Part shown: positions 1-64,000 of the stretch, one piece after another
Layout of the letters: each line of letters starts with the position of its first letter
Numbering within the stretch: position 1 is the stretch's first letter
Assembly (NCBI RefSeq): GCF_021390675.1
Contig: NZ_JAJEJV010000004.1
Span: forward strand, 3,410,001 to 3,474,000
Direction of reading: 5' to 3'
Source: Dyella sp. 2HG41-7
GTDB lineage: Bacteria; Pseudomonadota; Gammaproteobacteria; Xanthomonadales; Rhodanobacteraceae
DNA: 64,000 nucleotides
Position numbers and translations under genes: made by a program
Notes under the pieces: generated by a model
Seen by the model: only the letters and a program-made list of their open reading frames with translations
Database searches by the model: none
What the model was told of the DNA's origin: nothing

Positions 1-33
1 GCCGCCAATGACAGTAGCCAAACCAAACGCTGA
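1..33 (+). CDS. C-terminal tail of an upstream gene (partial)
   Basis: Frame 1 is open from the window edge and ends in TGA at 31-33, four bases before the next ATG. Only ten residues (AANDSSQTKR) are visible, so no function can be given. The tight spacing to the DUF3106 gene suggests that the two share an operon. It could also be a chance open frame. Confidence 0.3.
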   Translation, partial: AANDSSQTKR

Positions 34-36
34 TCC

Positions 37-552
37 ATGTTGCCACGACGACTCCGCCTGCCATCGCTATTGCCTCTACTGCTCGGTCTGACGATCGCGG
101 CGCCATCGTATGCGCAAGATGGCGCAACGCATCCGTGGAACACGCTTAGCCCGGCTCAGCAGCACCTGCTTGAGCCGCTGCAATCGCAATGGGACACGCT
201 TCCGCCCAAGCGCCAGGAGCATATGCTTGAGCGCACGCAGGAATGGATGCAGTTGCCGCCGCAACGCCAGCAGGAAATTCGCGACCGCATCGCGCGCTGG
301 CAGCAGATGACGCCGGAACAACGGCAGCAGGCGCGCGAAAACCAGCACCTCTACGACACGCTGCCGAGTCAAAAGCAGCAGCAGCTGCACGATGCGTTCA
401 AGCGCTTCCAGCAACTTCCGCCGGATCAACGCGAAGCGTTGCGCCGCCAGTGGATGGAACAATCTCCTGAAGAGCGCCGTCAGTGGCTGCAACACATGGG
501 GCCGCGCTCGACGCTGCCGTCGGGGCGCGCGTTCGGCATGCCGCGCCACTGA
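37..552 (+). CDS. DUF3106 domain protein, secreted
   Basis: The protein has 171 residues. Residues 1-26 form a signal peptide (arginine start, hydrophobic LLPLLLGLTIAA, likely cleavage after SYA), so the product is periplasmic. The mature part is a run of short helical repeats rich in Gln, Arg and Pro of the form 'L(S/P)P.qq..L..l...W..mp...r', the pattern of the DUF3106 family. No catalytic residues can be pointed out and the molecular role is unknown. In related bacteria such genes often sit behind an ECF sigma factor and a small membrane protein; those genes would lie left of the window. No strong ribosome binding site is visible, consistent with coupling to the gene before it. Confidence 0.85.
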   Translation: MLPRRLRLPSLLPLLLGLTIAAPSYAQDGATHPWNTLSPAQQHLLEPLQSQWDTLPPKRQEHMLERTQEWMQLPPQRQQEIRDRIARWQQMTPEQRQQARENQHLYDTLPSQKQQQLHDAFKRFQQLPPDQREALRRQWMEQSPEERRQWLQHMGPRSTLPSGRAFGMPRH

Positions 553-570
553 GGCGCGTTCCCATCATCG

Positions 571-1671
571 TTACGCGGTAAACGACACCTCGCCATTGCG
601 GGTCACGCAACTCTTGGCGACGAGTTCATCGTCGAAATCCGGCCTTAGCGCGCCATCGCGTATCAATAGCTCGGCGAAGTTGTAGATGTTGCGCGCGTAC
701 ATTTCCGACGCGTGCAGCGGCGCCCCCGCCGCGAGATTGAGCGGCCCCAGGATCGTCACCCCGTTATGTTCCACGCGCTCGCCCGGACGGGTGAGTTCGC
801 AATTGCCGCCACTCTCCGCAGCAAGGTCGACGATCAACGCGCCAGGCTTCATGCCTTGCACCATCGCGATGGTAAGGATTTTAGGCGCCGCGCGACCCGG
901 CACGGCCGCCGTGGTCACGACGGCGTCGAATACTTTCAAATGATCCGCCAGCGCCTGCTGCTGCGCCGCGCGTTCTTCGGCGGTGAGCTCGCGCGCATAG
1001 CCACCGCTGCCGGCGGCGCTCACGCCGAGATCCAGAAATTTCGCACCCAGTGATTCCACTTGTTCGCGCGTTTCGGGGCGCACGTCGTAACCTTCGATCT
1101 GCGCACCGAGACGGCGCGCCGTGGCGATTGCCTGCAATCCCGCCACACCCGCACCGATCACCAACACGCGCGAAGGACGAATGGTGCCGGCCGCTGTCGT
1201 CAACATGGGGAAGAACTTCGGTGCGCTCTCGGCAGCGATCAACATGGCGCGATAACCAGCCACCGCCGCTTGCGAACTCAACACATCCATCGCCTGCGCG
1301 CGCGTGGTCCGCGGCAACAGCTCCAAGGCGAACGCCGTCAATTTCTTTTGCGCCAGCGCTGCGAGGCGCGAAGCCGCACCGTGCGGACGCAATTGACCCA
1401 GCACAATCGCACCCTCGCGCAAGCTTCCAAAGGTGCTGTCTTCGAGCGGCAACACGCACGCCAACAGATCGGCCTGCGCCAACACGTCCGCCGCACTCGC
1501 AAACTCGACATCCGCGTAGCTGGCATCGGGAAACCCGGCCGCCGTGCCCGCGTCGCGCTCCAGCAAAACACGTAGCCCTTTGCCGCGAATTTTTTTGGCC
1601 ACTTCGGGGGTGATCGCCACGCGGCGTTCGCCAGCAGCGGTTTCACGTAATGCGGATACGGTGATCGACAT
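571..1671 (-). CDS. pntAA: NAD(P) transhydrogenase subunit alpha (part 1)
   Basis: This is the soluble NAD(H)-binding domain I of proton-translocating transhydrogenase, which passes hydride from NADH to NADP+. The N-terminus (SITVSALRETAAGERRVAIT) and the Rossmann segment VLVIGAGVAGLQAIATA followed by GYDVRP are typical of the PntA/alanine dehydrogenase fold. At 366 residues it fits the split bacterial PntAA and lacks the membrane part of the fused alpha subunit. I chose the ATG at 1671 because the protein then begins at the conserved MSITVSA and an AGGGG lies nine bases upstream; an in-frame ATG at 1701 has no such site. The gene that should follow (membrane subunits PntAB and PntB) is absent: the next gene is convergent DUF3106. 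Confidence 0.88.
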   Translation of the reverse strand: MSITVSALRETAAGERRVAITPEVAKKIRGKGLRVLLERDAGTAAGFPDASYADVEFASAADVLAQADLLACVLPLEDSTFGSLREGAIVLGQLRPHGAASRLAALAQKKLTAFALELLPRTTRAQAMDVLSSQAAVAGYRAMLIAAESAPKFFPMLTTAAGTIRPSRVLVIGAGVAGLQAIATARRLGAQIEGYDVRPETREQVESLGAKFLDLGVSAAGSGGYARELTAEERAAQQQALADHLKVFDAVVTTAAVPGRAAPKILTIAMVQGMKPGALIVDLAAESGGNCELTRPGERVEHNGVTILGPLNLAAGAPLHASEMYARNIYNFAELLIRDGALRPDFDDELVAKSCVTRNGEVSFTA

Positions 1672-1766
1672 CGGGCATCCCCTGCGGAGTAGTCCTTTCA
1701 TCCTAGCGGATACATACGGGCTTCGGGTTAGACTGATCGGCCGAAAATCGGCATACGAGGATTCCG

Positions 1767-2180
1767 ATGCCCGAGCAGGTGGTCAGCAGCACACTGTTGG
1801 ATTTCGCCCGCAGCGCACGCGAATCGGCGTACGCGCCCTACTCCCGTTTTCAGGTCGGCGCGGCACTCCAAACCAAGGACGGCCGCGTTTTCCAGGGATG
1901 CAACGTGGAAAACGCGTCGTACGGATTGTGCAATTGCGCCGAACGCACGGCTTTGTTCAGCGCCATCGCCGCGGGCTGCAAGCCGGGCGATTTTCGCGCC
2001 ATCGCGGTCATCGCCGACACACCCGAACCAGTGACGCCCTGCGGCGCGTGCCGTCAAGTGTTGATCGAATTGTGCGCCGGCGACATGCCGGTGTTGCTGG
2101 CCAATGTCGCCGGCGCCACGCGCCAAACCACGGTGGATGCGTTGCTCCCGGACGGGTTCCTACTTCATCCCTCGCGCTGA
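1767..2180 (+). CDS. cdd: Cytidine deaminase
   Basis: This enzyme deaminates cytidine and deoxycytidine to uridine and deoxyuridine in pyrimidine salvage. The 137-residue product is the short, tetrameric, Bacillus-like form. The zinc and proton-shuttle motif is CAE (Cys57, Glu59) inside NVENASYGLCNCAERTALF, and the other two zinc cysteines are in PCGACRQV (Cys92, Cys95). All three cysteines and the catalytic glutamate are present. The last 21 bases overlap the end of the convergent hydrolase gene. The gene stands alone on its strand, 95 bases from the divergent pntAA start. Confidence 0.95.
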   Translation: MPEQVVSSTLLDFARSARESAYAPYSRFQVGAALQTKDGRVFQGCNVENASYGLCNCAERTALFSAIAAGCKPGDFRAIAVIADTPEPVTPCGACRQVLIELCAGDMPVLLANVAGATRQTTVDALLPDGFLLHPSR

Positions 2181-3083
2181 ATTCGTCTCGCTTAGCAGTT
2201 GAGCCAAGGCGGTATCGAACGTTTGCGGATCGTCCACGAATACCGCGTGCCCCACATTCGCCACCTCTACGAATCGCGAACCTTGAATGTCGGACGCCAT
2301 CGCTTTTTGCGCATCGAGCAACGGCGAATTGGCTGATGCGATAACCAGCGTGGGACGATCGATTTTCTTCAGCGCAGGCCTGCGGTCTGCACCGAAGATA
2401 TCCGACACCAACATCGCGGCACCCACAGCGGGCGGCGTGCGTTGCGCTTGCGCGATCACCGCATCGATATCCGCCGCCGGATGCGGGCGCTTGAAAATGG
2501 AACGCACCATGCCGGCGCTGTAATCCGCAGGCTGCGACGCATAGCGCGACAATCCGGAGAGAATGGCCTTGGTGAATTCTTTTCGGATATCGACTTCGTT
2601 CGTACCTGCTGAGACCGGCGAATCCACAAACGCCACGCCATCGAGTGAACCGGTGCCGTATTGCTGCACATACGCGGCGACATCCTGCGCACCTTGCGAC
2701 CAACCCACCAATACACAATGTTCGACGTGCAACGATGCGAGCAATTCGTGTAGATCCTGCGCGCGGCGCTCCGGCGTGTTGCCGGTCAGCATGATCGACG
2801 ACGCGCCTTGCGAGCGCGAATCAACTGCAATCACGCTTCGATCGTTGGAGAAGCGCTGCAATTGTTCGCGCCACAGCGTTGCCGTCAATGTCCAACCTGG
2901 TATCAGCACCAAGGCTGGCGCTGTGTGGCTGTCGCCGGCCCGAAGGTAATGAATGCGCGCGCCATCGTCGGTTGTGAAATATCCGTCGTTGATCGCAGAC
3001 ACCGTCGTGTCGGCCTTACTTGCGCTCACACCGGCCATCAGTGGAATCAGAATCAAAGCGGCTAAACCTGTCAGCAGCTTCAT
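2160..3083 (-). CDS. Alpha/beta hydrolase, exported
   Basis: The 307-residue protein starts with a signal peptide (MKLLTGLAALILIPLMAGVS) and continues as an alpha/beta-hydrolase fold. The nucleophile elbow is GWSQGA, the oxyanion region is LIPGWTLTATLW, and the catalytic histidine is probably in NVGHAVFVDDP near the C-terminus. This arrangement fits esterases and haloperoxidase-like hydrolases; the substrate cannot be inferred. The ATG at 3083 is preceded by AAGGA at a good distance (7-8 bases); longer forms upstream would bury the signal peptide. It is convergent with, and overlaps, cdd. Confidence 0.85.
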   Translation of the reverse strand: MKLLTGLAALILIPLMAGVSASKADTTVSAINDGYFTTDDGARIHYLRAGDSHTAPALVLIPGWTLTATLWREQLQRFSNDRSVIAVDSRSQGASSIMLTGNTPERRAQDLHELLASLHVEHCVLVGWSQGAQDVAAYVQQYGTGSLDGVAFVDSPVSAGTNEVDIRKEFTKAILSGLSRYASQPADYSAGMVRSIFKRPHPAADIDAVIAQAQRTPPAVGAAMLVSDIFGADRRPALKKIDRPTLVIASANSPLLDAQKAMASDIQGSRFVEVANVGHAVFVDDPQTFDTALAQLLSETNSARGMK

Positions 3084-3207
3084 GGGGGCAGTCCTTGGGA
3101 GGGTGTGCGGATCGTATGACCCGTCCCCCACCGTGTCTGCGTGACTGAAAGGCATCGTGACGCGCCGCAGACGGTTGTACGATAAGCGTTTCCCCAGGTA
3201 CGCCCCC

Positions 3208-3777
3208 ATGCCCAACCCGCTCGCGCTGCTGCAACAACGCCATTCCGCACCCTCGCGCCAGCTCGGCGAACCCGCGCCCGATGCGGAGACGTTGCGCACC
3301 ATGTTGGAAGCGGCCATTCGCGTACCCGATCACGGCAAGCTCGTGCCATTTCGTTTGATCGCACTGCGCGGCGACGCGAAGTTGAAGTTCGGCGCGACGC
3401 TCGCTGAGCGCGCCATTCGCAACAACCCAAACCTGCCCGAAGCCAAGCGCGAAAAGGAACGCCTGCGCTACACCTTCGCGCCACTCGTGTTGGTTGTCGT
3501 GGCGCGTATCGATCAGGACGCAGGCATTCCGGAAATCGAGCAGAAACTTTGCGCCGGCAATGTGGCCTACAACGTCCTGCTCGGCGCTTATGCCATGGGT
3601 TACGGCGCGCAATGGCTTACGGGTTGGGCGGCGTATGATCGCGATGTGGCAGCCATGCTGGAACTGGCCGAGAACGAATGCGTGATCGGCTTCGTGCATA
3701 TCGGCACGCCGCAATCGGAAATTCCGGACCGAGATCGCCCGGCATTGAACGATCTCTTGAGCGAATGGAAGGGTTGA
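3208..3777 (+). CDS. Nitroreductase family protein (YdjA-like)
   Basis: A flavin (FMN)-dependent oxidoreductase of 189 residues. The N-terminus LLQQRHSAPSRQLGEPAPDAETL and the R-x-PDHGKL-x-PFR segment match the minimal YdjA type of nitroreductase. Later landmarks are NVAYNVLLGAYAMGYGAQWLTGW and IGFVHIGTP. Such enzymes reduce nitro compounds or quinones with NAD(P)H, but the natural substrate is unclear. I start it at ATG 3208 because this matches the family N-terminus; the open frame reaches further up without a ribosome binding site. The exonuclease gene follows after 4 bases, so the two are probably co-transcribed. Confidence 0.9.
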   Translation: MPNPLALLQQRHSAPSRQLGEPAPDAETLRTMLEAAIRVPDHGKLVPFRLIALRGDAKLKFGATLAERAIRNNPNLPEAKREKERLRYTFAPLVLVVVARIDQDAGIPEIEQKLCAGNVAYNVLLGAYAMGYGAQWLTGWAAYDRDVAAMLELAENECVIGFVHIGTPQSEIPDRDRPALNDLLSEWKG

Positions 3778-3781
3778 TCGC

Positions 3782-4675
3782 GTGACTGGCCTCCCCACCG
3801 CACATTTGATCGACGGCAGTTTGTATGTGTTTCGAGCCTGGCATTCGATGCCGGACGAGTTTCACGACGTCGACGGTCATCCAGTCAATGCGGTGCATGG
3901 CTACACGCGTTTCCTGTGCGAACTGCTGGAGCGTGAAAAACCATCGCATCTCGCCGTGGCGTTCGACGCTTCGCTGACCACATCGTTCCGCAACGCCATC
4001 TATCCTGCGTACAAAGCCAATCGCGAACTGCCGCCGCCCGATCTGGAACGACAATTCGTGCAATGCCGCGCGGTGACCGAAGCGCTGGGCGTGCGCGTAC
4101 TGATCGATCACAGCTACGAAGCGGACGATTTGATCGGTAGTACGTTATGGGGTTTGCGCGCGCACGGATTCCGCAGCGTGATCGTGTCGGCGGACAAAGA
4201 TTTCGGCCAACTGCTCAGCGAGCACGATGAGCAGTGGGACTTCGCGCGCAATCTGCGCTGGGGACCGTCCGGCGTGTTCGAAAAGCTTGGCGTGCATCCG
4301 GCGCAGGTCGCGGATTTTCTCGCGCTATGCGGCGATGCCGTCGACAATATTCCAGGCGTGCCCGGCATCGGCGCCAAGACGGCCGCGGCATTGCTTGCGC
4401 ATTTCGGCAATCTGGACGATTTGCTGGATCGCGTGGACGAAGTGGCCTTTCTTCGCATACGCGGCGCGGCAAGTTGCGCGGCGAAACTGCGTGAGCATGC
4501 CGACGCAGCGCGACTTTATCGACGATTGACCCGCATCGCCTTGGATGCGCCCATCGAAGCCGGTGCCGACGTATTGGTGCGCCAGCGCGACACCGGCGCA
4601 CTCGAACCGCTATGCGAACAATTTCGCTTCGGCCCACTCACACGCAACCGCTTGCGTGCGCTCAGCGCCGCCTGA
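3782..4675 (+). CDS. 5'-3' exonuclease (PolA N-terminal / Xni-like)
   Basis: A stand-alone 297-residue protein matching the 5'-nuclease domain of DNA polymerase I. Acidic metal-binding residues are seen in HLIDGSLYVFRA, VAFDAS, YEADDLIGS and VSADKDFGQLL. The helix-hairpin-helix DNA-binding motif DNIPGVPGIGAKTAAALL is complete. It probably removes flaps or RNA primers. The start is a GTG with GGAAGGG ten bases upstream, formed by the end of the nitroreductase gene. There is no polymerase domain, so it is not polA itself. Confidence 0.92.
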   Translation: MTGLPTAHLIDGSLYVFRAWHSMPDEFHDVDGHPVNAVHGYTRFLCELLEREKPSHLAVAFDASLTTSFRNAIYPAYKANRELPPPDLERQFVQCRAVTEALGVRVLIDHSYEADDLIGSTLWGLRAHGFRSVIVSADKDFGQLLSEHDEQWDFARNLRWGPSGVFEKLGVHPAQVADFLALCGDAVDNIPGVPGIGAKTAAALLAHFGNLDDLLDRVDEVAFLRIRGAASCAAKLREHADAARLYRRLTRIALDAPIEAGADVLVRQRDTGALEPLCEQFRFGPLTRNRLRALSAA

Positions 4676-4704
4676 CCATCGCGACCGACACGGTGACCTG
4701 ATCC

Positions 4705-5271
4705 ATGAATGACGCCCGCCGCAAACCCGACGACGCCCATGCCACGCCGGAAACGCTTTATCAGGGACGCTGGCTGCGCTTGAGTCGACGCGGTCGTTGG
4801 GAATACGCCGAACGCACCAATCCGGGCGGCGCGGTGATCATTTTGGCTGTAACGCCGGAAGATAAAGTGCTTTTCGTCGAGCAGTACCGCGTGGCCGTGC
4901 AGCAATTCACCATCGAAATGCCCGCGGGTCTAGTCGGCGATGTGGCCGGCCAGCAACATGAAACAACGCTGCTCGCCGCACAGCGCGAGCTCGAAGAAGA
5001 AACCGGCTACCGTTGCAGCAGGGTGACGTTTGTGCATGAGGGTCCTTCTTCGTCCGGCATGAGCACCGAAATAATCGCGTTCGTGCGCGCGCACGATCTC
5101 GTGAAAGTAGGCAGCGGCGGCGGTGATGCGAGCGAAAACATCGTGGTGCACGAAGTGCCCCGCAGCGAAGCCGGCGCATGGCTGCTGGCGCGCGCCAAAG
5201 ACGGTTATTCGATCGACCCGAAATTGTTCGCGGGTTTGTGGTTCATCGAGCACGCCGAAGCGTTTGGCTAA
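4705..5271 (+). CDS. Nudix hydrolase, ADP-ribose pyrophosphatase type
   Basis: The 188-residue protein resembles NudF-type ADP-sugar diphosphatases, which split ADP-ribose to AMP and ribose 5-phosphate. Family marks are GAVIILAV, the VEQYRVAV and IEMPAGLV segments before the box, and the Nudix box core RELEEETGY with the upstream glutamate in QQHET. The leading glycine of the box is two residues further away than in the standard spacing. The start codon lies 29 bases after the exonuclease stop, so the three genes may form one transcript. The stop overlaps the convergent TMEM43-like gene by 4 bases. Confidence 0.87.
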   Translation: MNDARRKPDDAHATPETLYQGRWLRLSRRGRWEYAERTNPGGAVIILAVTPEDKVLFVEQYRVAVQQFTIEMPAGLVGDVAGQQHETTLLAAQRELEEETGYRCSRVTFVHEGPSSSGMSTEIIAFVRAHDLVKVGSGGGDASENIVVHEVPRSEAGAWLLARAKDGYSIDPKLFAGLWFIEHAEAFG

Positions 5272-6320
5272 GCGCCTTGCTGTCTTAACGCGCGCACGCG
5301 CCACGCGGTCAGCACGATGCCCACGGCGGCAAGCGCGAACCAGGAAAGCGCCATCGAATTGTTGTTGCCGAGCCACAGCACTGTATCGACGGCGCCGATC
5401 ACCAACACCGCAATCGCCACAGTGAGTATCGGGTCGATTTGCGCGTAGTGCCATCGCACCAGCAATCCTGCACCAAGTATCGCGAGCAGCACCGCAAATA
5501 GACGACGCGCCACGGGATGTTCCGGCGGCAACGGCGAATCGGGAAAAAATTCCGAAAGCGGCACATCTCCGGACTGCACGGCAAAACCCGCCCCATCGGT
5601 GGCGTCGCTGGCAGGAATCAGTTTATTGCCGTCGACTTTCGCCACCACGGTGACGGTTTGCGTAGGGACGGCTTCCCACGTCACCCGCATATCGCCCAAT
5701 TGCGGATGCGATGGCACCGCGCTCGTGACCAGACCGTTGTCGTAGAGGCTAAAGCTCGCCGCAAGATTGCTCGGCAAATTGCGCAGATTCGGCGACACCG
5801 GCTGATTGCCGATCAGCGCGTGCACCAGGGCCGGCGCCAGCACGAAGTCGTTCATCCGCACGACGCCAGCGTCGAACTGCGCGCTCTCGATCGGAAATTT
5901 GCCGGGATTGGCGTGGCCTTCAGGATGTTCGAAATGGCTGGTATCGACAGGATGGTCGACCCAATCCAGTTCGTACGTCGCCGGGCCGCCGTAGCGCAGC
6001 TCGCGCCACTGGAACATCTGAACATGGCGAATCAGCGCCGGTTGATTGGTTTGCTGATTGAATTGCTGATCGAGCGGCGACTCGACCACTTGGAGGTCGC
6101 CCACGACGCGCACCATAAATCCCTGTTCGCTGGCGTCAGGATGGCCGGCGCTTCCCAAATCCATCACGTCGCCGCCGTGCCGCTTCATTTGCGCGCTGTA
6201 GTCGATCTGGCCTTTTTCGACGACGGCGCCGACGCCCACGCCGATTAGCAAAAGCACCGCACCCAAAGCGGGCCACAACAACTCACGGATGGAGAGGGGT
6301 GGCTTGCGCTCGCCGCTCAT
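5268..6320 (-). CDS. TMEM43 family membrane protein
   Basis: The 350-residue protein has one N-terminal transmembrane segment (about residues 13-31, LLWPALGAVLLLIGVGVGAVV), a large soluble part of about 240 residues, and a cluster of three hydrophobic segments at the C-terminus (about 265-340). This layout and the soluble motifs (HVQMFQWRE; FVLAPALVHAL; GDMRVTWE) match the TMEM43/LUMA family (DUF1625). The biochemical role in bacteria is unknown. The soluble part probably faces the periplasm. A ribosome binding site (GGAGG type, complement of cctccg at 6325-6330) precedes the start. Confidence 0.85.
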   Translation of the reverse strand: MSGERKPPLSIRELLWPALGAVLLLIGVGVGAVVEKGQIDYSAQMKRHGGDVMDLGSAGHPDASEQGFMVRVVGDLQVVESPLDQQFNQQTNQPALIRHVQMFQWRELRYGGPATYELDWVDHPVDTSHFEHPEGHANPGKFPIESAQFDAGVVRMNDFVLAPALVHALIGNQPVSPNLRNLPSNLAASFSLYDNGLVTSAVPSHPQLGDMRVTWEAVPTQTVTVVAKVDGNKLIPASDATDGAGFAVQSGDVPLSEFFPDSPLPPEHPVARRLFAVLLAILGAGLLVRWHYAQIDPILTVAIAVLVIGAVDTVLWLGNNNSMALSWFALAAVGIVLTAWRVRALRQQGA

Positions 6321-6344
6321 CGAACCTCCGACTGGAAGGAAAAC

Positions 6345-7193
6345 TCAGGCCGCGCCCTGCAATTGGGCCTGCTCGTCGGACGTACCATAGCGCCCGCGTT
6401 CGTCGCGTGTCACGCGCGCCACGGCGCAGGCGTGGTCGTGGGTGAAGAACAGCCGCACGTTGCGAGCGAGCTTGTCCTCTAGAAACACGCGCTTTTCGTC
6501 GATCAATGTCTCGGGGAAGCGGTCATAACCCATGGTGATCGGCAAGTGCACCCAGGGGCGCCCTGGAATCAGATCGGCGCAGAACACGACACCCGCTACC
6601 TCCGCCAGCATCAACCCAGGCGTATGGCCGTCCGAGAAATGAAAGCGCACAGCCTGCCCGAGCGTTTGCGAGTATTCGCCCGCCACCAGCTCCAACCGGC
6701 CGCTCTGCATCAAAAGTTGCTGCAATTCGGGAATGAAGGACGCGCGATCACGCGGATGCGGTTTCAACGAGCGCTGCCAGTGATTCGCGCCAACGAGGAA
6801 TTTCGCATTCGGGAACAACAGCGCGGGCGTCTTGCCTTCTTCCCACGCGGCAAGCAATCCGCCTGCGTGATCGAAATGCAGATGCGACAGCACGACCACA
6901 TCGATGTCTTCATGCGATACGCCCGCCGCGGCGAGCGACTCGAGCAACACGTGATGACTTTCCACCACGCCGTAACGTTCGCGCAGCGATGGCTCGAAAA
7001 ACGCGCCGATGCCGGTTTCGAACAATACGTTGCGGCCCTCGAGATCTTTTACCAGCAAGCAACGGCACGCCAACGGAATACGATTGAGTTCGTCGGGCGC
7101 AATCCACTTCGACCACATCGCCTTCGGCGCATTGCCGAACATCGCGCCGCCGTCGAGCTTTTGCGTATTACCGTTGATCGACCACAGTTGCAT
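6345..7193 (-). CDS. MBL-fold metallo-hydrolase
   Basis: A 282-residue metallo-beta-lactamase-fold enzyme. The metal-binding motif HLHFDHAGG is present, with further ligands likely in [16 protein letters not shown] and FFTHDHAC. This layout is common in quorum-quenching lactonase-like and other hydrolases, so the substrate is open. I set the start at ATG 7193 (MQLWSING), preceded by a GGAAA. The frame stays open upstream through an inverted-repeat element, which I regard as non-coding. It lies 24 bases downstream of the TMEM43-like gene start. Confidence 0.87.
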
Positions 7194-7225
7194 GAAGATT
7201 TCCGCGCTATCCGTTCTTGCCGAAC

Positions 7226-7385
7226 CGTCATTCCGGCGAAGGCCGGTACGTGGGGAGGGTACATGGATGTACCCGCTTTGAGGAGCGAGGAATCCAGTCA
7301 AACAAATCGTGCGAAGCACACCAAACCGGTTTTGAGTCCTTCGGACGTGTATTTAAACTGGACCCCGGCCTACGCCGGGGTGACG
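7226..7385. repeat. MITE-like element with terminal inverted repeats
   Basis: The 21-base arms 7226-7246 and 7365-7385 are inverted copies with three differences (CGTCATTCCGGCG... against CGTCACCCCGGCG...). A second nested pair (TCCAGT near 7293 and ACTGGA near 7357) lies inside. Between them is an 18-base perfect palindrome at 7257-7274 that looks like an insertion into the left half. The whole sits between the MBL gene start and the ggt stop. No protein is encoded. Similar CGTCATYCC palindromes are common dispersed repeats in gammaproteobacteria. Confidence 0.75.
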
Positions 7386-7420
7386 AGCGTTTAATTTGTA
7401 GATTTGATGATTACGAACAA

Positions 7421-11230
<3,810 letters not shown>

Positions 11231-11303
11231 TCAGCGGCGGCCTCAGCAGACAGCACGAGTGAGGGTGTTAGCATGTTAAGTATTGTCTTTGAATTACTTC
11301 CCC

Positions 11304-12380
11304 ATGCTCAAATTCTGGAAAAAGAAGCCCTCCGACCCTGAGGTCGGGGAAAACCAGGAAGCGGCCGCATCAGAAGCTCAAGAAACGCTGGCGCCCGAGC
11401 AGATCGAGCCCGCACGTCAAATTCCTGAGCCTTTCGTCGAGGTTCCAGCCGCCGAAGCCCCCATTAAACGTGGCTGGCGCGAACGCCTTTCCGGCAGCAC
11501 GTTTGCGCGCGGGCTTTCCTCGCTGTTCTCGCGCAATCCCAAGCTGGACGACAGCCTGCTGGACGAGCTGGAAACCACGCTCATCACGGCCGACGTCGGC
11601 ATCGAAGCCAGCACGTCGCTGGTGGAGAACCTGCGCAAACGCATGCACAAGCGCGAATTCGCCGATGCGAGCGCGTTGCTGCACGCCTTGCGTCAAGAAT
11701 TGATCGCCCTGCTCAAACCCGTGCAAAAACCGCTGGACGTCAGCGGCCACAAACCCTTTGTTGCTTTAATCGTCGGCATTAACGGCGCGGGCAAGACCAC
11801 CACCATCGGCAAGCTCGCCCGCCGTTGGCGCGACGAAAATCGCCAAGTTTTGCTGGCCGCTGGCGATACGTTCCGCGCCGCCGCCGTCGAGCAACTCAAA
11901 ACCTGGGGCGATCGCAATCAGGTGCCAGTGATTTCGCAAGGACAGGATGCCGACGCCGCCAGCGTGATCTTCGATGCGCTGCAGGCGGCGCGTTCGCGCA
12001 ATGCCGATGTGCTGATCGCCGACACGGCTGGCCGTCTGCATACGCAAGGCGGCTTGATGGACGAACTGGGCAAGATCGCGCGCGTACTCAAAAAACTCGA
12101 CGCCGAAGCGCCGCATGAAGTGTTGATGGTGATCGACGGAACCACCGGTCAAAACGCCGTCAACCAAGTGCGCCAGTTCCGACAAATTGTGGGGGTTACC
12201 GGATTGGCAGTGACCAAGCTCGACGGCACGGCCAAGGGCGGCGTGGTGTTTGCGTTGGCACGCGAGTTCGGTTTGCCGATTCGCTTTGTCGGATTGGGCG
12301 AAACCGCAACGGATTTGCGCGTGTTCGACGCTGAAGCGTACGTCGATGGTTTGCTACCCGCCGAGTTCGCACGAAGCTAA
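11304..12380 (+). CDS. ftsY: Signal recognition particle receptor FtsY
   Basis: The SRP receptor GTPase, which docks ribosome-SRP complexes at the inner membrane. The acidic, Glu/Pro-rich A domain (about residues 1-60) is short. The NG domain follows, with G1 GINGAGKTTTIGKLA (about 155-169), DTFRAAAVEQL, G3 DTAGRLHTQGGLMDEL and G4 TKLDGTAKGG. I chose ATG 11304 (MLKFWKKKP, a basic-hydrophobic membrane-binding start) rather than a TTG 21 bases upstream. The following gene starts directly after its stop codon. Confidence 0.95.
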   Translation: MLKFWKKKPSDPEVGENQEAAASEAQETLAPEQIEPARQIPEPFVEVPAAEAPIKRGWRERLSGSTFARGLSSLFSRNPKLDDSLLDELETTLITADVGIEASTSLVENLRKRMHKREFADASALLHALRQELIALLKPVQKPLDVSGHKPFVALIVGINGAGKTTTIGKLARRWRDENRQVLLAAGDTFRAAAVEQLKTWGDRNQVPVISQGQDADAASVIFDALQAARSRNADVLIADTAGRLHTQGGLMDELGKIARVLKKLDAEAPHEVLMVIDGTTGQNAVNQVRQFRQIVGVTGLAVTKLDGTAKGGVVFALAREFGLPIRFVGLGETATDLRVFDAEAYVDGLLPAEFARS

Positions 12381-13469
12381 ATGACCATACCGCGCCCGCT
12401 GCGACTGCTGCTGATCGCCTTCGCCAGCGTGCTGGGCGGCATCGCGTTTGTGGTGCTGGTGGCGTTGTATTTGTTGCTGCAGCCGGATCGCTTCACCAAG
12501 ATGCTCAAAGAGCAGGCCAATCACGCGGGCTTGCAGCTGACGCTATCGAGCCCTGCGAGCCCCACGCTATTTCCACGCCCTGCATTGCAACTGGAAGGCA
12601 TCACGCTCGTCGCACGCGATACGGGTTCGACGACCACCAACATGCCTATTTTGCTTGCCGCCAACGGTCGCATGGTGTTGCCATGGCGCGCGCTGTTCGG
12701 GCGCCAGGTGGATATATCGCGCCTGCAGATCAATTCGCCGCGCGTGGATCTGGATGCGCTGCAAGCATGGCTGATGAACCTGCCATCGCAATCGGCCACC
12801 GTACCTGAAGAAATTCCACACATTGCGACGGGTGTGCGCATTCGCAGCGGCAGCGTCGTAGAAAACAACAGCGAATGGCTCACCGACGTATCGCTCGACA
12901 CAGGCCGCCTGATGCCGGGCCAAGCCTTCTCGATTAATCTGTCGGCGAAGGAAACCGATGGCACGCCGCTGCAGTTGCAAATATCCAGCGTACCCAGCAT
13001 CGCCAACGGCGCGCTGAAACTGGACAACATCACGGTGCGCGTCGTCGACAGCAACGCAACAACCTTGCATCTTGCCGGCAACGCAAGTTGGATGGGCGCC
13101 GCGAACGCGACCCTGCAGTTACAAGGCACGTTCCATATGGTGAACGAAGGCAACTACGACGCCGCCGCGACACTTTCGCCCGCCACCCAGAAAGATCCGT
13201 TGCTGCTGCATCTCAAACTGCTCGGCAGCGACAACCATATCGATCTGGAATTGCCGCCGCTCGCGCTGGCGCAATGGTGGAATCAGCTCGCCAGCACGCA
13301 AGGACCGAAACTCACCGCGCCGCCGGGCAACGGGCAGATCGACATGGCCAAACTCGATATTGGCAAAGTGCATGTCGAGGGATTGAGCGTGCAAACCGGC
13401 ACCGCCGTTTCGGAAACGCCCGATCAGCCGAAATCCCCTGGCAAACCCGCCGCGCCGAATTCGCAGTGA
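12381..13469 (+). CDS. AsmA-like inner membrane protein
   Basis: The 362-residue protein begins with one transmembrane helix (about residues 8-31) followed by QPDRFTKMLKEQANHAGLQLTL, then SPTLFPRPALQLEGITL, the N-terminal pattern of AsmA family proteins that span the periplasm and are linked to phospholipid transport. The body is beta-rich (ALFGRQVDISRLQINSPRVDL; LKLDNITVRV). It is shorter than E. coli AsmA (617), so it is a small family member or only AsmA-like. The ATG abuts the ftsY stop with no gap, and its own stop overlaps the mutY GTG. Confidence 0.8.
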   Translation: MTIPRPLRLLLIAFASVLGGIAFVVLVALYLLLQPDRFTKMLKEQANHAGLQLTLSSPASPTLFPRPALQLEGITLVARDTGSTTTNMPILLAANGRMVLPWRALFGRQVDISRLQINSPRVDLDALQAWLMNLPSQSATVPEEIPHIATGVRIRSGSVVENNSEWLTDVSLDTGRLMPGQAFSINLSAKETDGTPLQLQISSVPSIANGALKLDNITVRVVDSNATTLHLAGNASWMGAANATLQLQGTFHMVNEGNYDAAATLSPATQKDPLLLHLKLLGSDNHIDLELPPLALAQWWNQLASTQGPKLTAPPGNGQIDMAKLDIGKVHVEGLSVQTGTAVSETPDQPKSPGKPAAPNSQ

Positions 13470-14515
13470 CTCCGTTCGCATCCGCCTTGCTCGATTGGTT
13501 CGATCGTCACGGCCGACACGATTTGCCGTGGCAGCATCCGCGCGACGCATATCGCGTGTGGTTGTCCGAAATCATGCTGCAGCAGACGCAAGTCGCCACG
13601 GTCATCCCCTATTTTCAGCGCTTCGTTTCGCAACTTCCAACGCTGCGCGATCTCGCTGCAGCTGACGAAGACACGGTGCTCGCTCTGTGGTCGGGGCTTG
13701 GTTATTACCGCCGCGCGCGATTCCTGCATCAAGCCGCGAAGACTTGCGTAGCGGAACACAACGGCGAGATGCCGCGCGATTTCGATGCGCTTGCCGCTTT
13801 GCCCGGCATCGGCCGCTCCACCGCCGGCGCAATTCTGGCGCAAGCTTATGGATTGCGTTTTCCGATCCTCGACGGCAACGTCAAACGCGTGCTGACGCGC
13901 TTTCACGGCATCGCAGGACACACGAGCGAGCGCGATGTGGAAAAGCAGCTGTGGAAGCATGCCGACGCACACACGCCCGCAACGCGCACCGCCGACTACA
14001 CGCAAGCCATCATGGATCTGGGTGCAACCGTATGCGTGCGCACTCGCCCTTTGTGCGCCATGTGTCCCGCACAATCCGATTGCGTCGCCCATCGCGACAA
14101 TCTCACCGCACAGCTTCCTACGCCCAAACCGAGCAAAACCATTCCCACGCGCAGCACGATCATGCTGATACTGCGCGATGCCGAAAGTCGCGTGCTGCTG
14201 CAGCGTCGCGGTGCGCAAGGCGTTTGGTCGGGCTTGTGGAGCCTGCCCGAAGCGGTCGATACCGACGACGCATGGCGCGAAGCGCAACAACACGCGCAGA
14301 TCGACGATGCGCAACCGCTCCCCCCTTTCGTGCACGTCTTCAGCCACTATCGCCTGCAGATTCAGCCGTTGCTGTTCGATAGCGCAGCGCCCGTGCACGC
14401 AATCGCCGATAATGCAAATCTGCGCTGGTGCGCCATCGCCGATTTACCGGCATTGGGCCTGCCTGCTCCCGTTCGCTCGCTGCTGACCGCGCTGCCCGAA
14501 CCCACCGCGTTGTAA
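13466..14515 (+). CDS. mutY: A/G-specific adenine glycosylase
   Basis: Removes adenine mispaired with 8-oxoguanine. The catalytic Glu35 lies in [14 protein letters not shown], the helix-hairpin-helix is [14 protein letters not shown] with catalytic Asp136 in [10 protein letters not shown], and the iron-sulfur cluster ligands have the expected C-x6-C-x2-C-x5-C spacing (Cys190, 197, 200, 206). A C-terminal Nudix-like domain that recognises 8-oxoG follows (from about 225: [19 protein letters not shown]). The GTG at 13466 overlaps the AsmA-like stop as GTGA, and gives 349 residues, the usual length. yggX follows, as in E. coli. Confidence 0.95.
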
Positions 14516-14535
14516 TTGAAGACGAGATATTTCCG

Positions 14536-14814
14536 ATGAGCCGTACGATTCATTGCGCCAAGCTCGGCATCGACGCCGAAGGCCTGGATTTCGCCCCCTG
14601 GCCCGGCCCGCTCGGGCAACGCATTTTTGCCGAAATTTCCAAGTCGGCATGGCAGCAATGGCTGGCCCACCAAACCATGCTGATCAACGAATACCGCCTC
14701 AACCCGCTGGACCCCAAATCGCGCCAGTTTCTCGGCGGCGAAATGGAGAAATTCCTGTTCGGCGGCGATGTGAAAACGCCTGAAGGCTACAAACCGCCAG
14801 AGGCCGAGTCTTGA
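14536..14814 (+). CDS. yggX: Fe(2+)-trafficking protein YggX
   Basis: A 92-residue cytosolic protein that protects iron-sulfur clusters from oxidation and takes part in iron handling. Diagnostic residues are the N-terminal RTIHCAKLG with its conserved cysteine, [29 protein letters not shown] and a C-terminal LFGG. It follows mutY by 20 bases, the same pairing as in enterobacteria. An iron-sulfur enzyme and an iron-sulfur protector in one operon make functional sense. Confidence 0.95.
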
Positions 14815-14819
14815 CTGAA

Positions 14820-14847
14820 AGCCGCTCATCCGATTTAATGAGCGGCT
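14820..14847 (+). terminator. Hairpin after yggX
   Basis: A perfect ten-base stem (AGCCGCTCAT at 14820-14829, ATGAGCGGCT at 14838-14847) with an eight-base loop lies just after the yggX stop and before tRNA-Phe. There is no U-tract, so it may stabilise the mRNA 3' end or work with Rho rather than act as an intrinsic terminator. Confidence 0.5.
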
Positions 14848-14883
14848 CCACGCAACACAGATAGTCCTCGCGACTGTCCATTT

Positions 14884-14959
14884 GGCCGGGTAGCTCAGTT
14901 GGTAGAGCAGGGGATTGAAAATCCCCGTGTCGGCGGTTCGATTCCGTCCCCGGCCACCA
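14884..14959 (+). tRNA. tRNA-Phe (anticodon GAA)
   Basis: A 76-base tRNA with encoded CCA. The acceptor stem GGCCGGG (14884-14890) pairs with CCCGGCC (14949-14955), followed by A and CCA. The D arm contains GCTCAGTTGGTAGAGC. The anticodon stem GGGGA/TCCCC (14910-14914 / 14922-14926) holds the loop TTGAAAA with GAA at 14917-14919. The T arm contains GGTTCGATTCC. All arms pair. A terminator follows. Confidence 0.97.
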
Positions 14960-14969
14960 CATATGAAAG

Positions 14970-14998
14970 CCAAGGTTTTGACGAACCTTGGTTTTTTT
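14970..14998 (+). terminator. Rho-independent terminator after tRNA-Phe
   Basis: An eight-base stem CCAAGGTT (14970-14977) / AACCTTGG (14984-14991) with a six-base loop is followed by seven T residues. It ends the tRNA transcript. It differs in sequence from the second terminator at 15688, which also follows a copy of the tRNA 3' end. Confidence 0.9.
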
Positions 14999-15098
14999 GT
15001 TTCTGCGGTTTGAGATACCCGCACATCTACCCACATTCTTTTACTGCGCGAGTAGTCTTCTTTGTTCCCGAGTGCTGCGGACAAACGTGGAGTGGGAG

Positions 15099-15494
15099 AT
15101 GAAAGCGCAGAAGATTCGGATGGTCATAGATCAACATTGGGCTGCATCCGCTGCGGGTGATCAGCTTAAAGAGCATGAGATTTATCACGACGACGTGATA
15201 TGCGAGTACCCGCAGTCGGGCGAAGTCATACATGGTCGCCGCAACCTTCAATCGCTTCGCAGCCATCACCCAGGCAAACCATCGGGATTTGTGATTCGGC
15301 GTATCCAGGGAGATGGGAATCTCTGGGTTTCGGAATATGTCATCGCCTATGAAACGAAGCTCGCGCATACCGTGAGCATCATGGAATTTCGCGATGGAAA
15401 GGTGACGCACGAGACTCAGTATTTTGCCGACCCCTTCGAAGCTCCCGCTTGGCGCAAAGATTGGGTTGAGCCCAAACGCGACGGAAATGGCTAA
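15099..15494 (+). CDS. SnoaL/NTF2-like protein
   Basis: A 131-residue protein with the pattern of the SnoaL-like NTF2 fold: an N-terminal helix (MVIDQHWAASAAGD), IYHDDVICEYPQSGEVIHGRRNL, then beta strands ending in MEFRDGKVTHETQYFADPF. Members bind small hydrophobic ligands or act as polyketide cyclases or isomerases; the ligand here is unknown. The ATG at 15099 is preceded by GGAG/GGGAG. Base composition looks less GC-rich than in its neighbours, and the gene lies between two copies of the tRNA-Phe 3' end, so it may have been acquired. Confidence 0.75.
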   Translation: MKAQKIRMVIDQHWAASAAGDQLKEHEIYHDDVICEYPQSGEVIHGRRNLQSLRSHHPGKPSGFVIRRIQGDGNLWVSEYVIAYETKLAHTVSIMEFRDGKVTHETQYFADPFEAPAWRKDWVEPKRDGNG

Positions 15495-15532
15495 ATCTAT
15501 TAGCTACCTCTGTCCCTTTTTTGAATCTTGGA

Positions 15533-15562
15533 AATGTCTGCTTTGGGTCGAAAGCGGACGTT
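15533..15562. repeat. Palindromic repeat
   Basis: The arms AATGTCTGCTTT (15533-15544) and AAAGCGGACGTT (15551-15562) pair with two mismatches around a short GGGTCG centre. When translated on the minus strand it gives SAFDPKQT. From general knowledge, this AATGTCYGCTTT palindrome is a dispersed intergenic repeat in many proteobacteria. It is a repeat, not a gene. Confidence 0.6.
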
Positions 15563-15660
15563 AGTTTATACGTCGAATGTTGTGCCGCACACGTCGCAAG
15601 AGCGGCAATAGCTTCCTCATGAGAAAGGACTTCTGCACACTGGGCAACGCAGATACTGGG

Positions 15661-15671
15661 CCCGGCCACCA
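15661..15671 (+). repeat. Copy of the tRNA-Phe 3' end (possible att site)
   Basis: CCCGGCCACCA at 15661-15671 is identical to the last 11 bases of tRNA-Phe (14949-14959) and has the same orientation. A strong terminator follows 16 bases later. This is the layout left when an element integrates into the 3' end of a tRNA gene. The match is short, so chance similarity is possible. Confidence 0.45.
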
Positions 15672-15687
15672 TCGCATTCCATGATTT

Positions 15688-15711
15688 AGCCCGCCATCGC
15701 GCGGGCTTTTT
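15688..15711 (+). terminator. Rho-independent terminator
   Basis: AGCCCGC (15688-15694) pairs with GCGGGCT (15701-15707) around a six-base loop, followed by a run of T. No gene ends directly before it on the plus strand; it may be the original tRNA-Phe terminator, separated from the tRNA by the inserted segment. Confidence 0.75.
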
Positions 15712-15779
15712 CGTTTCCAGACCAACCAACGGCATTTGACGGCGCTGCAAAGCTTCGCAAATGATACGCGCAGGGGACC

Positions 15780-15820
15780 GATCCAACCTTTGAAATGATC
15801 CAACGGTGAATGGATCCAAC
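15780..15820. promoter_or_regulatory. Three spaced GATCCAAC repeats
   Basis: GATCCAAC occurs at 15780, 15797 and 15813, spaced 17 and 16 bases, all in one direction. The set lies about 180 bases upstream of the next gene (16000). Regular direct repeats of this kind can be a binding array for a regulator. No family is recognised and this is an inference from spacing alone. Confidence 0.3.
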
Positions 15821-15999
15821 GCGCCTGGGACGCATAGCCCAGAGCACAGGGAGCGCGGCAACGCGAATAGCCGATGCAAGGAAGCGAAATCCGGCATTGC
15901 TTTATCAGCAAGCATGAGCGTGATCCGACGGCCAATCATCAAGGCCGTAGTCGGCTGATCTCACGCGTCCGTAGTGTCACTCGTGAAACAGGAGTTTCC

Positions 16000-16374
16000 A
16001 TGTTCAAGATTGAGCATTTCAAAGCCCGCAAGCATCTTTACTTTGGGGCGCTTTCGTTATTGGTCGCTGCATCGAGTGTCGTCACTTCGTTGTCTCCGGC
16101 CACCGTGCGTGCGCAGGACACCAGCGCCACCATCTTCGGTCACGCACCGGCTGGGGAAACCGTTACGGCAAGCAGCGCGACCGGCTCGCATCACCACAAG
16201 ATGGTGAATAGCGATGGTCGCTACAAGTTCGGTTCGCTGCCGCCGGGCGATTACACCGTGACGTTGGAAAAGGACGGACAAACCGTCGATACGCGATCCA
16301 ACATTCCGCTGATCGTGGGTCACAACGCCGAAATCGACTTCGCGTGTCCGAACGATAAGTGCGCTGCGAAGTAA
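16000..16374 (+). CDS. Secreted carboxypeptidase-regulatory-like domain protein
   Basis: The 124-residue protein has a signal peptide (about residues 1-38, ending TVRAQ) and one small beta-sandwich domain: ATIFGHAPAGETVTASSATG, GRYKFGSLPPGDYTVTLEKDGQTV, then IPLIVGHNAEIDFAC. This is the carboxypeptidase D regulatory-like fold also found at the N-terminus of Oar-type TonB receptors; here it stands alone. Two cysteines near the end (CPNDKC) may form a disulfide. An ideal ribosome binding site (ACAGGAG) fixes the ATG at 16000. The role is unknown. Confidence 0.75.
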   Translation: MFKIEHFKARKHLYFGALSLLVAASSVVTSLSPATVRAQDTSATIFGHAPAGETVTASSATGSHHHKMVNSDGRYKFGSLPPGDYTVTLEKDGQTVDTRSNIPLIVGHNAEIDFACPNDKCAAK

Positions 16375-16413
16375 AACCCGCACGTCCGAACTGGCGAAAG
16401 CCTTGACGTTCAA

Positions 16414-16456
16414 GCCGGCGTCGTCGCCAAGCAACCTACTTGCGACGACGCCCGGC
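16414..16456 (+). terminator. GC-rich hairpin after the secreted protein gene
   Basis: GCCGG-CGTCGTCGC (16414-16427) pairs with GCGACGACG-CCCGGC (16442-16456) with one bulged base and a 14-base loop. There is no T-run. Its position 40 bases after a stop codon suggests a transcript-end structure. Confidence 0.4.
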
Positions 16457-16556
16457 ACCCGGCGTGAAAACCCATGACACGCCACTTGACGCATCCAAAC
16501 GCGTTTTCGACTATTCCTAGGTCATCTCGTCATCGACGATGCGAAGGGAACTATCG

Positions 16557-19860
<3,304 letters not shown>

Positions 19861-19887
19861 TAAAAAAGCACGGATGCGTACCGCCCG

Positions 19888-21174
19888 CTAAGCCGATCCT
19901 GCGGGCAACCGCAATGTGACGGCGAAGCCTCCTTCCGGCACATTGCTCCATTCTGCTGCGCCGCCGTGTAATTCGGCGGCGCGCAGCGCGATACTCAAAC
20001 CGAGTCCCGTACCCACGCCTCCACGTGCTTGATCGCCTCGCATAAACGGGCGGCCGAGGTGAGCAAGCAGCTCGGGATTCACACCAGGGCCGGAGTCAGT
20101 CACGCGAACGACCACATCGGAATGGCCGTTGCTAAGGCTGACTTCGAAAGGCGCCGCGCCATAGCGTTCGGCATTGTCCATCAGATTGCCAATGGCCCGG
20201 CGCAACAGGCTTGGTCGAACGTTAGCAGGCAAAACAGAAGGGCCGCTTAGTTGCCAAGTATCCGGTTGGGCGCGCAATGCAAGCAATTGCCCCACGAGCG
20301 TCACCAGATCGATTTCGCGTCGCGGCTCGTCACGGCCGTCGCGTACAAATGCCAGACACTGCTCCAGCGCGCTATCAAGTTCGTCTAGATCCGCCACCAT
20401 GGCGTCTCGCCGATACGGATCGCACGCATCGCCCAGCTCCAGCGCCAGGCGCAACCGTGCCAACGGCGTGCGCAAATCGTGCGAAATACCGGCCAGCATC
20501 AGCTCGCGCTCGCGCGCCACGCTGCGCAATTTTTCGCCCGCGTCACCAATCGCCAATGCAAGCTTGCGGACTTCGCGCGGGCTGTTGCTTAAGTGCGTTT
20601 GCACGACCGGCTCGCCGGATAATAATTCCGAGGCGTGCGCCGTAAGACTTTCAAGTGGACGTGTCAGCATGCGTGCCGCAAGCGCTGCAATGATCAGCGC
20701 AATCAATCCTGCAAGCACGGTGATGACAAATGTGGAAGCGACAATCTGCCGCCGATAGCTCAACGCATGCAACACAATCCACCGCTGCGGATCGTGCGCG
20801 CTGCGCACCCATATCTGTGGATCTGGCGTTTGCACGACAACGACGCGCGACGGATCGCCAAGCAACTGACCCACGGTATAACCGATGTCTTTCAATATCA
20901 CCGACGGGCGCACAACGCTGGACGGCGGCGGCTCGGCGGAAAAACGCAGCCCGGTCTTGCGCAGCGTCTCCATCGTTTGCGCTGCGTTCGGGTCGTTACG
21001 TGTGGAGAGCTCATCGGCGGCGAGCGCGGCGACGGTAGAAAGATGACCGTAGGCATCGCTGCCCGCCCGCAGGCTGACACGCATGGAAAGGATCGCGGCG
21101 AGCGTCAGCGCAAGCGTCAACGCCAACGCCACCAGGCCAAGAATCAGCGAGAACGTCGATGGCGCCTGCTTCAT
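19888..21174 (-). CDS. Sensor histidine kinase (EnvZ-like)
   Basis: A 428-residue inner-membrane kinase. Two transmembrane helices (about residues 9-32 and 145-168) flank a periplasmic sensor region of about 110 residues. HAMP (LTRPLESLTAHASELL) comes next, then the H-box ISHDLRTPLARLRLALE with the phospho-accepting histidine, and the ATPase domain with N-box RAIGNLMDNAERYG, G1 VTDSGPGV and G2 GVGTGLGLSIA. The start at ATG 21174 overlaps the response regulator stop (ATGA), so the two are translated together. The stimulus is unknown. Confidence 0.93.
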   Translation of the reverse strand: MKQAPSTFSLILGLVALALTLALTLAAILSMRVSLRAGSDAYGHLSTVAALAADELSTRNDPNAAQTMETLRKTGLRFSAEPPPSSVVRPSVILKDIGYTVGQLLGDPSRVVVVQTPDPQIWVRSAHDPQRWIVLHALSYRRQIVASTFVITVLAGLIALIIAALAARMLTRPLESLTAHASELLSGEPVVQTHLSNSPREVRKLALAIGDAGEKLRSVARERELMLAGISHDLRTPLARLRLALELGDACDPYRRDAMVADLDELDSALEQCLAFVRDGRDEPRREIDLVTLVGQLLALRAQPDTWQLSGPSVLPANVRPSLLRRAIGNLMDNAERYGAAPFEVSLSNGHSDVVVRVTDSGPGVNPELLAHLGRPFMRGDQARGGVGTGLGLSIALRAAELHGGAAEWSNVPEGGFAVTLRLPAGSA

Positions 21175-21887
21175 ACGCGGCCTCCGTGAAACACAAAGAC
21201 ATATCCTTCGCCCCAAACGGTCTGCAGCCAACGCGGCTGTCGCGGATCGTCTTCGATATAACGGCGCAAGCGCGACACCATCACATCGATACTGCGATCG
21301 AAGGCCTCGTGATCGCGACCGCGGGCGAGCGCCACCAAACGTTCCCGGCTCAAGGTTTCGAACGGATGCGTCACCAGCGCTGCGAGTACGGCGAATTCGC
21401 CGCTGGTCAACTTAATCGGTGCGCCTTCGTCGAGCAATTGGCGTGTTCCCATATCGAACGTAAACCGACCGAAATTCACCGGCGCCAATTCCACTTGCGG
21501 CGCACCCACCGGCGCACGTGGACGACGACGCAACACGGCGCGAATGCGCGCCACCAGTTCGCGCGGATTGCAGGGCTTGCCCAGATAATCGTCGGCGCCA
21601 ATTTCCAGTCCGACAATGCGATCCACATCGTCGCCCTTCGCCGTGAGCATGATGATGGGAATGTCGACGCCTTCGGCGCGTAATGCGCGACAGAGTTGCA
21701 GGCCATCCGCATCCGGCAACATCAGATCCAGCACGATCAGATCGACATGATGCGCGGCCAATTCGCGTCGCATCCCAGCCGCATGGGGAGCGCTATGCAC
21801 TTGAAACCCCTGCTGCGTGAGGTAGCGCTCGATCAGATCGCGCAGGCGTAGATCGTCGTCGACGACAAGGATATGTGGGCTGTCCAT
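21171..21887 (-). CDS. OmpR-family response regulator
   Basis: A 238-residue two-component regulator. The receiver domain has the acidic pair VVDDD, the phosphorylation site in VLDLMLPDADG, MLTAKGDD with the switch threonine, and the lysine in YLGKPCNPRELVARI. The C-terminal winged helix is of OmpR type (LTSGEFAVLAALVTHPFETLSRERL; RSIDVMVSRLRRYIEDD; GYVFV). The ATG at 21887 has AGGAGA upstream; a longer frame adds 40 residues without a ribosome binding site. It is divergent from the secreted Gly/Ser/Thr-rich protein gene, a likely target. Confidence 0.94.
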   Translation of the reverse strand: MDSPHILVVDDDLRLRDLIERYLTQQGFQVHSAPHAAGMRRELAAHHVDLIVLDLMLPDADGLQLCRALRAEGVDIPIIMLTAKGDDVDRIVGLEIGADDYLGKPCNPRELVARIRAVLRRRPRAPVGAPQVELAPVNFGRFTFDMGTRQLLDEGAPIKLTSGEFAVLAALVTHPFETLSRERLVALARGRDHEAFDRSIDVMVSRLRRYIEDDPRQPRWLQTVWGEGYVFVFHGGRV

Positions 21888-22091
21888 GGCGCGACTATCT
21901 CCTGCCAGCCAGCGGCGGACAAGCGTCCTTCCCACCCATTTGTAAGCAAATGTTTCCAACGCTATCGGCAGCAACAAACGCTCACATTCGGGCGCAGTTG
22001 GAAACACCTTTTTGCTCAGTCAGTTGGAAGATGCGTCCACGCGGCGCGCTGAGCGCCGAAGTTAAGTTCATCCCACTCGAAGGAGCGCGAT

Positions 22092-22658
22092 ATGACTAGG
22101 TCTTCGATTCTGCGTATGACGTCGCTTACCCTGCTTTGCGTGACGACCATGGCCGCCATGCATACGGCCGATGCGCAAGGCCGCTTCCACGTGCGTGGCG
22201 TAAGCGGAGCGCGCGGCACCGCCGTCAACGGCGGCTACACGACCGCATCCGGCGGCGTGATCCACCATCAAGGCGGCACCATCATCCATGGCGTAAATGG
22301 CGGTAGCTACGCCGGCCACAACAGTTACACCCGGAACGCCGATGGCTCCGCGTCGCTAAGTCAAAATGGCCACGGCGCCACTGCGGCGGGCGGCGCCTAC
22401 AGTACAAGCAGCGCATACAACCGCAGCTCGACTGGTGCGCTAACCGGAAGTTCGCAAACCGAAGGCAGCGGACCGCGCGGTACGTATGATGCCGGCACCA
22501 CAACGGCCAACGGCGTTACCACCCACGACACGACGGCGACCAACAACGCCACGGGTATCACGTACGACGGACAAACCACTTACACCAAAGGTCAAGGATT
22601 TACGCACAGCGGTTCGTGCACCAATGCCAGCGGTCAATCGGTGGCGTGCGGTCAGTAA
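22092..22658 (+). CDS. Secreted Gly/Ser/Thr-rich protein of unknown function
   Basis: The 188-residue protein starts with a signal peptide (about residues 1-29, ending HTADAQG). The rest is low in hydrophobic residues and rich in Gly, Thr, Ser, Ala and Asn, with recurring short units (NGGYTTASGG, NGGSYAGHNS, AAGGAYSTSSAY, TTTANGVTTHDTT) and a C-terminal pair of cysteines (GSCTNASGQSVACGQ). It resembles repeat-rich surface or matrix proteins, but I do not recognise a family. AAGGAG seven bases before the ATG is a strong ribosome binding site. It faces the two-component system across a 204-base gap. Confidence 0.75.
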   Translation: MTRSSILRMTSLTLLCVTTMAAMHTADAQGRFHVRGVSGARGTAVNGGYTTASGGVIHHQGGTIIHGVNGGSYAGHNSYTRNADGSASLSQNGHGATAAGGAYSTSSAYNRSSTGALTGSSQTEGSGPRGTYDAGTTTANGVTTHDTTATNNATGITYDGQTTYTKGQGFTHSGSCTNASGQSVACGQ

Positions 22659-22707
22659 ACTCTCGATGCGATAAAACGTTCTGACGGTCGGCAAGGGGAA
22701 AACGGCA

Positions 22708-23634
22708 ATGACGAAAACAAATGGATTTCTGGTTTGCGGCATGGCGTTGCTGCTGCTTGCGCAACTTGCTGCAAGTGCCCGCGCGCAAACCGGAACATGG
22801 CGCAACGCCATGCTTCAACGCCGTCAGCAAAATATGACCTTGCCCGCTGACATACAAATCGTTCGCGACGTCCGTTACGGCGACGACCCGCAGCAGCGTT
22901 TCGATGTTTATCTGCCACCGCACGCAGCCCATGCGCCTGTCATTTTTATGGTCCATGGCGGCGCATGGGCCTTTGGCGACAAAACGGCGCGCGGCGTCGT
23001 ACAGAACAAGGTGTCGCGTTGGGTATCTCAAGGCTTTATCTTTATCTCCATCGATTACCGCATGCTTCCCCAAGCATCGCCACGGGTGCAGGCAGAAGAC
23101 GTGGCGCTAGCGCTGGCGTATGCGCAACAGCACGCTGCGCAATGGGGCGGCGATTCCGACGCATTCGTCGTGATGGGGCATTCGGCAGGCGCGCATCTGG
23201 TGGCGCTGATCAGCACGGATACATCGATCGGAAAGCGCCAGGGCGTGGCGCCGTGGCTCGGAACGATATCGCTCGATAGCGCGGCGCTGAACGTCGTCGC
23301 GATCATGCAGGCGCGACACCTTCCGCTTTACGACCGCGCTTTTGGAAATCAATCCGACGATTGGGCGAGCGTGTCGCCCTTGCAGCAAATGCGCGGAAGC
23401 ATCGTGCCTTTCCTCGCAGTCTGTTCCACGCAACGCAAGGATTCCTGTCCGCAAGCGCAAAGCTTCGTGACTAAAGCTGTCGCGTTGGGTACGCATGCAT
23501 CCGTGCTTGGGGAGGATCTCACTCACGAACAGATCAACGAAACGCTTGGCCTGGATTCGGATTACACACGGCAAGTGGAATCCTTTATGCGCAGTCTTTC
23601 GCCATCCATCGCGCAACGGCTGTCTGGATCCTGA
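22708..23634 (+). CDS. Alpha/beta hydrolase (BD-FAE/esterase type), exported
   Basis: A 308-residue secreted esterase-like protein with a signal peptide ending at SARAQ (about residue 27). The hormone-sensitive-lipase-like oxyanion motif MVHGGAW, the nucleophile elbow GHSAGAHL and a C-terminal LTHEQINETLG with the probable catalytic histidine are visible. The general layout matches feruloyl-esterase-like hydrolases. The substrate is unknown. It lies 49 bases after the Gly/Ser/Thr-rich gene and may be co-transcribed with it. Confidence 0.87.
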   Translation: MTKTNGFLVCGMALLLLAQLAASARAQTGTWRNAMLQRRQQNMTLPADIQIVRDVRYGDDPQQRFDVYLPPHAAHAPVIFMVHGGAWAFGDKTARGVVQNKVSRWVSQGFIFISIDYRMLPQASPRVQAEDVALALAYAQQHAAQWGGDSDAFVVMGHSAGAHLVALISTDTSIGKRQGVAPWLGTISLDSAALNVVAIMQARHLPLYDRAFGNQSDDWASVSPLQQMRGSIVPFLAVCSTQRKDSCPQAQSFVTKAVALGTHASVLGEDLTHEQINETLGLDSDYTRQVESFMRSLSPSIAQRLSGS

Positions 23635-23735
23635 CTCCACGCATGAACAGATGTGAACCCGGCTAATCTTTTCTTCACCGCACATTGATTGCATGGAACC
23701 AAGACTCGTTACTCATCTGCAACGAGGGTTAGGCC

Positions 23736-24161
23736 ATGAAGAAAGTCGCTTCATTGACCATCGCGGTGGCGTTGGGATGTGCCGGTGCGACGTGGGCGCA
23801 GGATCAGGATCAGGCGCTCACCAAACAACAAGTGGTCGGCGATCTCACGCAGCAAGGTTATTCCGATATACACGACGTGGGTTTCCGAGACGGCGTGTGG
23901 ACGGCGCGTGCGCGCAGCGGCGATGGATCGCGCGTGAAATTGCGCGTGGACCCGGTCACCGGTAAGGCATACCCGAACAAGCAAGTGTCGCGCATGGAAG
24001 AAGCCGACGTTCGCGCCATGCTTTCCGAAGAAGGCTTTACGCACGTGCACGATCTCGATTTCGAACACGGCATTTGGACGGCTCGCGCCAAGAATCCAAA
24101 TGGCGAACGGGTCTCGCTGAAAATCGATGCACAGTCCGGCCGAATTATTGGAACGAATTGA
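23736..24161 (+). CDS. Periplasmic protein with two PepSY domains
   Basis: The 141-residue protein has a signal peptide (cleavage after ATWA) and two tandem copies of one module: QQVVGDLTQQGYSDIHDVGF-RDGVWTARA and ADVRAMLSEEGFTHVHDLDF-EHGIWTARA, each followed by a V(K/S)L(R/K)(V/I)D...G strand. These are PepSY-type repeats, often found in inhibitors of secreted proteases or in sensory proteins. The duplication within the gene is clear. No partner protease lies nearby. Confidence 0.85.
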   Translation: MKKVASLTIAVALGCAGATWAQDQDQALTKQQVVGDLTQQGYSDIHDVGFRDGVWTARARSGDGSRVKLRVDPVTGKAYPNKQVSRMEEADVRAMLSEEGFTHVHDLDFEHGIWTARAKNPNGERVSLKIDAQSGRIIGTN

Positions 24162-24178
24162 GTCGCCTCAACTCGCAC

Positions 24179-24904
24179 TTACAACGAGGTCGTGAGATTC
24201 GTTACCCAATCGGGCAGCACGCCCAAAACGCCAGCCTCCAGGCTGCGATCGGTACCGGTGACGATCAACGCACCGACCAGCACGATAAGCACGCCTAGCA
24301 CCCGCCTGCCGCGCGTGCCTGTCGTCATCAATTTGCTGCGCCAACGTGCGAGCATGTTTTGCGCAAGCAAGGCCAATACCAGCAATACCGTGGCGATGCC
24401 GAGCGCAAACGCCAACATCACCAAGGCAACTTGACTCAGATTCTTGCCCTGCGCAGCGAGCAAGGTTGCTGCGCCCAGCGTCGGACCTACGCACGGACTC
24501 CACACCAGACCAAGCAATACGCCAATGCCCGCCTGGCCCGCCAACCCAAATTGTTCCAAACGCGCTTGTCGCTCCCCTGCCCAATTCGCCAGCGGACCTG
24601 CAGCGTGTTCGAACAGCGCTTGCAATCGCGGAACGATAAGCACCACACCCACAATCAGCAGCAGCACGGCACTCCACAAACGAATGGAATCGCCATTCAG
24701 ACCGATGGATGCGCCTAGGGTCGCAATAACGAAACCGGTCAGCGTGAACGACGCGACCAAACCCAACGCCAATGCAAGCGGCCCCCAGCGGTGACGCTGC
24801 GCCGCGCTGCCCAACACGATGGGAATCAGCGGAATCACGCACGGCGACAAAATCGTCAGCGCGCCTGCCGCGTAGGCGACCAGCGGATTGAGGCTGCCGC
24901 TCAT
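24179..24904 (-). CDS. CcdA/DsbD-like membrane electron transporter
   Basis: A 241-residue protein with six predicted transmembrane helices. The two conserved cysteines that shuttle electrons from cytosolic thioredoxin to the periplasm are in ILSPCVIPLIP and VWSPCVGPTLG, in the proline-flanked setting typical of CcdA. The ATG at 24904 has GAGG upstream; longer frames add a charged leader that does not fit. It is divergent from a periplasmic thioredoxin-like gene, a natural partner that would receive the electrons. Confidence 0.9.
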   Translation of the reverse strand: MSGSLNPLVAYAAGALTILSPCVIPLIPIVLGSAAQRHRWGPLALALGLVASFTLTGFVIATLGASIGLNGDSIRLWSAVLLLIVGVVLIVPRLQALFEHAAGPLANWAGERQARLEQFGLAGQAGIGVLLGLVWSPCVGPTLGAATLLAAQGKNLSQVALVMLAFALGIATVLLVLALLAQNMLARWRSKLMTTGTRGRRVLGVLIVLVGALIVTGTDRSLEAGVLGVLPDWVTNLTTSL

Positions 24905-25072
24905 GCTTTCGCCTCGACGTATACGAATTGTGTATTCGCGCAAGCGGTCATAAAGGGCTCCTTGGTGACGGGATTCACCCTCTTTTCGCTGAAACAAGTC
25001 TAAGGGTTACGGCTGTAACCCCATGTCTTTTTGTAACGAATAGCCACTAGAACTCACTGCAAGGATCCGCCC

Positions 25073-25465
25073 ATGACCATCTTTCGCAAACTGGCCGCCG
25101 TGATGGTTTTCGGCCTGATATTCGCCGCTCCGGCAATGGCGCAACCCATCCAGCCCTTTTCCACCGCAGCCCTGAAAGCGGCGCAGGCGGCGGGTAAACC
25201 GGTTTTGGTGGATGCCTATGCGAGTTGGTGCCCGACGTGCCGCAAACAGGCGCCCACCATCGACGCCATGGCCAGCGATCCGGCCTTCGCGAAGCTGCTG
25301 ATCCTGCGTCTGGATTACGACAATCAAACTGCGGAAAAACGCGCGCTCGGCATCCAGCAGCAAAGTACCTTGATCGTCTTCAAGGGCGACAAAGAAACCG
25401 GCCGCGAAGTTGGCTTGACCGATCCTGATCAGATCAAAGCGCTGGCGAGTTCGGCGTTGCATTGA
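25073..25465 (+). CDS. Periplasmic thioredoxin-like protein
   Basis: A 130-residue exported protein: signal peptide (cleavage after AMA, residue 23), then a thioredoxin fold with the redox motif WCPTCRKQAP. The position that holds the cis-proline in most thioredoxins (T/I-P-T-L) reads QQSTLIVF, so serine seems to replace proline. AAGGA precedes the ATG. Its divergent neighbour is CcdA-like, which suggests a small periplasmic reductive pathway, for example for cytochrome c maturation or disulfide repair. Confidence 0.9.
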   Translation: MTIFRKLAAVMVFGLIFAAPAMAQPIQPFSTAALKAAQAAGKPVLVDAYASWCPTCRKQAPTIDAMASDPAFAKLLILRLDYDNQTAEKRALGIQQQSTLIVFKGDKETGREVGLTDPDQIKALASSALH

Positions 25466-25536
25466 AACGCCGTAAACCATCGGCTTCTCAGGGGTGATGG
25501 TTTTATTCTTGACCGACCTTTCGAGGAGGCTTGGCC

Positions 25537-25878
25537 ATGATCGTTCGGAGCGCGTTCTTCGTGTCGATCGTTGCATTGACCGGTTGCGGCTCAACGCCAA
25601 CCGACACGGCCGCCGCCAACTCAACCGTGACATGGGTGAACTACGCGTGCAGCGATGGACAAACGCTGCTCGCGGCCTATCCGGACACCAACACGGCGCT
25701 GATTCAAATCAAGGGCCAGACGCATACGCTGCATATCGCTCTATCTGGCAGCGGCGCGCGCTATACCGGCGATGGTTGGCAGTGGTGGACCAAAGGCATG
25801 CACGACGGCATGCTGGCCCCGCTGGCAGCGGGCGAAAGCATCGCCAGTTCGCCCGGCGTTCAGTGCCAGGCGCGCTGA
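25537..25878 (+). CDS. MliC-like lysozyme inhibitor lipoprotein
   Basis: A 113-residue lipoprotein with lipobox ALTGC. The mature part follows the MliC/PliC pattern: YACSDGQTLLAAY with the first cysteine, a short strand region, LSGSGARYTGDGWQWWTKGMHDGML and a late cysteine in GVQC. These residues insert into the active site of C-type lysozyme in known members. The start is the ATG at 25537, with the strong site AGGAGG eight bases upstream. It would protect the peptidoglycan from host or competitor lysozymes. Confidence 0.83.
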   Translation: MIVRSAFFVSIVALTGCGSTPTDTAAANSTVTWVNYACSDGQTLLAAYPDTNTALIQIKGQTHTLHIALSGSGARYTGDGWQWWTKGMHDGMLAPLAAGESIASSPGVQCQAR

Positions 25879-26014
25879 CCTCACAAATGCCTAACGACTG
25901 CGCCACATTCGTCATCGCGGCGACCACGTCCCGCCATCGAAGTGACGCACAGAAATAATCCCCACGTCATCACTGTCAGCCATGCTTTCACCATCGGAGC
26001 CGGAGCCTTTCCCG

Positions 26015-26353
26015 ATGGTGTCGCAGTACGTTTTCCCTTCCAGCCGTGGCCTGTTTCGCATTGTCAGGCATGGTCATCGTTGGCGGTCTCTGCATGAGAC
26101 CCGGGAAATCGCGCGACACGATTCGCCGGAGGCAGCGTTGGATGCGTTGCGTGAAGCCTGGCCTCAGGCGCGACTGCCTCGGGCGTTAAGCCAGTGGCGT
26201 TATCTCGGCGAAGCGACGTCGTTGCCGCACGCTCGCTTGGCGCGCGCCACGCATGCGTTCCGAATGTCTGGCATCGATCCGTCGCAGGCTCGCGTCTTTC
26301 GCTCGCGACGCGCATCGGGTCGCCGAAGCCGTGGCGTGACCGATCATGGATGA
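26015..26353 (+). CDS. Small basic protein of unknown function
   Basis: A 112-residue protein rich in Arg and His. Visible segments are YVFPSSRGLFRIVRHGHRWRSLHE, SPEAALDALREAWP and RALSQWRYLGEATSLPHARLARA. There is no signal peptide or membrane segment. I do not recognise the family. A longer start at 25982 exists; I prefer 26015 because GGAG lies upstream. The stop is 17 bases from the convergent recQ end. Codon use looks like that of real genes, but support is moderate. Confidence 0.5.
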   Translation: MVSQYVFPSSRGLFRIVRHGHRWRSLHETREIARHDSPEAALDALREAWPQARLPRALSQWRYLGEATSLPHARLARATHAFRMSGIDPSQARVFRSRRASGRRSRGVTDHG

Positions 26354-26370
26354 TCGGTCGCGACCCATTT

Positions 26371-28185
26371 TCATTCGTTGGCGTTGATGACGTCCAGAAA
26401 ATCGCGACCGTAGCGCTTTAGCTTGGCCTCGCCTACGCCGCTGATCGATGCGAGTTCTTCTTCATTGCCCGGCAAGGCGCGCAACATCGCCAGCAACGTC
26501 GCGTCGTGGAAAATCACATACGCCGGCACGCCATGCTGCTTCGCCAACTGCGCGCGCAGCGCACGCAGCGCATCCCACATCGGTTGCTCGTACGCCTCGA
26601 TACCGAGACTGGCGCCGGCAATCAGCTTGCTGTCGCGACGACGCGATGCGCGACGCACCGGGCGCGTTTCTTCGCGCATATAGACCGATCGATGGCCGGT
26701 CAGCACATCGCGACTGGCGGCTGTAAGTCGCAGCGTTCCGAATCCTTCCGCATCCGCCGCCAGCAATCCTACGGCGAGCAATTGACGAAATACCGAGCGC
26801 CATTGCTTTTCGTCGATGTCGGCGCCGATACCGAACGTGGTCAAACGATCGTGGCCGAGCTGCGTCATGCGTTCGCTGTCGATGCCGCGCAGAATATCGA
26901 TGACATGCCCCGCACCAAAGCGTTGCCCGCTGCGATACACCGCCGATAGCACTTTTTGCGCGGGAACGGTGGCATCCCAAGTTTTGGGCGGTTCCAGGCA
27001 GTTGTCGCAGTTTCCGCACGGACCGTGAAACGTTTCACCGAACGCACTGAGCAACAATTCACGGCGACACTGCGTGGCTTCGGCGTAGCAAAGCAATGCG
27101 TCGAGTTTCGAACGCTCGACGCGTTTGCGTTCGTCGCCCGATTCGGACTGCGCGATCATCTGGCTCATCGCCACCACGTCGGACAAGCCGTAGATCATCC
27201 ACGCGTTGGCAGGCAGACCGTCGCGTCCGCCGCGACCGGTTTCCTGATAGTAGCCTTCTAAGCTGCGCGGCAAATCCAAGTGCGCAACAAAGCGCACATC
27301 CGGTTTGTCGATGCCCATGCCGAAGGCGACGGTCGCCACCATCACGACGCCGTCTTCGCGCAGAAATCGTTGCTGATTCGCCGTACGCGTCGCCGCGTCG
27401 AGGCCGGCGTGATACGGCAGCGTTTCGATGCCCGCCTCGGCTAGCCATGCCGCGGTTTCGTCCACTTTCTTGCGGCTCAAGCAATAAATGATGCCGGCAT
27501 CGCCACGATGGCCGTCGAGAAAACTCATCAACTGACTGCGCGGGTTGTGGCGCGACGCGACGGTGTAGCGGATGTTCGGGCGATCGAAACTGGACACGAA
27601 TTGGCGCGCATCCTGCAATGCCAATCGCTCGACGATTTCCTCGCGCGTGCGTGGATCGGCCGTTGCGGTGAGCGCGATGCGCGGCACATGCGGAAAGCGT
27701 TGATGTAACAGCGTGAGTTCGCGGTATTCCGGCCGGAAATCGTGCCCCCATTGCGATACGCAATGCGCTTCGTCGATGGCAAACAGCGCTACTTCGGTGC
27801 GGTCGAGCGCTTCGAGAAAGCGTCCGGTAAGCAAACGCTCCGGCGCCACATACAGCAAATCCAATTCGCCCGCGGCAAGTTTGCGTTCCACTTCGCGCTG
27901 CTTCTGCGCGTCGAGACTGGAATTGAGATACGCCGCCGCAACACCGGCTTCGCACAACGCGTCGACTTGATCGTGCATCAATGCGATCAACGGCGACACC
28001 ACGATGCCCGTGCCTTGGCGCAACATCGCCGGAATCTGAAAACACAGCGATTTGCCGCCGCCCGTGGGCATCAGCACCAGCGCATCGCCGCCTTCGGCGA
28101 CATGCTCGACGATGGCTTGCTGATGACCGCGAAATTGGGCGTAGCCGAAAACGCTTTGGAGGATATGAAGAGGTGTGGCCGGCAT
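26371..28185 (-). CDS. recQ: ATP-dependent DNA helicase RecQ
   Basis: A 604-residue 3'-5' DNA helicase for recombination repair. Helicase motifs in order: motif 0 ([12 protein letters not shown]), Walker A PTGGGKS (40-46), DEAH (138-141), [12 protein letters not shown], and motif VI region [10 protein letters not shown]. The RecQ zinc-binding domain has cysteines in [12 protein letters not shown] and [14 protein letters not shown] winged helix follows, and an HRDC domain closes the protein (about 515-600, [20 protein letters not shown]). The ribosome binding site is weak. Length and domain order fit the family exactly. Confidence 0.96.
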
Positions 28186-28345
28186 GCTTATTTTTTCTCC
28201 CTCTCGCCTACAGCGAAAGGGTTGGGTGAGGGGACCATCTGGCGGACAAGCTTATTTCTTTCGTGCGAAGCGTTCGAGTAACAGTACGCGTCAGTGATTG
28301 CCATGGCGAAGAGTCCTCCCCCTCACCCGGCAAGACCGGAAAAAA

Positions 28346-28681
28346 CTAAGGCAAACCCCACAATGCCTTATCCACATCCGCGTCGAGGCCGAAACGCGAC
28401 AACGGCACGCGGCCGTTTTTCACTTCCACCCCTTCCGCGCGCAGCAATCGGCATTGCTCGCGAAAACCACGGCTGCCCGGCGGCATGGCGATATGACCGC
28501 TGGAACGCAGCACGCGGAACCACGGCAGTATCATGCCGTCGGGAACCTCGCCCAACAATCGCCCGACCAGTCGCGCACGGCCTGGCAGCCCCGCGCGCGC
28601 GGCGATCGCGCCATAGCTGGCCACGCGCCCCGGCGGAATGGCCGCAATGGCGTCGAAGACCCGCAGATATTCCTTTTTCAT
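28346..28681 (-). CDS. Alkyltransferase-like protein (MGMT family)
   Basis: A 111-residue protein with the DNA-binding fold of O6-alkylguanine methyltransferases: VFDAIAAIPPGRVASYGAIAARAG and the recognition part RLVGRLLGEVP. Where active MGMT has PCHRV, this protein has PWFRV, so it lacks the acceptor cysteine and cannot transfer alkyl groups. Known ATL proteins, usually PWHRV, bind alkylated guanine and hand it to nucleotide excision repair. The phenylalanine at the histidine position is unusual. Confidence 0.87.
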   Translation of the reverse strand: MKKEYLRVFDAIAAIPPGRVASYGAIAARAGLPGRARLVGRLLGEVPDGMILPWFRVLRSSGHIAMPPGSRGFREQCRLLRAEGVEVKNGRVPLSRFGLDADVDKALWGLP

Positions 28682-28861
28682 TACAGCGAGTACCTAGTTG
28701 TGTCCTCTCGCCATGATAGCCAGATGCGAAGCGGACGCCGTGAGCGCGTGTTCCGCGGCGAATCGATGGATCGGGCCGTCATCGCTGCACAGAATTAACT
28801 CGAACGTTCCCCCAATCGTGGCAGAGTATCCCCAATCCGCCACCTGTCCGGATAACGCCGT

Positions 28862-29266
28862 ATGCATCACTTCGAAGCCGTGCGTTCGCTTGTCGGCAGC
28901 CAGCATGCCTTGCGGCAGAACGATCCGTATCTGATCAGCTTCGATCTCACGCTACCGCATGGTCGACATCAGGGCATTTACCTGGCCGAACTGGAAGACG
29001 AAGGCGGCGCACGTTACCTGCGAATCTCCACGCCCATTGGCCCGCTTTCCGGCGCCGATCCGAAACGTTGCCTGCGTTTCAACTGGGAGCAGCGCAGCGG
29101 ATTTCTGGCCGTGGCCGACCTCGACGGCTCGCCTTATCTGCATTTATGCGAAAACCGTCCGTACGAGCTGTTGAGCCAGCACGAGCTGCATCGATTGATC
29201 AACGAACTCGGCCTGCTGGGCGACCAGCTGGAGCAAGTGATCGTCGATGGCGGCGACGATTTTTAG
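28862..29266 (+). CDS. Conserved hypothetical protein
   Basis: A 134-residue soluble protein. It contains FDLTLPHGRHQGIYLAELED, YLRISTPIGPLSGADPKRCL and FLAVADLDGSPYLHLCENRPYELLSQHELHRLINELGLLGDQLEQV. The mixed strands followed by a C-terminal helix resemble YbjN or type III chaperone-like folds, but this is only an impression. No signal peptide or membrane segment is present. It is convergent with the phosphate transporter gene, 25 bases away. No strong ribosome binding site was seen. Confidence 0.65.
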   Translation: MHHFEAVRSLVGSQHALRQNDPYLISFDLTLPHGRHQGIYLAELEDEGGARYLRISTPIGPLSGADPKRCLRFNWEQRSGFLAVADLDGSPYLHLCENRPYELLSQHELHRLINELGLLGDQLEQVIVDGGDDF

Positions 29267-29291
29267 AAGCCCGTTCGATTGCGAACAGGCG

Positions 29292-30416
29292 CTAACCGAA
29301 CTGTCGCGCCAGATAGACAAATCCATAAGCAACCAACGCGGTGACGGGCAGCGTGAGGATCCACGCCCACACCATGCGCTCGACCACCGACCAGCGAATG
29401 GCGTTGAAGCGCTTGGCCGCGCCGACACCCATGATCGACGACGACACCACATGCGTGGTGGACACCGGCAATCCAAACATGGACGCCGCAAGAATCACCA
29501 TCGCCGAACTGCCTTCCGCCGCGAAGCCGTTGATGGGATGCAACTTCACCATCTTGTGACCAAGCGTCTTGATGATGCGCCAGCCACCGCCGGCCGTACC
29601 GGCCGCCATGGTGAGCGCGCACACCGCCGCCACCCAGTGCGGCACGGCGAAGCCATTCGCAGTGGACGTGTGAATGCGTAAAAACGACAACCACGCCGGC
29701 AGCTGATCGAACTGCCCTGCGGTGGTGGCGCTGGCCAATGCCAACGCAATGATGCCCATGCTCTTTTGCGCGTCGTTCATACCGTGCGCGAGGCCCATCG
29801 CGCTGGCGGACAAGATCTGCACCTTGCCGAAGAAGCTGTTTACGAACGGCGTGCGTCCCAGATAGCGCAGCGCGCCCTTGCGCGAGGCAAACCACGCCAA
29901 TAACGCGTACAGCCCGCCCATCAGCACGAAGCCGAGCACGAAACCCATGATCGGCGACACCACCATCGGCATCACCACTTTCGGCAGCACGCCCTTCCCT
30001 TCCCACCAGTGCGCGCCGCCCTGCGCCCAGATCACCGCCGCAAACCGGCCGCCGGACTCGGCAATGGCCGCGCCAACGAGCGCGCCCACGAGCGCATGGC
30101 TGGAGCTGGAAGGCAGACCGACCCACCAGGTGATCAGGTTCCAGACAATCGCCGCCAACAAGGCACAGATCAACAATTGCGGACCTGCATCGACAACGCC
30201 GGTGTTGACGATGCCCGCCGCGATCGTTGCAGCCACCGCCGTGCCCCACAGCGCGCCGACGAGATTGGTCACCGCCGCCAGCAACACCGCCTGCCCCGGC
30301 GACAACACCTTGGTGGCGACCACGGTGGCGATCGAATTGGCGGTGTCGTGAAAACCGTTGATGTACGTGAAGACGAGTGCGATCAGCACGACGACTGCAA
30401 CGAGGCCAAGACTCAT
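29292..30416 (-). CDS. Inorganic phosphate transporter, PiT family
   Basis: A 374-residue inner-membrane cation-coupled phosphate symporter with about ten hydrophobic segments. The two PiT signature repeats are NGFHDTANSIATVVATKVLSP near the N-terminus and GMNDAQKSMGIIALAL in the middle. AGGAG lies eight bases before the ATG. The DUF47 gene upstream on the same strand, 58 bases away, is its usual regulator partner; together they form a low-affinity phosphate uptake unit. Confidence 0.94.
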   Translation of the reverse strand: MSLGLVAVVVLIALVFTYINGFHDTANSIATVVATKVLSPGQAVLLAAVTNLVGALWGTAVAATIAAGIVNTGVVDAGPQLLICALLAAIVWNLITWWVGLPSSSSHALVGALVGAAIAESGGRFAAVIWAQGGAHWWEGKGVLPKVVMPMVVSPIMGFVLGFVLMGGLYALLAWFASRKGALRYLGRTPFVNSFFGKVQILSASAMGLAHGMNDAQKSMGIIALALASATTAGQFDQLPAWLSFLRIHTSTANGFAVPHWVAAVCALTMAAGTAGGGWRIIKTLGHKMVKLHPINGFAAEGSSAMVILAASMFGLPVSTTHVVSSSIMGVGAAKRFNAIRWSVVERMVWAWILTLPVTALVAYGFVYLARQFG

Positions 30417-30474
30417 GCCTGCGCTCCTGTCCGTGCGCGCCGTGCCATAAATGAAGCGTGCAAGGCGTGCTCCT

Positions 30475-31104
30475 TTAGGAGTTCTTCAACACGATGGAAT
30501 AAACGATGTTGCCAACATCACGGCATTTATCGATGGCCTTCTCGATCAGCTCGAACAGATCCTTGGCCAACATCGCGCGCATGGCGTCGTTGTTTTCGAT
30601 GTAGAGCGTGCGATACGGCGCAAGCAACATGCGATCGCCCTCGGATTCGAGCGTTTGCAGGCGATCCTGCAGCTTCTTCACCGGATCGATGCGCAGGCCG
30701 CGACGCAACTCGCCGATCATCTCGGCGACGACGTCGGTGGAGCGCGTCAGCACCAATGTGCGTTGCGCAAAGTCCACGCCGTGGAGGCGGCTGGAGACAA
30801 TCTCGTAGCGTTCGGCGAACTTCTCCACGCTCTTTGGAATTTTGTAGAGCGCGCTGTTCAGCGCCTCGATGTCCTCGCGATCCAGCGCCGTCACGAACGT
30901 GTTGACGAGTTCCTCGCTGATTTGCGCGGCCAACGCCTTTTCACGCGAGCGCGCGGCGGCGAAGGCGGCCATCACCGGCGCGCGATCGGCCTGGGTGACC
31001 AGTTCGTGCAGCGCCTTGGCGCTCTCGCGGGCCGCTTCGGCGCTTTGCTCGAGCAGGCCGTAGAACTTGTCGCCTTTTCCGAAAATCGTCTGAAGTGAAA
31101 ACAT
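30475..31104 (-). CDS. DUF47 family PhoU-like regulator
   Basis: A 209-residue, mostly helical cytosolic protein resembling PhoU. It starts MFSLQTIFGKGDKFYGLLEQSAEAA and contains TREDIEALNSALYKIPKS-type (here ALDREDIEALNSALYKI) and DRMLLAPYRTLY segments with acidic metal-binding residues. DUF47 proteins are coupled to PiT transporters and probably adjust their activity. I chose ATG 31104 because it matches the family start; the frame runs 34 codons further without support. Confidence 0.92.
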   Translation of the reverse strand: MFSLQTIFGKGDKFYGLLEQSAEAARESAKALHELVTQADRAPVMAAFAAARSREKALAAQISEELVNTFVTALDREDIEALNSALYKIPKSVEKFAERYEIVSSRLHGVDFAQRTLVLTRSTDVVAEMIGELRRGLRIDPVKKLQDRLQTLESEGDRMLLAPYRTLYIENNDAMRAMLAKDLFELIEKAIDKCRDVGNIVYSIVLKNS

Positions 31105-31257
31105 GCAGGCTGGCCCTGGGGCAGAAAGGGTAAATATTTCCGGAATGTTACAGGAGACCCCTGTCGCACCGCACCACTTCAACCACCCCGCGACGCCCCT
31201 AAGCACCCCCGACGTGCCTTACACTGCGGTCATGCCTGCCTCAGATGCCCTGTCGCG

Positions 31258-32580
31258 ATGCTGACTACAATCGCGCTCGTCCTTCTCCTCGCCCTCTGCA
31301 ACGGTTTCTTCGCGCTATCGGAAATGGCGCTGGTGGCCTCGCGCAAAAGCCGCTTGAAGCAAATGGCCCAGACCAGCCGCCGGGCCAAGGTGGCGCTGCG
31401 CCATGCCGAAGCGCCGGAGCACTTTCTTTCCACGGTGCAGGTCGGCATCACCATCGTGATGCTGGTGACCGGCGCCATCGCCGGCGATGCGATCGGCACG
31501 CATATCAGCGGCCTGCTGCAGGGCGGGAGCATCGCCTGGCTGGCGCCGTACACGCGCATCATCGGCATCGTTTTGGGCTTCATGATCATTTCGTTTATCC
31601 AGATCGTGGTCGGCGAACTGGTGCCCAAGCGCATGGCGTTGTCGTCGCCGGAGAAAGTGTCGAGCATTGTCGCGGTGCCCATGCTTGTGCTTTCTCGCGC
31701 CACAGCGCCGTTTGTGTGGTTGCTCAATCGCTCCAGCGGTTTGCTGCTGAAGCTGATGCGCGTCCAAGATCGCGGCCAGAGCGCCGCCACGGAAGAAGAA
31801 ATCCGTTTGCTTGTCGCCGAGAGCACCGAACAAGGCGTACTCGATGCCGACGAGCAGGCGATGGTGAACCGCGTGCTACGCCTGGGCGATCGCACGGTGG
31901 ACAGCGTGATGACGCCGCGCACGCGCATCGCGTGGTTGGATATCAATGCGCCGATCGAAGAAAGCCTCGACGTGCTGCGGCACACCTCGTATTCGCGCTA
32001 TCCCGTGTATCGCGGCGACGAAAGCGACGTCGTCGGCGTGATGGAAGTGAAGAGCTTGCTTGGCGGCATCACGGTGGGACGTCCCGACTTGTTCCGCACG
32101 CTGGCAAAGCCGTTGTACGTACCGGCCACGGCGCGTGCGCTCGATTTGCTAGAAGAATTTCGCGACGCGGAAACGCCGATGGCGCTCGTCGTCGACGAAT
32201 ACGGTGATATCGAAGGCGTGGTCACGCTCAACGATTTGCTCGCCGCCGTGGTGGGTGCCAGCCAGCTCGGTCATGGCGGCGGCGAAGAAAGTGCGCCCAT
32301 CGTGCAACGTGAAGACGGCAGCTGGTTAATCGACGGTTCGCTTTCCACCGACGATCTGCGCGAACTGCTCCACGTCGATCATTTACCCGGCGAAGACGAA
32401 CACGACTTCCGCACCATTGCCGGCATGGTGATGGCGGCGCTGGGGCATATTCCGCAAACCGGCGAAGTGTTCGCGTGGCGCGGCATTCGTTTCGAAGTGG
32501 TGGATTTGGACGGTGCGCGTATCGACAAATTGTTGGTGACGCCGGCGCCACGAATCGAGCTTGCGGACGACGAGCAGTAA
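31258..32580 (+). CDS. CNNM/CorC-type transporter (hemolysin-like)
   Basis: A 440-residue inner-membrane protein. The DUF21/CNNM membrane domain covers about residues 1-180 (GFFALSEMALVASR; TVQVGITIVMLVTGAIAGDAIG; VVGELVPKRMAL). Two CBS domains follow (about 205-330: VMTPRTRIAWLD, YGDIEGVVTLNDLLAAVVG), then the CorC_HlyC domain (from about 350). Such proteins export or sense Mg2+/Co2+ and bind nucleotides by the CBS pair. The name hemolysin is historical. It is divergent from the DUF47 gene. Confidence 0.92.
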   Translation: MLTTIALVLLLALCNGFFALSEMALVASRKSRLKQMAQTSRRAKVALRHAEAPEHFLSTVQVGITIVMLVTGAIAGDAIGTHISGLLQGGSIAWLAPYTRIIGIVLGFMIISFIQIVVGELVPKRMALSSPEKVSSIVAVPMLVLSRATAPFVWLLNRSSGLLLKLMRVQDRGQSAATEEEIRLLVAESTEQGVLDADEQAMVNRVLRLGDRTVDSVMTPRTRIAWLDINAPIEESLDVLRHTSYSRYPVYRGDESDVVGVMEVKSLLGGITVGRPDLFRTLAKPLYVPATARALDLLEEFRDAETPMALVVDEYGDIEGVVTLNDLLAAVVGASQLGHGGGEESAPIVQREDGSWLIDGSLSTDDLRELLHVDHLPGEDEHDFRTIAGMVMAALGHIPQTGEVFAWRGIRFEVVDLDGARIDKLLVTPAPRIELADDEQ

Positions 32581-32589
32581 TGCAGTTTT

Positions 32590-32620
32590 CTCCCTCCCCT
32601 ACTGCACGTAGGGGAGGGAG
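32590..32620. terminator. Palindromic repeat, likely bidirectional terminator
   Basis: A 13-base stem, CTCCCTCCCCTAC (32590-32602) against GTAGGGGAGGGAG (32608-32620), with loop TGCAC. It separates the convergent ends of the CNNM gene and trmJ. Its core, with the flanking GCAG, is repeated identically at 54092, also between convergent genes. Confidence 0.7.
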
Positions 32621-32642
32621 CAGATCTTTGCATTTGCGATGC

Positions 32643-33404
32643 TTATTTCTTCTCGCCCGCCAACTTCGCCATCCGCTGCGCATCCGCAAGAATCCCATGC
32701 AACATGCGCAACTCCCGCTCGTCCATCTGCGCGCGCTGAAATAGCTTGCGCAGGCGAAGCATGATCATCGTTGGCGCACGGCCCTTGTGAAAATCGATGT
32801 CGTCCAAGGTCTGCAGCAGATGTTCGTAGAAGCGCTCCATCTGCGCCGCATCGGCCGGCGGTTCGTCGTTCAGGGGTGGTGGCGAAGGTAATTTTTCGCC
32901 CAGCAATGCAATGCGTAACTCGTACGCCATCACCTGCACGGCCTGCGAAAGATTGAGCGAACTGAAATCGTCCACGCTGGGAATGCGCACCATCGCGTGA
33001 CAACGCGCCAGTTCGTCGTTCTCAAGACCGGTGCGCTCGTTGCCAAACACCAGCGCCACTTCCTCGCCGCGCTCGGCTGCGGCCAACGCCTGTGCCGCCG
33101 CTTCGCGCGGCGTGAGTTCCGGCAGATTCACGCCGCGACGCCGTGCGGATAACCCAAACGCTATCCGCGTTCCGGCCAGCGCATCGACCAGCCCGTCATG
33201 CACGCCTGCGCCTTCCAGCACATCGTCCGCGCCTGCCGCCATGGCCGACGCTTCGCGATCGGGAAAGCGGTGCGGCGCGACCAGGTTCATGCGGGAAAAA
33301 CCCATGGTCCGCATCGCCCGCGCCGCGCTGCCGATATTGCCCGGATGGGAGGTGCGAACGAGGACGAAACGAAAGAGGCCAGGCAGATCGGAGGCGACGG
33401 TCAT
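32643..33404 (-). CDS. trmJ: tRNA (Cm32/Um32) 2'-O-methyltransferase
   Basis: A SPOUT-class RNA methyltransferase that modifies position 32 of the tRNA anticodon loop. Motifs: FVLVRTSHPGNIGSAARAMRTMGF at the N-terminus, VALVFGNERTGLENDEL and the trefoil-knot SAM site IPSVDDFSSLNLSQAVQVMAYELR. A C-terminal helical extension (MERFYEHLLQTLDDIDFHKGR) is typical of TrmJ. I start at ATG 33404 (253 residues); the frame continues 73 codons upstream without family support and over the suhB promoter region. It is divergent from suhB, a frequent pairing. Confidence 0.94.
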   Translation of the reverse strand: MTVASDLPGLFRFVLVRTSHPGNIGSAARAMRTMGFSRMNLVAPHRFPDREASAMAAGADDVLEGAGVHDGLVDALAGTRIAFGLSARRRGVNLPELTPREAAAQALAAAERGEEVALVFGNERTGLENDELARCHAMVRIPSVDDFSSLNLSQAVQVMAYELRIALLGEKLPSPPPLNDEPPADAAQMERFYEHLLQTLDDIDFHKGRAPTMIMLRLRKLFQRAQMDERELRMLHGILADAQRMAKLAGEKK

Positions 33405-33603
33405 GCGAAGAACGATGCGCGTTGAGGGGTGGCAAGGATAGTCGACCGCCGGGGATTTCTGGGCAAATGGGAGGCCGCAAAGCGCAAAATTTCCAGCTGT
33501 CGCGGGTGTTTGCAAGGCTTTCGCACCACCCGTCCCTCGCCCCGAACCTCGCGCTCTGCTACCATTTCCGGCCGTTAACCCGTTCTTTTGCCAAGCCAAA
33601 GCC

Positions 33604-34407
33604 ATGACCAGACCCGCCGTCAACGTCGCGGTACGTGCCGCGCGCTCCGCCGGTAACGTGATCCTGCGTTACATGAACCGTATCGACGGCCTCAATGTCG
33701 TTGAAAAGCAACGCATGGACTTTGCGTCCGAGGTCGACAAGCTGGCTGAGGCCGAGATCGTCAAGGAACTCCGTCGCGCCTACCCCACCCACTCGATCCT
33801 CGCCGAGGAAAGCGGCAGCACGGGCAAGGGGCCGCTGGTCTGGGTGATCGATCCCCTCGACGGCACGCACAACTACCTGCGCGGCATTCCGCATTTCAGC
33901 GTCTCCATCGCGCTTCTCGACAAAGGCGAGCCGGTGTACGCGGTGGTGTTCGATCCGTTGCGCGACGAATTGTTTACCGCAAGCAAAGGCGATGGCGCGT
34001 ATCTCAACGATCGCCGCATTCGCGTCAGCAAGCGCGAAAACCTCGTCGGCGCAATGATCGGCACCGGCTTTCCGTATCGCCAACGCGCGCATCTGGATTC
34101 GCAACTCGCGATGACGCGCGCGCTGCTGACGCAAGCCGAGGACATTCGCCGCTCGGGTTCGGCCGCGCTCGATCTCGCCTACACCGCAGCCGGCCGCTAC
34201 GACGGCTTCTTCGAAATCGGGTTGAAGCCGTGGGATATGGCCGCCGGCGTACTGCTGGTCCGTGAAGCGGGCGGTCAATACTGCGATTTCGCAGGACGCG
34301 ACGGTATTCCTGAAAGCGGCAACATCATCGCCGGCAATCACTTGTTGGTGAAAGCGATGACCGAAGCAATCGGCGCCAATGCGACGCCGGCGTTGTTGAA
34401 AGCCTGA
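33604..34407 (+). CDS. suhB: Inositol-1-monophosphatase
   Basis: A 267-residue Mg2+-dependent phosphatase that also acts in rRNA transcription antitermination in E. coli. Motif [20 protein letters not shown] with the metal-binding Asp pair, the upstream acidic SILAEESG, and motif [19 protein letters not shown] are complete. Length matches the family. It stands alone between a divergent trmJ and an intrinsic terminator. Confidence 0.95.
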
Positions 34408-34422
34408 GGTTTATCGCTCAAC

Positions 34423-34449
34423 AAAAAAGGCGCCGTCAGGCGCTTTTTT
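34423..34449. terminator. Rho-independent terminator, bidirectional
   Basis: A-run (34423-34428), stem GCGCC (34430-34434) / GGCGC (34439-34443) with loop GTCA, then T-run (34444-34449). Because both runs are present it can end suhB on the plus strand and the VOC gene on the minus strand. Confidence 0.9.
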
Positions 34450-34450
34450 A

Positions 34451-34789
34451 TCAGGGCGACGAATCGCGCAAACCGAGATTGAACGTCATGCCGAACGGAT
34501 CGCGAAGATAACAGCGCGGAACGGCGGGGTCTTCTTCGATCAACGTGCATCCGGAAGCGAGCAAAGCCTGTTTCGTTGCCTGCACGTTCTGCACCAGAAA
34601 ATCGAAAACTGGTCCATGTGCTTCGCCTTTTTCTACGTAAAGGCGAAACGAGCCGGTTTCGAATCCCATCATGGTGTCGCTGCGATACACCACCTCGAAG
34701 CCCAAGGTCGATGTGTAAAACGCGATGGCCGCAGGCCAATCGTCAGTGCGGATGATGATGTCGCGCGAGGAACGAATGGAAGCTGTCAT
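34451..34789 (-). CDS. VOC family protein
   Basis: A 112-residue glyoxalase/bleomycin-resistance-fold protein. It has the typical paired beta-alpha-beta-beta-beta units: DIIIRTDDWPAAIAFYTSTLGFEVVYRS and the C-terminal CYLRDPFGMTFNLGL. Enzymatic role unknown. AAGGAG eight bases before ATG 34789 fixes the start over an earlier GTG. It forms a likely operon with the two genes upstream on the minus strand (ABM-fold and PhnB-like proteins). Confidence 0.85.
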   Translation of the reverse strand: MTASIRSSRDIIIRTDDWPAAIAFYTSTLGFEVVYRSDTMMGFETGSFRLYVEKGEAHGPVFDFLVQNVQATKQALLASGCTLIEEDPAVPRCYLRDPFGMTFNLGLRDSSP

Positions 34790-34816
34790 GTCGATCACTC
34801 CTTGAGCGCAATGCGC

Positions 34817-35131
34817 TCAGTGCGATGCTTGTTCCGCGACCACGTCGAAGTGCTGCACTTCAGGCTCGAATTCCAGCAGAAACCCCGAGTCTTCCGGGTA
34901 ATACTTCGCGCTCAGAATATCGTCGCCGGCGAAAGCGCGTATCGCCTCCTCGGACGACCAATGCGTAACGGTGAGGAAATGCGAAACATCGCCGTCGTCG
35001 CGTCGCAGAATTGCGACATCGATATTGCCGGAAACCGAACGGTAATCGGAAATCGCGCGGTCCTTCAGGAATATCGCGTATTCGTCGGCGCGCTCGCGCG
35101 ATGTTCGGCCATGCCAGATACGGCAGATCAT
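34817..35131 (-). CDS. Antibiotic biosynthesis monooxygenase-fold protein
   Basis: A 104-residue protein of the dimeric alpha-beta barrel (ABM/YgiN-like) type: ICRIWHGRTSRERADEYAIFLKD, FLTVTHWSSEEAIRAFAGDD and KYYPEDSGFLLEFEPEVQHF. These small proteins include quinol monooxygenases and heme-degrading enzymes, but many have no known activity. AAGGT precedes the ATG. It sits between two VOC-fold genes on the same strand, 27 and 38 bases apart. Confidence 0.85.
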   Translation of the reverse strand: MICRIWHGRTSRERADEYAIFLKDRAISDYRSVSGNIDVAILRRDDGDVSHFLTVTHWSSEEAIRAFAGDDILSAKYYPEDSGFLLEFEPEVQHFDVVAEQASH

Positions 35132-35169
35132 GCGAATTACCTTGTTGAAGAGATGCAGCGTTCCCTAAA

Positions 35170-35568
35170 TCAGTTGGGCAAGTTGAGTTGCCACGATACG
35201 CCGAATCGATCGTTGACCCATCCGAATTTTTTGCTGAACCCGTAGTTGTTCAGCGGCATCAGCTCCTTGCCGTCCGCCGCCAGTTGCGCAAAGGCGTGAT
35301 CCAGATCGGATTCGTCATCCAATTCGATAAACAGCGACATCGACGGCGTGAAGGTAAAGCCATGCTCGATCGGACTGTCCGAGCAATAGAAAGGTCGCCC
35401 ACACAGCGTAAAGGAAGCGATTTTTATCGATCCCTCTGGGCCGGATTCGCCCGCGCGGTAACGCAAAATCGAATCGATATGCGAGCCGTCGAACAGCGAT
35501 ACATAAAACGTCATCGCTTCTTCGGCGGCGCCTTCAAACATCAGGAACGGGGTGATGGTCTTGGCCAT
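35170..35568 (-). CDS. PhnB-like VOC family protein
   Basis: A 132-residue protein of the PhnB/YjdN type of VOC fold (sometimes mislabelled as 3-demethylubiquinone methyltransferase). Visible features: ITPFLMFEGAAEEAMTFYVSLFDGS, IKIASFTLCGRPFYCSDS and the C-terminal FGWVNDRFGVSWQLNL. GAGGAG before the ATG marks the start. It is the first gene of the small three-gene set. Confidence 0.88.
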   Translation of the reverse strand: MAKTITPFLMFEGAAEEAMTFYVSLFDGSHIDSILRYRAGESGPEGSIKIASFTLCGRPFYCSDSPIEHGFTFTPSMSLFIELDDESDLDHAFAQLAADGKELMPLNNYGFSKKFGWVNDRFGVSWQLNLPN

Positions 35569-35597
35569 GCATCGACTCCTCGCGCTAATGCGTTGTC

Positions 35598-36293
35598 CTA
35601 GGAACTTTCACGCAGCAAACCTCGTAAAAACGGCACCGTCACGCGGCGCTGAGCCGCTAGCGACGCTTGATCCAATCGGTCGAGCAGATCGAACAATGCA
35701 CCCAGATCGCGTGCATAACGCGCGAACAGCCAATCGAGCACGGAGTCGTCCAGTTCGATGCCGCGCACGGCGGCTTGGCGCTTGAGAACTTCGCGGCGTT
35801 CGTCGTCGTCCAACGGTTTCAACACGAATTGCGTGCACGCGCCGAGGCGAGAGCGCAGATCGGGCAGCGTCAGCGCAAGTTGTGTCGGCACCGCTTCGGC
35901 GGTAAAAATAAGCGCAGTGCCTTCAGCACGTGCGCGATTGTAAACATCGAACAAGGCGTGCTCGGCGTCGCGGCTGCCCGCAAGCGCATCGAGATCGTCC
36001 AGCGCGATAAATTGGCTGCCCACCACGCCACGAATAACGGCGGCATGATCGCTCAATTTCTTCAACGGCAGATACTGCACGGTGCGCCCTGCTTCGTGCG
36101 CGGCCTGACACGCGGCCATCAGCAAATGACTCTTACCGCTGCTGGCGGCACCGCTCAAATACAGCCATGGCGCCCCGGATTGCGTAGCCAGCGTTTGCAC
36201 GGCCGCTAACGCGGGCGCGTTGACTCCCGCGTGGAAATGCTCGAAACGCTGGCGACGCGGCCAGCGCAATCCCAACGGAAGCTGTGCCGTCAT
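35598..36293 (-). CDS. hda: DnaA regulatory inactivator Hda
   Basis: A 231-residue AAA+ protein related to DnaA domain III. With the sliding clamp it stimulates DnaA-ATP hydrolysis and prevents re-initiation. The N-terminal QLPLGLRW is the clamp-binding motif. The P-loop is the degenerate LSGAASSGKSHLL. Walker B ALDDLDAL and the sensor region PDLRSRLGACTQFVL follow. Its ATG overlaps the stop of the AI-2E transporter gene (ATGA), so translation is coupled. Confidence 0.93.
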   Translation of the reverse strand: MTAQLPLGLRWPRRQRFEHFHAGVNAPALAAVQTLATQSGAPWLYLSGAASSGKSHLLMAACQAAHEAGRTVQYLPLKKLSDHAAVIRGVVGSQFIALDDLDALAGSRDAEHALFDVYNRARAEGTALIFTAEAVPTQLALTLPDLRSRLGACTQFVLKPLDDDERREVLKRQAAVRGIELDDSVLDWLFARYARDLGALFDLLDRLDQASLAAQRRVTVPFLRGLLRESS

Positions 36294-37444
36294 GGTTTGC
36301 TACTGTCTTTGACGACTTCGACATGTGCGCCGTTTTCAGACTTCGAATCCACCACCACGTCGACTTCCGCAATTACGGTGTCGGGCGCACCTTCCTCCGT
36401 ATAAAGGTCGCTTTGCTGGTAACGCTGCGCGAGATAACGCAGCAGCACCAGAATCACCGAAGCCGCAGGCAACGCAAGCAGCACACCGAGAAATCCGAAC
36501 AGATACCCTCCGGCCAGCACCGAAAAAATCACGGCGACCGGATGCAGGCCGATTTTTTCGCCGACCAATCGCGGAACCAGGATGTAGCCTTCAAGCAATT
36601 GACCGACGACGAAAACACCGACCACCAGCAACACATGCGTCCAATCGCCATGCTGCACTAACGCCGCGATGATCGCCGCGACAAAGCCGGTGATAAAACC
36701 AAGATACGGCACGAAACTGAGCAAACCGGCCACCATGCCGATCAGCGGACCGACTGAAATGCCCACCAGCGTCAACGCCACGCCGTAGTAGATGGCGAGC
36801 GCCAGCATCACCAGCAATTGCCCGCGCACGAACGCACCGAGCACGGCGTCGGATTCGCGCGCCAGATGCGCCACGGTTGGTTCGACCGAACGCGGCAACA
36901 TGCGATCGATCCACGCAACCAGGCGATCCCAATCGCGCAGCAGATAAAACCACACCACCGGAATCAGCACGAGATTCGTCAACCACGCCACCACGCCGAT
37001 GCCGGAGCGCGAAAGCGTGCCGATCACGCTGCCGATGGAACCGATATGTTCCTTGATCTGCGCCATCAGGCGATCGGTATCGAAAGCCTTGGGATCCAGA
37101 TGCAACTTGGCCTGCAACCATGGCAACGCCGTGTCCTTGGCCCATTCCACGTAGCGCGGAAAGTTGAGCACCAGATTTTCGATCTGGCGCACGATCAAAG
37201 GCACCAGCAACAGCAGCGCCGCAGCGATCACCAGAATCAACACCACGAACACGATGCTCACGGCGAGCGAGCGTCCCAAACCCAGGCGCTCCAGACGATT
37301 GGCCAGCGGATCGCCCAGATACGCCAGCATCGCGGCGACGGCAAACGGCATGAGCACAGGCGCGAGCAACCACACCAGCAACCCGATGGCTACGATGATC
37401 GCCAGCATCTGCCAGCGGCGGGATGTCTCTTGGCTTATGGACAC
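36290..37444 (-). CDS. AI-2E family transporter (PerM-like)
   Basis: A multi-pass inner-membrane protein (384 residues with this start). Family marks are the helix pair LAIIVAIGLLVWLLAPVLMPFAVAAMLAYLGDPLANRLER, the central soluble part, and the C-terminal segments GPLIGMVAGLLSFVPYLG and LVPRLVGEKIGLHPVAVIFSVLAGGYLFGFLG. Members transport the autoinducer AI-2 or act as Na+/H+ antiporters; which applies is unknown. The start is uncertain: no ATG precedes the first helix, so I chose a GTG at 37444; a TTG at 37504 is also possible. Confidence 0.85.
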   Translation of the reverse strand: MSISQETSRRWQMLAIIVAIGLLVWLLAPVLMPFAVAAMLAYLGDPLANRLERLGLGRSLAVSIVFVVLILVIAAALLLLVPLIVRQIENLVLNFPRYVEWAKDTALPWLQAKLHLDPKAFDTDRLMAQIKEHIGSIGSVIGTLSRSGIGVVAWLTNLVLIPVVWFYLLRDWDRLVAWIDRMLPRSVEPTVAHLARESDAVLGAFVRGQLLVMLALAIYYGVALTLVGISVGPLIGMVAGLLSFVPYLGFITGFVAAIIAALVQHGDWTHVLLVVGVFVVGQLLEGYILVPRLVGEKIGLHPVAVIFSVLAGGYLFGFLGVLLALPAASVILVLLRYLAQRYQQSDLYTEEGAPDTVIAEVDVVVDSKSENGAHVEVVKDSSKP

Positions 37445-37531
37445 GAAGAATTTGCCGTTGGTGGGAGAGCAGTGAAAGTGTGGCCCATGTAGCGGGCCGT
37501 TCAAAGTCTTGCGCGTGAACGCAATCGCACG

Positions 37532-38110
37532 CTACCGAGATCGAAACGCCAACCAGGCCCGGCGTGACCAACGGACCACGTAATCCAGGCCGCTCGCCGC
37601 GCAAAGCACTGCCACCAGCCACACGAACCAACGTGCGGGTGGCGCCGGCCATTGCGCCAGCATCAGCAGCACGGCCAATAGGTACACGATCTGCATCAAT
37701 GTGCAGGCTTTCGAAAGCAGACTCGGATGCGGCTCGATCGGGCCAATCAACATTCGCCAGAACAGCGCGCCGGTGGCGATCACCACGTCGCGCCCGCAAA
37801 CGAGCCAAGCGAGCCAAACCGGCGCAAACCCAAGCCACGCCAAAATCACGAAACAACTGATTAGCAGCAACTTGTCGGCGATCGCGTCGAGCATGCCGCC
37901 GAGCCGACTTTGCCAGCCGAAATGACGCGCGAGAAAACCGTCCACGCCATCCGACACGCCCGCCACAGCAACCAAAATCAGCGCGGATGACCAGCGCTCA
38001 TGCCACAGCAGCCAGCAGATGGGCGCCACGAGCAACACCCGCAACAACGAGATGGCATTGGGCAAATGCCGCCAGGGCGATCGCGACGCAAGCGGCATCG
38101 CCACGGCCAT
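37532..38110 (-). CDS. CDP-alcohol phosphatidyltransferase
   Basis: A 192-residue membrane enzyme of the family that joins CDP-diacylglycerol to an alcohol. The catalytic motif D-G-x2-A-R-x8-G-x3-D-x3-D is present: DGFLARHFGWQSRLGGMLDAIADK. About five hydrophobic segments follow. Its size fits the PgsA-like group, so it may make phosphatidylglycerophosphate, but it could use another alcohol. It lies 5 bases after the DUF2066 gene on the same strand. Confidence 0.88.
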   Translation of the reverse strand: MAVAMPLASRSPWRHLPNAISLLRVLLVAPICWLLWHERWSSALILVAVAGVSDGVDGFLARHFGWQSRLGGMLDAIADKLLLISCFVILAWLGFAPVWLAWLVCGRDVVIATGALFWRMLIGPIEPHPSLLSKACTLMQIVYLLAVLLMLAQWPAPPARWFVWLVAVLCAASGLDYVVRWSRRAWLAFRSR

Positions 38111-38114
38111 GACA

Positions 38115-39107
38115 TCAATGCAGCCAGCGCAGGCTTGCGTCCGCGCCGTCGTGAGAGCTGCCTTCCATCATGCGGCCGCCCGCCGTGAGATTGGCGACCA
38201 GCCCGTCCAGCGGCATGCCGGCTTTGACGGCGAACAGCACACCATCGTCCTGCGCGCCCAGCGTGGTGATGGTTTGCACAGAAGGATCGGCATGCAGGGT
38301 GGACAACAAGTTGGCGTAATCCATCGCCGAATGCAGACCCGACACCCACAACTTTGCGTTGATCTGGCTGGAGCCGATCACGTTGAGCGCCTGACCCAGA
38401 CGATCCGTCGCGCCTTTGCCCGCATCGGCGAACAGGCCGTTTTGATCGTTGCCTTGCGCGGCCCAGTGTTGCGCCTGGCCGCCGCTGATCAGCGTCCAGT
38501 CGGCACCGTTCGCATGAAGATCGCCGATCAGCACCAGACCGGTGTGATAAATGCGGCTGATCGCCGAGAGCGCGGCGGGATCGGCCGAAGCAAGCTTGCC
38601 GAGATCCGGCAGCTGCGCAGGATCGCCGTAGCTCACCTGATAGCCGTGCTGACTGATTGCGCTGCTGAGCGCGCCCAATCCGTCCTTTCCAAGCACCTTG
38701 CCGTCGCTCCCTTTCACCACCACCAGCAACGGTGGCTTGACGCCCGCGGATGTGGCGCCCAGCTGCGTCACGAGCCGCTGCACCGCGCCCTGATCGAAGC
38801 TGACGTTGAGCGTGAAGGTAGGCGGATTGCCGCCGTTACCCTGGTACTGGAACTGCTTCACGATGCCGGCCGCGTTTTGCATGGCTTCGGGATAGCCGCT
38901 CTTGGCGCTAAGGTCCTGACCGCCCGACACGCGCACAAGCACCTGCCCCAGCGCTGTCTGGAAGGCCTGATTGCGTTGCGCCGCGCTGGTGTCGGTCACT
39001 GGCACGAGGACGGTGTAGGGGGAGGTCGTCTGGCTCCGGGCGACTGGGAGCAGCCCCAGCACCAGACCAAACAGCGAAGTTGCGATCAGCAGGCGTGAAA
39101 GACGCAT
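38115..39107 (-). CDS. DUF2066 domain protein, exported
   Basis: A 330-residue protein with a signal peptide ([20 protein letters not shown], cleavage near ARS) and the DUF2066 pattern: [74 protein letters not shown]. The function is unknown. It is consistently found beside purM in pseudomonads and xanthomonads, as here. I start it at ATG 39107 where the signal peptide begins; a longer frame reaches across the divergent purM start. Confidence 0.85.
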
Positions 39108-39204
39108 GAGTGGGCCATGTTCAGACTTGGGGGATCGAACAAAAGTCTGCCCAATCCGACCCCCAACGTCTATCATTGGACGTTTCTTCAACGTCAGGTT
39201 GGCC

Positions 39205-40233
39205 ATGTCCGACGCCCTCACCTACCGCGCCGCAGGCGTGGACATCGATGCCGGCAATGCCGTGGTCGAACGCATCAAGCCGCTCGTCAAGCGCACTTTC
39301 CGGCCCGAAGTCATGGGCGGCCTGGGCGGTTTTGGCGGCCTGTTCAATCTCGGCACCCGCTTTAAAGAGCCCGTGCTGGTGTCGGGCACGGATGGCGTGG
39401 GTACCAAGCTCAAGCTGGCGCAACAATTGAACCGTCATGACACGATCGGCATCGATCTTGTCGGCATGTGCGTGAACGATGTGCTGGTGCAAGGCGCCGA
39501 GCCGTTGTTCTTCCTGGATTACTTCGCCACCGGTAAGCTGGACGTGGACACCACCGTCGCCGTGGTCGGCGGCATCGCGAAAGGTTGCGAACTGGCCGGT
39601 TGCGCCCTGATCGGCGGCGAAACGGCGGAGATGCCGGACATGTATCCGCCGGGCGAATACGACCTGGCTGGCTTCACCGTCGGTGCGGTGGAAAAAGATG
39701 CCTTGATGAGCGGCGACAGCATCGTCGGGGGCGACGTCGTCCTTGGCGTCGCATCGTCCGGTCCGCACTCGAACGGTTACTCGCTGGTGCGCAAGATCGT
39801 CGAACGCGCAGGCAGCCCGTTGGATCTGGACGTGGGCGGCGTAAAACTCGCCGACGCGCTGATGGCGCCCACCACCATCTACGTGAAGGCCATGCTGGAC
39901 CTGCTGAAATCCGTGCCTGTGCACGGCATGGCGCATATCACCGGCGGCGGCCTGAAAGAAAACATTATCCGCGTCGTGCCCGATGGTCTTGGCTTGCAAC
40001 TCGATGCATCCGCCATCGTGTTGCCGCCTGTGTTCGATTGGCTGATGCGCGAAGGCAATGTGGCGCGCGAAGAAATGTGGCGCACGTTCAACTGCGGCGT
40101 GGGCTTCACCGTGTTGTTGCCGCGCGATGCCGTGAGCGCTGCGTCCGCGTTGCTGAAGAAGCACGGTTTGGCTAGCTCGGTGATCGGCGAAGTCGTGCCC
40201 GCCAAGGGCGACGAACGCGTACATATCGGCTGA
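39205..40233 (+). CDS. purM: Phosphoribosylformylglycinamidine cyclo-ligase (AIR synthase)
   Basis: Catalyses the ATP-dependent ring closure of FGAM to AIR, the fifth step of purine synthesis. The 342-residue product has [18 protein letters not shown] at the N-terminus, the [14 protein letters not shown] loop, [25 protein letters not shown] and [14 protein letters not shown], and [21 protein letters not shown] 39205 is the family start. purN follows after a 95-base gap that holds a hairpin repeat. Confidence 0.97.
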
Positions 40234-40277
40234 TTGCGAAAAACCGCTTTCAGACGCTGACACCGTCGCAAGATTTG

Positions 40278-40313
40278 CCCCTCACCCCAGCCCTCTCCCC
40301 ATAGGGGAGAGGG
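40278..40313. repeat. C/T-rich hairpin repeat between purM and purN
   Basis: CCCCTCACCCCAG is followed by a perfect ten-base stem CCCTCTCCCC (40291-40300) / GGGGAGAGGG (40304-40313). The same unit recurs at 59877-59912, and in reverse orientation at 59780-59815. It lies inside the purM-purN operon, so it may lower purN expression or protect the purM mRNA end. Confidence 0.7.
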
Positions 40314-40328
40314 AGTAAATAAAACGCC

Positions 40329-40991
40329 ATGTCATCACCGCTTCGCATCGCAGTACTCGCCTCCGGACGCGGCAGCAATTTCGCTGCGCTGCTGGCGGCG
40401 CGCGAGCGCGGCGAATTGGCGGTCGAGTTTGTGCTTGTCGCCAGCGACAAAGCGGATGCCACCGTGCTTGCGCTGGCGCAAACCGCAGGCATTCCCACGC
40501 TTGTACTCAATCCACGCGATTACGCGGAACGCCGCGACTACGACATCGCATTGTTCGATCGCATTGCGGTCAGCAAACCGGATTTGATCGTGCTCGCCGG
40601 CTTTATGCGCATCATCGACGGCGATGCGTTGAAACCGTGGGCCGGAAAGATGATCAATATTCATCCTTCGCTGTTGCCCAAATATCGCGGCATGCATACG
40701 CATCGTCGCGCACTGAAAGCGGGCGATGCCGAACACGGCGCCAGCGTGCACTACGTGACGGCCGAACTCGACGGCGGTCCTGTCATCGCGCAAGTAACGC
40801 TTGCGATCGAATCGGGCGACACCGAAGACACGCTCGCCGGCAAGCTGCTTCCGCTGGAACACCGCCTGCTTCCTGCCGTGGTTGCGTGCATTGCCGACGA
40901 CCGGCTTGCGCTTGGCGATCAAGGCATTGCCTTCGACGGCGAGCTGCTTCGCAAACCTTTGCTGTGGACCGGCGGAAAACTGGTTCGCTGA
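40329..40991 (+). CDS. purN: Phosphoribosylglycinamide formyltransferase
   Basis: Transfers the formyl group of 10-formyltetrahydrofolate to GAR, the third step of purine synthesis. The N-terminal VLASGRGSNFAALL binds substrate phosphate. Catalytic residues are Asn110 and His112 in INIHPSLLPKYRGMHTHRRAL and Asp148 in ELDGGPVIAQ. The 220-residue length fits the family. Confidence 0.96.
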   Translation: MSSPLRIAVLASGRGSNFAALLAARERGELAVEFVLVASDKADATVLALAQTAGIPTLVLNPRDYAERRDYDIALFDRIAVSKPDLIVLAGFMRIIDGDALKPWAGKMINIHPSLLPKYRGMHTHRRALKAGDAEHGASVHYVTAELDGGPVIAQVTLAIESGDTEDTLAGKLLPLEHRLLPAVVACIADDRLALGDQGIAFDGELLRKPLLWTGGKLVR

Positions 40992-41033
40992 CCGCCATCG
41001 AACGTTCAGAATTCCGGCGTACACTGCCGACCC

Positions 41034-41741
41034 ATGCGCACACTCAACCCTGCTCGCTCTGTTCTCGCCGGCCTCGCGTTGGCCGTCCTCACCACATCCG
41101 CGTTTGCCGCTCAGCCGACGCCGTTCACCGCGACGTATCAAGTCTCGCGCGAAGGCGAAGCGATGGGCGAAGCGACCATTACACTGAAATCGCTGGGCAA
41201 CGGCGAATTCGAATACAGCAACCAGATTCACGGAACGTCCGGTTTGGCCGCGATGCTCGGCGCCAACTCCAGCGACGTTACACGCTTTCGCTGGAACAAC
41301 AACGCACCCGAAACCGAAACCTACTCGTCCAAGGTTTCTGCGCTGAAAACCAAGCAACGCACGATGCAAGTGGATTGGAATACCAAGCAAGTCAGCGTGG
41401 ACGAAGGCAAAGGCGTTACCAATTACGCCGCCGCGCCGGGCATGGTGGATCGAAACACGATGTCGTATGCGCTTGGTTTGGCGCTGCGCGCCGGCAATCA
41501 GAACGTAACGCTGCCCGTGGGCGTCAAACAGCGCGTTGAACAGCAACAGTTCAAAGTGCAAGGCACCGAAGCGGTCGATGTGCCAGCAGGCAAGTTCCAA
41601 GCGGAGCGCGTCTCGCGCACCGATTCGGACAAACACTTCGACGCGTGGTACGTGCCCAAGCAATATCCGTTGCCGGTAAAGATCGCGCAGAGCGATGGCG
41701 GCAATCTGACGTTGCAGCTCGTGCATTACAGCACGCCATAA
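41034..41741 (+). CDS. DUF3108 domain protein, exported
   Basis: A 235-residue periplasmic protein with a signal peptide (cleavage after AFA). The body matches DUF3108: [37 protein letters not shown] and the C-terminal [36 protein letters not shown]. Predicted to be a beta-rich lipocalin-like fold. The function is unknown. It is often found downstream of purN in this bacterial group, as here (42 bases). Confidence 0.87.
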
Positions 41742-41750
41742 CGCTTTTGC

Positions 41751-41780
41751 TCGTCATCCCAGCGAAAGCTGGGATGACGA
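41751..41780. terminator. Palindrome between convergent genes
   Basis: A perfect 13-base stem TCGTCATCCCAGC (41751-41763) / GCTGGGATGACGA (41768-41780) with a GAAA tetraloop. It lies ten bases after the DUF3108 stop and ten before the murA stop. Its CGTCATCCC arm is related to the terminal repeats of the element at 7226-7385. Likely a bidirectional terminator derived from a dispersed repeat. Confidence 0.75.
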
Positions 41781-41789
41781 TATGAAACA

Positions 41790-43058
<1,269 letters not shown>

Positions 43059-43095
43059 TTAAATAAATGCGAGGCCGGAGCTGACTGCGCCGCCG

Positions 43096-43335
43096 TTATC
43101 GGCGCGCAGCGACTTCTTCCGGCGTCAATGTCTTGAGCGCGAGCGCGTGGATCGCGCCCCCCATGAGGTCGCCCAACGTGGCGTACACGAGACGGTGGCG
43201 CGCTAGGGGCAATTTGCCCGCAAACTGCGCGGCCACCACTTCGGCCTCGAAGTGCACGCCGTCGTCACCCTGCACGCTCGCCTTGGCGCCCGGCAGGCCG
43301 GTTTCGATCATTGCCTGGATGCTGGCTGCGTCCAT
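43096..43335 (-). CDS. BolA family protein (IbaG-like)
   Basis: A 79-residue BolA-fold protein of the IbaG type, which pairs with monothiol glutaredoxins to bind [2Fe-2S] clusters. Characteristic parts are the N-terminal ASIQAMIETGLPGAKASVQGDD, HFEAEVVAAQFAGKLPLARHRLVYATLGDLM and IHALALKTLTPEE. The conserved histidine of the RHRLVY motif is present. It sits directly before murA, as ibaG does in E. coli. Confidence 0.92.
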   Translation of the reverse strand: MDAASIQAMIETGLPGAKASVQGDDGVHFEAEVVAAQFAGKLPLARHRLVYATLGDLMGGAIHALALKTLTPEEVAARR

Positions 43336-43501
43336 CGGTTACCCATTTACTAAAATACTGAACGCCCACCGCCGGCCAGTTCAGGGCGAGCCATTGGCGT
43401 CGGGCATCAAGATAGAATGCGAATATGCCATGTTAATGGAAATCCGCTGTCGCAGAAACGACATCACTGTCGATTCCCTGTCCAGCTGCCCCTGAGGACG
43501 C

Positions 43502-44512
43502 ATGAACGCACCCATCACCAAAGCCAAATCCACCCGGGTGGATGCCGCCGCCATCGTGCGCAGCGCGCGCACGGTCATCGCCACCGAGGCGGCCGCCATT
43601 CGGGCCCTGGAGCCGCGCGTCGACCAGACCTTTGTCGACGCCTGCCGGCTGATTCTGGGCTGCAAAGGGCGCGTGGTCGTCACCGGCATGGGTAAATCCG
43701 GGCATGTGGGGCGCAAGATCGCCGCGACCTTGGCCTCGACCGGCACGCCGGCCTTCTTCGTGCATCCCGGCGAAGCCAGCCATGGCGATCTGGGGATGAT
43801 CCTGCCGCAGGACGTGGTGCTGGCCTTGTCCAACTCGGGCGAGACCGACGAAATTCTCTTCATCCTGCCCGTGATCAAGCGCCAGGGCATTCCGCTGATC
43901 GCCATCACCGGCAATCCGGAATCGTCCCTCGCCGGCCAGGCCGACGTGCATCTGGACGCCGGCATTTCCGCCGAAGCCTGCCCGCTTGGTCTGGCCCCGA
44001 CCGCGAGCACCACAGCCGCCCTGGTCATGGGCGACGCGCTGGCCATCGCCCTGCTGGAAGCGCGCGGGTTTACCTCTGAAGACTTCGCGCGTTCTCACCC
44101 GGCGGGCAGCCTTGGGCGCCGGTTGCTGCTGCACATCAGCGATGTGATGCACACCGGCACGGGCATCCCGACGATCTCCCCCGACGCCAGCCTGACCGAA
44201 GCACTGATGGAAATGACCCGCAAACATTTGGGCATGACCGCCGTGGTCGACAACAACCAGCATTTGCTGGGTGTGTTCACCGACGGCGACTTGCGCCGCG
44301 CGCTCGACGACGATGGTGTCGATCTGCGCAGCGCGCGCGTCAGCGATTTGATGACGCGCGGCCCCAAGGTGATCGGCGCGGACAAGCTCGCCATCGAAGC
44401 GGCGCAGCTGATGGAGAAGTATCAGATTCACGCTTTGCTGGTGGTCGACGAAGCGCAACGCGTGGTCGGCGCCCTCAACATTCACGACCTGCTGCGCGCG
44501 CGCGTGGTCTGA
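43502..44512 (+). CDS. kdsD: Arabinose-5-phosphate isomerase
   Basis: Converts ribulose 5-phosphate to arabinose 5-phosphate, the start of Kdo synthesis for LPS. The 336-residue protein has a SIS sugar-isomerase domain (GRVVVTGMGKSGHVGRKIAATLASTGTPAFFVHPGEASHGDLG; SNSGETDE) and two C-terminal CBS domains (SDVMHTG..IPTISPDASL; VGALNIHDLLRA). It starts a tight operon with kdsC, lptC, lptA and lptB, and is divergent from the BolA-family gene. Confidence 0.95.
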   Translation: MNAPITKAKSTRVDAAAIVRSARTVIATEAAAIRALEPRVDQTFVDACRLILGCKGRVVVTGMGKSGHVGRKIAATLASTGTPAFFVHPGEASHGDLGMILPQDVVLALSNSGETDEILFILPVIKRQGIPLIAITGNPESSLAGQADVHLDAGISAEACPLGLAPTASTTAALVMGDALAIALLEARGFTSEDFARSHPAGSLGRRLLLHISDVMHTGTGIPTISPDASLTEALMEMTRKHLGMTAVVDNNQHLLGVFTDGDLRRALDDDGVDLRSARVSDLMTRGPKVIGADKLAIEAAQLMEKYQIHALLVVDEAQRVVGALNIHDLLRARVV

Positions 44513-44528
44513 CGGAACACTTTATTCC

Positions 44529-45071
44529 ATGGATTACCTTTCCAACCTGCCCGCCGACGTACTCGCTCGCGCCGCCAAGATTCGCCTGGCCGCGTTCGAT
44601 GTCGACGGCACGCTTACCGACGGTCGCTTGTGGTACAGCGAAAGCGGCCACGAAACCAAGGTGTTTCACGTCCACGACGGCCTGGGTTTGAAGCGTCTCC
44701 AGGCACACGGTGTGCAGGTGGCCATCGTCAGCGCGCGTATCAGTCATCCGGTCGCGTTGCGCGCGGAAGAGTTGAACATCGCGCACGTCTATCAAGGTCA
44801 ATCCGACAAGCGCGAATGCATGCGCCAGATCATGGAAGCGTTGAACCTGCAGCCGGAACATGTCGCATTCGTGGGCGATGATTTACCGGATCTGCCGGCG
44901 ATGAGCGTCGCCGGCCTGGCGGTTGCCGTGGCGAATGCGCACCCTTGGGTGGCGCAACGCGCGCACTACCAGACACACCTTTCGGGCGGACAAGGCGCGG
45001 TGCGCGAAGTGTGCGATCTCATCCTGCACGCACAGAACAAAAGCCGCGCAGAACAGGAGCATTGGCAGTGA
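44529..45071 (+). CDS. kdsC: Kdo-8-phosphate phosphatase
   Basis: A HAD-superfamily phosphatase of 180 residues that makes Kdo from Kdo-8-P. Catalytic Asp24 and Asp26 are in AAFDVDGTLTDG; later motifs are VAIVSARISHPV and FVGDDLPDLPAMSVAGLAVAVANA. It lacks a cap domain, as usual for tetrameric KdsC. Its TGA overlaps the lptC GTG. Confidence 0.95.
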   Translation: MDYLSNLPADVLARAAKIRLAAFDVDGTLTDGRLWYSESGHETKVFHVHDGLGLKRLQAHGVQVAIVSARISHPVALRAEELNIAHVYQGQSDKRECMRQIMEALNLQPEHVAFVGDDLPDLPAMSVAGLAVAVANAHPWVAQRAHYQTHLSGGQGAVREVCDLILHAQNKSRAEQEHWQ

Positions 45072-45730
45072 GTTTTCGCCAATACCTGCGCGACAACCGC
45101 ATCAACGTCGCCATCGCGCTGCTCGCCATCGCTGCACCGGCCAGCTGGATGTTGCAGCGTTGGGTGGTCGGCGCGCCGCCGGTCAACGATTTCGTCGGGC
45201 CGCCGATTTCCGATTACGTGCTCTACAACTCCAAAGTTTGGAGCTACGACATCGACGGACTGCTGAGCATCAACATGACCTCGCCGCGCATCGATCGCCG
45301 CGCGGGCGACGAATCGCTGTATCTCAATTCGCCCGTGTTCGAACTTATTTCGAAAAAGCCCGGCGTGCCGAACTGGCAAGGCAACGCACCCTTCGGCCGG
45401 GTCAACAAGAGCGGCACGCAAGTCAATCTCGACGGTGCGGTTTACATGCACCGCCCTGCCTATGCGCAGGGTCCCATGGCAACATTATGTACCTCCAACG
45501 TCACCGGTTGGCCGAAGGAGAACCGCATGGAAACTGCGGATCCGGCCACCATGACGCAGGGCGCAAGCGTAATGAACGGCATCGGCATGCGTGCCAATCT
45601 CAACGAAAACCATCTGGAGTTGCTCCATGACGTGCACGGCACGCTTTATTCAAGCCAGAACAACGCTACGGCTAAGCCTCTTGATTGCCGGGCTCTTGCT
45701 TCTGCAACCGGCACTAGCAAAGCAGGATGA
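45068..45730 (+). CDS. lptC: LPS export system protein LptC
   Basis: A bitopic inner-membrane protein that passes LPS from LptB2FG to LptA. One N-terminal helix (about residues 12-28) is followed by a periplasmic beta-jellyroll region with GPPISDYVLYNSKVWSYDIDGLLSINMTSPRI and MRANLNENHLELLHDVHGTLY. It starts with GTG overlapping the kdsC stop. The frame runs about 30 residues past the usual end and overlaps lptA by 104 bases; those last residues (from about SSQNNATAKP) are low in structure signals. Confidence 0.88.
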   Translation: MSFRQYLRDNRINVAIALLAIAAPASWMLQRWVVGAPPVNDFVGPPISDYVLYNSKVWSYDIDGLLSINMTSPRIDRRAGDESLYLNSPVFELISKKPGVPNWQGNAPFGRVNKSGTQVNLDGAVYMHRPAYAQGPMATLCTSNVTGWPKENRMETADPATMTQGASVMNGIGMRANLNENHLELLHDVHGTLYSSQNNATAKPLDCRALASATGTSKAG

Positions 45731-46289
45731 CCGCAACCAGCCGATCCACGTGGTGCATGCGGACAGCTTCGACGGTTACAACCAGCCCAACACGATCAGC
45801 ACCTTCACCGGCGCCGTGTTGATCACGCAGGGCACGATGAAACTCACCGGTCAGGTTGCGAAAATTTATACGGCGAAGGAAGACACGTCCGTCGATCACA
45901 TCATCGTGACCGGCACGCCGCAAAAGCGTCCGCATATCGAGCAGATCGACGACAGCGGCAACCTGATGACCGGCGACGCCGATCAGCTTTACTACGACAA
46001 CGTCAACGGCATCGCCATTCTCACTGGCAACGCCAACGTGCACCAACAGAACAAAGGCGACGCGCACGGCGCCAAGCTCACCTACAACACGCAAACCAGC
46101 TACATGGTCGGCGAAAGCAGCAGCAGCGGTCAGGTCACGATGACCTTCCTGCCGAAACAGAAGCCGCTGCCGCCGCCGAAGCATGGCGCGCCCGCTTCGA
46201 CGCCGGCCACCAACGCTCCCGCCAAACCGGCATCGTCATCCAGCACCAAAGCGCCGGCGCCCGCCAGCAGCGCGCCGTCGAAGGGATAA
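45627..46289 (+). CDS. lptA: LPS periplasmic bridge protein LptA
   Basis: Forms the periplasmic bridge that carries LPS to the outer membrane. The signal peptide (about residues 1-31, SLLIAGLLLLQPALA) is followed by the OstA/LptA beta-jellyroll: PIHVVHADSFDGYNQPNTISTFTGAVLITQGTMKLTG, DQLYYDNVNGIAILTGNANV. A Pro/Ala/Ser-rich tail (about 185-220) is extra compared with E. coli. The ATG at 45627 has GGAG eight bases upstream and lies inside the lptC frame. Confidence 0.92.
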   Translation: MTCTARFIQARTTLRLSLLIAGLLLLQPALAKQDDRNQPIHVVHADSFDGYNQPNTISTFTGAVLITQGTMKLTGQVAKIYTAKEDTSVDHIIVTGTPQKRPHIEQIDDSGNLMTGDADQLYYDNVNGIAILTGNANVHQQNKGDAHGAKLTYNTQTSYMVGESSSSGQVTMTFLPKQKPLPPPKHGAPASTPATNAPAKPASSSSTKAPAPASSAPSKG

Positions 46290-46298
46290 TCATTACTC

Positions 46299-47018
46299 AT
46301 GCTTTCCGCAGAAGGTCTGCAAAAAAGTTTCCGCGCGCGCCAAGTGGTGCGCGATTTTGCGTTTTCGATTCGCCAGGGCGAAGTGGTGGGCCTGCTCGGT
46401 CCCAACGGCGCCGGTAAAACCACCTGCTTCTACATGATCGTGGGTTTGATCGAAGCCGACGCCGGCTCCATCAAACTCGACAAGCGCGACATCACTGGCC
46501 TTCCCATGCATGCGCGCGCCAAACTTGGCATCGGTTATTTGCCGCAGGAAGCGTCCGTTTTCCGTCGTCTCAGCGTCGCCGACAACATCATGGCGGTGCT
46601 GGAATTGCGCGAAGGCTTGGATCAACGCAAGCGCGATGCCGAATTGGAAAGCTTGCTCGACGAACTGAAAATCGCGCACATCGCGACGCAAAAAGGCATC
46701 AGCCTGTCGGGCGGCGAACGTCGCCGTGTTGAAATTGCACGCGCCCTCGCCGCGCAGCCGCGTTACATGTTGCTGGACGAACCGTTCGCGGGCGTCGACC
46801 CGATTTCAGTCGGCGAAATCCAACGCATCGTGCGACATCTGAAGGAGCGCGGGATCGGTGTGCTGATCACCGATCACAACGTGCGCGAAACCCTGGGCAT
46901 TTGCGATCGCGCCTACATCATGAACGAGGGCGAGGTGCTCTCGCGCGGCACGCCGGCGCATATTCTGGCGGACGAGCGGGTTCGCGAAGTGTATCTGGGC
47001 CGCGAATTCCGTTTGTAA
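46299..47018 (+). CDS. lptB: LPS export ABC transporter ATPase LptB
   Basis: The cytosolic ATPase of the LptB2FG LPS extractor. The 239-residue product has Walker A GPNGAGKT (34-41), Q-loop region [18 protein letters not shown], signature [15 protein letters not shown], Walker [13 protein letters not shown] and switch histidine in [10 protein letters not shown]. The tail [33 protein letters not shown] is diagnostic for LptB. rpoN lies downstream, as in most gammaproteobacteria, here separated by a 269-bp repeat element. Confidence 0.97.
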
Positions 47019-47141
47019 TACTCCAACTTCGCCGTCCGCACAAGTTGCAATTTGCGCCGCTTCACACCCACGGCACGGGCAGGTATTTCCGGCCATAGCA
47101 ACTATGGCCGACACTCCGTCTAAGGGTTAGGATGAGGCCAA

Positions 47142-47410
47142 GGGATGCGCTGACTCATTCTACGTTGGTGGCATGATGTCCAGAAGGCTTGCAGGATGTG
47201 TTGCGCGGCGCAGGGAAGACTGGCCGTCTTTTCAAGCCGCGCGACGCAGCCTGCGAGCCTTCTGGACATCACCCTTCGGGCCGGTCCTGTCTGTTCGCAG
47301 ATCACAGGGCCATCGGCGAAGGCAGACTGGCCGTCTGTCGAGACGATGGACCGAAGAGATGCGAACAGACAGGACCGGTGACACCTACGTAGAATGAGTC
47401 AGCGCATCCC
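47142..47410. repeat. Three-stem inverted-repeat element, copy A
   Basis: A 269-base non-coding element between lptB and rpoN. Outer arms: 47142-47165 and 47387-47410 pair perfectly over 24 bases. Inside are two long hairpins. H1 pairs 47175-47208 with 47237-47270 (34 bp, 4 mismatches; tip 47209-47236). H2 pairs 47281-47299 with 47360-47378 (19 bp, perfect; tip 47300-47359). Both tips hold the same core AGACTGGCCGTCT, which forms its own small hairpin. A ten-base linker (47271-47280) joins H1 and H2. The plan is that of a three-way junction. A second copy is at 61786-62058. No target duplication and no open frame of known family was found. It ends 18 bases before the rpoN ATG. Confidence 0.9.
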
Positions 47411-47428
47411 ACAACCCTTTCGCCAGGC

Positions 47429-48901
47429 ATGAAACCAGGGCTTCAGTTCCGTCTAAATCAACAGCTGGCTCTTACGCCACAACTGCAACAGGCCATTCGC
47501 CTGCTGCAATTGTCGCAACTGGAGCTGGCTGCCGAGTTGCGTCAACTTGCCGAGAGCAATCCGCTGCTCGAGTTCGCCGAAGATGCATCGGAAGAACAAG
47601 ACGAAACCGAAACCGATGGCGAATTCGAAAACGAATTCGATGCGCCGGTAACCGTCAGCAGCGATTCGGCATCGGGCAGCGACGGCAACGACGAGGCGCC
47701 GGATTGGGCGGAACCGGAAATGAGTTCCGACGAGCCGATCGATTTTTCGTCGTCCAACGGCAGCGGTAATTCGAACAATCGCGACGACGAAGGCATGGAA
47801 CCGCAGAATGCGGCGCCCGAGTCGCTGCAGGAACATCTGCTGTGGCAACTTAATCTCACACCGATGGATCCACGCGCCAAGGCCATCGCCACGGTGCTGA
47901 TCGACGCGCTTAACACCGACGGTTATTTGGAAGAAGGTCTCGATGCGGTGCTCGCGGCGCTTCCTCCGCACCTGAAAGCCACTCTCGAAGAAGTGGAAGC
48001 CGTACGCCGCCGATTGCAGCACTTCGACCCTGCCGGCGTGGCGAGCATCGACCTTCCCGATTGTCTTCGCGCTCAGCTGGAGCAGTTCGCGCCCAGCACG
48101 CCGCATCGGGACCTGGCGTTGCGCATCGTCGAAAACGAATTGGAACTCTTGGCGCGCAACGACATGGCCAAGCTCGCTCGCCGCCTGCACGCGACCGAGG
48201 AAGAAACCACCGGCGCCGCCTTGCTTATCCGCAGCCTGGACCCGCGTCCCGGCGCGGCGATGGACACCACGCCCGTCGAATACGTGGCGCCCGACGTCTA
48301 CGCCCGCAAGGACGGCACGCGCTGGCGCGTGCTCCTGAACCCGGACAGCCAACCCAAGCTCAGCCTCAACCAGCATTACTGCAGTCTTATCGCCCAGGCG
48401 CGCAGCGACGACGCCAGCTGGATGCGCGGTCAACTGCAGGAAGCGCGCTGGCTGATTAAGAGTTTGGAGTCTCGTGCCGAAACACTCCTAAAGGTCGCCG
48501 ACGCCATCGTGAGACGGCAAAGCGCCTTTCTGGACTACGGTCCGGAAGCCATGCAGCCGTTAGTGCTGCGTGAAGTGGCCGAGGAGGTGGGTATGCATGA
48601 GTCGACGATTTCACGTGTAACGACCCGCAAATACATTCACACGCCGCGCGGCACCTACGAGCTGAAGTATTTCTTTTCCAGCGGCGTGTCCACCGAGGAC
48701 GGCGGCAGCGCATCGGCTACCGCCATTCAAGCGATGCTGCGCAAGCTGGTCGACAACGAAGACCCGCGCAAGCCGCTGTCCGATCAGGCGCTCGCCGAAG
48801 AGTTGCACGGCAAAGGCATTCAGGTAGCGCGCCGTACGGTGGCGAAATACCGAGAAATTCTGCGCATTCCCAGTTCCAGCGAGCGACAACGCAGCAGTTG
48901 A
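47429..48901 (+). CDS. rpoN: RNA polymerase sigma-54 factor
   Basis: The alternative sigma factor for -24/-12 promoters that needs AAA+ activators. The 490-residue protein has the Gln/Leu-rich region I (LQFRLNQQLALTPQLQQAIRLLQLSQLEL), an acidic region II (about 50-130), the core-binding domain, the helix-turn-helix (EVAEEVGMHESTISRVTTRKYI) and the RpoN box ARRTVAKYRE (467-476). The ribosome binding site region is just after the repeat element, so that element may affect rpoN expression. Confidence 0.97.
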   Translation: MKPGLQFRLNQQLALTPQLQQAIRLLQLSQLELAAELRQLAESNPLLEFAEDASEEQDETETDGEFENEFDAPVTVSSDSASGSDGNDEAPDWAEPEMSSDEPIDFSSSNGSGNSNNRDDEGMEPQNAAPESLQEHLLWQLNLTPMDPRAKAIATVLIDALNTDGYLEEGLDAVLAALPPHLKATLEEVEAVRRRLQHFDPAGVASIDLPDCLRAQLEQFAPSTPHRDLALRIVENELELLARNDMAKLARRLHATEEETTGAALLIRSLDPRPGAAMDTTPVEYVAPDVYARKDGTRWRVLLNPDSQPKLSLNQHYCSLIAQARSDDASWMRGQLQEARWLIKSLESRAETLLKVADAIVRRQSAFLDYGPEAMQPLVLREVAEEVGMHESTISRVTTRKYIHTPRGTYELKYFFSSGVSTEDGGSASATAIQAMLRKLVDNEDPRKPLSDQALAEELHGKGIQVARRTVAKYREILRIPSSSERQRSS

Positions 48902-49075
48902 AGTCCGCACGCCCGAAAAATTTTTTCAGGGAACTTGTGGCTTCATGGAACGATCCCATTTTCAGGAGTAAGGTTTATTCAAAGTCTCTAGCTTCACGGT
49001 GCAACGATTGTTTCACGGCAATCCGCGCATCGATCAACGCCGCCACTGGCGGCCAGCTCTAGAAGGAGGCGCACC

Positions 49076-49399
49076 ATGCAATTCCAACTCAGTGGTCAAA
49101 AGATCGACGTCACTCCCGCCCTGCGCAATCACGTGACAACCAAGCTCGATCGATTGACTCGCCTCGATGACCGCATCGTAAGCCTGAGCGTCGTACTCTC
49201 GGTCGACAAGCTTCAGCAACGTGCCGAGGGAACCGTCAAAGTCGTGGGCAGTACGCTGCACGCCGAAGCCACCGAGAACGATATGTACGCCTCTATAGAC
49301 AATCTCTTCGACAAACTCGTCGATCAGCTGCGCCGTTACCGTGAAAAGCTGTGCGACAAACATCAACGCGAAGTACGCGAAATCCGACAATACGGCTGA
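49076..49399 (+). CDS. hpf: Ribosome hibernation promoting factor
   Basis: A 107-residue short-type HPF/YhbH that binds the 30S decoding centre in resting cells and helps form 100S dimers. Family features: MQFQLSGQKIDVTPALRNHVTTKLDRL, VVLSVDKLQQRAEGTV and DMYASIDNLFDKLVDQLRRYREK. A very strong ribosome binding site (AGAAGGAGG) precedes the ATG. Position after rpoN is conserved. A perfect hairpin follows. Confidence 0.96.
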   Translation: MQFQLSGQKIDVTPALRNHVTTKLDRLTRLDDRIVSLSVVLSVDKLQQRAEGTVKVVGSTLHAEATENDMYASIDNLFDKLVDQLRRYREKLCDKHQREVREIRQYG

Positions 49400-49414
49400 C
49401 ACGCCCAGCCGTAC

Positions 49415-49446
49415 CTATCCCTCTCTCCGACCGGAGAGAGGGATAG
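49415..49446. terminator. Hairpin after hpf
   Basis: A perfect 14-base stem CTATCCCTCTCTCC (49415-49428) / GGAGAGAGGGATAG (49433-49446) with a four-base loop. It is a member of the C/T-rich palindrome family. It probably ends or stabilises the hpf transcript. The rest of the 265-base hpf-hprK gap holds no gene, including no ptsN. Confidence 0.7.
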
Positions 49447-49664
49447 AACAAAAGGCCGCAAGACTGGAAATCGATGGATCTCGCCCTTATTTAGAAACGA
49501 TCCGAACTTCAGTCATCTCCAACCGCCGCAAGCTCCCATTTCTCCCCAAAATCCTCGCCCCATAGCGGGACACGAGGCGGCGAAGCGACCCTTCAAGCCA
49601 CCAAACTGGCACAATGTTCCCGCCGCCGCCCCGATGAGGCAGCCCTGCGGCAAAGGGAACATCC

Positions 49665-50615
49665 TTGGAACGGCTTACCGCACGACAACTCTTCGACGAT
49701 ATCCACGAGCGCATGGCGCTCCGGTGGGTGGCGGGCATGCGCGGCGAAATGCGCGTGCTGGAATACGGCTCCACGCCGGCGCGCCGTCCGTCGCTGGTGG
49801 GTTATCTCAACGTTATTTACCCGAACAAAATCCAGATTGTCGGCACGGAAGAACTGAGTTTTCTCGACAGCCTGGATTCGCGCCAACGTTGGGAAGTGAT
49901 CCACAAAGCAGCCGCCACGCATCCTGTCGCATTTATCGTCACTAAAGATCAACCGATTCCCGCCGACTTGCGCGAAGTCGCCGAGGAAACCGATACGCCG
50001 CTTTGGATCAGCTCCAAGCGCGGTCACGAATTGCTGACGTGGATGCAATATCACCTCGCGCGCACGATGGCGCCGCGTCTAACGTTGCACGGCGTGTTGC
50101 TGGAAGTGTTTTCCATCGGCGTGCTGATTACCGGCGAAGCGGGTTCCGGCAAAAGCGAACTGGCGCTGGAACTGATCAGTCGCGGCCATCGACTGGTTGC
50201 CGACGATGCGCCCGAATTCACGCTGATCGCGCCGGATGTAATCGACGGCGCCTGTCCGGAATTGCTGCAAGATCTGTTGGAAGTGCGCGGCCTGGGCGTG
50301 CTCAACGTGCGCGAGATGTTCGGCCACACGTCGGTAAAGACGTCGAAATACTTGCGCCTGGTCATTCACCTCAAACCATTGCGCGACGGCGAAAATACGG
50401 ATGCGCTGACGCGCCTCACCGGCGATGTCGGCCATCGCGAAATTTTCGATGTAAAGATGCCGATGATTACGTTGCCGGTCGCGCCCGGCCGCAACCTGGC
50501 GGTACTGGTCGAAGCGGCTGTGCGCAGCCATATGTTAAAGAGCAAGGGCATCGATCCTGCGACGAGCTTTATGGACCGCCAAGCCCATCAGATGCGCCGG
50601 CTCCCACCGTGGTGA
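49665..50615 (+). CDS. hprK: HPr kinase/phosphorylase
   Basis: A 316-residue bifunctional enzyme that phosphorylates HPr on Ser46 and also removes the phosphate. The N-terminal domain ([43 protein letters not shown]) is complete. The kinase domain has the P-loop GEAGSGKS (157-164), VADDAPEF and the family signature [16 protein letters not shown]. The start is a TTG at 49665 with AAAGGGA upstream; no ATG lies near. rapZ follows after four bases. Confidence 0.94.
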
Positions 50616-50619
50616 CCCC

Positions 50620-51519
50620 ATGAGTCAATCTCAATACGAAGGCCTTATTTCCAACGACGATCCGAACGCCATTCATCTGGTCGTGCTTACCGGCATGTCC
50701 GGCGGCGGCAAAACGGTGGCGCTGCGCGCGCTGGAAGATCTCGAGTTCTACTGCGTCGACAACCTGCCGAGCGCGTTGCTGCCGCAGTTGGTCGAAGCGG
50801 CGACACGCGGCGACAGTCATCGTCGCCGCATCGCCGTCGGCGTGGATGTTCGAAATCGCGACGAAGATTTCCAACACATGCCCAAGGTGCTCTCGGCGCT
50901 CGCCAACACCGTGCAGGTGCATTTGATCTTTATCGATTGCAGCGATGCAGTGCTGACCAAGCGCTTCTCCGAAACGCGACGCCGACATCCGCTAGCCACG
51001 CGCGGCAGATCGTTGGCCGACGCGATCGCCGAAGAACGCAGGTTGTTGCGCCCGTTAATGGCGATCGCCGAGCGCGTGATCGATTCCAGCGATTTAAACG
51101 TGCACCAATTGCGTCGCTTTATCGCGACCGGTTACGCGCAAACCACGGCCGGCCTTACGTTGATGTTTCAGTCGTTCGCGTTCCGTCGCGGATTGCCGCT
51201 GGATTCCGATTTCGTGTTCGACGCCCGCTGCCTGCCCAACCCACATTGGGAACCGACGCTGCGCCCGCTATCCGGCAAGGACGGCCCGGTGCGCGAGTTC
51301 CTCGAACGGCAACCTTTGGTCGCCGAATACGAGGCCGACACGGCGCGCTGGCTCGACGCGTGGCTGCCGCGCTTCGAGGCGGACGATCGCAGTTACGTCA
51401 CCATCTCCATCGGTTGCACCGGCGGACGTCACCGTTCGGTGTATCTGGTCGAAAAACTTGCAGCGCACTATCGCGCGACCCGCGAAGGCGTTCTCACATT
51501 CCATCGCGAACTTGAGTGA
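50620..51519 (+). CDS. rapZ: RNase adapter protein RapZ
   Basis: A P-loop protein of 299 residues; in E. coli it guides RNase E to the GlmZ sRNA and so controls GlmS. Walker A is TGMSGGGKT (24-32), followed by ALEDLEFYCVDNLPSALLP, a Walker B-like LIFIDCSDAVL, and the C-terminal RNA-binding part TISIGCTGGRHRSVYLVEKLA. It is the standard neighbour of hprK and the PTS genes. Confidence 0.96.
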   Translation: MSQSQYEGLISNDDPNAIHLVVLTGMSGGGKTVALRALEDLEFYCVDNLPSALLPQLVEAATRGDSHRRRIAVGVDVRNRDEDFQHMPKVLSALANTVQVHLIFIDCSDAVLTKRFSETRRRHPLATRGRSLADAIAEERRLLRPLMAIAERVIDSSDLNVHQLRRFIATGYAQTTAGLTLMFQSFAFRRGLPLDSDFVFDARCLPNPHWEPTLRPLSGKDGPVREFLERQPLVAEYEADTARWLDAWLPRFEADDRSYVTISIGCTGGRHRSVYLVEKLAAHYRATREGVLTFHRELE

Positions 51520-51562
51520 TGTTTATGTTGTCTCTAACAAGCCTCTTTGAAGCCGCCGTGTC

Positions 51563-51955
51563 ATGACCGTCGGCGTGCTTCTGATGACCCACGAGTCGGT
51601 TGGCCAGGCGCTGGTGAAAGCCGCACGTCACGTGCTGCCAAAACTGCCGCTGCGAGTCGCCACCGTGGAAGTGCCGGCGCGAGCCGATCCGGATGTCATG
51701 CGCACGCTGACTGCCAAGCATGCGCGCGAGCTGGATCACGGCGATGGCGTGCTGGTGTTGGCGGATCTGTATGGCGCGACGCCCTGCAATATCGGGCTGT
51801 CGCTGAGTACGGTGGGTGTAAGGCTGCGTTGTGTTTCAGGATTGAACCTACCCATGCTGCTGCGCGTACTCAATTACGCCGACAAGCCGCTGGACGAACT
51901 TGCGGAAATAGCGGCCAGCGGCGGTCGCGGAGGAATCTTCATCGATCATGCTTGA
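51563..51955 (+). CDS. PTS EIIA domain protein, mannose type
   Basis: A 130-residue stand-alone EIIA of the mannose/fructose family. The phospho-accepting histidine is His10 in VGVLLMTHESVGQALV. LVLADLYGATPCNIGLSL and GLNLPMLLRVLNYAD complete the fold. No EIIB, EIIC or EIID gene is nearby, so it probably regulates rather than transports. The stop overlaps the ptsH start by eight bases. Confidence 0.93.
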   Translation: MTVGVLLMTHESVGQALVKAARHVLPKLPLRVATVEVPARADPDVMRTLTAKHARELDHGDGVLVLADLYGATPCNIGLSLSTVGVRLRCVSGLNLPMLLRVLNYADKPLDELAEIAASGGRGGIFIDHA

Positions 51956-52217
51956 AAAAGATATTGTCGTCACCAACAAACTGGGCTTGCATGCCCGCGC
52001 ATCGGCAAAGCTGGTGCAACTCGTGCAAAGTTTCAAATCCACCGTGTGGTTGATCAGCAAAGGCCGCGAAGTCAACGCACAGAGCATCATGGGCGTGATG
52101 ATGTTGGCAGCGGGCATCGGCACGCCGCTCACGGTTCGCGCAGACGGTCCCGACGAATCGGCCGCGCTCAATGCGGTGGTGGAACTGTTCGATCGCAAAT
52201 TCGACGAAGGCGCTTGA
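51948..52217 (+). CDS. ptsH: Phosphocarrier protein HPr
   Basis: An 89-residue phosphocarrier. His15 in NKLGLHARASAKLVQ receives phosphate from EI, and Ser46 in VNAQSIMGVMMLAA is the HprK target site. Both are intact. Its start overlaps the end of the EIIA gene, and ptsI lies 122 bases downstream. Confidence 0.96.
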   Translation: MLEKDIVVTNKLGLHARASAKLVQLVQSFKSTVWLISKGREVNAQSIMGVMMLAAGIGTPLTVRADGPDESAALNAVVELFDRKFDEGA

Positions 52218-52339
52218 ATGAAGCAAGGAACAAGGAACCAGGAACGGGAAAACTCGCGGCCGCAGCGTGACGCACGCCTGCGCGGCATCGATATTCTCCG
52301 TTCCCCGTTGCTTGTTTCCGTCGTTGCGGGAGGACGCCG

Positions 52340-54082
52340 ATGAGGCAAATCCTGTCCGGCACGATGGCCTCTCGCGGCATGACCCTGGGACGCGCCCGCC
52401 TGGTTCAACCCAGCCGTTACCTGGTCGACACGCGCCCGTTGAACGAAGACGAAGTCTCGTCCGAACTCGAACATCTGCATAAAGCGCTCGACACCGCGCG
52501 ACAAGAATTGCGCGAGCTGCGCGGAAAACTGCACGGCGCGTTGGCGCGCGAAGTCAACGAATTCATCGACGCGCACAGTCTGCTGCTCGACGATGCGGAG
52601 CTGCTGCGCGGCCTCGACGAGATGATCACCATCGGCCGCTATCGCGCCGGCGCGGCGCTGAAGAAGCAACGCGATCGACTCGCGGGCGTATTCAGCGCGA
52701 TGGACGATCCGTATCTGCGCAGCCGCATGGAAGACGTCGACCAGGTAATCGGTCGCGTGATCTCCGCGTTGCAACGGCAAACCAGCGTGGAAGAACGCAA
52801 ACTCGCCGCGCGCGTCGGCGAAATTCTCGTCGCCGACACGATTGCGCCGGCCGATATGGCGCACCTGGCCGGCCACGGTTTGCTCGGCGTCATCACCAGT
52901 TCCGGCAGCCCGTATTCGCACAGCGCAATTCTCGCGCGCAGCCTCAACCTACCGATGCTGGTGGGTACGCGCGATGCGCTCTCCACCATTCACGACGACG
53001 ACCTGATTCTGGTCGACACCGAGCACGGCGAAGCGGTCGTGCACCCTACCGCGCAGGATCTCGCGCGTTATCGCGCATGGCAGCGCGCGGCGATCCTGGA
53101 GGGACGCCGCCTCGCCAGTCTGGCGAACGCGCCGACTCGTACGCGCGATGGCGTGGACGTGCGCTTGCTGGCGAATGCCGAGTCGCCGGGCGATGTCGCG
53201 CTTGCGCGCTCGCGTGGCGCCGATGGCGTGGGCTTGTATCGCACCGAATTTCTGTTTCTGCAGCACAAAGGGCTGCCATCGGAAGACGAGCAATTCAACG
53301 CCTATCGCGACGTTGTGCTCGGCATGGGCGGCGCACCGGTCACGATCCGCACGCTCGATCTGGGCGCCGATAAAGCGGATGCGGCCGGACTTGCCATTCG
53401 CGGCGAGGAAAACCCCGCACTCGGCGTGCGCGGCGTGCGGCTTTCGCTTCGTCACCCTGCGGTGTTCACGACGCAGATTCGCGCCATCCTGCGCGCTGCC
53501 TGCTACGGCCCGGTACGCGTACTCGTACCGATGGTGACGCAGCCGGATGAGCTGATCGCCGTGCGAACGTTGTTCAAGCTCGCGCGACAAGAACTCAAGC
53601 GCGAGAACGTCGATCTACCCGAAAAACTTCCGCTCGGCGCGATGATCGAAGTGCCCGCCGCCGCGATCAACGTGCGCGCGCTGCTCGAACATTCGGACTT
53701 CCTCGCTATCGGCACCAACGATCTGGCGCAATACGTGCTCGCCGCCGACCGCGGCAACGACGCGTTGGAAAATATCTACAACCCGCTGCAGCCCGCGCTG
53801 CTGCGTCTCTTGTCGCATGTGATCTCGGCCGGCCGTCGTGCCGGCAAACCGGTAAGTTTGTGCGGTGAAATCGGCGGCGACGAGAACTTCACCGCCCTGC
53901 TGTTGGCCTTGGGATTGTGCGAATTCAGCATGCATCCGAGCCGCATTCTGCATGTGCGCGATCGTCTGGCGACGCTCGATCACGCCAAACTCCGGAGTTA
54001 CGCGCCGCGCATCATTCGCGCGCATACGCATGAAGAAGCGGAATCGCTGATCGCTTCGATTACGGACAACTGCTGCCACTAG
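52340..54082 (+). CDS. ptsI: PTS enzyme I (phosphoenolpyruvate-protein phosphotransferase)
   Basis: A 580-residue enzyme that takes phosphate from PEP and passes it to HPr. The active histidine is His194 in SSGSPYSHSAILARSLNLPMLVG; the typical GGxTSH reads GSPYSH. The PEP-binding barrel has GVGLYRTEFLFL, LGVRGVRLSLR, MIEVPAAAINVRALLE, FLAIGTNDLAQYVLAADR and the catalytic-cysteine region PVSLCGEIGGDE. It ends the PTS cluster; a terminator palindrome follows. Confidence 0.96.
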   Translation: MRQILSGTMASRGMTLGRARLVQPSRYLVDTRPLNEDEVSSELEHLHKALDTARQELRELRGKLHGALAREVNEFIDAHSLLLDDAELLRGLDEMITIGRYRAGAALKKQRDRLAGVFSAMDDPYLRSRMEDVDQVIGRVISALQRQTSVEERKLAARVGEILVADTIAPADMAHLAGHGLLGVITSSGSPYSHSAILARSLNLPMLVGTRDALSTIHDDDLILVDTEHGEAVVHPTAQDLARYRAWQRAAILEGRRLASLANAPTRTRDGVDVRLLANAESPGDVALARSRGADGVGLYRTEFLFLQHKGLPSEDEQFNAYRDVVLGMGGAPVTIRTLDLGADKADAAGLAIRGEENPALGVRGVRLSLRHPAVFTTQIRAILRAACYGPVRVLVPMVTQPDELIAVRTLFKLARQELKRENVDLPEKLPLGAMIEVPAAAINVRALLEHSDFLAIGTNDLAQYVLAADRGNDALENIYNPLQPALLRLLSHVISAGRRAGKPVSLCGEIGGDENFTALLLALGLCEFSMHPSRILHVRDRLATLDHAKLRSYAPRIIRAHTHEEAESLIASITDNCCH

Positions 54083-54091
54083 CGATTTGCC

Positions 54092-54118
54092 CCCTCCCCT
54101 ACTGCACGTAGGGGAGGG
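54092..54118. terminator. Palindromic repeat, likely bidirectional terminator
   Basis: CCCTCCCCTAC (54092-54102) pairs with GTAGGGGAGGG (54108-54118) around TGCAC. This sequence and the following AGCAG are identical to the copy at 32590-32620. It sits between convergent ptsI and the LysR gene. Confidence 0.7.
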
Positions 54119-54139
54119 AGCAGTGGTGCAAACGATGTG

Positions 54140-55024
54140 TTAGCCGCCACTCACCGACTGCAGAAAAACATCGAGCGCCGCGCCTCGATATTTTTCCCGA
54201 TGCAACAAGATCGACAACTTGCGTTGCAGATCGAGGAACGGGGTTTTCAACGCCACCAAACAACCCGTCGCCAACGCATCCGTCACCGCCACTTCCGGCA
54301 AACATGCGATGCCCAATCCGGCTTTTACCGCCTGCTTGATCGCTTCGATCTGATCCAGCTCCATCACAGTTTCGCCGGCAGGCAACTGCGCAAGCGCACG
54401 CTCGGTCGTCGCGCGCGTGGCGGAACCCGGTTCGCGCACGACCCAGCGCGCGCCGGCGAAATGCTCGGGTTTCAGGTGGCGTTTTTTGGCCAGAGGATGA
54501 TCCGGCGGCGCGCAAACCAACAGCGCATCGTCGCGCCACGGTCGCACTTCCAGCAGCGGATGCATGACCGGGCCTTCGACGCAGCCGACGTCGAGGCTGT
54601 GGTCGAGTACGGCTGCGGCGATATCGTCGGTGTTAGCAACGCGCAAGCGGATGGCGACCTGCGGATAGGCGCGCACGAAGTCTCCCAGCAATTCGCCGAC
54701 GCGATAGTTGCCAACGGTGTTGCTGGCGCCGATGCGCAATTCGCCCGCGAGCGCCAATGTTTTCCCGGTCGCGCGACGGCCGAACTCCGCGTGCCGCTCC
54801 AGCAGTTCCTGCGCCAGCGGCAACAATTCGCGCCCGCGTGCATTAAGGCGCAATCGCCCGCGTTCGCGATCGAAGACGGGGGCGTCGAGCTGCCGCTCCA
54901 TTTCCGCCAGCGCCATGCTGGCCGCCGGCTGGGTGAGGTGGAGTCGCTCCGAAGCGGCGCGCACGCTGCCATGCAGGGCGATCTGAACGAATACATCGAG
55001 CTGACGGAGGCTGACGTTGATCAT
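54140..55024 (-). CDS. LysR-type transcriptional regulator (YeiE-like)
   Basis: A 294-residue regulator. The N-terminal winged helix is LRQLDVFVQIALHGSVRAASERLHLTQPAASMALAEMERQL, typical of LysR. The substrate domain contains ELRIGASNTVGNYRVGELLGDF and CVEGPVMHPLL, as in the YeiE/CysB-like group. It is divergent from a YeiH-family exporter, as YeiE-type regulators are in many bacteria, so it probably controls it. Confidence 0.92.
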   Translation of the reverse strand: MINVSLRQLDVFVQIALHGSVRAASERLHLTQPAASMALAEMERQLDAPVFDRERGRLRLNARGRELLPLAQELLERHAEFGRRATGKTLALAGELRIGASNTVGNYRVGELLGDFVRAYPQVAIRLRVANTDDIAAAVLDHSLDVGCVEGPVMHPLLEVRPWRDDALLVCAPPDHPLAKKRHLKPEHFAGARWVVREPGSATRATTERALAQLPAGETVMELDQIEAIKQAVKAGLGIACLPEVAVTDALATGCLVALKTPFLDLQRKLSILLHREKYRGAALDVFLQSVSGG

Positions 55025-55044
55025 CAGCCAATCTTATAGCTTTG

Positions 55045-55069
55045 ATTAGATATTTCAAATTTTCCTAAT
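55045..55069. promoter_or_regulatory. Possible LysR-type operator
   Basis: An AT-rich inverted pair ATTAG (55045-55049) / CTAAT (55065-55069) lies in the 90-base divergent region between the LysR gene and the YeiH-family gene. The surroundings are much richer in A/T than the genes. LysR regulators often bind such dyads upstream of their target; this assignment is an inference from position. Confidence 0.35.
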
Positions 55070-55114
55070 ACATGACGAAACGGACAATAGGTGCATCCCA
55101 CCGGATCGCCAGCC

Positions 55115-56152
55115 ATGAACGCCATCCCGCTCCACTTTGCCGCCCCCACTCTTCGCATCCGCGCCTCGGGTCTGGCGCTGGCTTTCGCGATTGCCCTTGC
55201 GGCCTGGTGGCTGGGTCGCTTCGTGCCGCTGATCGGCGGCCCGGTGTTCGGCATCGTCATCGGCATCGTGGTGCGCAATGTGTTTGCGCCTGGCGAGCGC
55301 TTCAATCCGGGCATCCAGTTCGCCAGCAAGCAGATTCTGCAGTGGTCGATCATCGCGCTCGGTTTCGGGCTGAGCCTCACCCAGGTCGCCAAGACCGGAC
55401 TGGAATCGCTTTCGGTCACCGTGGTGACCATGACCGTCGCTTTCGTCACCGCGTTCGCGCTTGGCCGTTTGATGAAAGTGCACGACAAATTGCAGGTGCT
55501 GATCGGCGTGGGCACGGCGATTTGCGGCGGATCGGCCATTGCGGCCGTCACGCCGATCATCAAGCCGGACGATCACGACACCGCGTTTGCGATCTCCACC
55601 ATCTTCCTGTTCAACATCGTCGCCGTGCTGCTGTTCCCGCTGCTCGGGCATGCGCTTCACCTGTCCGATCTCGGTTTCGGACTGTGGGCCGGCACCGCGA
55701 TCAACGACACCTCATCCGTCGTTGCAGCGGGTTACAGCTACAGCACTGCGGCCGGCGATTACGCCACCATCGTGAAGCTGACGCGCGCCACGCTGATCAT
55801 TCCGATCTGCCTGGTGCTCGCCATCGTCGTAGCCATGCGCGAAAAGCGCGCAGCGAAGCACGCCGGCGTCGCCAGCGATTTCAGCCTGGGCCGCATCTTT
55901 CCCTGGTTCATCCTGTGGTTCTTGGTGGCCTCGGCCATTCGCACGATGGGCTTCGTGCCGGTAGCGATTCAACCGGCGATCCACGTGGCGGCGGAATTCA
56001 TGATCATCGTCGCGCTCACCGCGATCGGCCTATCGGCCAACTTGCGCAAGATGGCGTCGACGGGCGTGCGTCCGATTCTGCTTGGACTGGGTGTGTGGGC
56101 GGCGGTGTCGATCAGCAGCTTGCTCGTGCAATTGACGATCGGGCAGCTCTGA
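55115..56152 (+). CDS. YeiH family putative sulfate exporter
   Basis: A 345-residue inner-membrane protein with about ten transmembrane helices. Family motifs are FVPLIGGPVFGIVIGIVVRN, QILQWSIIALGFGLSL, IGVGTAICGGSAIAAVTPII and FGLWAGTAINDTSSVVAAG. Related proteins export sulfite/sulfate or other small anions. A GTG at 55091 would add eight residues; I prefer ATG 55115. Its stop is four bases from the tsaB stop on the other strand. Confidence 0.9.
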   Translation: MNAIPLHFAAPTLRIRASGLALAFAIALAAWWLGRFVPLIGGPVFGIVIGIVVRNVFAPGERFNPGIQFASKQILQWSIIALGFGLSLTQVAKTGLESLSVTVVTMTVAFVTAFALGRLMKVHDKLQVLIGVGTAICGGSAIAAVTPIIKPDDHDTAFAISTIFLFNIVAVLLFPLLGHALHLSDLGFGLWAGTAINDTSSVVAAGYSYSTAAGDYATIVKLTRATLIIPICLVLAIVVAMREKRAAKHAGVASDFSLGRIFPWFILWFLVASAIRTMGFVPVAIQPAIHVAAEFMIIVALTAIGLSANLRKMASTGVRPILLGLGVWAAVSISSLLVQLTIGQL

Positions 56153-56156
56153 CGTT

Positions 56157-56843
56157 TCAGCGACCCTGCTCTTCCAACGTCAATGCCACTTTGTCGCGCA
56201 GATAGACAGGGAGCGCATGCTCCGGCGCCACCGCCCGACCGGCCTTGAATTCGCGAACGGCAAGCGTCGCCACATGTTTGGCCTGCGGAAAGCAGGCACC
56301 ATCGGCGGAGCGCGGCGCCGAACCTAATCGGCTACGCAACGCATCGTGATAGGTCGCCCAACCCGTGCCGACCACGTTCCACGCATCGAGGTTCGGCAGA
56401 ATCAGCGAATCGGCGGTGCTGACACGCTCGTCGTCCAGCGCGATCAAACCGCCCTCGTCGTCGCGTCGATAGCTGGCCGCGTAAATTTCGCCCATGCGCG
56501 CATCGATCACGGCGAGAATCGCCGCATCGTCTTCCGGCGCTTCCAGCGCCAGCGCGGCCAGCGACGAAACGGTCACGACAGGACGATCCAACGCCATCGC
56601 CATGCCCTGCGCCAGCGATACCGCCAGCCGCACACCGGTGAACGCGCCGGGTCCACGCCCTACGGCAATCGCATCCAGTGCGTGCTTGCCGATGCCGGCC
56701 TCGGCGAGCAACTCATCCGCCATCGGCAGCACGCGTTCGGCCTGGCGGCGAGGCGCCAGCTCGGTGCGGGCAATCACGGTTTCGCCGTGCACAAGGGCCA
56801 CGGAACAGGCTTCGGTGGCGGTTTCGAGGGCTAGGAGATTCAT
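56157..56843 (-). CDS. tsaB: tRNA threonylcarbamoyladenosine biosynthesis protein TsaB
   Basis: A 228-residue ASKHA-fold protein that scaffolds TsaD in making t6A37 in tRNA. It begins [20 protein letters not shown], with [46 protein letters not shown] and the C-terminal [10 protein letters not shown] start at ATG 56843 where the family begins. It is divergent from valS. Confidence 0.94.
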
Positions 56844-56955
56844 CGCGTCATTCTCGCATAGGCCCGCGCTTTGGCAGGCCCGCACCCTCCCCGTACAATG
56901 GGGCCTTTATGCCTTCCCACGCGCGCCTGCATGGTCGCGCCATTGCGAGTCCCCG

Positions 56956-59763
56956 ATGGAAAAGAGTTTCGAGCCCCGCCCGATCGAGTCGAAGTGGTAT
57001 GCCCGCTGGGAAGCCAGCGATGTATTCCGCCCGTCCGGCACCGGCGAGCCGTACTGCATCCTGCTTCCGCCGCCCAATGTCACCGGCACGCTGCATATGG
57101 GCCATGCGTTCCAGCAGACGGTGATGGACATGCTGATTCGCTACCAGCGCATGCGCGGCTTGAACACGCTGTGGCAGGTGGGCACGGATCACGCTGGCAT
57201 CGCCACGCAAAAGATCGTGGAGAACCAGCTCGCCGTCGAAAGCAAGAGCCGCCACGATCTCGGTCGCGAGCCGTTCGTCGAACGCGTGTGGCAGTGGAAG
57301 GAAGAATCCGGTTCCACCATCACCCATCAAATGCGTCGTCTCGGCGTCGCCGCCGATTGGTCGCGCGAACGCTTCACGATGGACGAAGGTCTGTCCAGCG
57401 CGGTGCGCAAAGTGTTCGTCGAGTGGTTCCGCGCCGGTTTGATCTATCGCGGCAATCGCTTGGTGAACTGGGATCCGGTGCTGGGCACCGCGGTGTCCGA
57501 TCTGGAAGTGAACAACGTCGAACGCGACGGCCACATGTGGTCGATTCGCTATCCCGTCACCAATAGCGACGAAAGCCTTGTCGTCGCCACCACACGTCCG
57601 GAAACGATGCTCGGCGACGTCGCCGTGGCCTTGCATCCCGAAGACGAGCGTTATCAGCACCTGATTGGCAAAACGCTCACCTTGCCGCTCGCCGGCCGCC
57701 AGATTCCGGTGATCGCCGACGATTATGTCGATCGCGAATTCGGCACCGGCTGCGTGAAAATCACGCCCGCGCACGACTTCAACGACTACGCCATCGGCCA
57801 GCGCCATAAACTCGCGCCGATCGATATCTTCACGCTCGACGCCAAGGTCAACGGCAACGCGCCGCCGAAGTATCAAGGCTTAGATCGTTACGAAGCGCGC
57901 AAAGTTGTGCTCGCGGATCTGGAAGCGGGCGGCCTGTTGGTCGAAACCAAACCGCACAAATTGCAGGTACCGGTGAGTCAGCGTTCGGATGCCGTGATCG
58001 AGCCGATGCTCACCGACCAATGGTTCGTCGATCTCACCAGCGAGAAAGGTCGCAAGGCGATTACGGAACCCGCGCTCGATGCCGTGCGCACCGGCGAAAT
58101 CAAATTTGTGCCCGAGAACTGGACCACCACGTACACGCAGTGGCTGGAAAATATCCAGGACTGGTGCATCAGTCGCCAGCTTTGGTGGGGCCATCGCATT
58201 CCGGCGTGGTACGACGAAGCGGGCAATATTTTCGTCGGCGAAGATGAAGCCGATGCACGCAAGCATGCGTCCGTCGCACCCGTCGGCGCGTTGAAGCAAG
58301 ACGAGGATGTTCTCGACACGTGGTTCAGTTCGGCATTGTGGCCGTTCTCAACACTCGGCTGGCCGGCCAACGGCCCGGTGAAAAACGAGCGCGGCGAGAT
58401 CGTCGCGAACTGGGAGATCGACAAAATCTTCCTGCCGAGCGCGGTGTTGGTCACCGGCTTTGACATCATCTTCTTCTGGGTCGCGCGCATGGTGATGGCG
58501 ACCAAATATTTCACGGGCAAAGTGCCGTTCCGCGAGGTTTACATCAACGCCATCGTGCGCGACGCCGAAGGCCAGAAGATGTCCAAATCCAAGGGCAATA
58601 CGTTGGATCCGCTGGATCTGATCGACGGCATCGAGCTGGAACCGCTGGTGGAAAAATCCACCAAGTCGCTGCTGATTCCGCAGGTGCGCGAGAAAGTCGA
58701 AAAGCGCATTCGCAAGGATTATCCGCAAGGCATTCCCGCCATCGGCACCGATGCGTTGCGTTTCACCTTCGCAGCGCTGGCCAGTTACAGCCGCACGATC
58801 AACTTCGATATCAAGCGTGCCGAAGGCTACAAGGCGTTCTGCAACAAGCTGTGGAACGCGGCGCGCTTCGTGTTGATGAATTTGCCGGAAGGCGAACTTC
58901 CCGCACCGACCGGCGCGCCGGCGACCGAAGCGGAACGTTGGATTCTCACGCGCCTGAAGCAGACGCTCAACGAGGTCGAGCAGCATTTCGTTACGTATCG
59001 TTTCGATTTGCTCGCGCAAGCGTTGTACGAATTCGTGTGGAACGAGTACTGCGATTGGTTCCTTGAACTGTCCAAGCCCGCATTGAACGGCGAAGACGCA
59101 ACGGCCGCCGCATCGACGCGCCACACGTTGGTGGTGGTGCTGGAAACAGTGTTGCGCGCCCTGCATCCGGTCGTGCCGTTTATCACGGAGGAAATCTGGC
59201 AGTCGGTGGCGCCGAAACTCGGCATCCACGCCGACAGCATTTTTCTGCGTTCGTGGCCGAATGCGAACGAGATTGCCGTCGACGAAGCAGCGACGGCCGA
59301 AGTCGAGTGGTTTAAAAACGTGCTCAGCGGCATTCGCCGCATTCGCGCCGAAATGAATATTGCGCCTGGCAAAACCATTCCGCTGCTGCTGGCGGACGGC
59401 GACGCCAGCGATCGCGCACGCGTGGCGAAATTCGCGACGCAAATCAGCTTCCTCGCGCGCGTGGAAGCGCCGCAGTGGATTGCTTCAGGCAGCGATGAGC
59501 CGGCAGCCGCCGCTGCGGTGGTCGGCTCGCTACGCGTACTGATTCCGCTCGCTGGCTTAATCGATTTGAGTGCGGAAAAAACACGCCTCGGCAAAGAGAT
59601 CATGCGCATCGAAAGCGAGATCAAAAAGTGCGAGAGCAAACTCGGCAACGCCAACTTCGTCGCCAATGCGCCGGCCGAGGTGGTGGCGCAGGAACGTCAA
59701 CGCATCGCCGATTGGGGCGTGCAGCTTGGCGCTTTGCGCGAGCAGATGTTGAAGCTTGGGTAA
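56956..59763 (+). CDS. valS: Valyl-tRNA synthetase
   Basis: A class I aminoacyl-tRNA synthetase of 935 residues that charges tRNA-Val and edits threonine. The HIGH motif reads HMGH (47-50) in [18 protein letters not shown]. The editing domain follows (about 180-350; [20 protein letters not shown]). KMSKS is at about 541-545 ([14 protein letters not shown]). The anticodon-binding domain and a C-terminal coiled coil ([25 protein letters not shown]) complete it. The start at [15 protein letters not shown] is the family start; the frame stays open upstream, antisense to tsaB. Confidence 0.97.
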
Positions 59764-59779
59764 CGCGTGCGGCCCAGTT

Positions 59780-59815
59780 CCCTCTCCCCTTCGGGGAGAG
59801 GGTTAGGGTGAGGGG
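59780..59815. repeat. C/T-rich hairpin repeat, copy 1 of mirrored pair
   Basis: CCCTCTCCCC (59780-59789) pairs with GGGGAGAGGG (59793-59802), followed by TTAGGGTGAGGGG (59803-59815). It lies just after valS. The same unit appears in reverse at 59877-59912, so the two copies also form a long inverted pair. Confidence 0.75.
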
Positions 59816-59876
59816 CTGCTCTTGCGCGATAGGTAAATCTGAGCGCGGCCTTTATAAAATCTGAGGCAAGCCTTGA

Positions 59877-59912
59877 CCCCTCACCCCAGCCCTCTCCCCG
59901 AAGGGGAGAGGG
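59877..59912. repeat. C/T-rich hairpin repeat, copy 2 of mirrored pair
   Basis: CCCCTCACCCCAG (59877-59889) followed by CCCTCTCCCC (59890-59899) / GGGGAGAGGG (59903-59912). It is the reverse of the copy at 59780-59815, and the same as the copy between purM and purN (40278-40313). The 61 bases between the two copies are A/T-richer and encode nothing. Confidence 0.75.
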
Positions 59913-59924
59913 AGTAAAAGCGCA

Positions 59925-60395
59925 TCACGACACCGGAAAATCCATCGCCATCACGATCGCATCTTCGCGCCCTTGATGCGCCGGGTAATAGCGCGGGCGC
60001 CGCCCGATCTCATGAAAGCCCAGCGACGTATACAACGCCTGCGCATTCGGATTGGACGGCCGAACTTCGAGAAAGACGCGATCGGCGCCGTTCCACCGCG
60101 CGATGTCCAGCAAGCGCCGCATCAAATGACGACCGAAACCACGGCCGCGCTGTTCCGGATCGATGCAGACATTGAGCACGTGCGCTTCGCCAGCACCGAC
60201 GGAAAGGATGCCGTAGCCGATGATCTGGCCGTCCATGCAAAGCACCCAAGACGGATGCCCGGCTTTGAGGCAATCGCCAAAAATGCCCATGGTCCAGGGA
60301 AAATCGTAGGAAGCGCTTTCCAGCTCGCTGACGCGCGACAGATCTTCGCGCCGCATCGCGCGCATCTCAAGCGAGGGGCGCGCCACCGCAACCAT
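59925..60395 (-). CDS. rimI: Ribosomal protein bS18 alanine N-acetyltransferase
   Basis: A GNAT-fold acetyltransferase of 156 residues. Marks: MRREDLSRVSELESASYDFPWTMGIFGDCL (the Y-x-x-PW RimI feature), HVLNVCIDPEQRGRGFGRHLMRRLLD with the acetyl-CoA loop RGRGFG, and FLEVRPSNPNAQALYTSLGFHEIGRRPRYYP, diagnostic for RimI. The ATG at 60395 shares one base with the stop of the HolD-like gene, so translation is coupled. Confidence 0.94.
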   Translation of the reverse strand: MVAVARPSLEMRAMRREDLSRVSELESASYDFPWTMGIFGDCLKAGHPSWVLCMDGQIIGYGILSVGAGEAHVLNVCIDPEQRGRGFGRHLMRRLLDIARWNGADRVFLEVRPSNPNAQALYTSLGFHEIGRRPRYYPAHQGREDAIVMAMDFPVS

Positions 60396-60880
60396 CAGGC
60401 TTGTTTCCCTATCGCCAATGCGCGACGCAGGGCGCGCAAGGCCTGCCATAGCCGCCGTTTAGACGCGGCTTGGGCCAAGATGTCGGACGGCGCATCCGCC
60501 AGCACGATATGGGCGTTGCGCATCACATCGGCCGACAACACGCGCCCAAGGGCATGCGCTTGCGCCTGACCGAACACCAGATACGCCGCGGCATGTGGCA
60601 CCTGCATGGGCTCATCGTTCAGTGCTTCGATGCGCGGCGCTCGCGCAAGTTGCGGTCCGAAGGCGGACAGCGCACGCCCCAGCAAATCCAGCTCGCGCAC
60701 TGCGCATCCACGCGGCACCACCACCACGACATTTGCGCCAGCCGTCGCTTGCTGAGGCTGCGAAGCGGCTGCGTGTTCCATCGGCGCAACCGTTTCCACC
60801 GCGCGCATGCGCCACGGCACCACGCCCAGCGCGCGCAGTACGCGGGCGCGATGCACGGGGCTGGCGACGACGGCGCTCAT
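60395..60880 (-). CDS. Putative DNA polymerase III psi subunit (HolD-like)
   Basis: A 161-residue protein with no strong motif. Its N-terminal RARVLRALGVVPWRMR resembles the QLGITQWSLR segment of E. coli HolD, and the C-terminal SKRRLWQALRALRRAL resembles the end of HolD. The middle has VVVVVPRGCAVRELDLLGRALSAFG. In E. coli holD also lies directly before rimI with overlapping translation, the same order as here. Psi connects the clamp loader to SSB through chi. Assignment rests on weak similarity plus position. It overlaps the pssA stop by four bases. Confidence 0.6.
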   Translation of the reverse strand: MSAVVASPVHRARVLRALGVVPWRMRAVETVAPMEHAAASQPQQATAGANVVVVVPRGCAVRELDLLGRALSAFGPQLARAPRIEALNDEPMQVPHAAAYLVFGQAQAHALGRVLSADVMRNAHIVLADAPSDILAQAASKRRLWQALRALRRALAIGKQA

Positions 60881-61653
60881 ATCGCGCTACGACGCGGGCG
60901 TTTGCGACGTGTCGCCAATCCCCACAGCGTCACAACCGGCCCCGACAACAGATAAAGCGAAAACACCGCCAGCAGCACGCGCGGCGGATCGACAAACAGC
61001 GGCACCAAGATCAACACCGCGATAAGGATCCACAAGAACGGCACCTTGTCCGCCATCGGCAAGGACTTGAAGCTGTAGTAGCGGAAGCGGCTCACCATCA
61101 GCAAGCCGACGATCACCGACATAAACGGCATAAACATGTCGAGCTCGTCGCCAGAGAAACCCCAGTTTTCCATGCTCCACACGAACGACATACACACCGC
61201 CGCGGCCGCCGGACTGGGCAGCCCCTGGAAATAGCGCTTGTCCGCCACGCCGACCTGCGTATTGAAGCGGGCCAAACGCAGCGCAGCGCAAACGGCATAG
61301 ATAAAGGCCGAAGCCCAACCGATCTTGCCCAACAGCGGCCCGAATTCCTTCAGGCTCGACAACGACCAGTTGTACATCACCAACGACGGCGCCAGGCCAA
61401 AGCTGACCAGGTCCGACAACGAGTCGTACTGCACGCCGAATTCGCTTTGCGTATGCGTGAGGCGCGCGATGCGGCCATCGAGTCCGTCCAGCAGCGCCGC
61501 CACGAACACCGCGATGGCGGCATCCGTGAAGTGCCCGGCGATACTCGCGACGATGGCGTAGAAACCGGCGAACATCGCGCCGGTGGTGAACAGGTTCGGC
61601 AGGAGATAAATACCGCGATGCCGCGGCACCCGGGCTGGTGTCGTTTCGCTCAT
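60877..61653 (-). CDS. pssA: CDP-diacylglycerol-serine O-phosphatidyltransferase
   Basis: An integral membrane enzyme of 258 residues that makes phosphatidylserine, the precursor of phosphatidylethanolamine. The CDP-alcohol motif is DGLDGRIARLTHTQSEFGVQYDSLSD. The N-terminal GIYLLPNLFTTGAMFAGFYAI and the segment LRLARFN are typical of PssA type II. About eight hydrophobic helices are visible. The three-stem repeat element copy B lies 132 bases upstream on this strand. Confidence 0.94.
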   Translation of the reverse strand: MSETTPARVPRHRGIYLLPNLFTTGAMFAGFYAIVASIAGHFTDAAIAVFVAALLDGLDGRIARLTHTQSEFGVQYDSLSDLVSFGLAPSLVMYNWSLSSLKEFGPLLGKIGWASAFIYAVCAALRLARFNTQVGVADKRYFQGLPSPAAAAVCMSFVWSMENWGFSGDELDMFMPFMSVIVGLLMVSRFRYYSFKSLPMADKVPFLWILIAVLILVPLFVDPPRVLLAVFSLYLLSGPVVTLWGLATRRKRPRRSAI

Positions 61654-61785
61654 GAATCCATCCGTGACGGGATGCTCACCAGTGTAGCAGGGTGCCGGGA
61701 GACACCCGCCGCAAACGTGCGAGCAAGCACGTTATCGACACTTTGGCCCACGCCCCGCTTGAGTCCGGACCGGCCCGGTTGTTAA

Positions 61786-62058
61786 CTAGGGGCGCTCAGA
61801 TTCATTCTACGCAGGCGTCACCGGCTTGTCCGTTTGCATGCCACAGGACCATCGGCGAAGGCAGACTGGCTGTCTGTCAAGACGATGAGCCGAAGGCATG
61901 CAAACGGACAAGCCGGTCCGAAGGGTGATGTCCAGAGGGCTCGCAGGGTGTGTCGCGCGGCTTGAACAGACGGCCAGTCTGACCTGCGCCACGCAACACA
62001 CCCTGCGAGCTCTCTGGACATCATGCCGCCTACGTAGAATGAATCTGAGCACCCCTAG
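61786..62058. repeat. Three-stem inverted-repeat element, copy B
   Basis: A 273-base non-coding element between pssA and the DUF4124 gene. Outer arms 61786-61811 and 62033-62058 pair over 25 of 26 bases. The H2-type hairpin is first (61821-61840 with 61897-61916, 20 bp, perfect; tip 61841-61896), then the conserved linker, then the H1-type hairpin (61927-61960 with 61989-62022, 34 bp, 3 mismatches; tip 61961-61988). It is the reverse complement of copy A at 47142-47410, except that the H2 tip faces the other way. Stem sequences differ between copies but pairing is kept. The rest of the 439-base gap (61654-61785 and 62059-62092) holds nothing I can name. Confidence 0.9.
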
Positions 62059-62092
62059 CCGTGTTCCTCCAACCTTTTGCCGGAGTCCTGCC

Positions 62093-62536
62093 ATGCGTCG
62101 ACCCTCCATTGCCCTGGTGCTGCTGTTGGTCGCGCCCTTGGCCTGCGCCCAGGTTTATAAGTGGACCGATGCGCACGGCACCACGCACTACTCCGAAACG
62201 CCGCCTGCGCAGGGCACTAAGTACAGCCAGGTCAGCGTAAACACGGGCTCGAGCGCACCCGCCGGGTCGAACTCGGATGCGGCGTCCACGACCACGTCGA
62301 GCACCGACAGCAGCGCCTCTTCAAGCAGCACCCCGGCTCCGCCGGTGGCGGACACCCCGGAGAATCGCGCCAAACTGTGCACGTCGTTGAAAACGAATAT
62401 CGCCACCCTCCAGGGCAGCGGCCCGGTGGTGATGCAGGGCGCCGGCGGTCAGCAACAAGCGCTCAACGCCGATCAACGCAAACAGCAGCTCAACGCCAGC
62501 CAGTCCCAATACAGCCAGTACTGCGCGACGCAATAA
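62093..62536 (+). CDS. DUF4124 domain protein, exported
   Basis: A 147-residue periplasmic protein: signal peptide (cleavage after ACA, residue 19), then the short DUF4124 unit QVYKWTDAHGTTHYSETPPAQG. A Ser/Thr/Ala-rich linker (about 50-95) leads to a C-terminal part with two cysteines (KLCTSLKTNIATL; QYCATQ) that may form a disulfide. The function is unknown. GGAG upstream marks ATG 62093, 34 bases after repeat element B. proS follows 75 bases later. Confidence 0.87.
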   Translation: MRRPSIALVLLLVAPLACAQVYKWTDAHGTTHYSETPPAQGTKYSQVSVNTGSSAPAGSNSDAASTTTSSTDSSASSSSTPAPPVADTPENRAKLCTSLKTNIATLQGSGPVVMQGAGGQQQALNADQRKQQLNASQSQYSQYCATQ

Positions 62537-62611
62537 CGGCTAACGTTCCATCTCCAAGGAGCAGCGGGGGCCTGGCTATAATCATCGTTTTACCTGCCGG
62601 ACCCCCGACTC

Positions 62612-64000
62612 ATGCGCCTTAGCCAATTCCACCTGGCCACCGTAAAGGAAGTACCCGCCGACGCCGAAATCGCCAGCCACCAGCTGATGATTCGCGCGGG
62701 CATGATCCGCAAGCTCGCCGCCGGCCTCTACACCTGGTCGCCGCTGGGCCTGCGCGTGCTGCGCAAGGTGGAGCATATCGTGCGCGAGGAAATGAACCGC
62801 GCCGGCGCGATCGAAATGCTGATGCCTTCCGTACAGCCGCGCGAGCTGTGGGAAGAAACCGGTCGCTGGGAAAAATTCGGCGGCCAGCTGTTGAAGATCA
62901 AAGACCGCAAAGAGCAGGAATTCTGCTACGGCCCCACGCACGAAGAAGTCGTGACCGATTTCGCGCGCAACGAGCTGAAGAGCTACAAGCAGCTGCCGGT
63001 CAACTTCTATCAGATTCAAACCAAGTTCCGCGACGAGATTCGTCCGCGCTTCGGCGTCATGCGCGCGCGCGAATTCCTGATGAAGGATGCGTACTCCTTC
63101 CATCTCACGCAGGAGTCGCTGGCTGAAACGTATGACGTGATGTATCAGGCGTATTCGCGCATCTTTACGCGCCTGGGCCTGAAATTCCGTGCAGTGCAGG
63201 CGGACACCGGCGCCATCGGCGGCAACGCGAGCAACGAATTCCAGGTGCTGGCCGATTCGGGCGAAGATCTGATCGCCTTCTCCAACGGTTCCGATTACGC
63301 CGCCAATATCGAAAAAGCCGAAGCGCTTGCGCCGGCCACCACGCGCCCTGCCCCCGCTGCATCGCTACAGCGCGTGGATACGCCGCGCGTGCGTACGGTC
63401 GAGGATGTCGCCAAGCATTTCGGCATCGGCGCCGATCGCATCGTCAAAACGATTTTCGTACGCGGCAACGAAGGTCTGGTGGCGCTGTGTTTGCGTGGCG
63501 ATCATGAAATCAATGAAGTAAAGGCTTGCAAGCTTCCCGAACTGCCCGACGAATCCGTGCTCGCTACGGAAGAAGAAATTCTCGCGGCTGTCGGCGCACG
63601 CCCCGGCTTCGTCGGTCCGGTCGGTCTGCCCGAGTCGATTCCCGTCATCGTCGACCGCAGCGCGGCCGTACTCGCCGATTTCATTTGCGGCGGCAACGCC
63701 AACGACACGCATTACACCGGCGCCAACTGGGAACGCGATGCGCGCATCACGCGCGTGGAAGATATTCGCCAGATCGTGGCGGGCGATCCTTCGCCCGATG
63801 GTCACGGCACGCTGCAGATTGCGCGCGGCATCGAAGTCGGCCATATCTTCCAGCTCGGCAAAAAGTATGCGGAGGCGCTCAACGCCACCGTGCTCGACGA
63901 TCAGGGCAAGAAGCAAGTGATGCTGATGGGCTGCTACGGCATCGGCGTCAGCCGCATCGTGGCCGCCGCCATCGAACAGCGTCACGACGACGCCGGCATT
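62612..64000 (+). CDS. proS: Prolyl-tRNA synthetase (partial, runs off the window)
   Basis: The first 463 residues of a class II synthetase that charges tRNA-Pro. The N-terminus [19 protein letters not shown] and motif 1-2 regions ([73 protein letters not shown]) match the bacterial long form. The inserted YbaK-like editing domain (about residues 225-400; [12 protein letters not shown]) is present, which removes misacylated alanine. The frame is open to the last base, and the anticodon-binding domain lies beyond the edge. Confidence 0.96.

Follow-up and report, generated by a model that had tools for sequence, protein, structure and literature searches.

A hairpin-rich repeat of Dyella and its relatives as a probable MITE with a putative IS5-type mover

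Two non-coding blocks in the window (the whole 64,000-nucleotide stretch of DNA that was analysed) are very probably copies of a single MITE family of the Rhodanobacteraceae (Dyella, Rhodanobacter, Frateuria and Mizugakiibacter are among the matches), probably served in trans by an IS5-family transposase. An unnamed repeat of Dyella, a group of soil bacteria, and its relatives is thus given a kind and a likely mover. In the model that we propose, such a transposase would recognise the terminal repeats (GGATGCTCTGATYNATTC...) and insert the element into intergenic CTAG- or TTAA-like (YTAR) sites, with duplication of 4 bp. The first-pass annotation had offered a non-autonomous mobile element as one of its readings, and this reading is now strongly supported by the dispersal of the element, its 4-bp target duplications, empty sites in relatives and a transposase-bearing relative that shares an end with it. 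The same annotation knew of no named family with this layout, which held across Rfam and the literature searched, where the element is undescribed (ISfinder and subscription papers were outside the comparison). The unusual parts of this MITE are its conserved hairpin tip and a body that is common to several end types.

Two copies of one element in the window

Copy 1 lies between genes that are presumably lptB and rpoN (these names, like pssA and DUF4124 below, are provisional) and spans 47143-47409 on the plus strand (267 bp). It had been placed at 47142-47410, a span that stands except for its first and last base, which fall in the flanks when the ends are set as in other copies. The left terminal inverted repeat (47143-47173, plus strand, starting GGATGCGCTGACTCATTCTACG...) and the right one (47379-47409, plus strand, ending 19 nt upstream of the rpoN ATG at 47429) close the block with the perfect 24-bp inverted repeat first described, within 32-nt arms that match at 94%. 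Between them lie hairpin A (47174-47271, plus strand; arms of 36 nt, 89%; tip AGACTGGCCGTCT at 47217-47229), the linker CCCTTCGGG (47272-47280, plus strand) and hairpin B (47281-47378, plus strand; arms of 35 nt, 83%, with a perfect basal 19 bp; tip at 47324-47336), so the two long inner hairpins reported at first pass are both present. The linker has 9 nt rather than the ten counted there and can form a tiny hairpin (CCC-TTC-GGG); a 287-bp form of the family has about 20 nt more here. Copy 1 is an unusual form, since 84 of 86 copies have the interior of hairpin B the other way round.

Copy 2 spans 61790-62054 on the minus strand (265 bp). Its neighbours are pssA, on the minus strand, and a DUF4124-like gene on the plus strand, and it has hairpin B at 61820-61917 (minus strand, tip at 61863-61875) and hairpin A at 61926-62023 (minus strand, tip at 61968-61980). 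It had been called a second copy with the same plan; it is indeed the same element, running in the reverse direction and with hairpin B of each copy inverted relative to the other. Both hairpins of both copies carry the tip AGACTGGC(C/T)GTCT, with one base altered in one copy 2 tip, exactly as had been noticed for the shared core AGACTGGCCGTCT. Terminal arms are 24-32 nt long in both copies.

The ordered layout is genuine. Folded as single-stranded DNA, copy 1 reaches -122.3 kcal/mol, whereas its shuffles average -48.3 (z -19.8; equalled by none of 200 shuffles), and copy 2 folded as RNA has a z of -18.7. In the list of frames of at least 100 aa, copy 1 contains no reading frame and copy 2 is overlapped solely by chance-looking frames, in agreement with the statement that the block encodes no transposase.

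Dispersal, target duplications and a candidate mover

The mapping of copy number, insertion sites and empty sites that the first-pass annotation had suggested gave a consistent picture of a mobile family. In the genome from which the window comes (4.26 Mb, 4 contigs), about 28 separate places match copy 1 by blastn, and there are 17 near-full-length copies, copy 1 included, the other 16 being 68-82% identical to it; the tip core occurs 43 times, compared with 0 for the reversed control pattern. The element was found in 14 of 15 other Dyella genomes and, outside the genus, in 8 of 21 genomes of the same family, with weak matches in three of the eight; none of 24 genomes from other families of the order has it. 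The tip B pattern, with one mismatch allowed, was found in the genome under study only among 369 genomes of the class (few of them close relatives). Distant blastn of copy 1 against plasmid and phage collections gave no match, and Rfam gave none to either block (at gathering scores the window yields a tRNA alone). The one Dyella genome without the element (G007) has no element match, terminal end or tip core, and both the lptB and the pssA neighbourhoods are present in it; it has either lost the element fully or was never colonised.

We collected 111 elements, requiring matching ends and a tip with at most one mismatch, so that copies without a tip are under-counted. MITEs are under about 600 bp long, and 86 of the 111 elements measure 260-292 bp. 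In all but one of the 74 copies that can be oriented by the hairpin A tip, the distance from the left end to this tip is 74 or 75 nt. Perfect 4-bp target duplications flank 27 of the 111 elements, compared with 8.8 for shuffled flank partners, and 24 of these 27 are CTAG or TTAA (17 CTAG, 7 TTAA, 2 CTTG and 1 CAAG). The two main targets are never mixed across one element (0 mixed, versus 17 CTAG and 7 TTAA matched; Fisher p 3e-6). The other 84 copies have no perfect duplication, probably because of their age. An IS630-type reading, with a 2-bp TA duplication, was dropped, given that young copies show 4-bp CTAG or TTAA duplications.

Both window copies interrupt sites that are empty in relatives. 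The copy 1 site is without the element in 15 of 15 other Dyella genomes, some uninterrupted relatives reading ...GCCAAGTTCACC..., and the copy 2 site is without it in 14 of 15, with the intact target GTTAACTAG in 13 of these 14 (G004 reads GTTAACTAC); in the remaining genome, G005, this position is occupied by a shortened element, about 140 bp long. The first-pass annotation had seen no target duplication. This is wrong for copy 2, where flank comparison, together with the empty sites, identifies CTAG on both sides (61786-61789 and 62055-62058), which reads the same on both strands and had for this reason been taken as part of the inverted repeat; the statement may hold for copy 1, whose flanking 4-mers differ (CAAG at 47139-47142 on the left, CACA at 47410-47413 on the right), so that its duplication is decayed or absent. 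No copy lies inside a reading frame as judged by a rough caller, and among the 91 copies whose neighbours could be called (those with short flanks or an unclear setting being left out) the gene context is tandem in 54, divergent in 23 and convergent in 14. At the level of sequence, dispersal and target duplication of the element are thus established.

In a review, prokaryotic MITEs (for example, QMITE2 of Coxiella) are described as short, gene-less and intergenic, with terminal inverted repeats, direct repeats and transcripts for which stable stem-loops are predicted, and as thought to derive from insertion sequences (PMC10969869). Like these MITEs, the Dyella element is short, gene-less and intergenic and has terminal inverted repeats and direct repeats; unlike them in general, it lies nearly entirely in stems, carries two inner hairpins with a common conserved tip, and has a body that occurs with at least two types of terminal repeat.

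The dispersed, palindromic and intergenic character of the element, at about 28 places in one genome, is also what would be seen if a RAYT (REP-associated) transposase had spread a REP/BIME-type repeat. A REP/BIME unit is, by general description, a palindrome of about 20-40 nt without target duplication, whereas the element is a much longer fixed unit (267 or 287 bp) with terminal inverted repeats and 4-bp target duplications, larger and more ordered than REP or BIME units as already stated at first pass, and an IS5-type partner has the same end; we regard this explanation as highly improbable. ERIC, Correia/NEMIS, BOX and RUP are likewise dispersed, intergenic and foldable, with other sequences and other mobilising families, and it is by these general descriptions only that the Dyella element is set apart from them.

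The candidate mover is an insertion sequence of the Dyella genome G003, with left end GGATGCTCTGATTTATTCC and right end GGATGCTCTGAACAATTA. One copy (L117) is about 1.2 kb long with TTAG and CTAG in its flanks, its sister copies L111 and L116 have TTAG/TTAG duplications, and G005 holds a relative with similar ends (L112). The left end of a further G003 copy (L092) continues with ACGT and shares 23 identical bp with the end of L101, a MITE copy that G003 also carries, which gives the element an end in common with an IS5-family element. The MITE ends resemble the left end only, over about 20 bp; the right end of the insertion sequence has only about the outer 11 bp in common with the MITE end. 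The L117 protein matches the NCBIfam IS5 family transposase profile NF033581 with 309 bits (cut-off 140) over positions 1-259 of 285, and because its frame stops 26 positions before the profile end its activity is uncertain; a piece from L092 matches Pfam DDE_Tnp_1. IS5 duplicates YTAR (PMC10359306). The Dyella element agrees with the family in its 4-bp CTAG/TTAA duplication and in sharing its left end with an insertion sequence that matches NF033581, and differs in having no transposase gene and in that both of its ends resemble the left end. Together, the shared end and the type of duplication point to an IS5-type transposase as the putative mover.

This transposase piece has matches in 5 of 16 Dyella genomes at E 1e-20, and several copy-rich genomes, the one under study included, have none. 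The latter genome has no DDE_Tnp_1 match anywhere, compared with a match in 9 of 14 control genomes, and its copies, including the two in the window, are therefore probably stranded, as fossils of earlier transposition.

Paired stems and conserved tips

The body of the element is a pair of long hairpins whose stems drift yet remain paired and whose tips keep AGACTGGC(C/T)GTCT. Many copies of the same long palindromes offer a natural test of whether compensatory changes arise by structural selection or by template switching. Double changes were found at 72 of 83 consensus pairs over 71 aligned copies (alignment A1, which omits the two copies with an inverted hairpin B and near-identical copies at 93% or more). 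For the stem counts, rows L065 and L152 were also left out because an extra inserted hairpin makes them align poorly, leaving 69 rows. The 2001 cells of the terminal stem then consist of 1644 majority pairs, 296 other Watson-Crick pairs, 27 G-T, 27 A-C and 7 other combinations (296 variant Watson-Crick cells versus 61 non-Watson-Crick). Among row pairs 80-84% alike, which are not independent of one another, both arms have changed at 5395 stem pairs and a single arm at 3247, compared with about 1304 and 11428 expected if the arms changed independently, and the ratio of both-arm to one-arm changes climbs from 0.8 to 2.8 with divergence (again over non-independent row pairs).

Orthologous copies were also compared. 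Seven candidate pairs were considered and six aligned (L039/L053 was left out), and two were accepted; L005/L095 was not counted because of a large deletion, and the other three had bad alignments or different insertion points. In the first accepted pair, L008 of the genome under study and L055, the 34 differing columns comprise 18 that belong to pairs altered in both arms, 11 single changes and 5 unpaired, and two of the 11 'single' changes are the halves of a 1-bp length difference found in both arms. In the second pair (L042/L177), 13 differences affect one arm and none affects both, so the matching of arms is not constant. The interior of hairpin B is inverted in two of 86 copies, copy 1 and L031.

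Template switching homogenises the arms of palindromes and inverts their spacers, as two papers report (PMC8604942; PMC8794818). Because arm homogenisation and spacer inversion are its known marks, we take replication template switching, with moderate confidence, to be the most likely main cause of the pairing: one arm of a palindrome would serve as template for the other, giving both-arm changes and, occasionally, an inverted interior such as that of hairpin B in copy 1. This process is expected to leave the marks seen here in non-coding mobile DNA (changes in both arms, a length change common to both, an inverted interior), and they carry the warning that covariation by itself is no proof of a functional RNA.

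Conservation of the tips is uneven. In the 17 near-full-length copies of the genome under study, which were found by blastn regardless of their tips, 32 of 34 tips are exact (allowing C or T once), the other two having one mismatch and two mismatches. Over 33 rows that were not fetched by tip, tip B has a mean majority fraction of 0.93 and stem B one of 0.81; over 69 rows the tip B value is 0.94, which is inflated because 36 rows were fetched with the exact tip B pattern. The wider region of tip A is no better conserved than its stem (0.89 versus 0.91 over the 33 rows, and 0.88 for both over 69 rows), and tip A of L008 differs by two changes from that of its orthologue. The hairpins also show a strand preference in their pairing. 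Hairpin A has 220 G-T cells versus 20 A-C (21 columns versus 4, sign test p 0.0009) and hairpin B has 70 versus 98 (7 columns versus 18, p 0.04); the bias of RNAalifold towards G-U over A-C was avoided by repeating the test on geometric pairs. Because the tips point in opposite directions, it is in both hairpins the strand reading AGACTGGC on which G-T is better tolerated. A role of both hairpins in single-stranded form is hinted at, in a test weakened by shared ancestry.

Such observations fit an account in which selection, and not template switching, keeps the hairpins as DNA hairpins or cruciforms, a protein of the host or of the element itself being bound to their tip. Exact tips in copies that are only 68-82% like copy 1 overall, the excess of tip B over stem B, the 43 tip cores versus none for the reversed control, the persistence of the tip with at least two types of terminal repeat and the G-T tolerance of each hairpin on the tip-reading strand all argue for it. 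It is nevertheless the less favoured of the two accounts and, in our judgement, a tentative one: the region of tip A as a whole is not above its stem in conservation, the tip B value over 69 rows is inflated, L008 has changed tip A twice relative to its orthologue, related copies make the counts non-independent, the binding protein is putative, and interior-inverted copies occur at two places (L001 and L031), so the arrangement of the tips is not strict. A narrower claim, that the tip matters in cis for propagation, we hold at about even chances, because the tip outlives changes of stem and of terminal repeat; in our model it would act in cis in this way.

Alternatively, a transposon could have spread a structured RNA (riboswitch-like or a small RNA) whose entire three-way fold is transcribed and selected. 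This would likewise leave extensive covariation, such as the double changes at 72 of 83 pairs, and would fit the far higher number of G-U than A-C cells on one strand of hairpin A (220 versus 20) and the place of copy 1 in a probable rpoN leader (see below). The terminal stem, however, has no strand preference (27 G-T, 27 A-C), which argues against selection on a single transcript of the whole three-way structure, and hairpin B leans the opposite way from hairpin A (70 G-T, 98 A-C), so that no single transcript is favoured. Tandem, divergent and convergent gene arrangements are all seen, Rfam has no matching family, and the 1-bp length difference in orthologues is common to both arms. We therefore rate an RNA function as improbable and retain template switching as the preferred reading of the paired stems.

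Other terminal repeats and the surroundings of the window copies

The hairpin body is not tied to one kind of end. A scan of named contigs gave at least 120 stretches with an exact tip B, among the listed matches being contigs from Dyella, Rhodanobacter, Frateuria, Mizugakiibacter, Lysobacterales/Lysobacteraceae MAGs and one MAG labelled Eremiobacteraeota. Of 120 of these stretches, 58 lie in elements with the first type of end, 26 near locus edges and 36 elsewhere. By reading we found a second end, GGC(A/G)AC(G/A)CTGA..., at the start of 26 of these 36; nine start with the first end, most of them at loci that the collection included before, and the last, L139, has yet another end. Truncation or loss of a hairpin is seen in some of the 36. 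Rhodanobacter and relatives have the two-hairpin body with tip AGACTGGC(C/T)GTCT under another terminal repeat. A collection of 24 second-end elements, one of which (L047) has a diverged end, includes 10 with perfect duplications, six of TTAA and two of CTAG among them.

A rather doubtful but specific extension is that the body is a separate module, with head-to-head hairpins such that each strand offers one readable tip AGACTGGC(C/T)GTCT, recognised by a trans-acting protein while single-stranded (in replication, transposition or transcription), and that it either passed from one type of terminal repeat to another or outlasted them, two types at least being involved. If so, mobilisation would need both transposase ends and a hairpin-tip signal; we know of no such requirement for IS5-type elements.

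Several minor observations concern these relatives. The element L139, at about position 1058, has the same tip within yet another terminal repeat and CTAG on both flanks. A 17277-base contig labelled Candidatus Eremiobacteraeota (L151, G008:C239) bears a Dyella-type element, equals in length a contig of G008 in the Dyella set and is probably from a mislabelled MAG. In different species an extra hairpin stands beside tip B (L016/L070, L017/L069, L065, L088, L152, L189 and L193). One of its sides reads ...GAGGAGCGAGGAAGG... and the opposite one GCACGCGGGGAG... or a variant of this; it is either a nested repeat or the mark of a sub-family. In D. flagellata (G012), L086 (5846-6019), L079 (1869) and L073 (4453) contain or adjoin paired TAGGCTGGGAT...AATCCCAGC hairpins that resemble REP/BIME. 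The same genome has contig ends with the same terminal repeat and a different interior (L071 at 3005-3066, L078 and L084), perhaps the ends of further insertion sequences that share this end; among plasmids, the G012 end with this terminal repeat had no match.

Returning to the window, copy 1 stands directly before rpoN. Upstream of this gene the sequence GGGTTAGGATG (47124-47134) is kept in 16 of 16 Dyella genomes compared; its distance to the rpoN ATG is about 25 nt in the other genomes and about 290 nt here, owing to the insertion. GGGTTAGGATG is probably the rpoN promoter, and if it is, copy 1 lies in the rpoN leader and would probably be transcribed within it, as part of the leader transcript. 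In this genome the rpoN start codon is separated from a conserved promoter-like sequence by a 267-bp insertion that folds strongly. Near copy 2, an inverted repeat AACGTG-8-CACGTT lies upstream of pssA (61714-61733), was seen by eye in 10 of 15 other Dyella genomes and is a possible operator.
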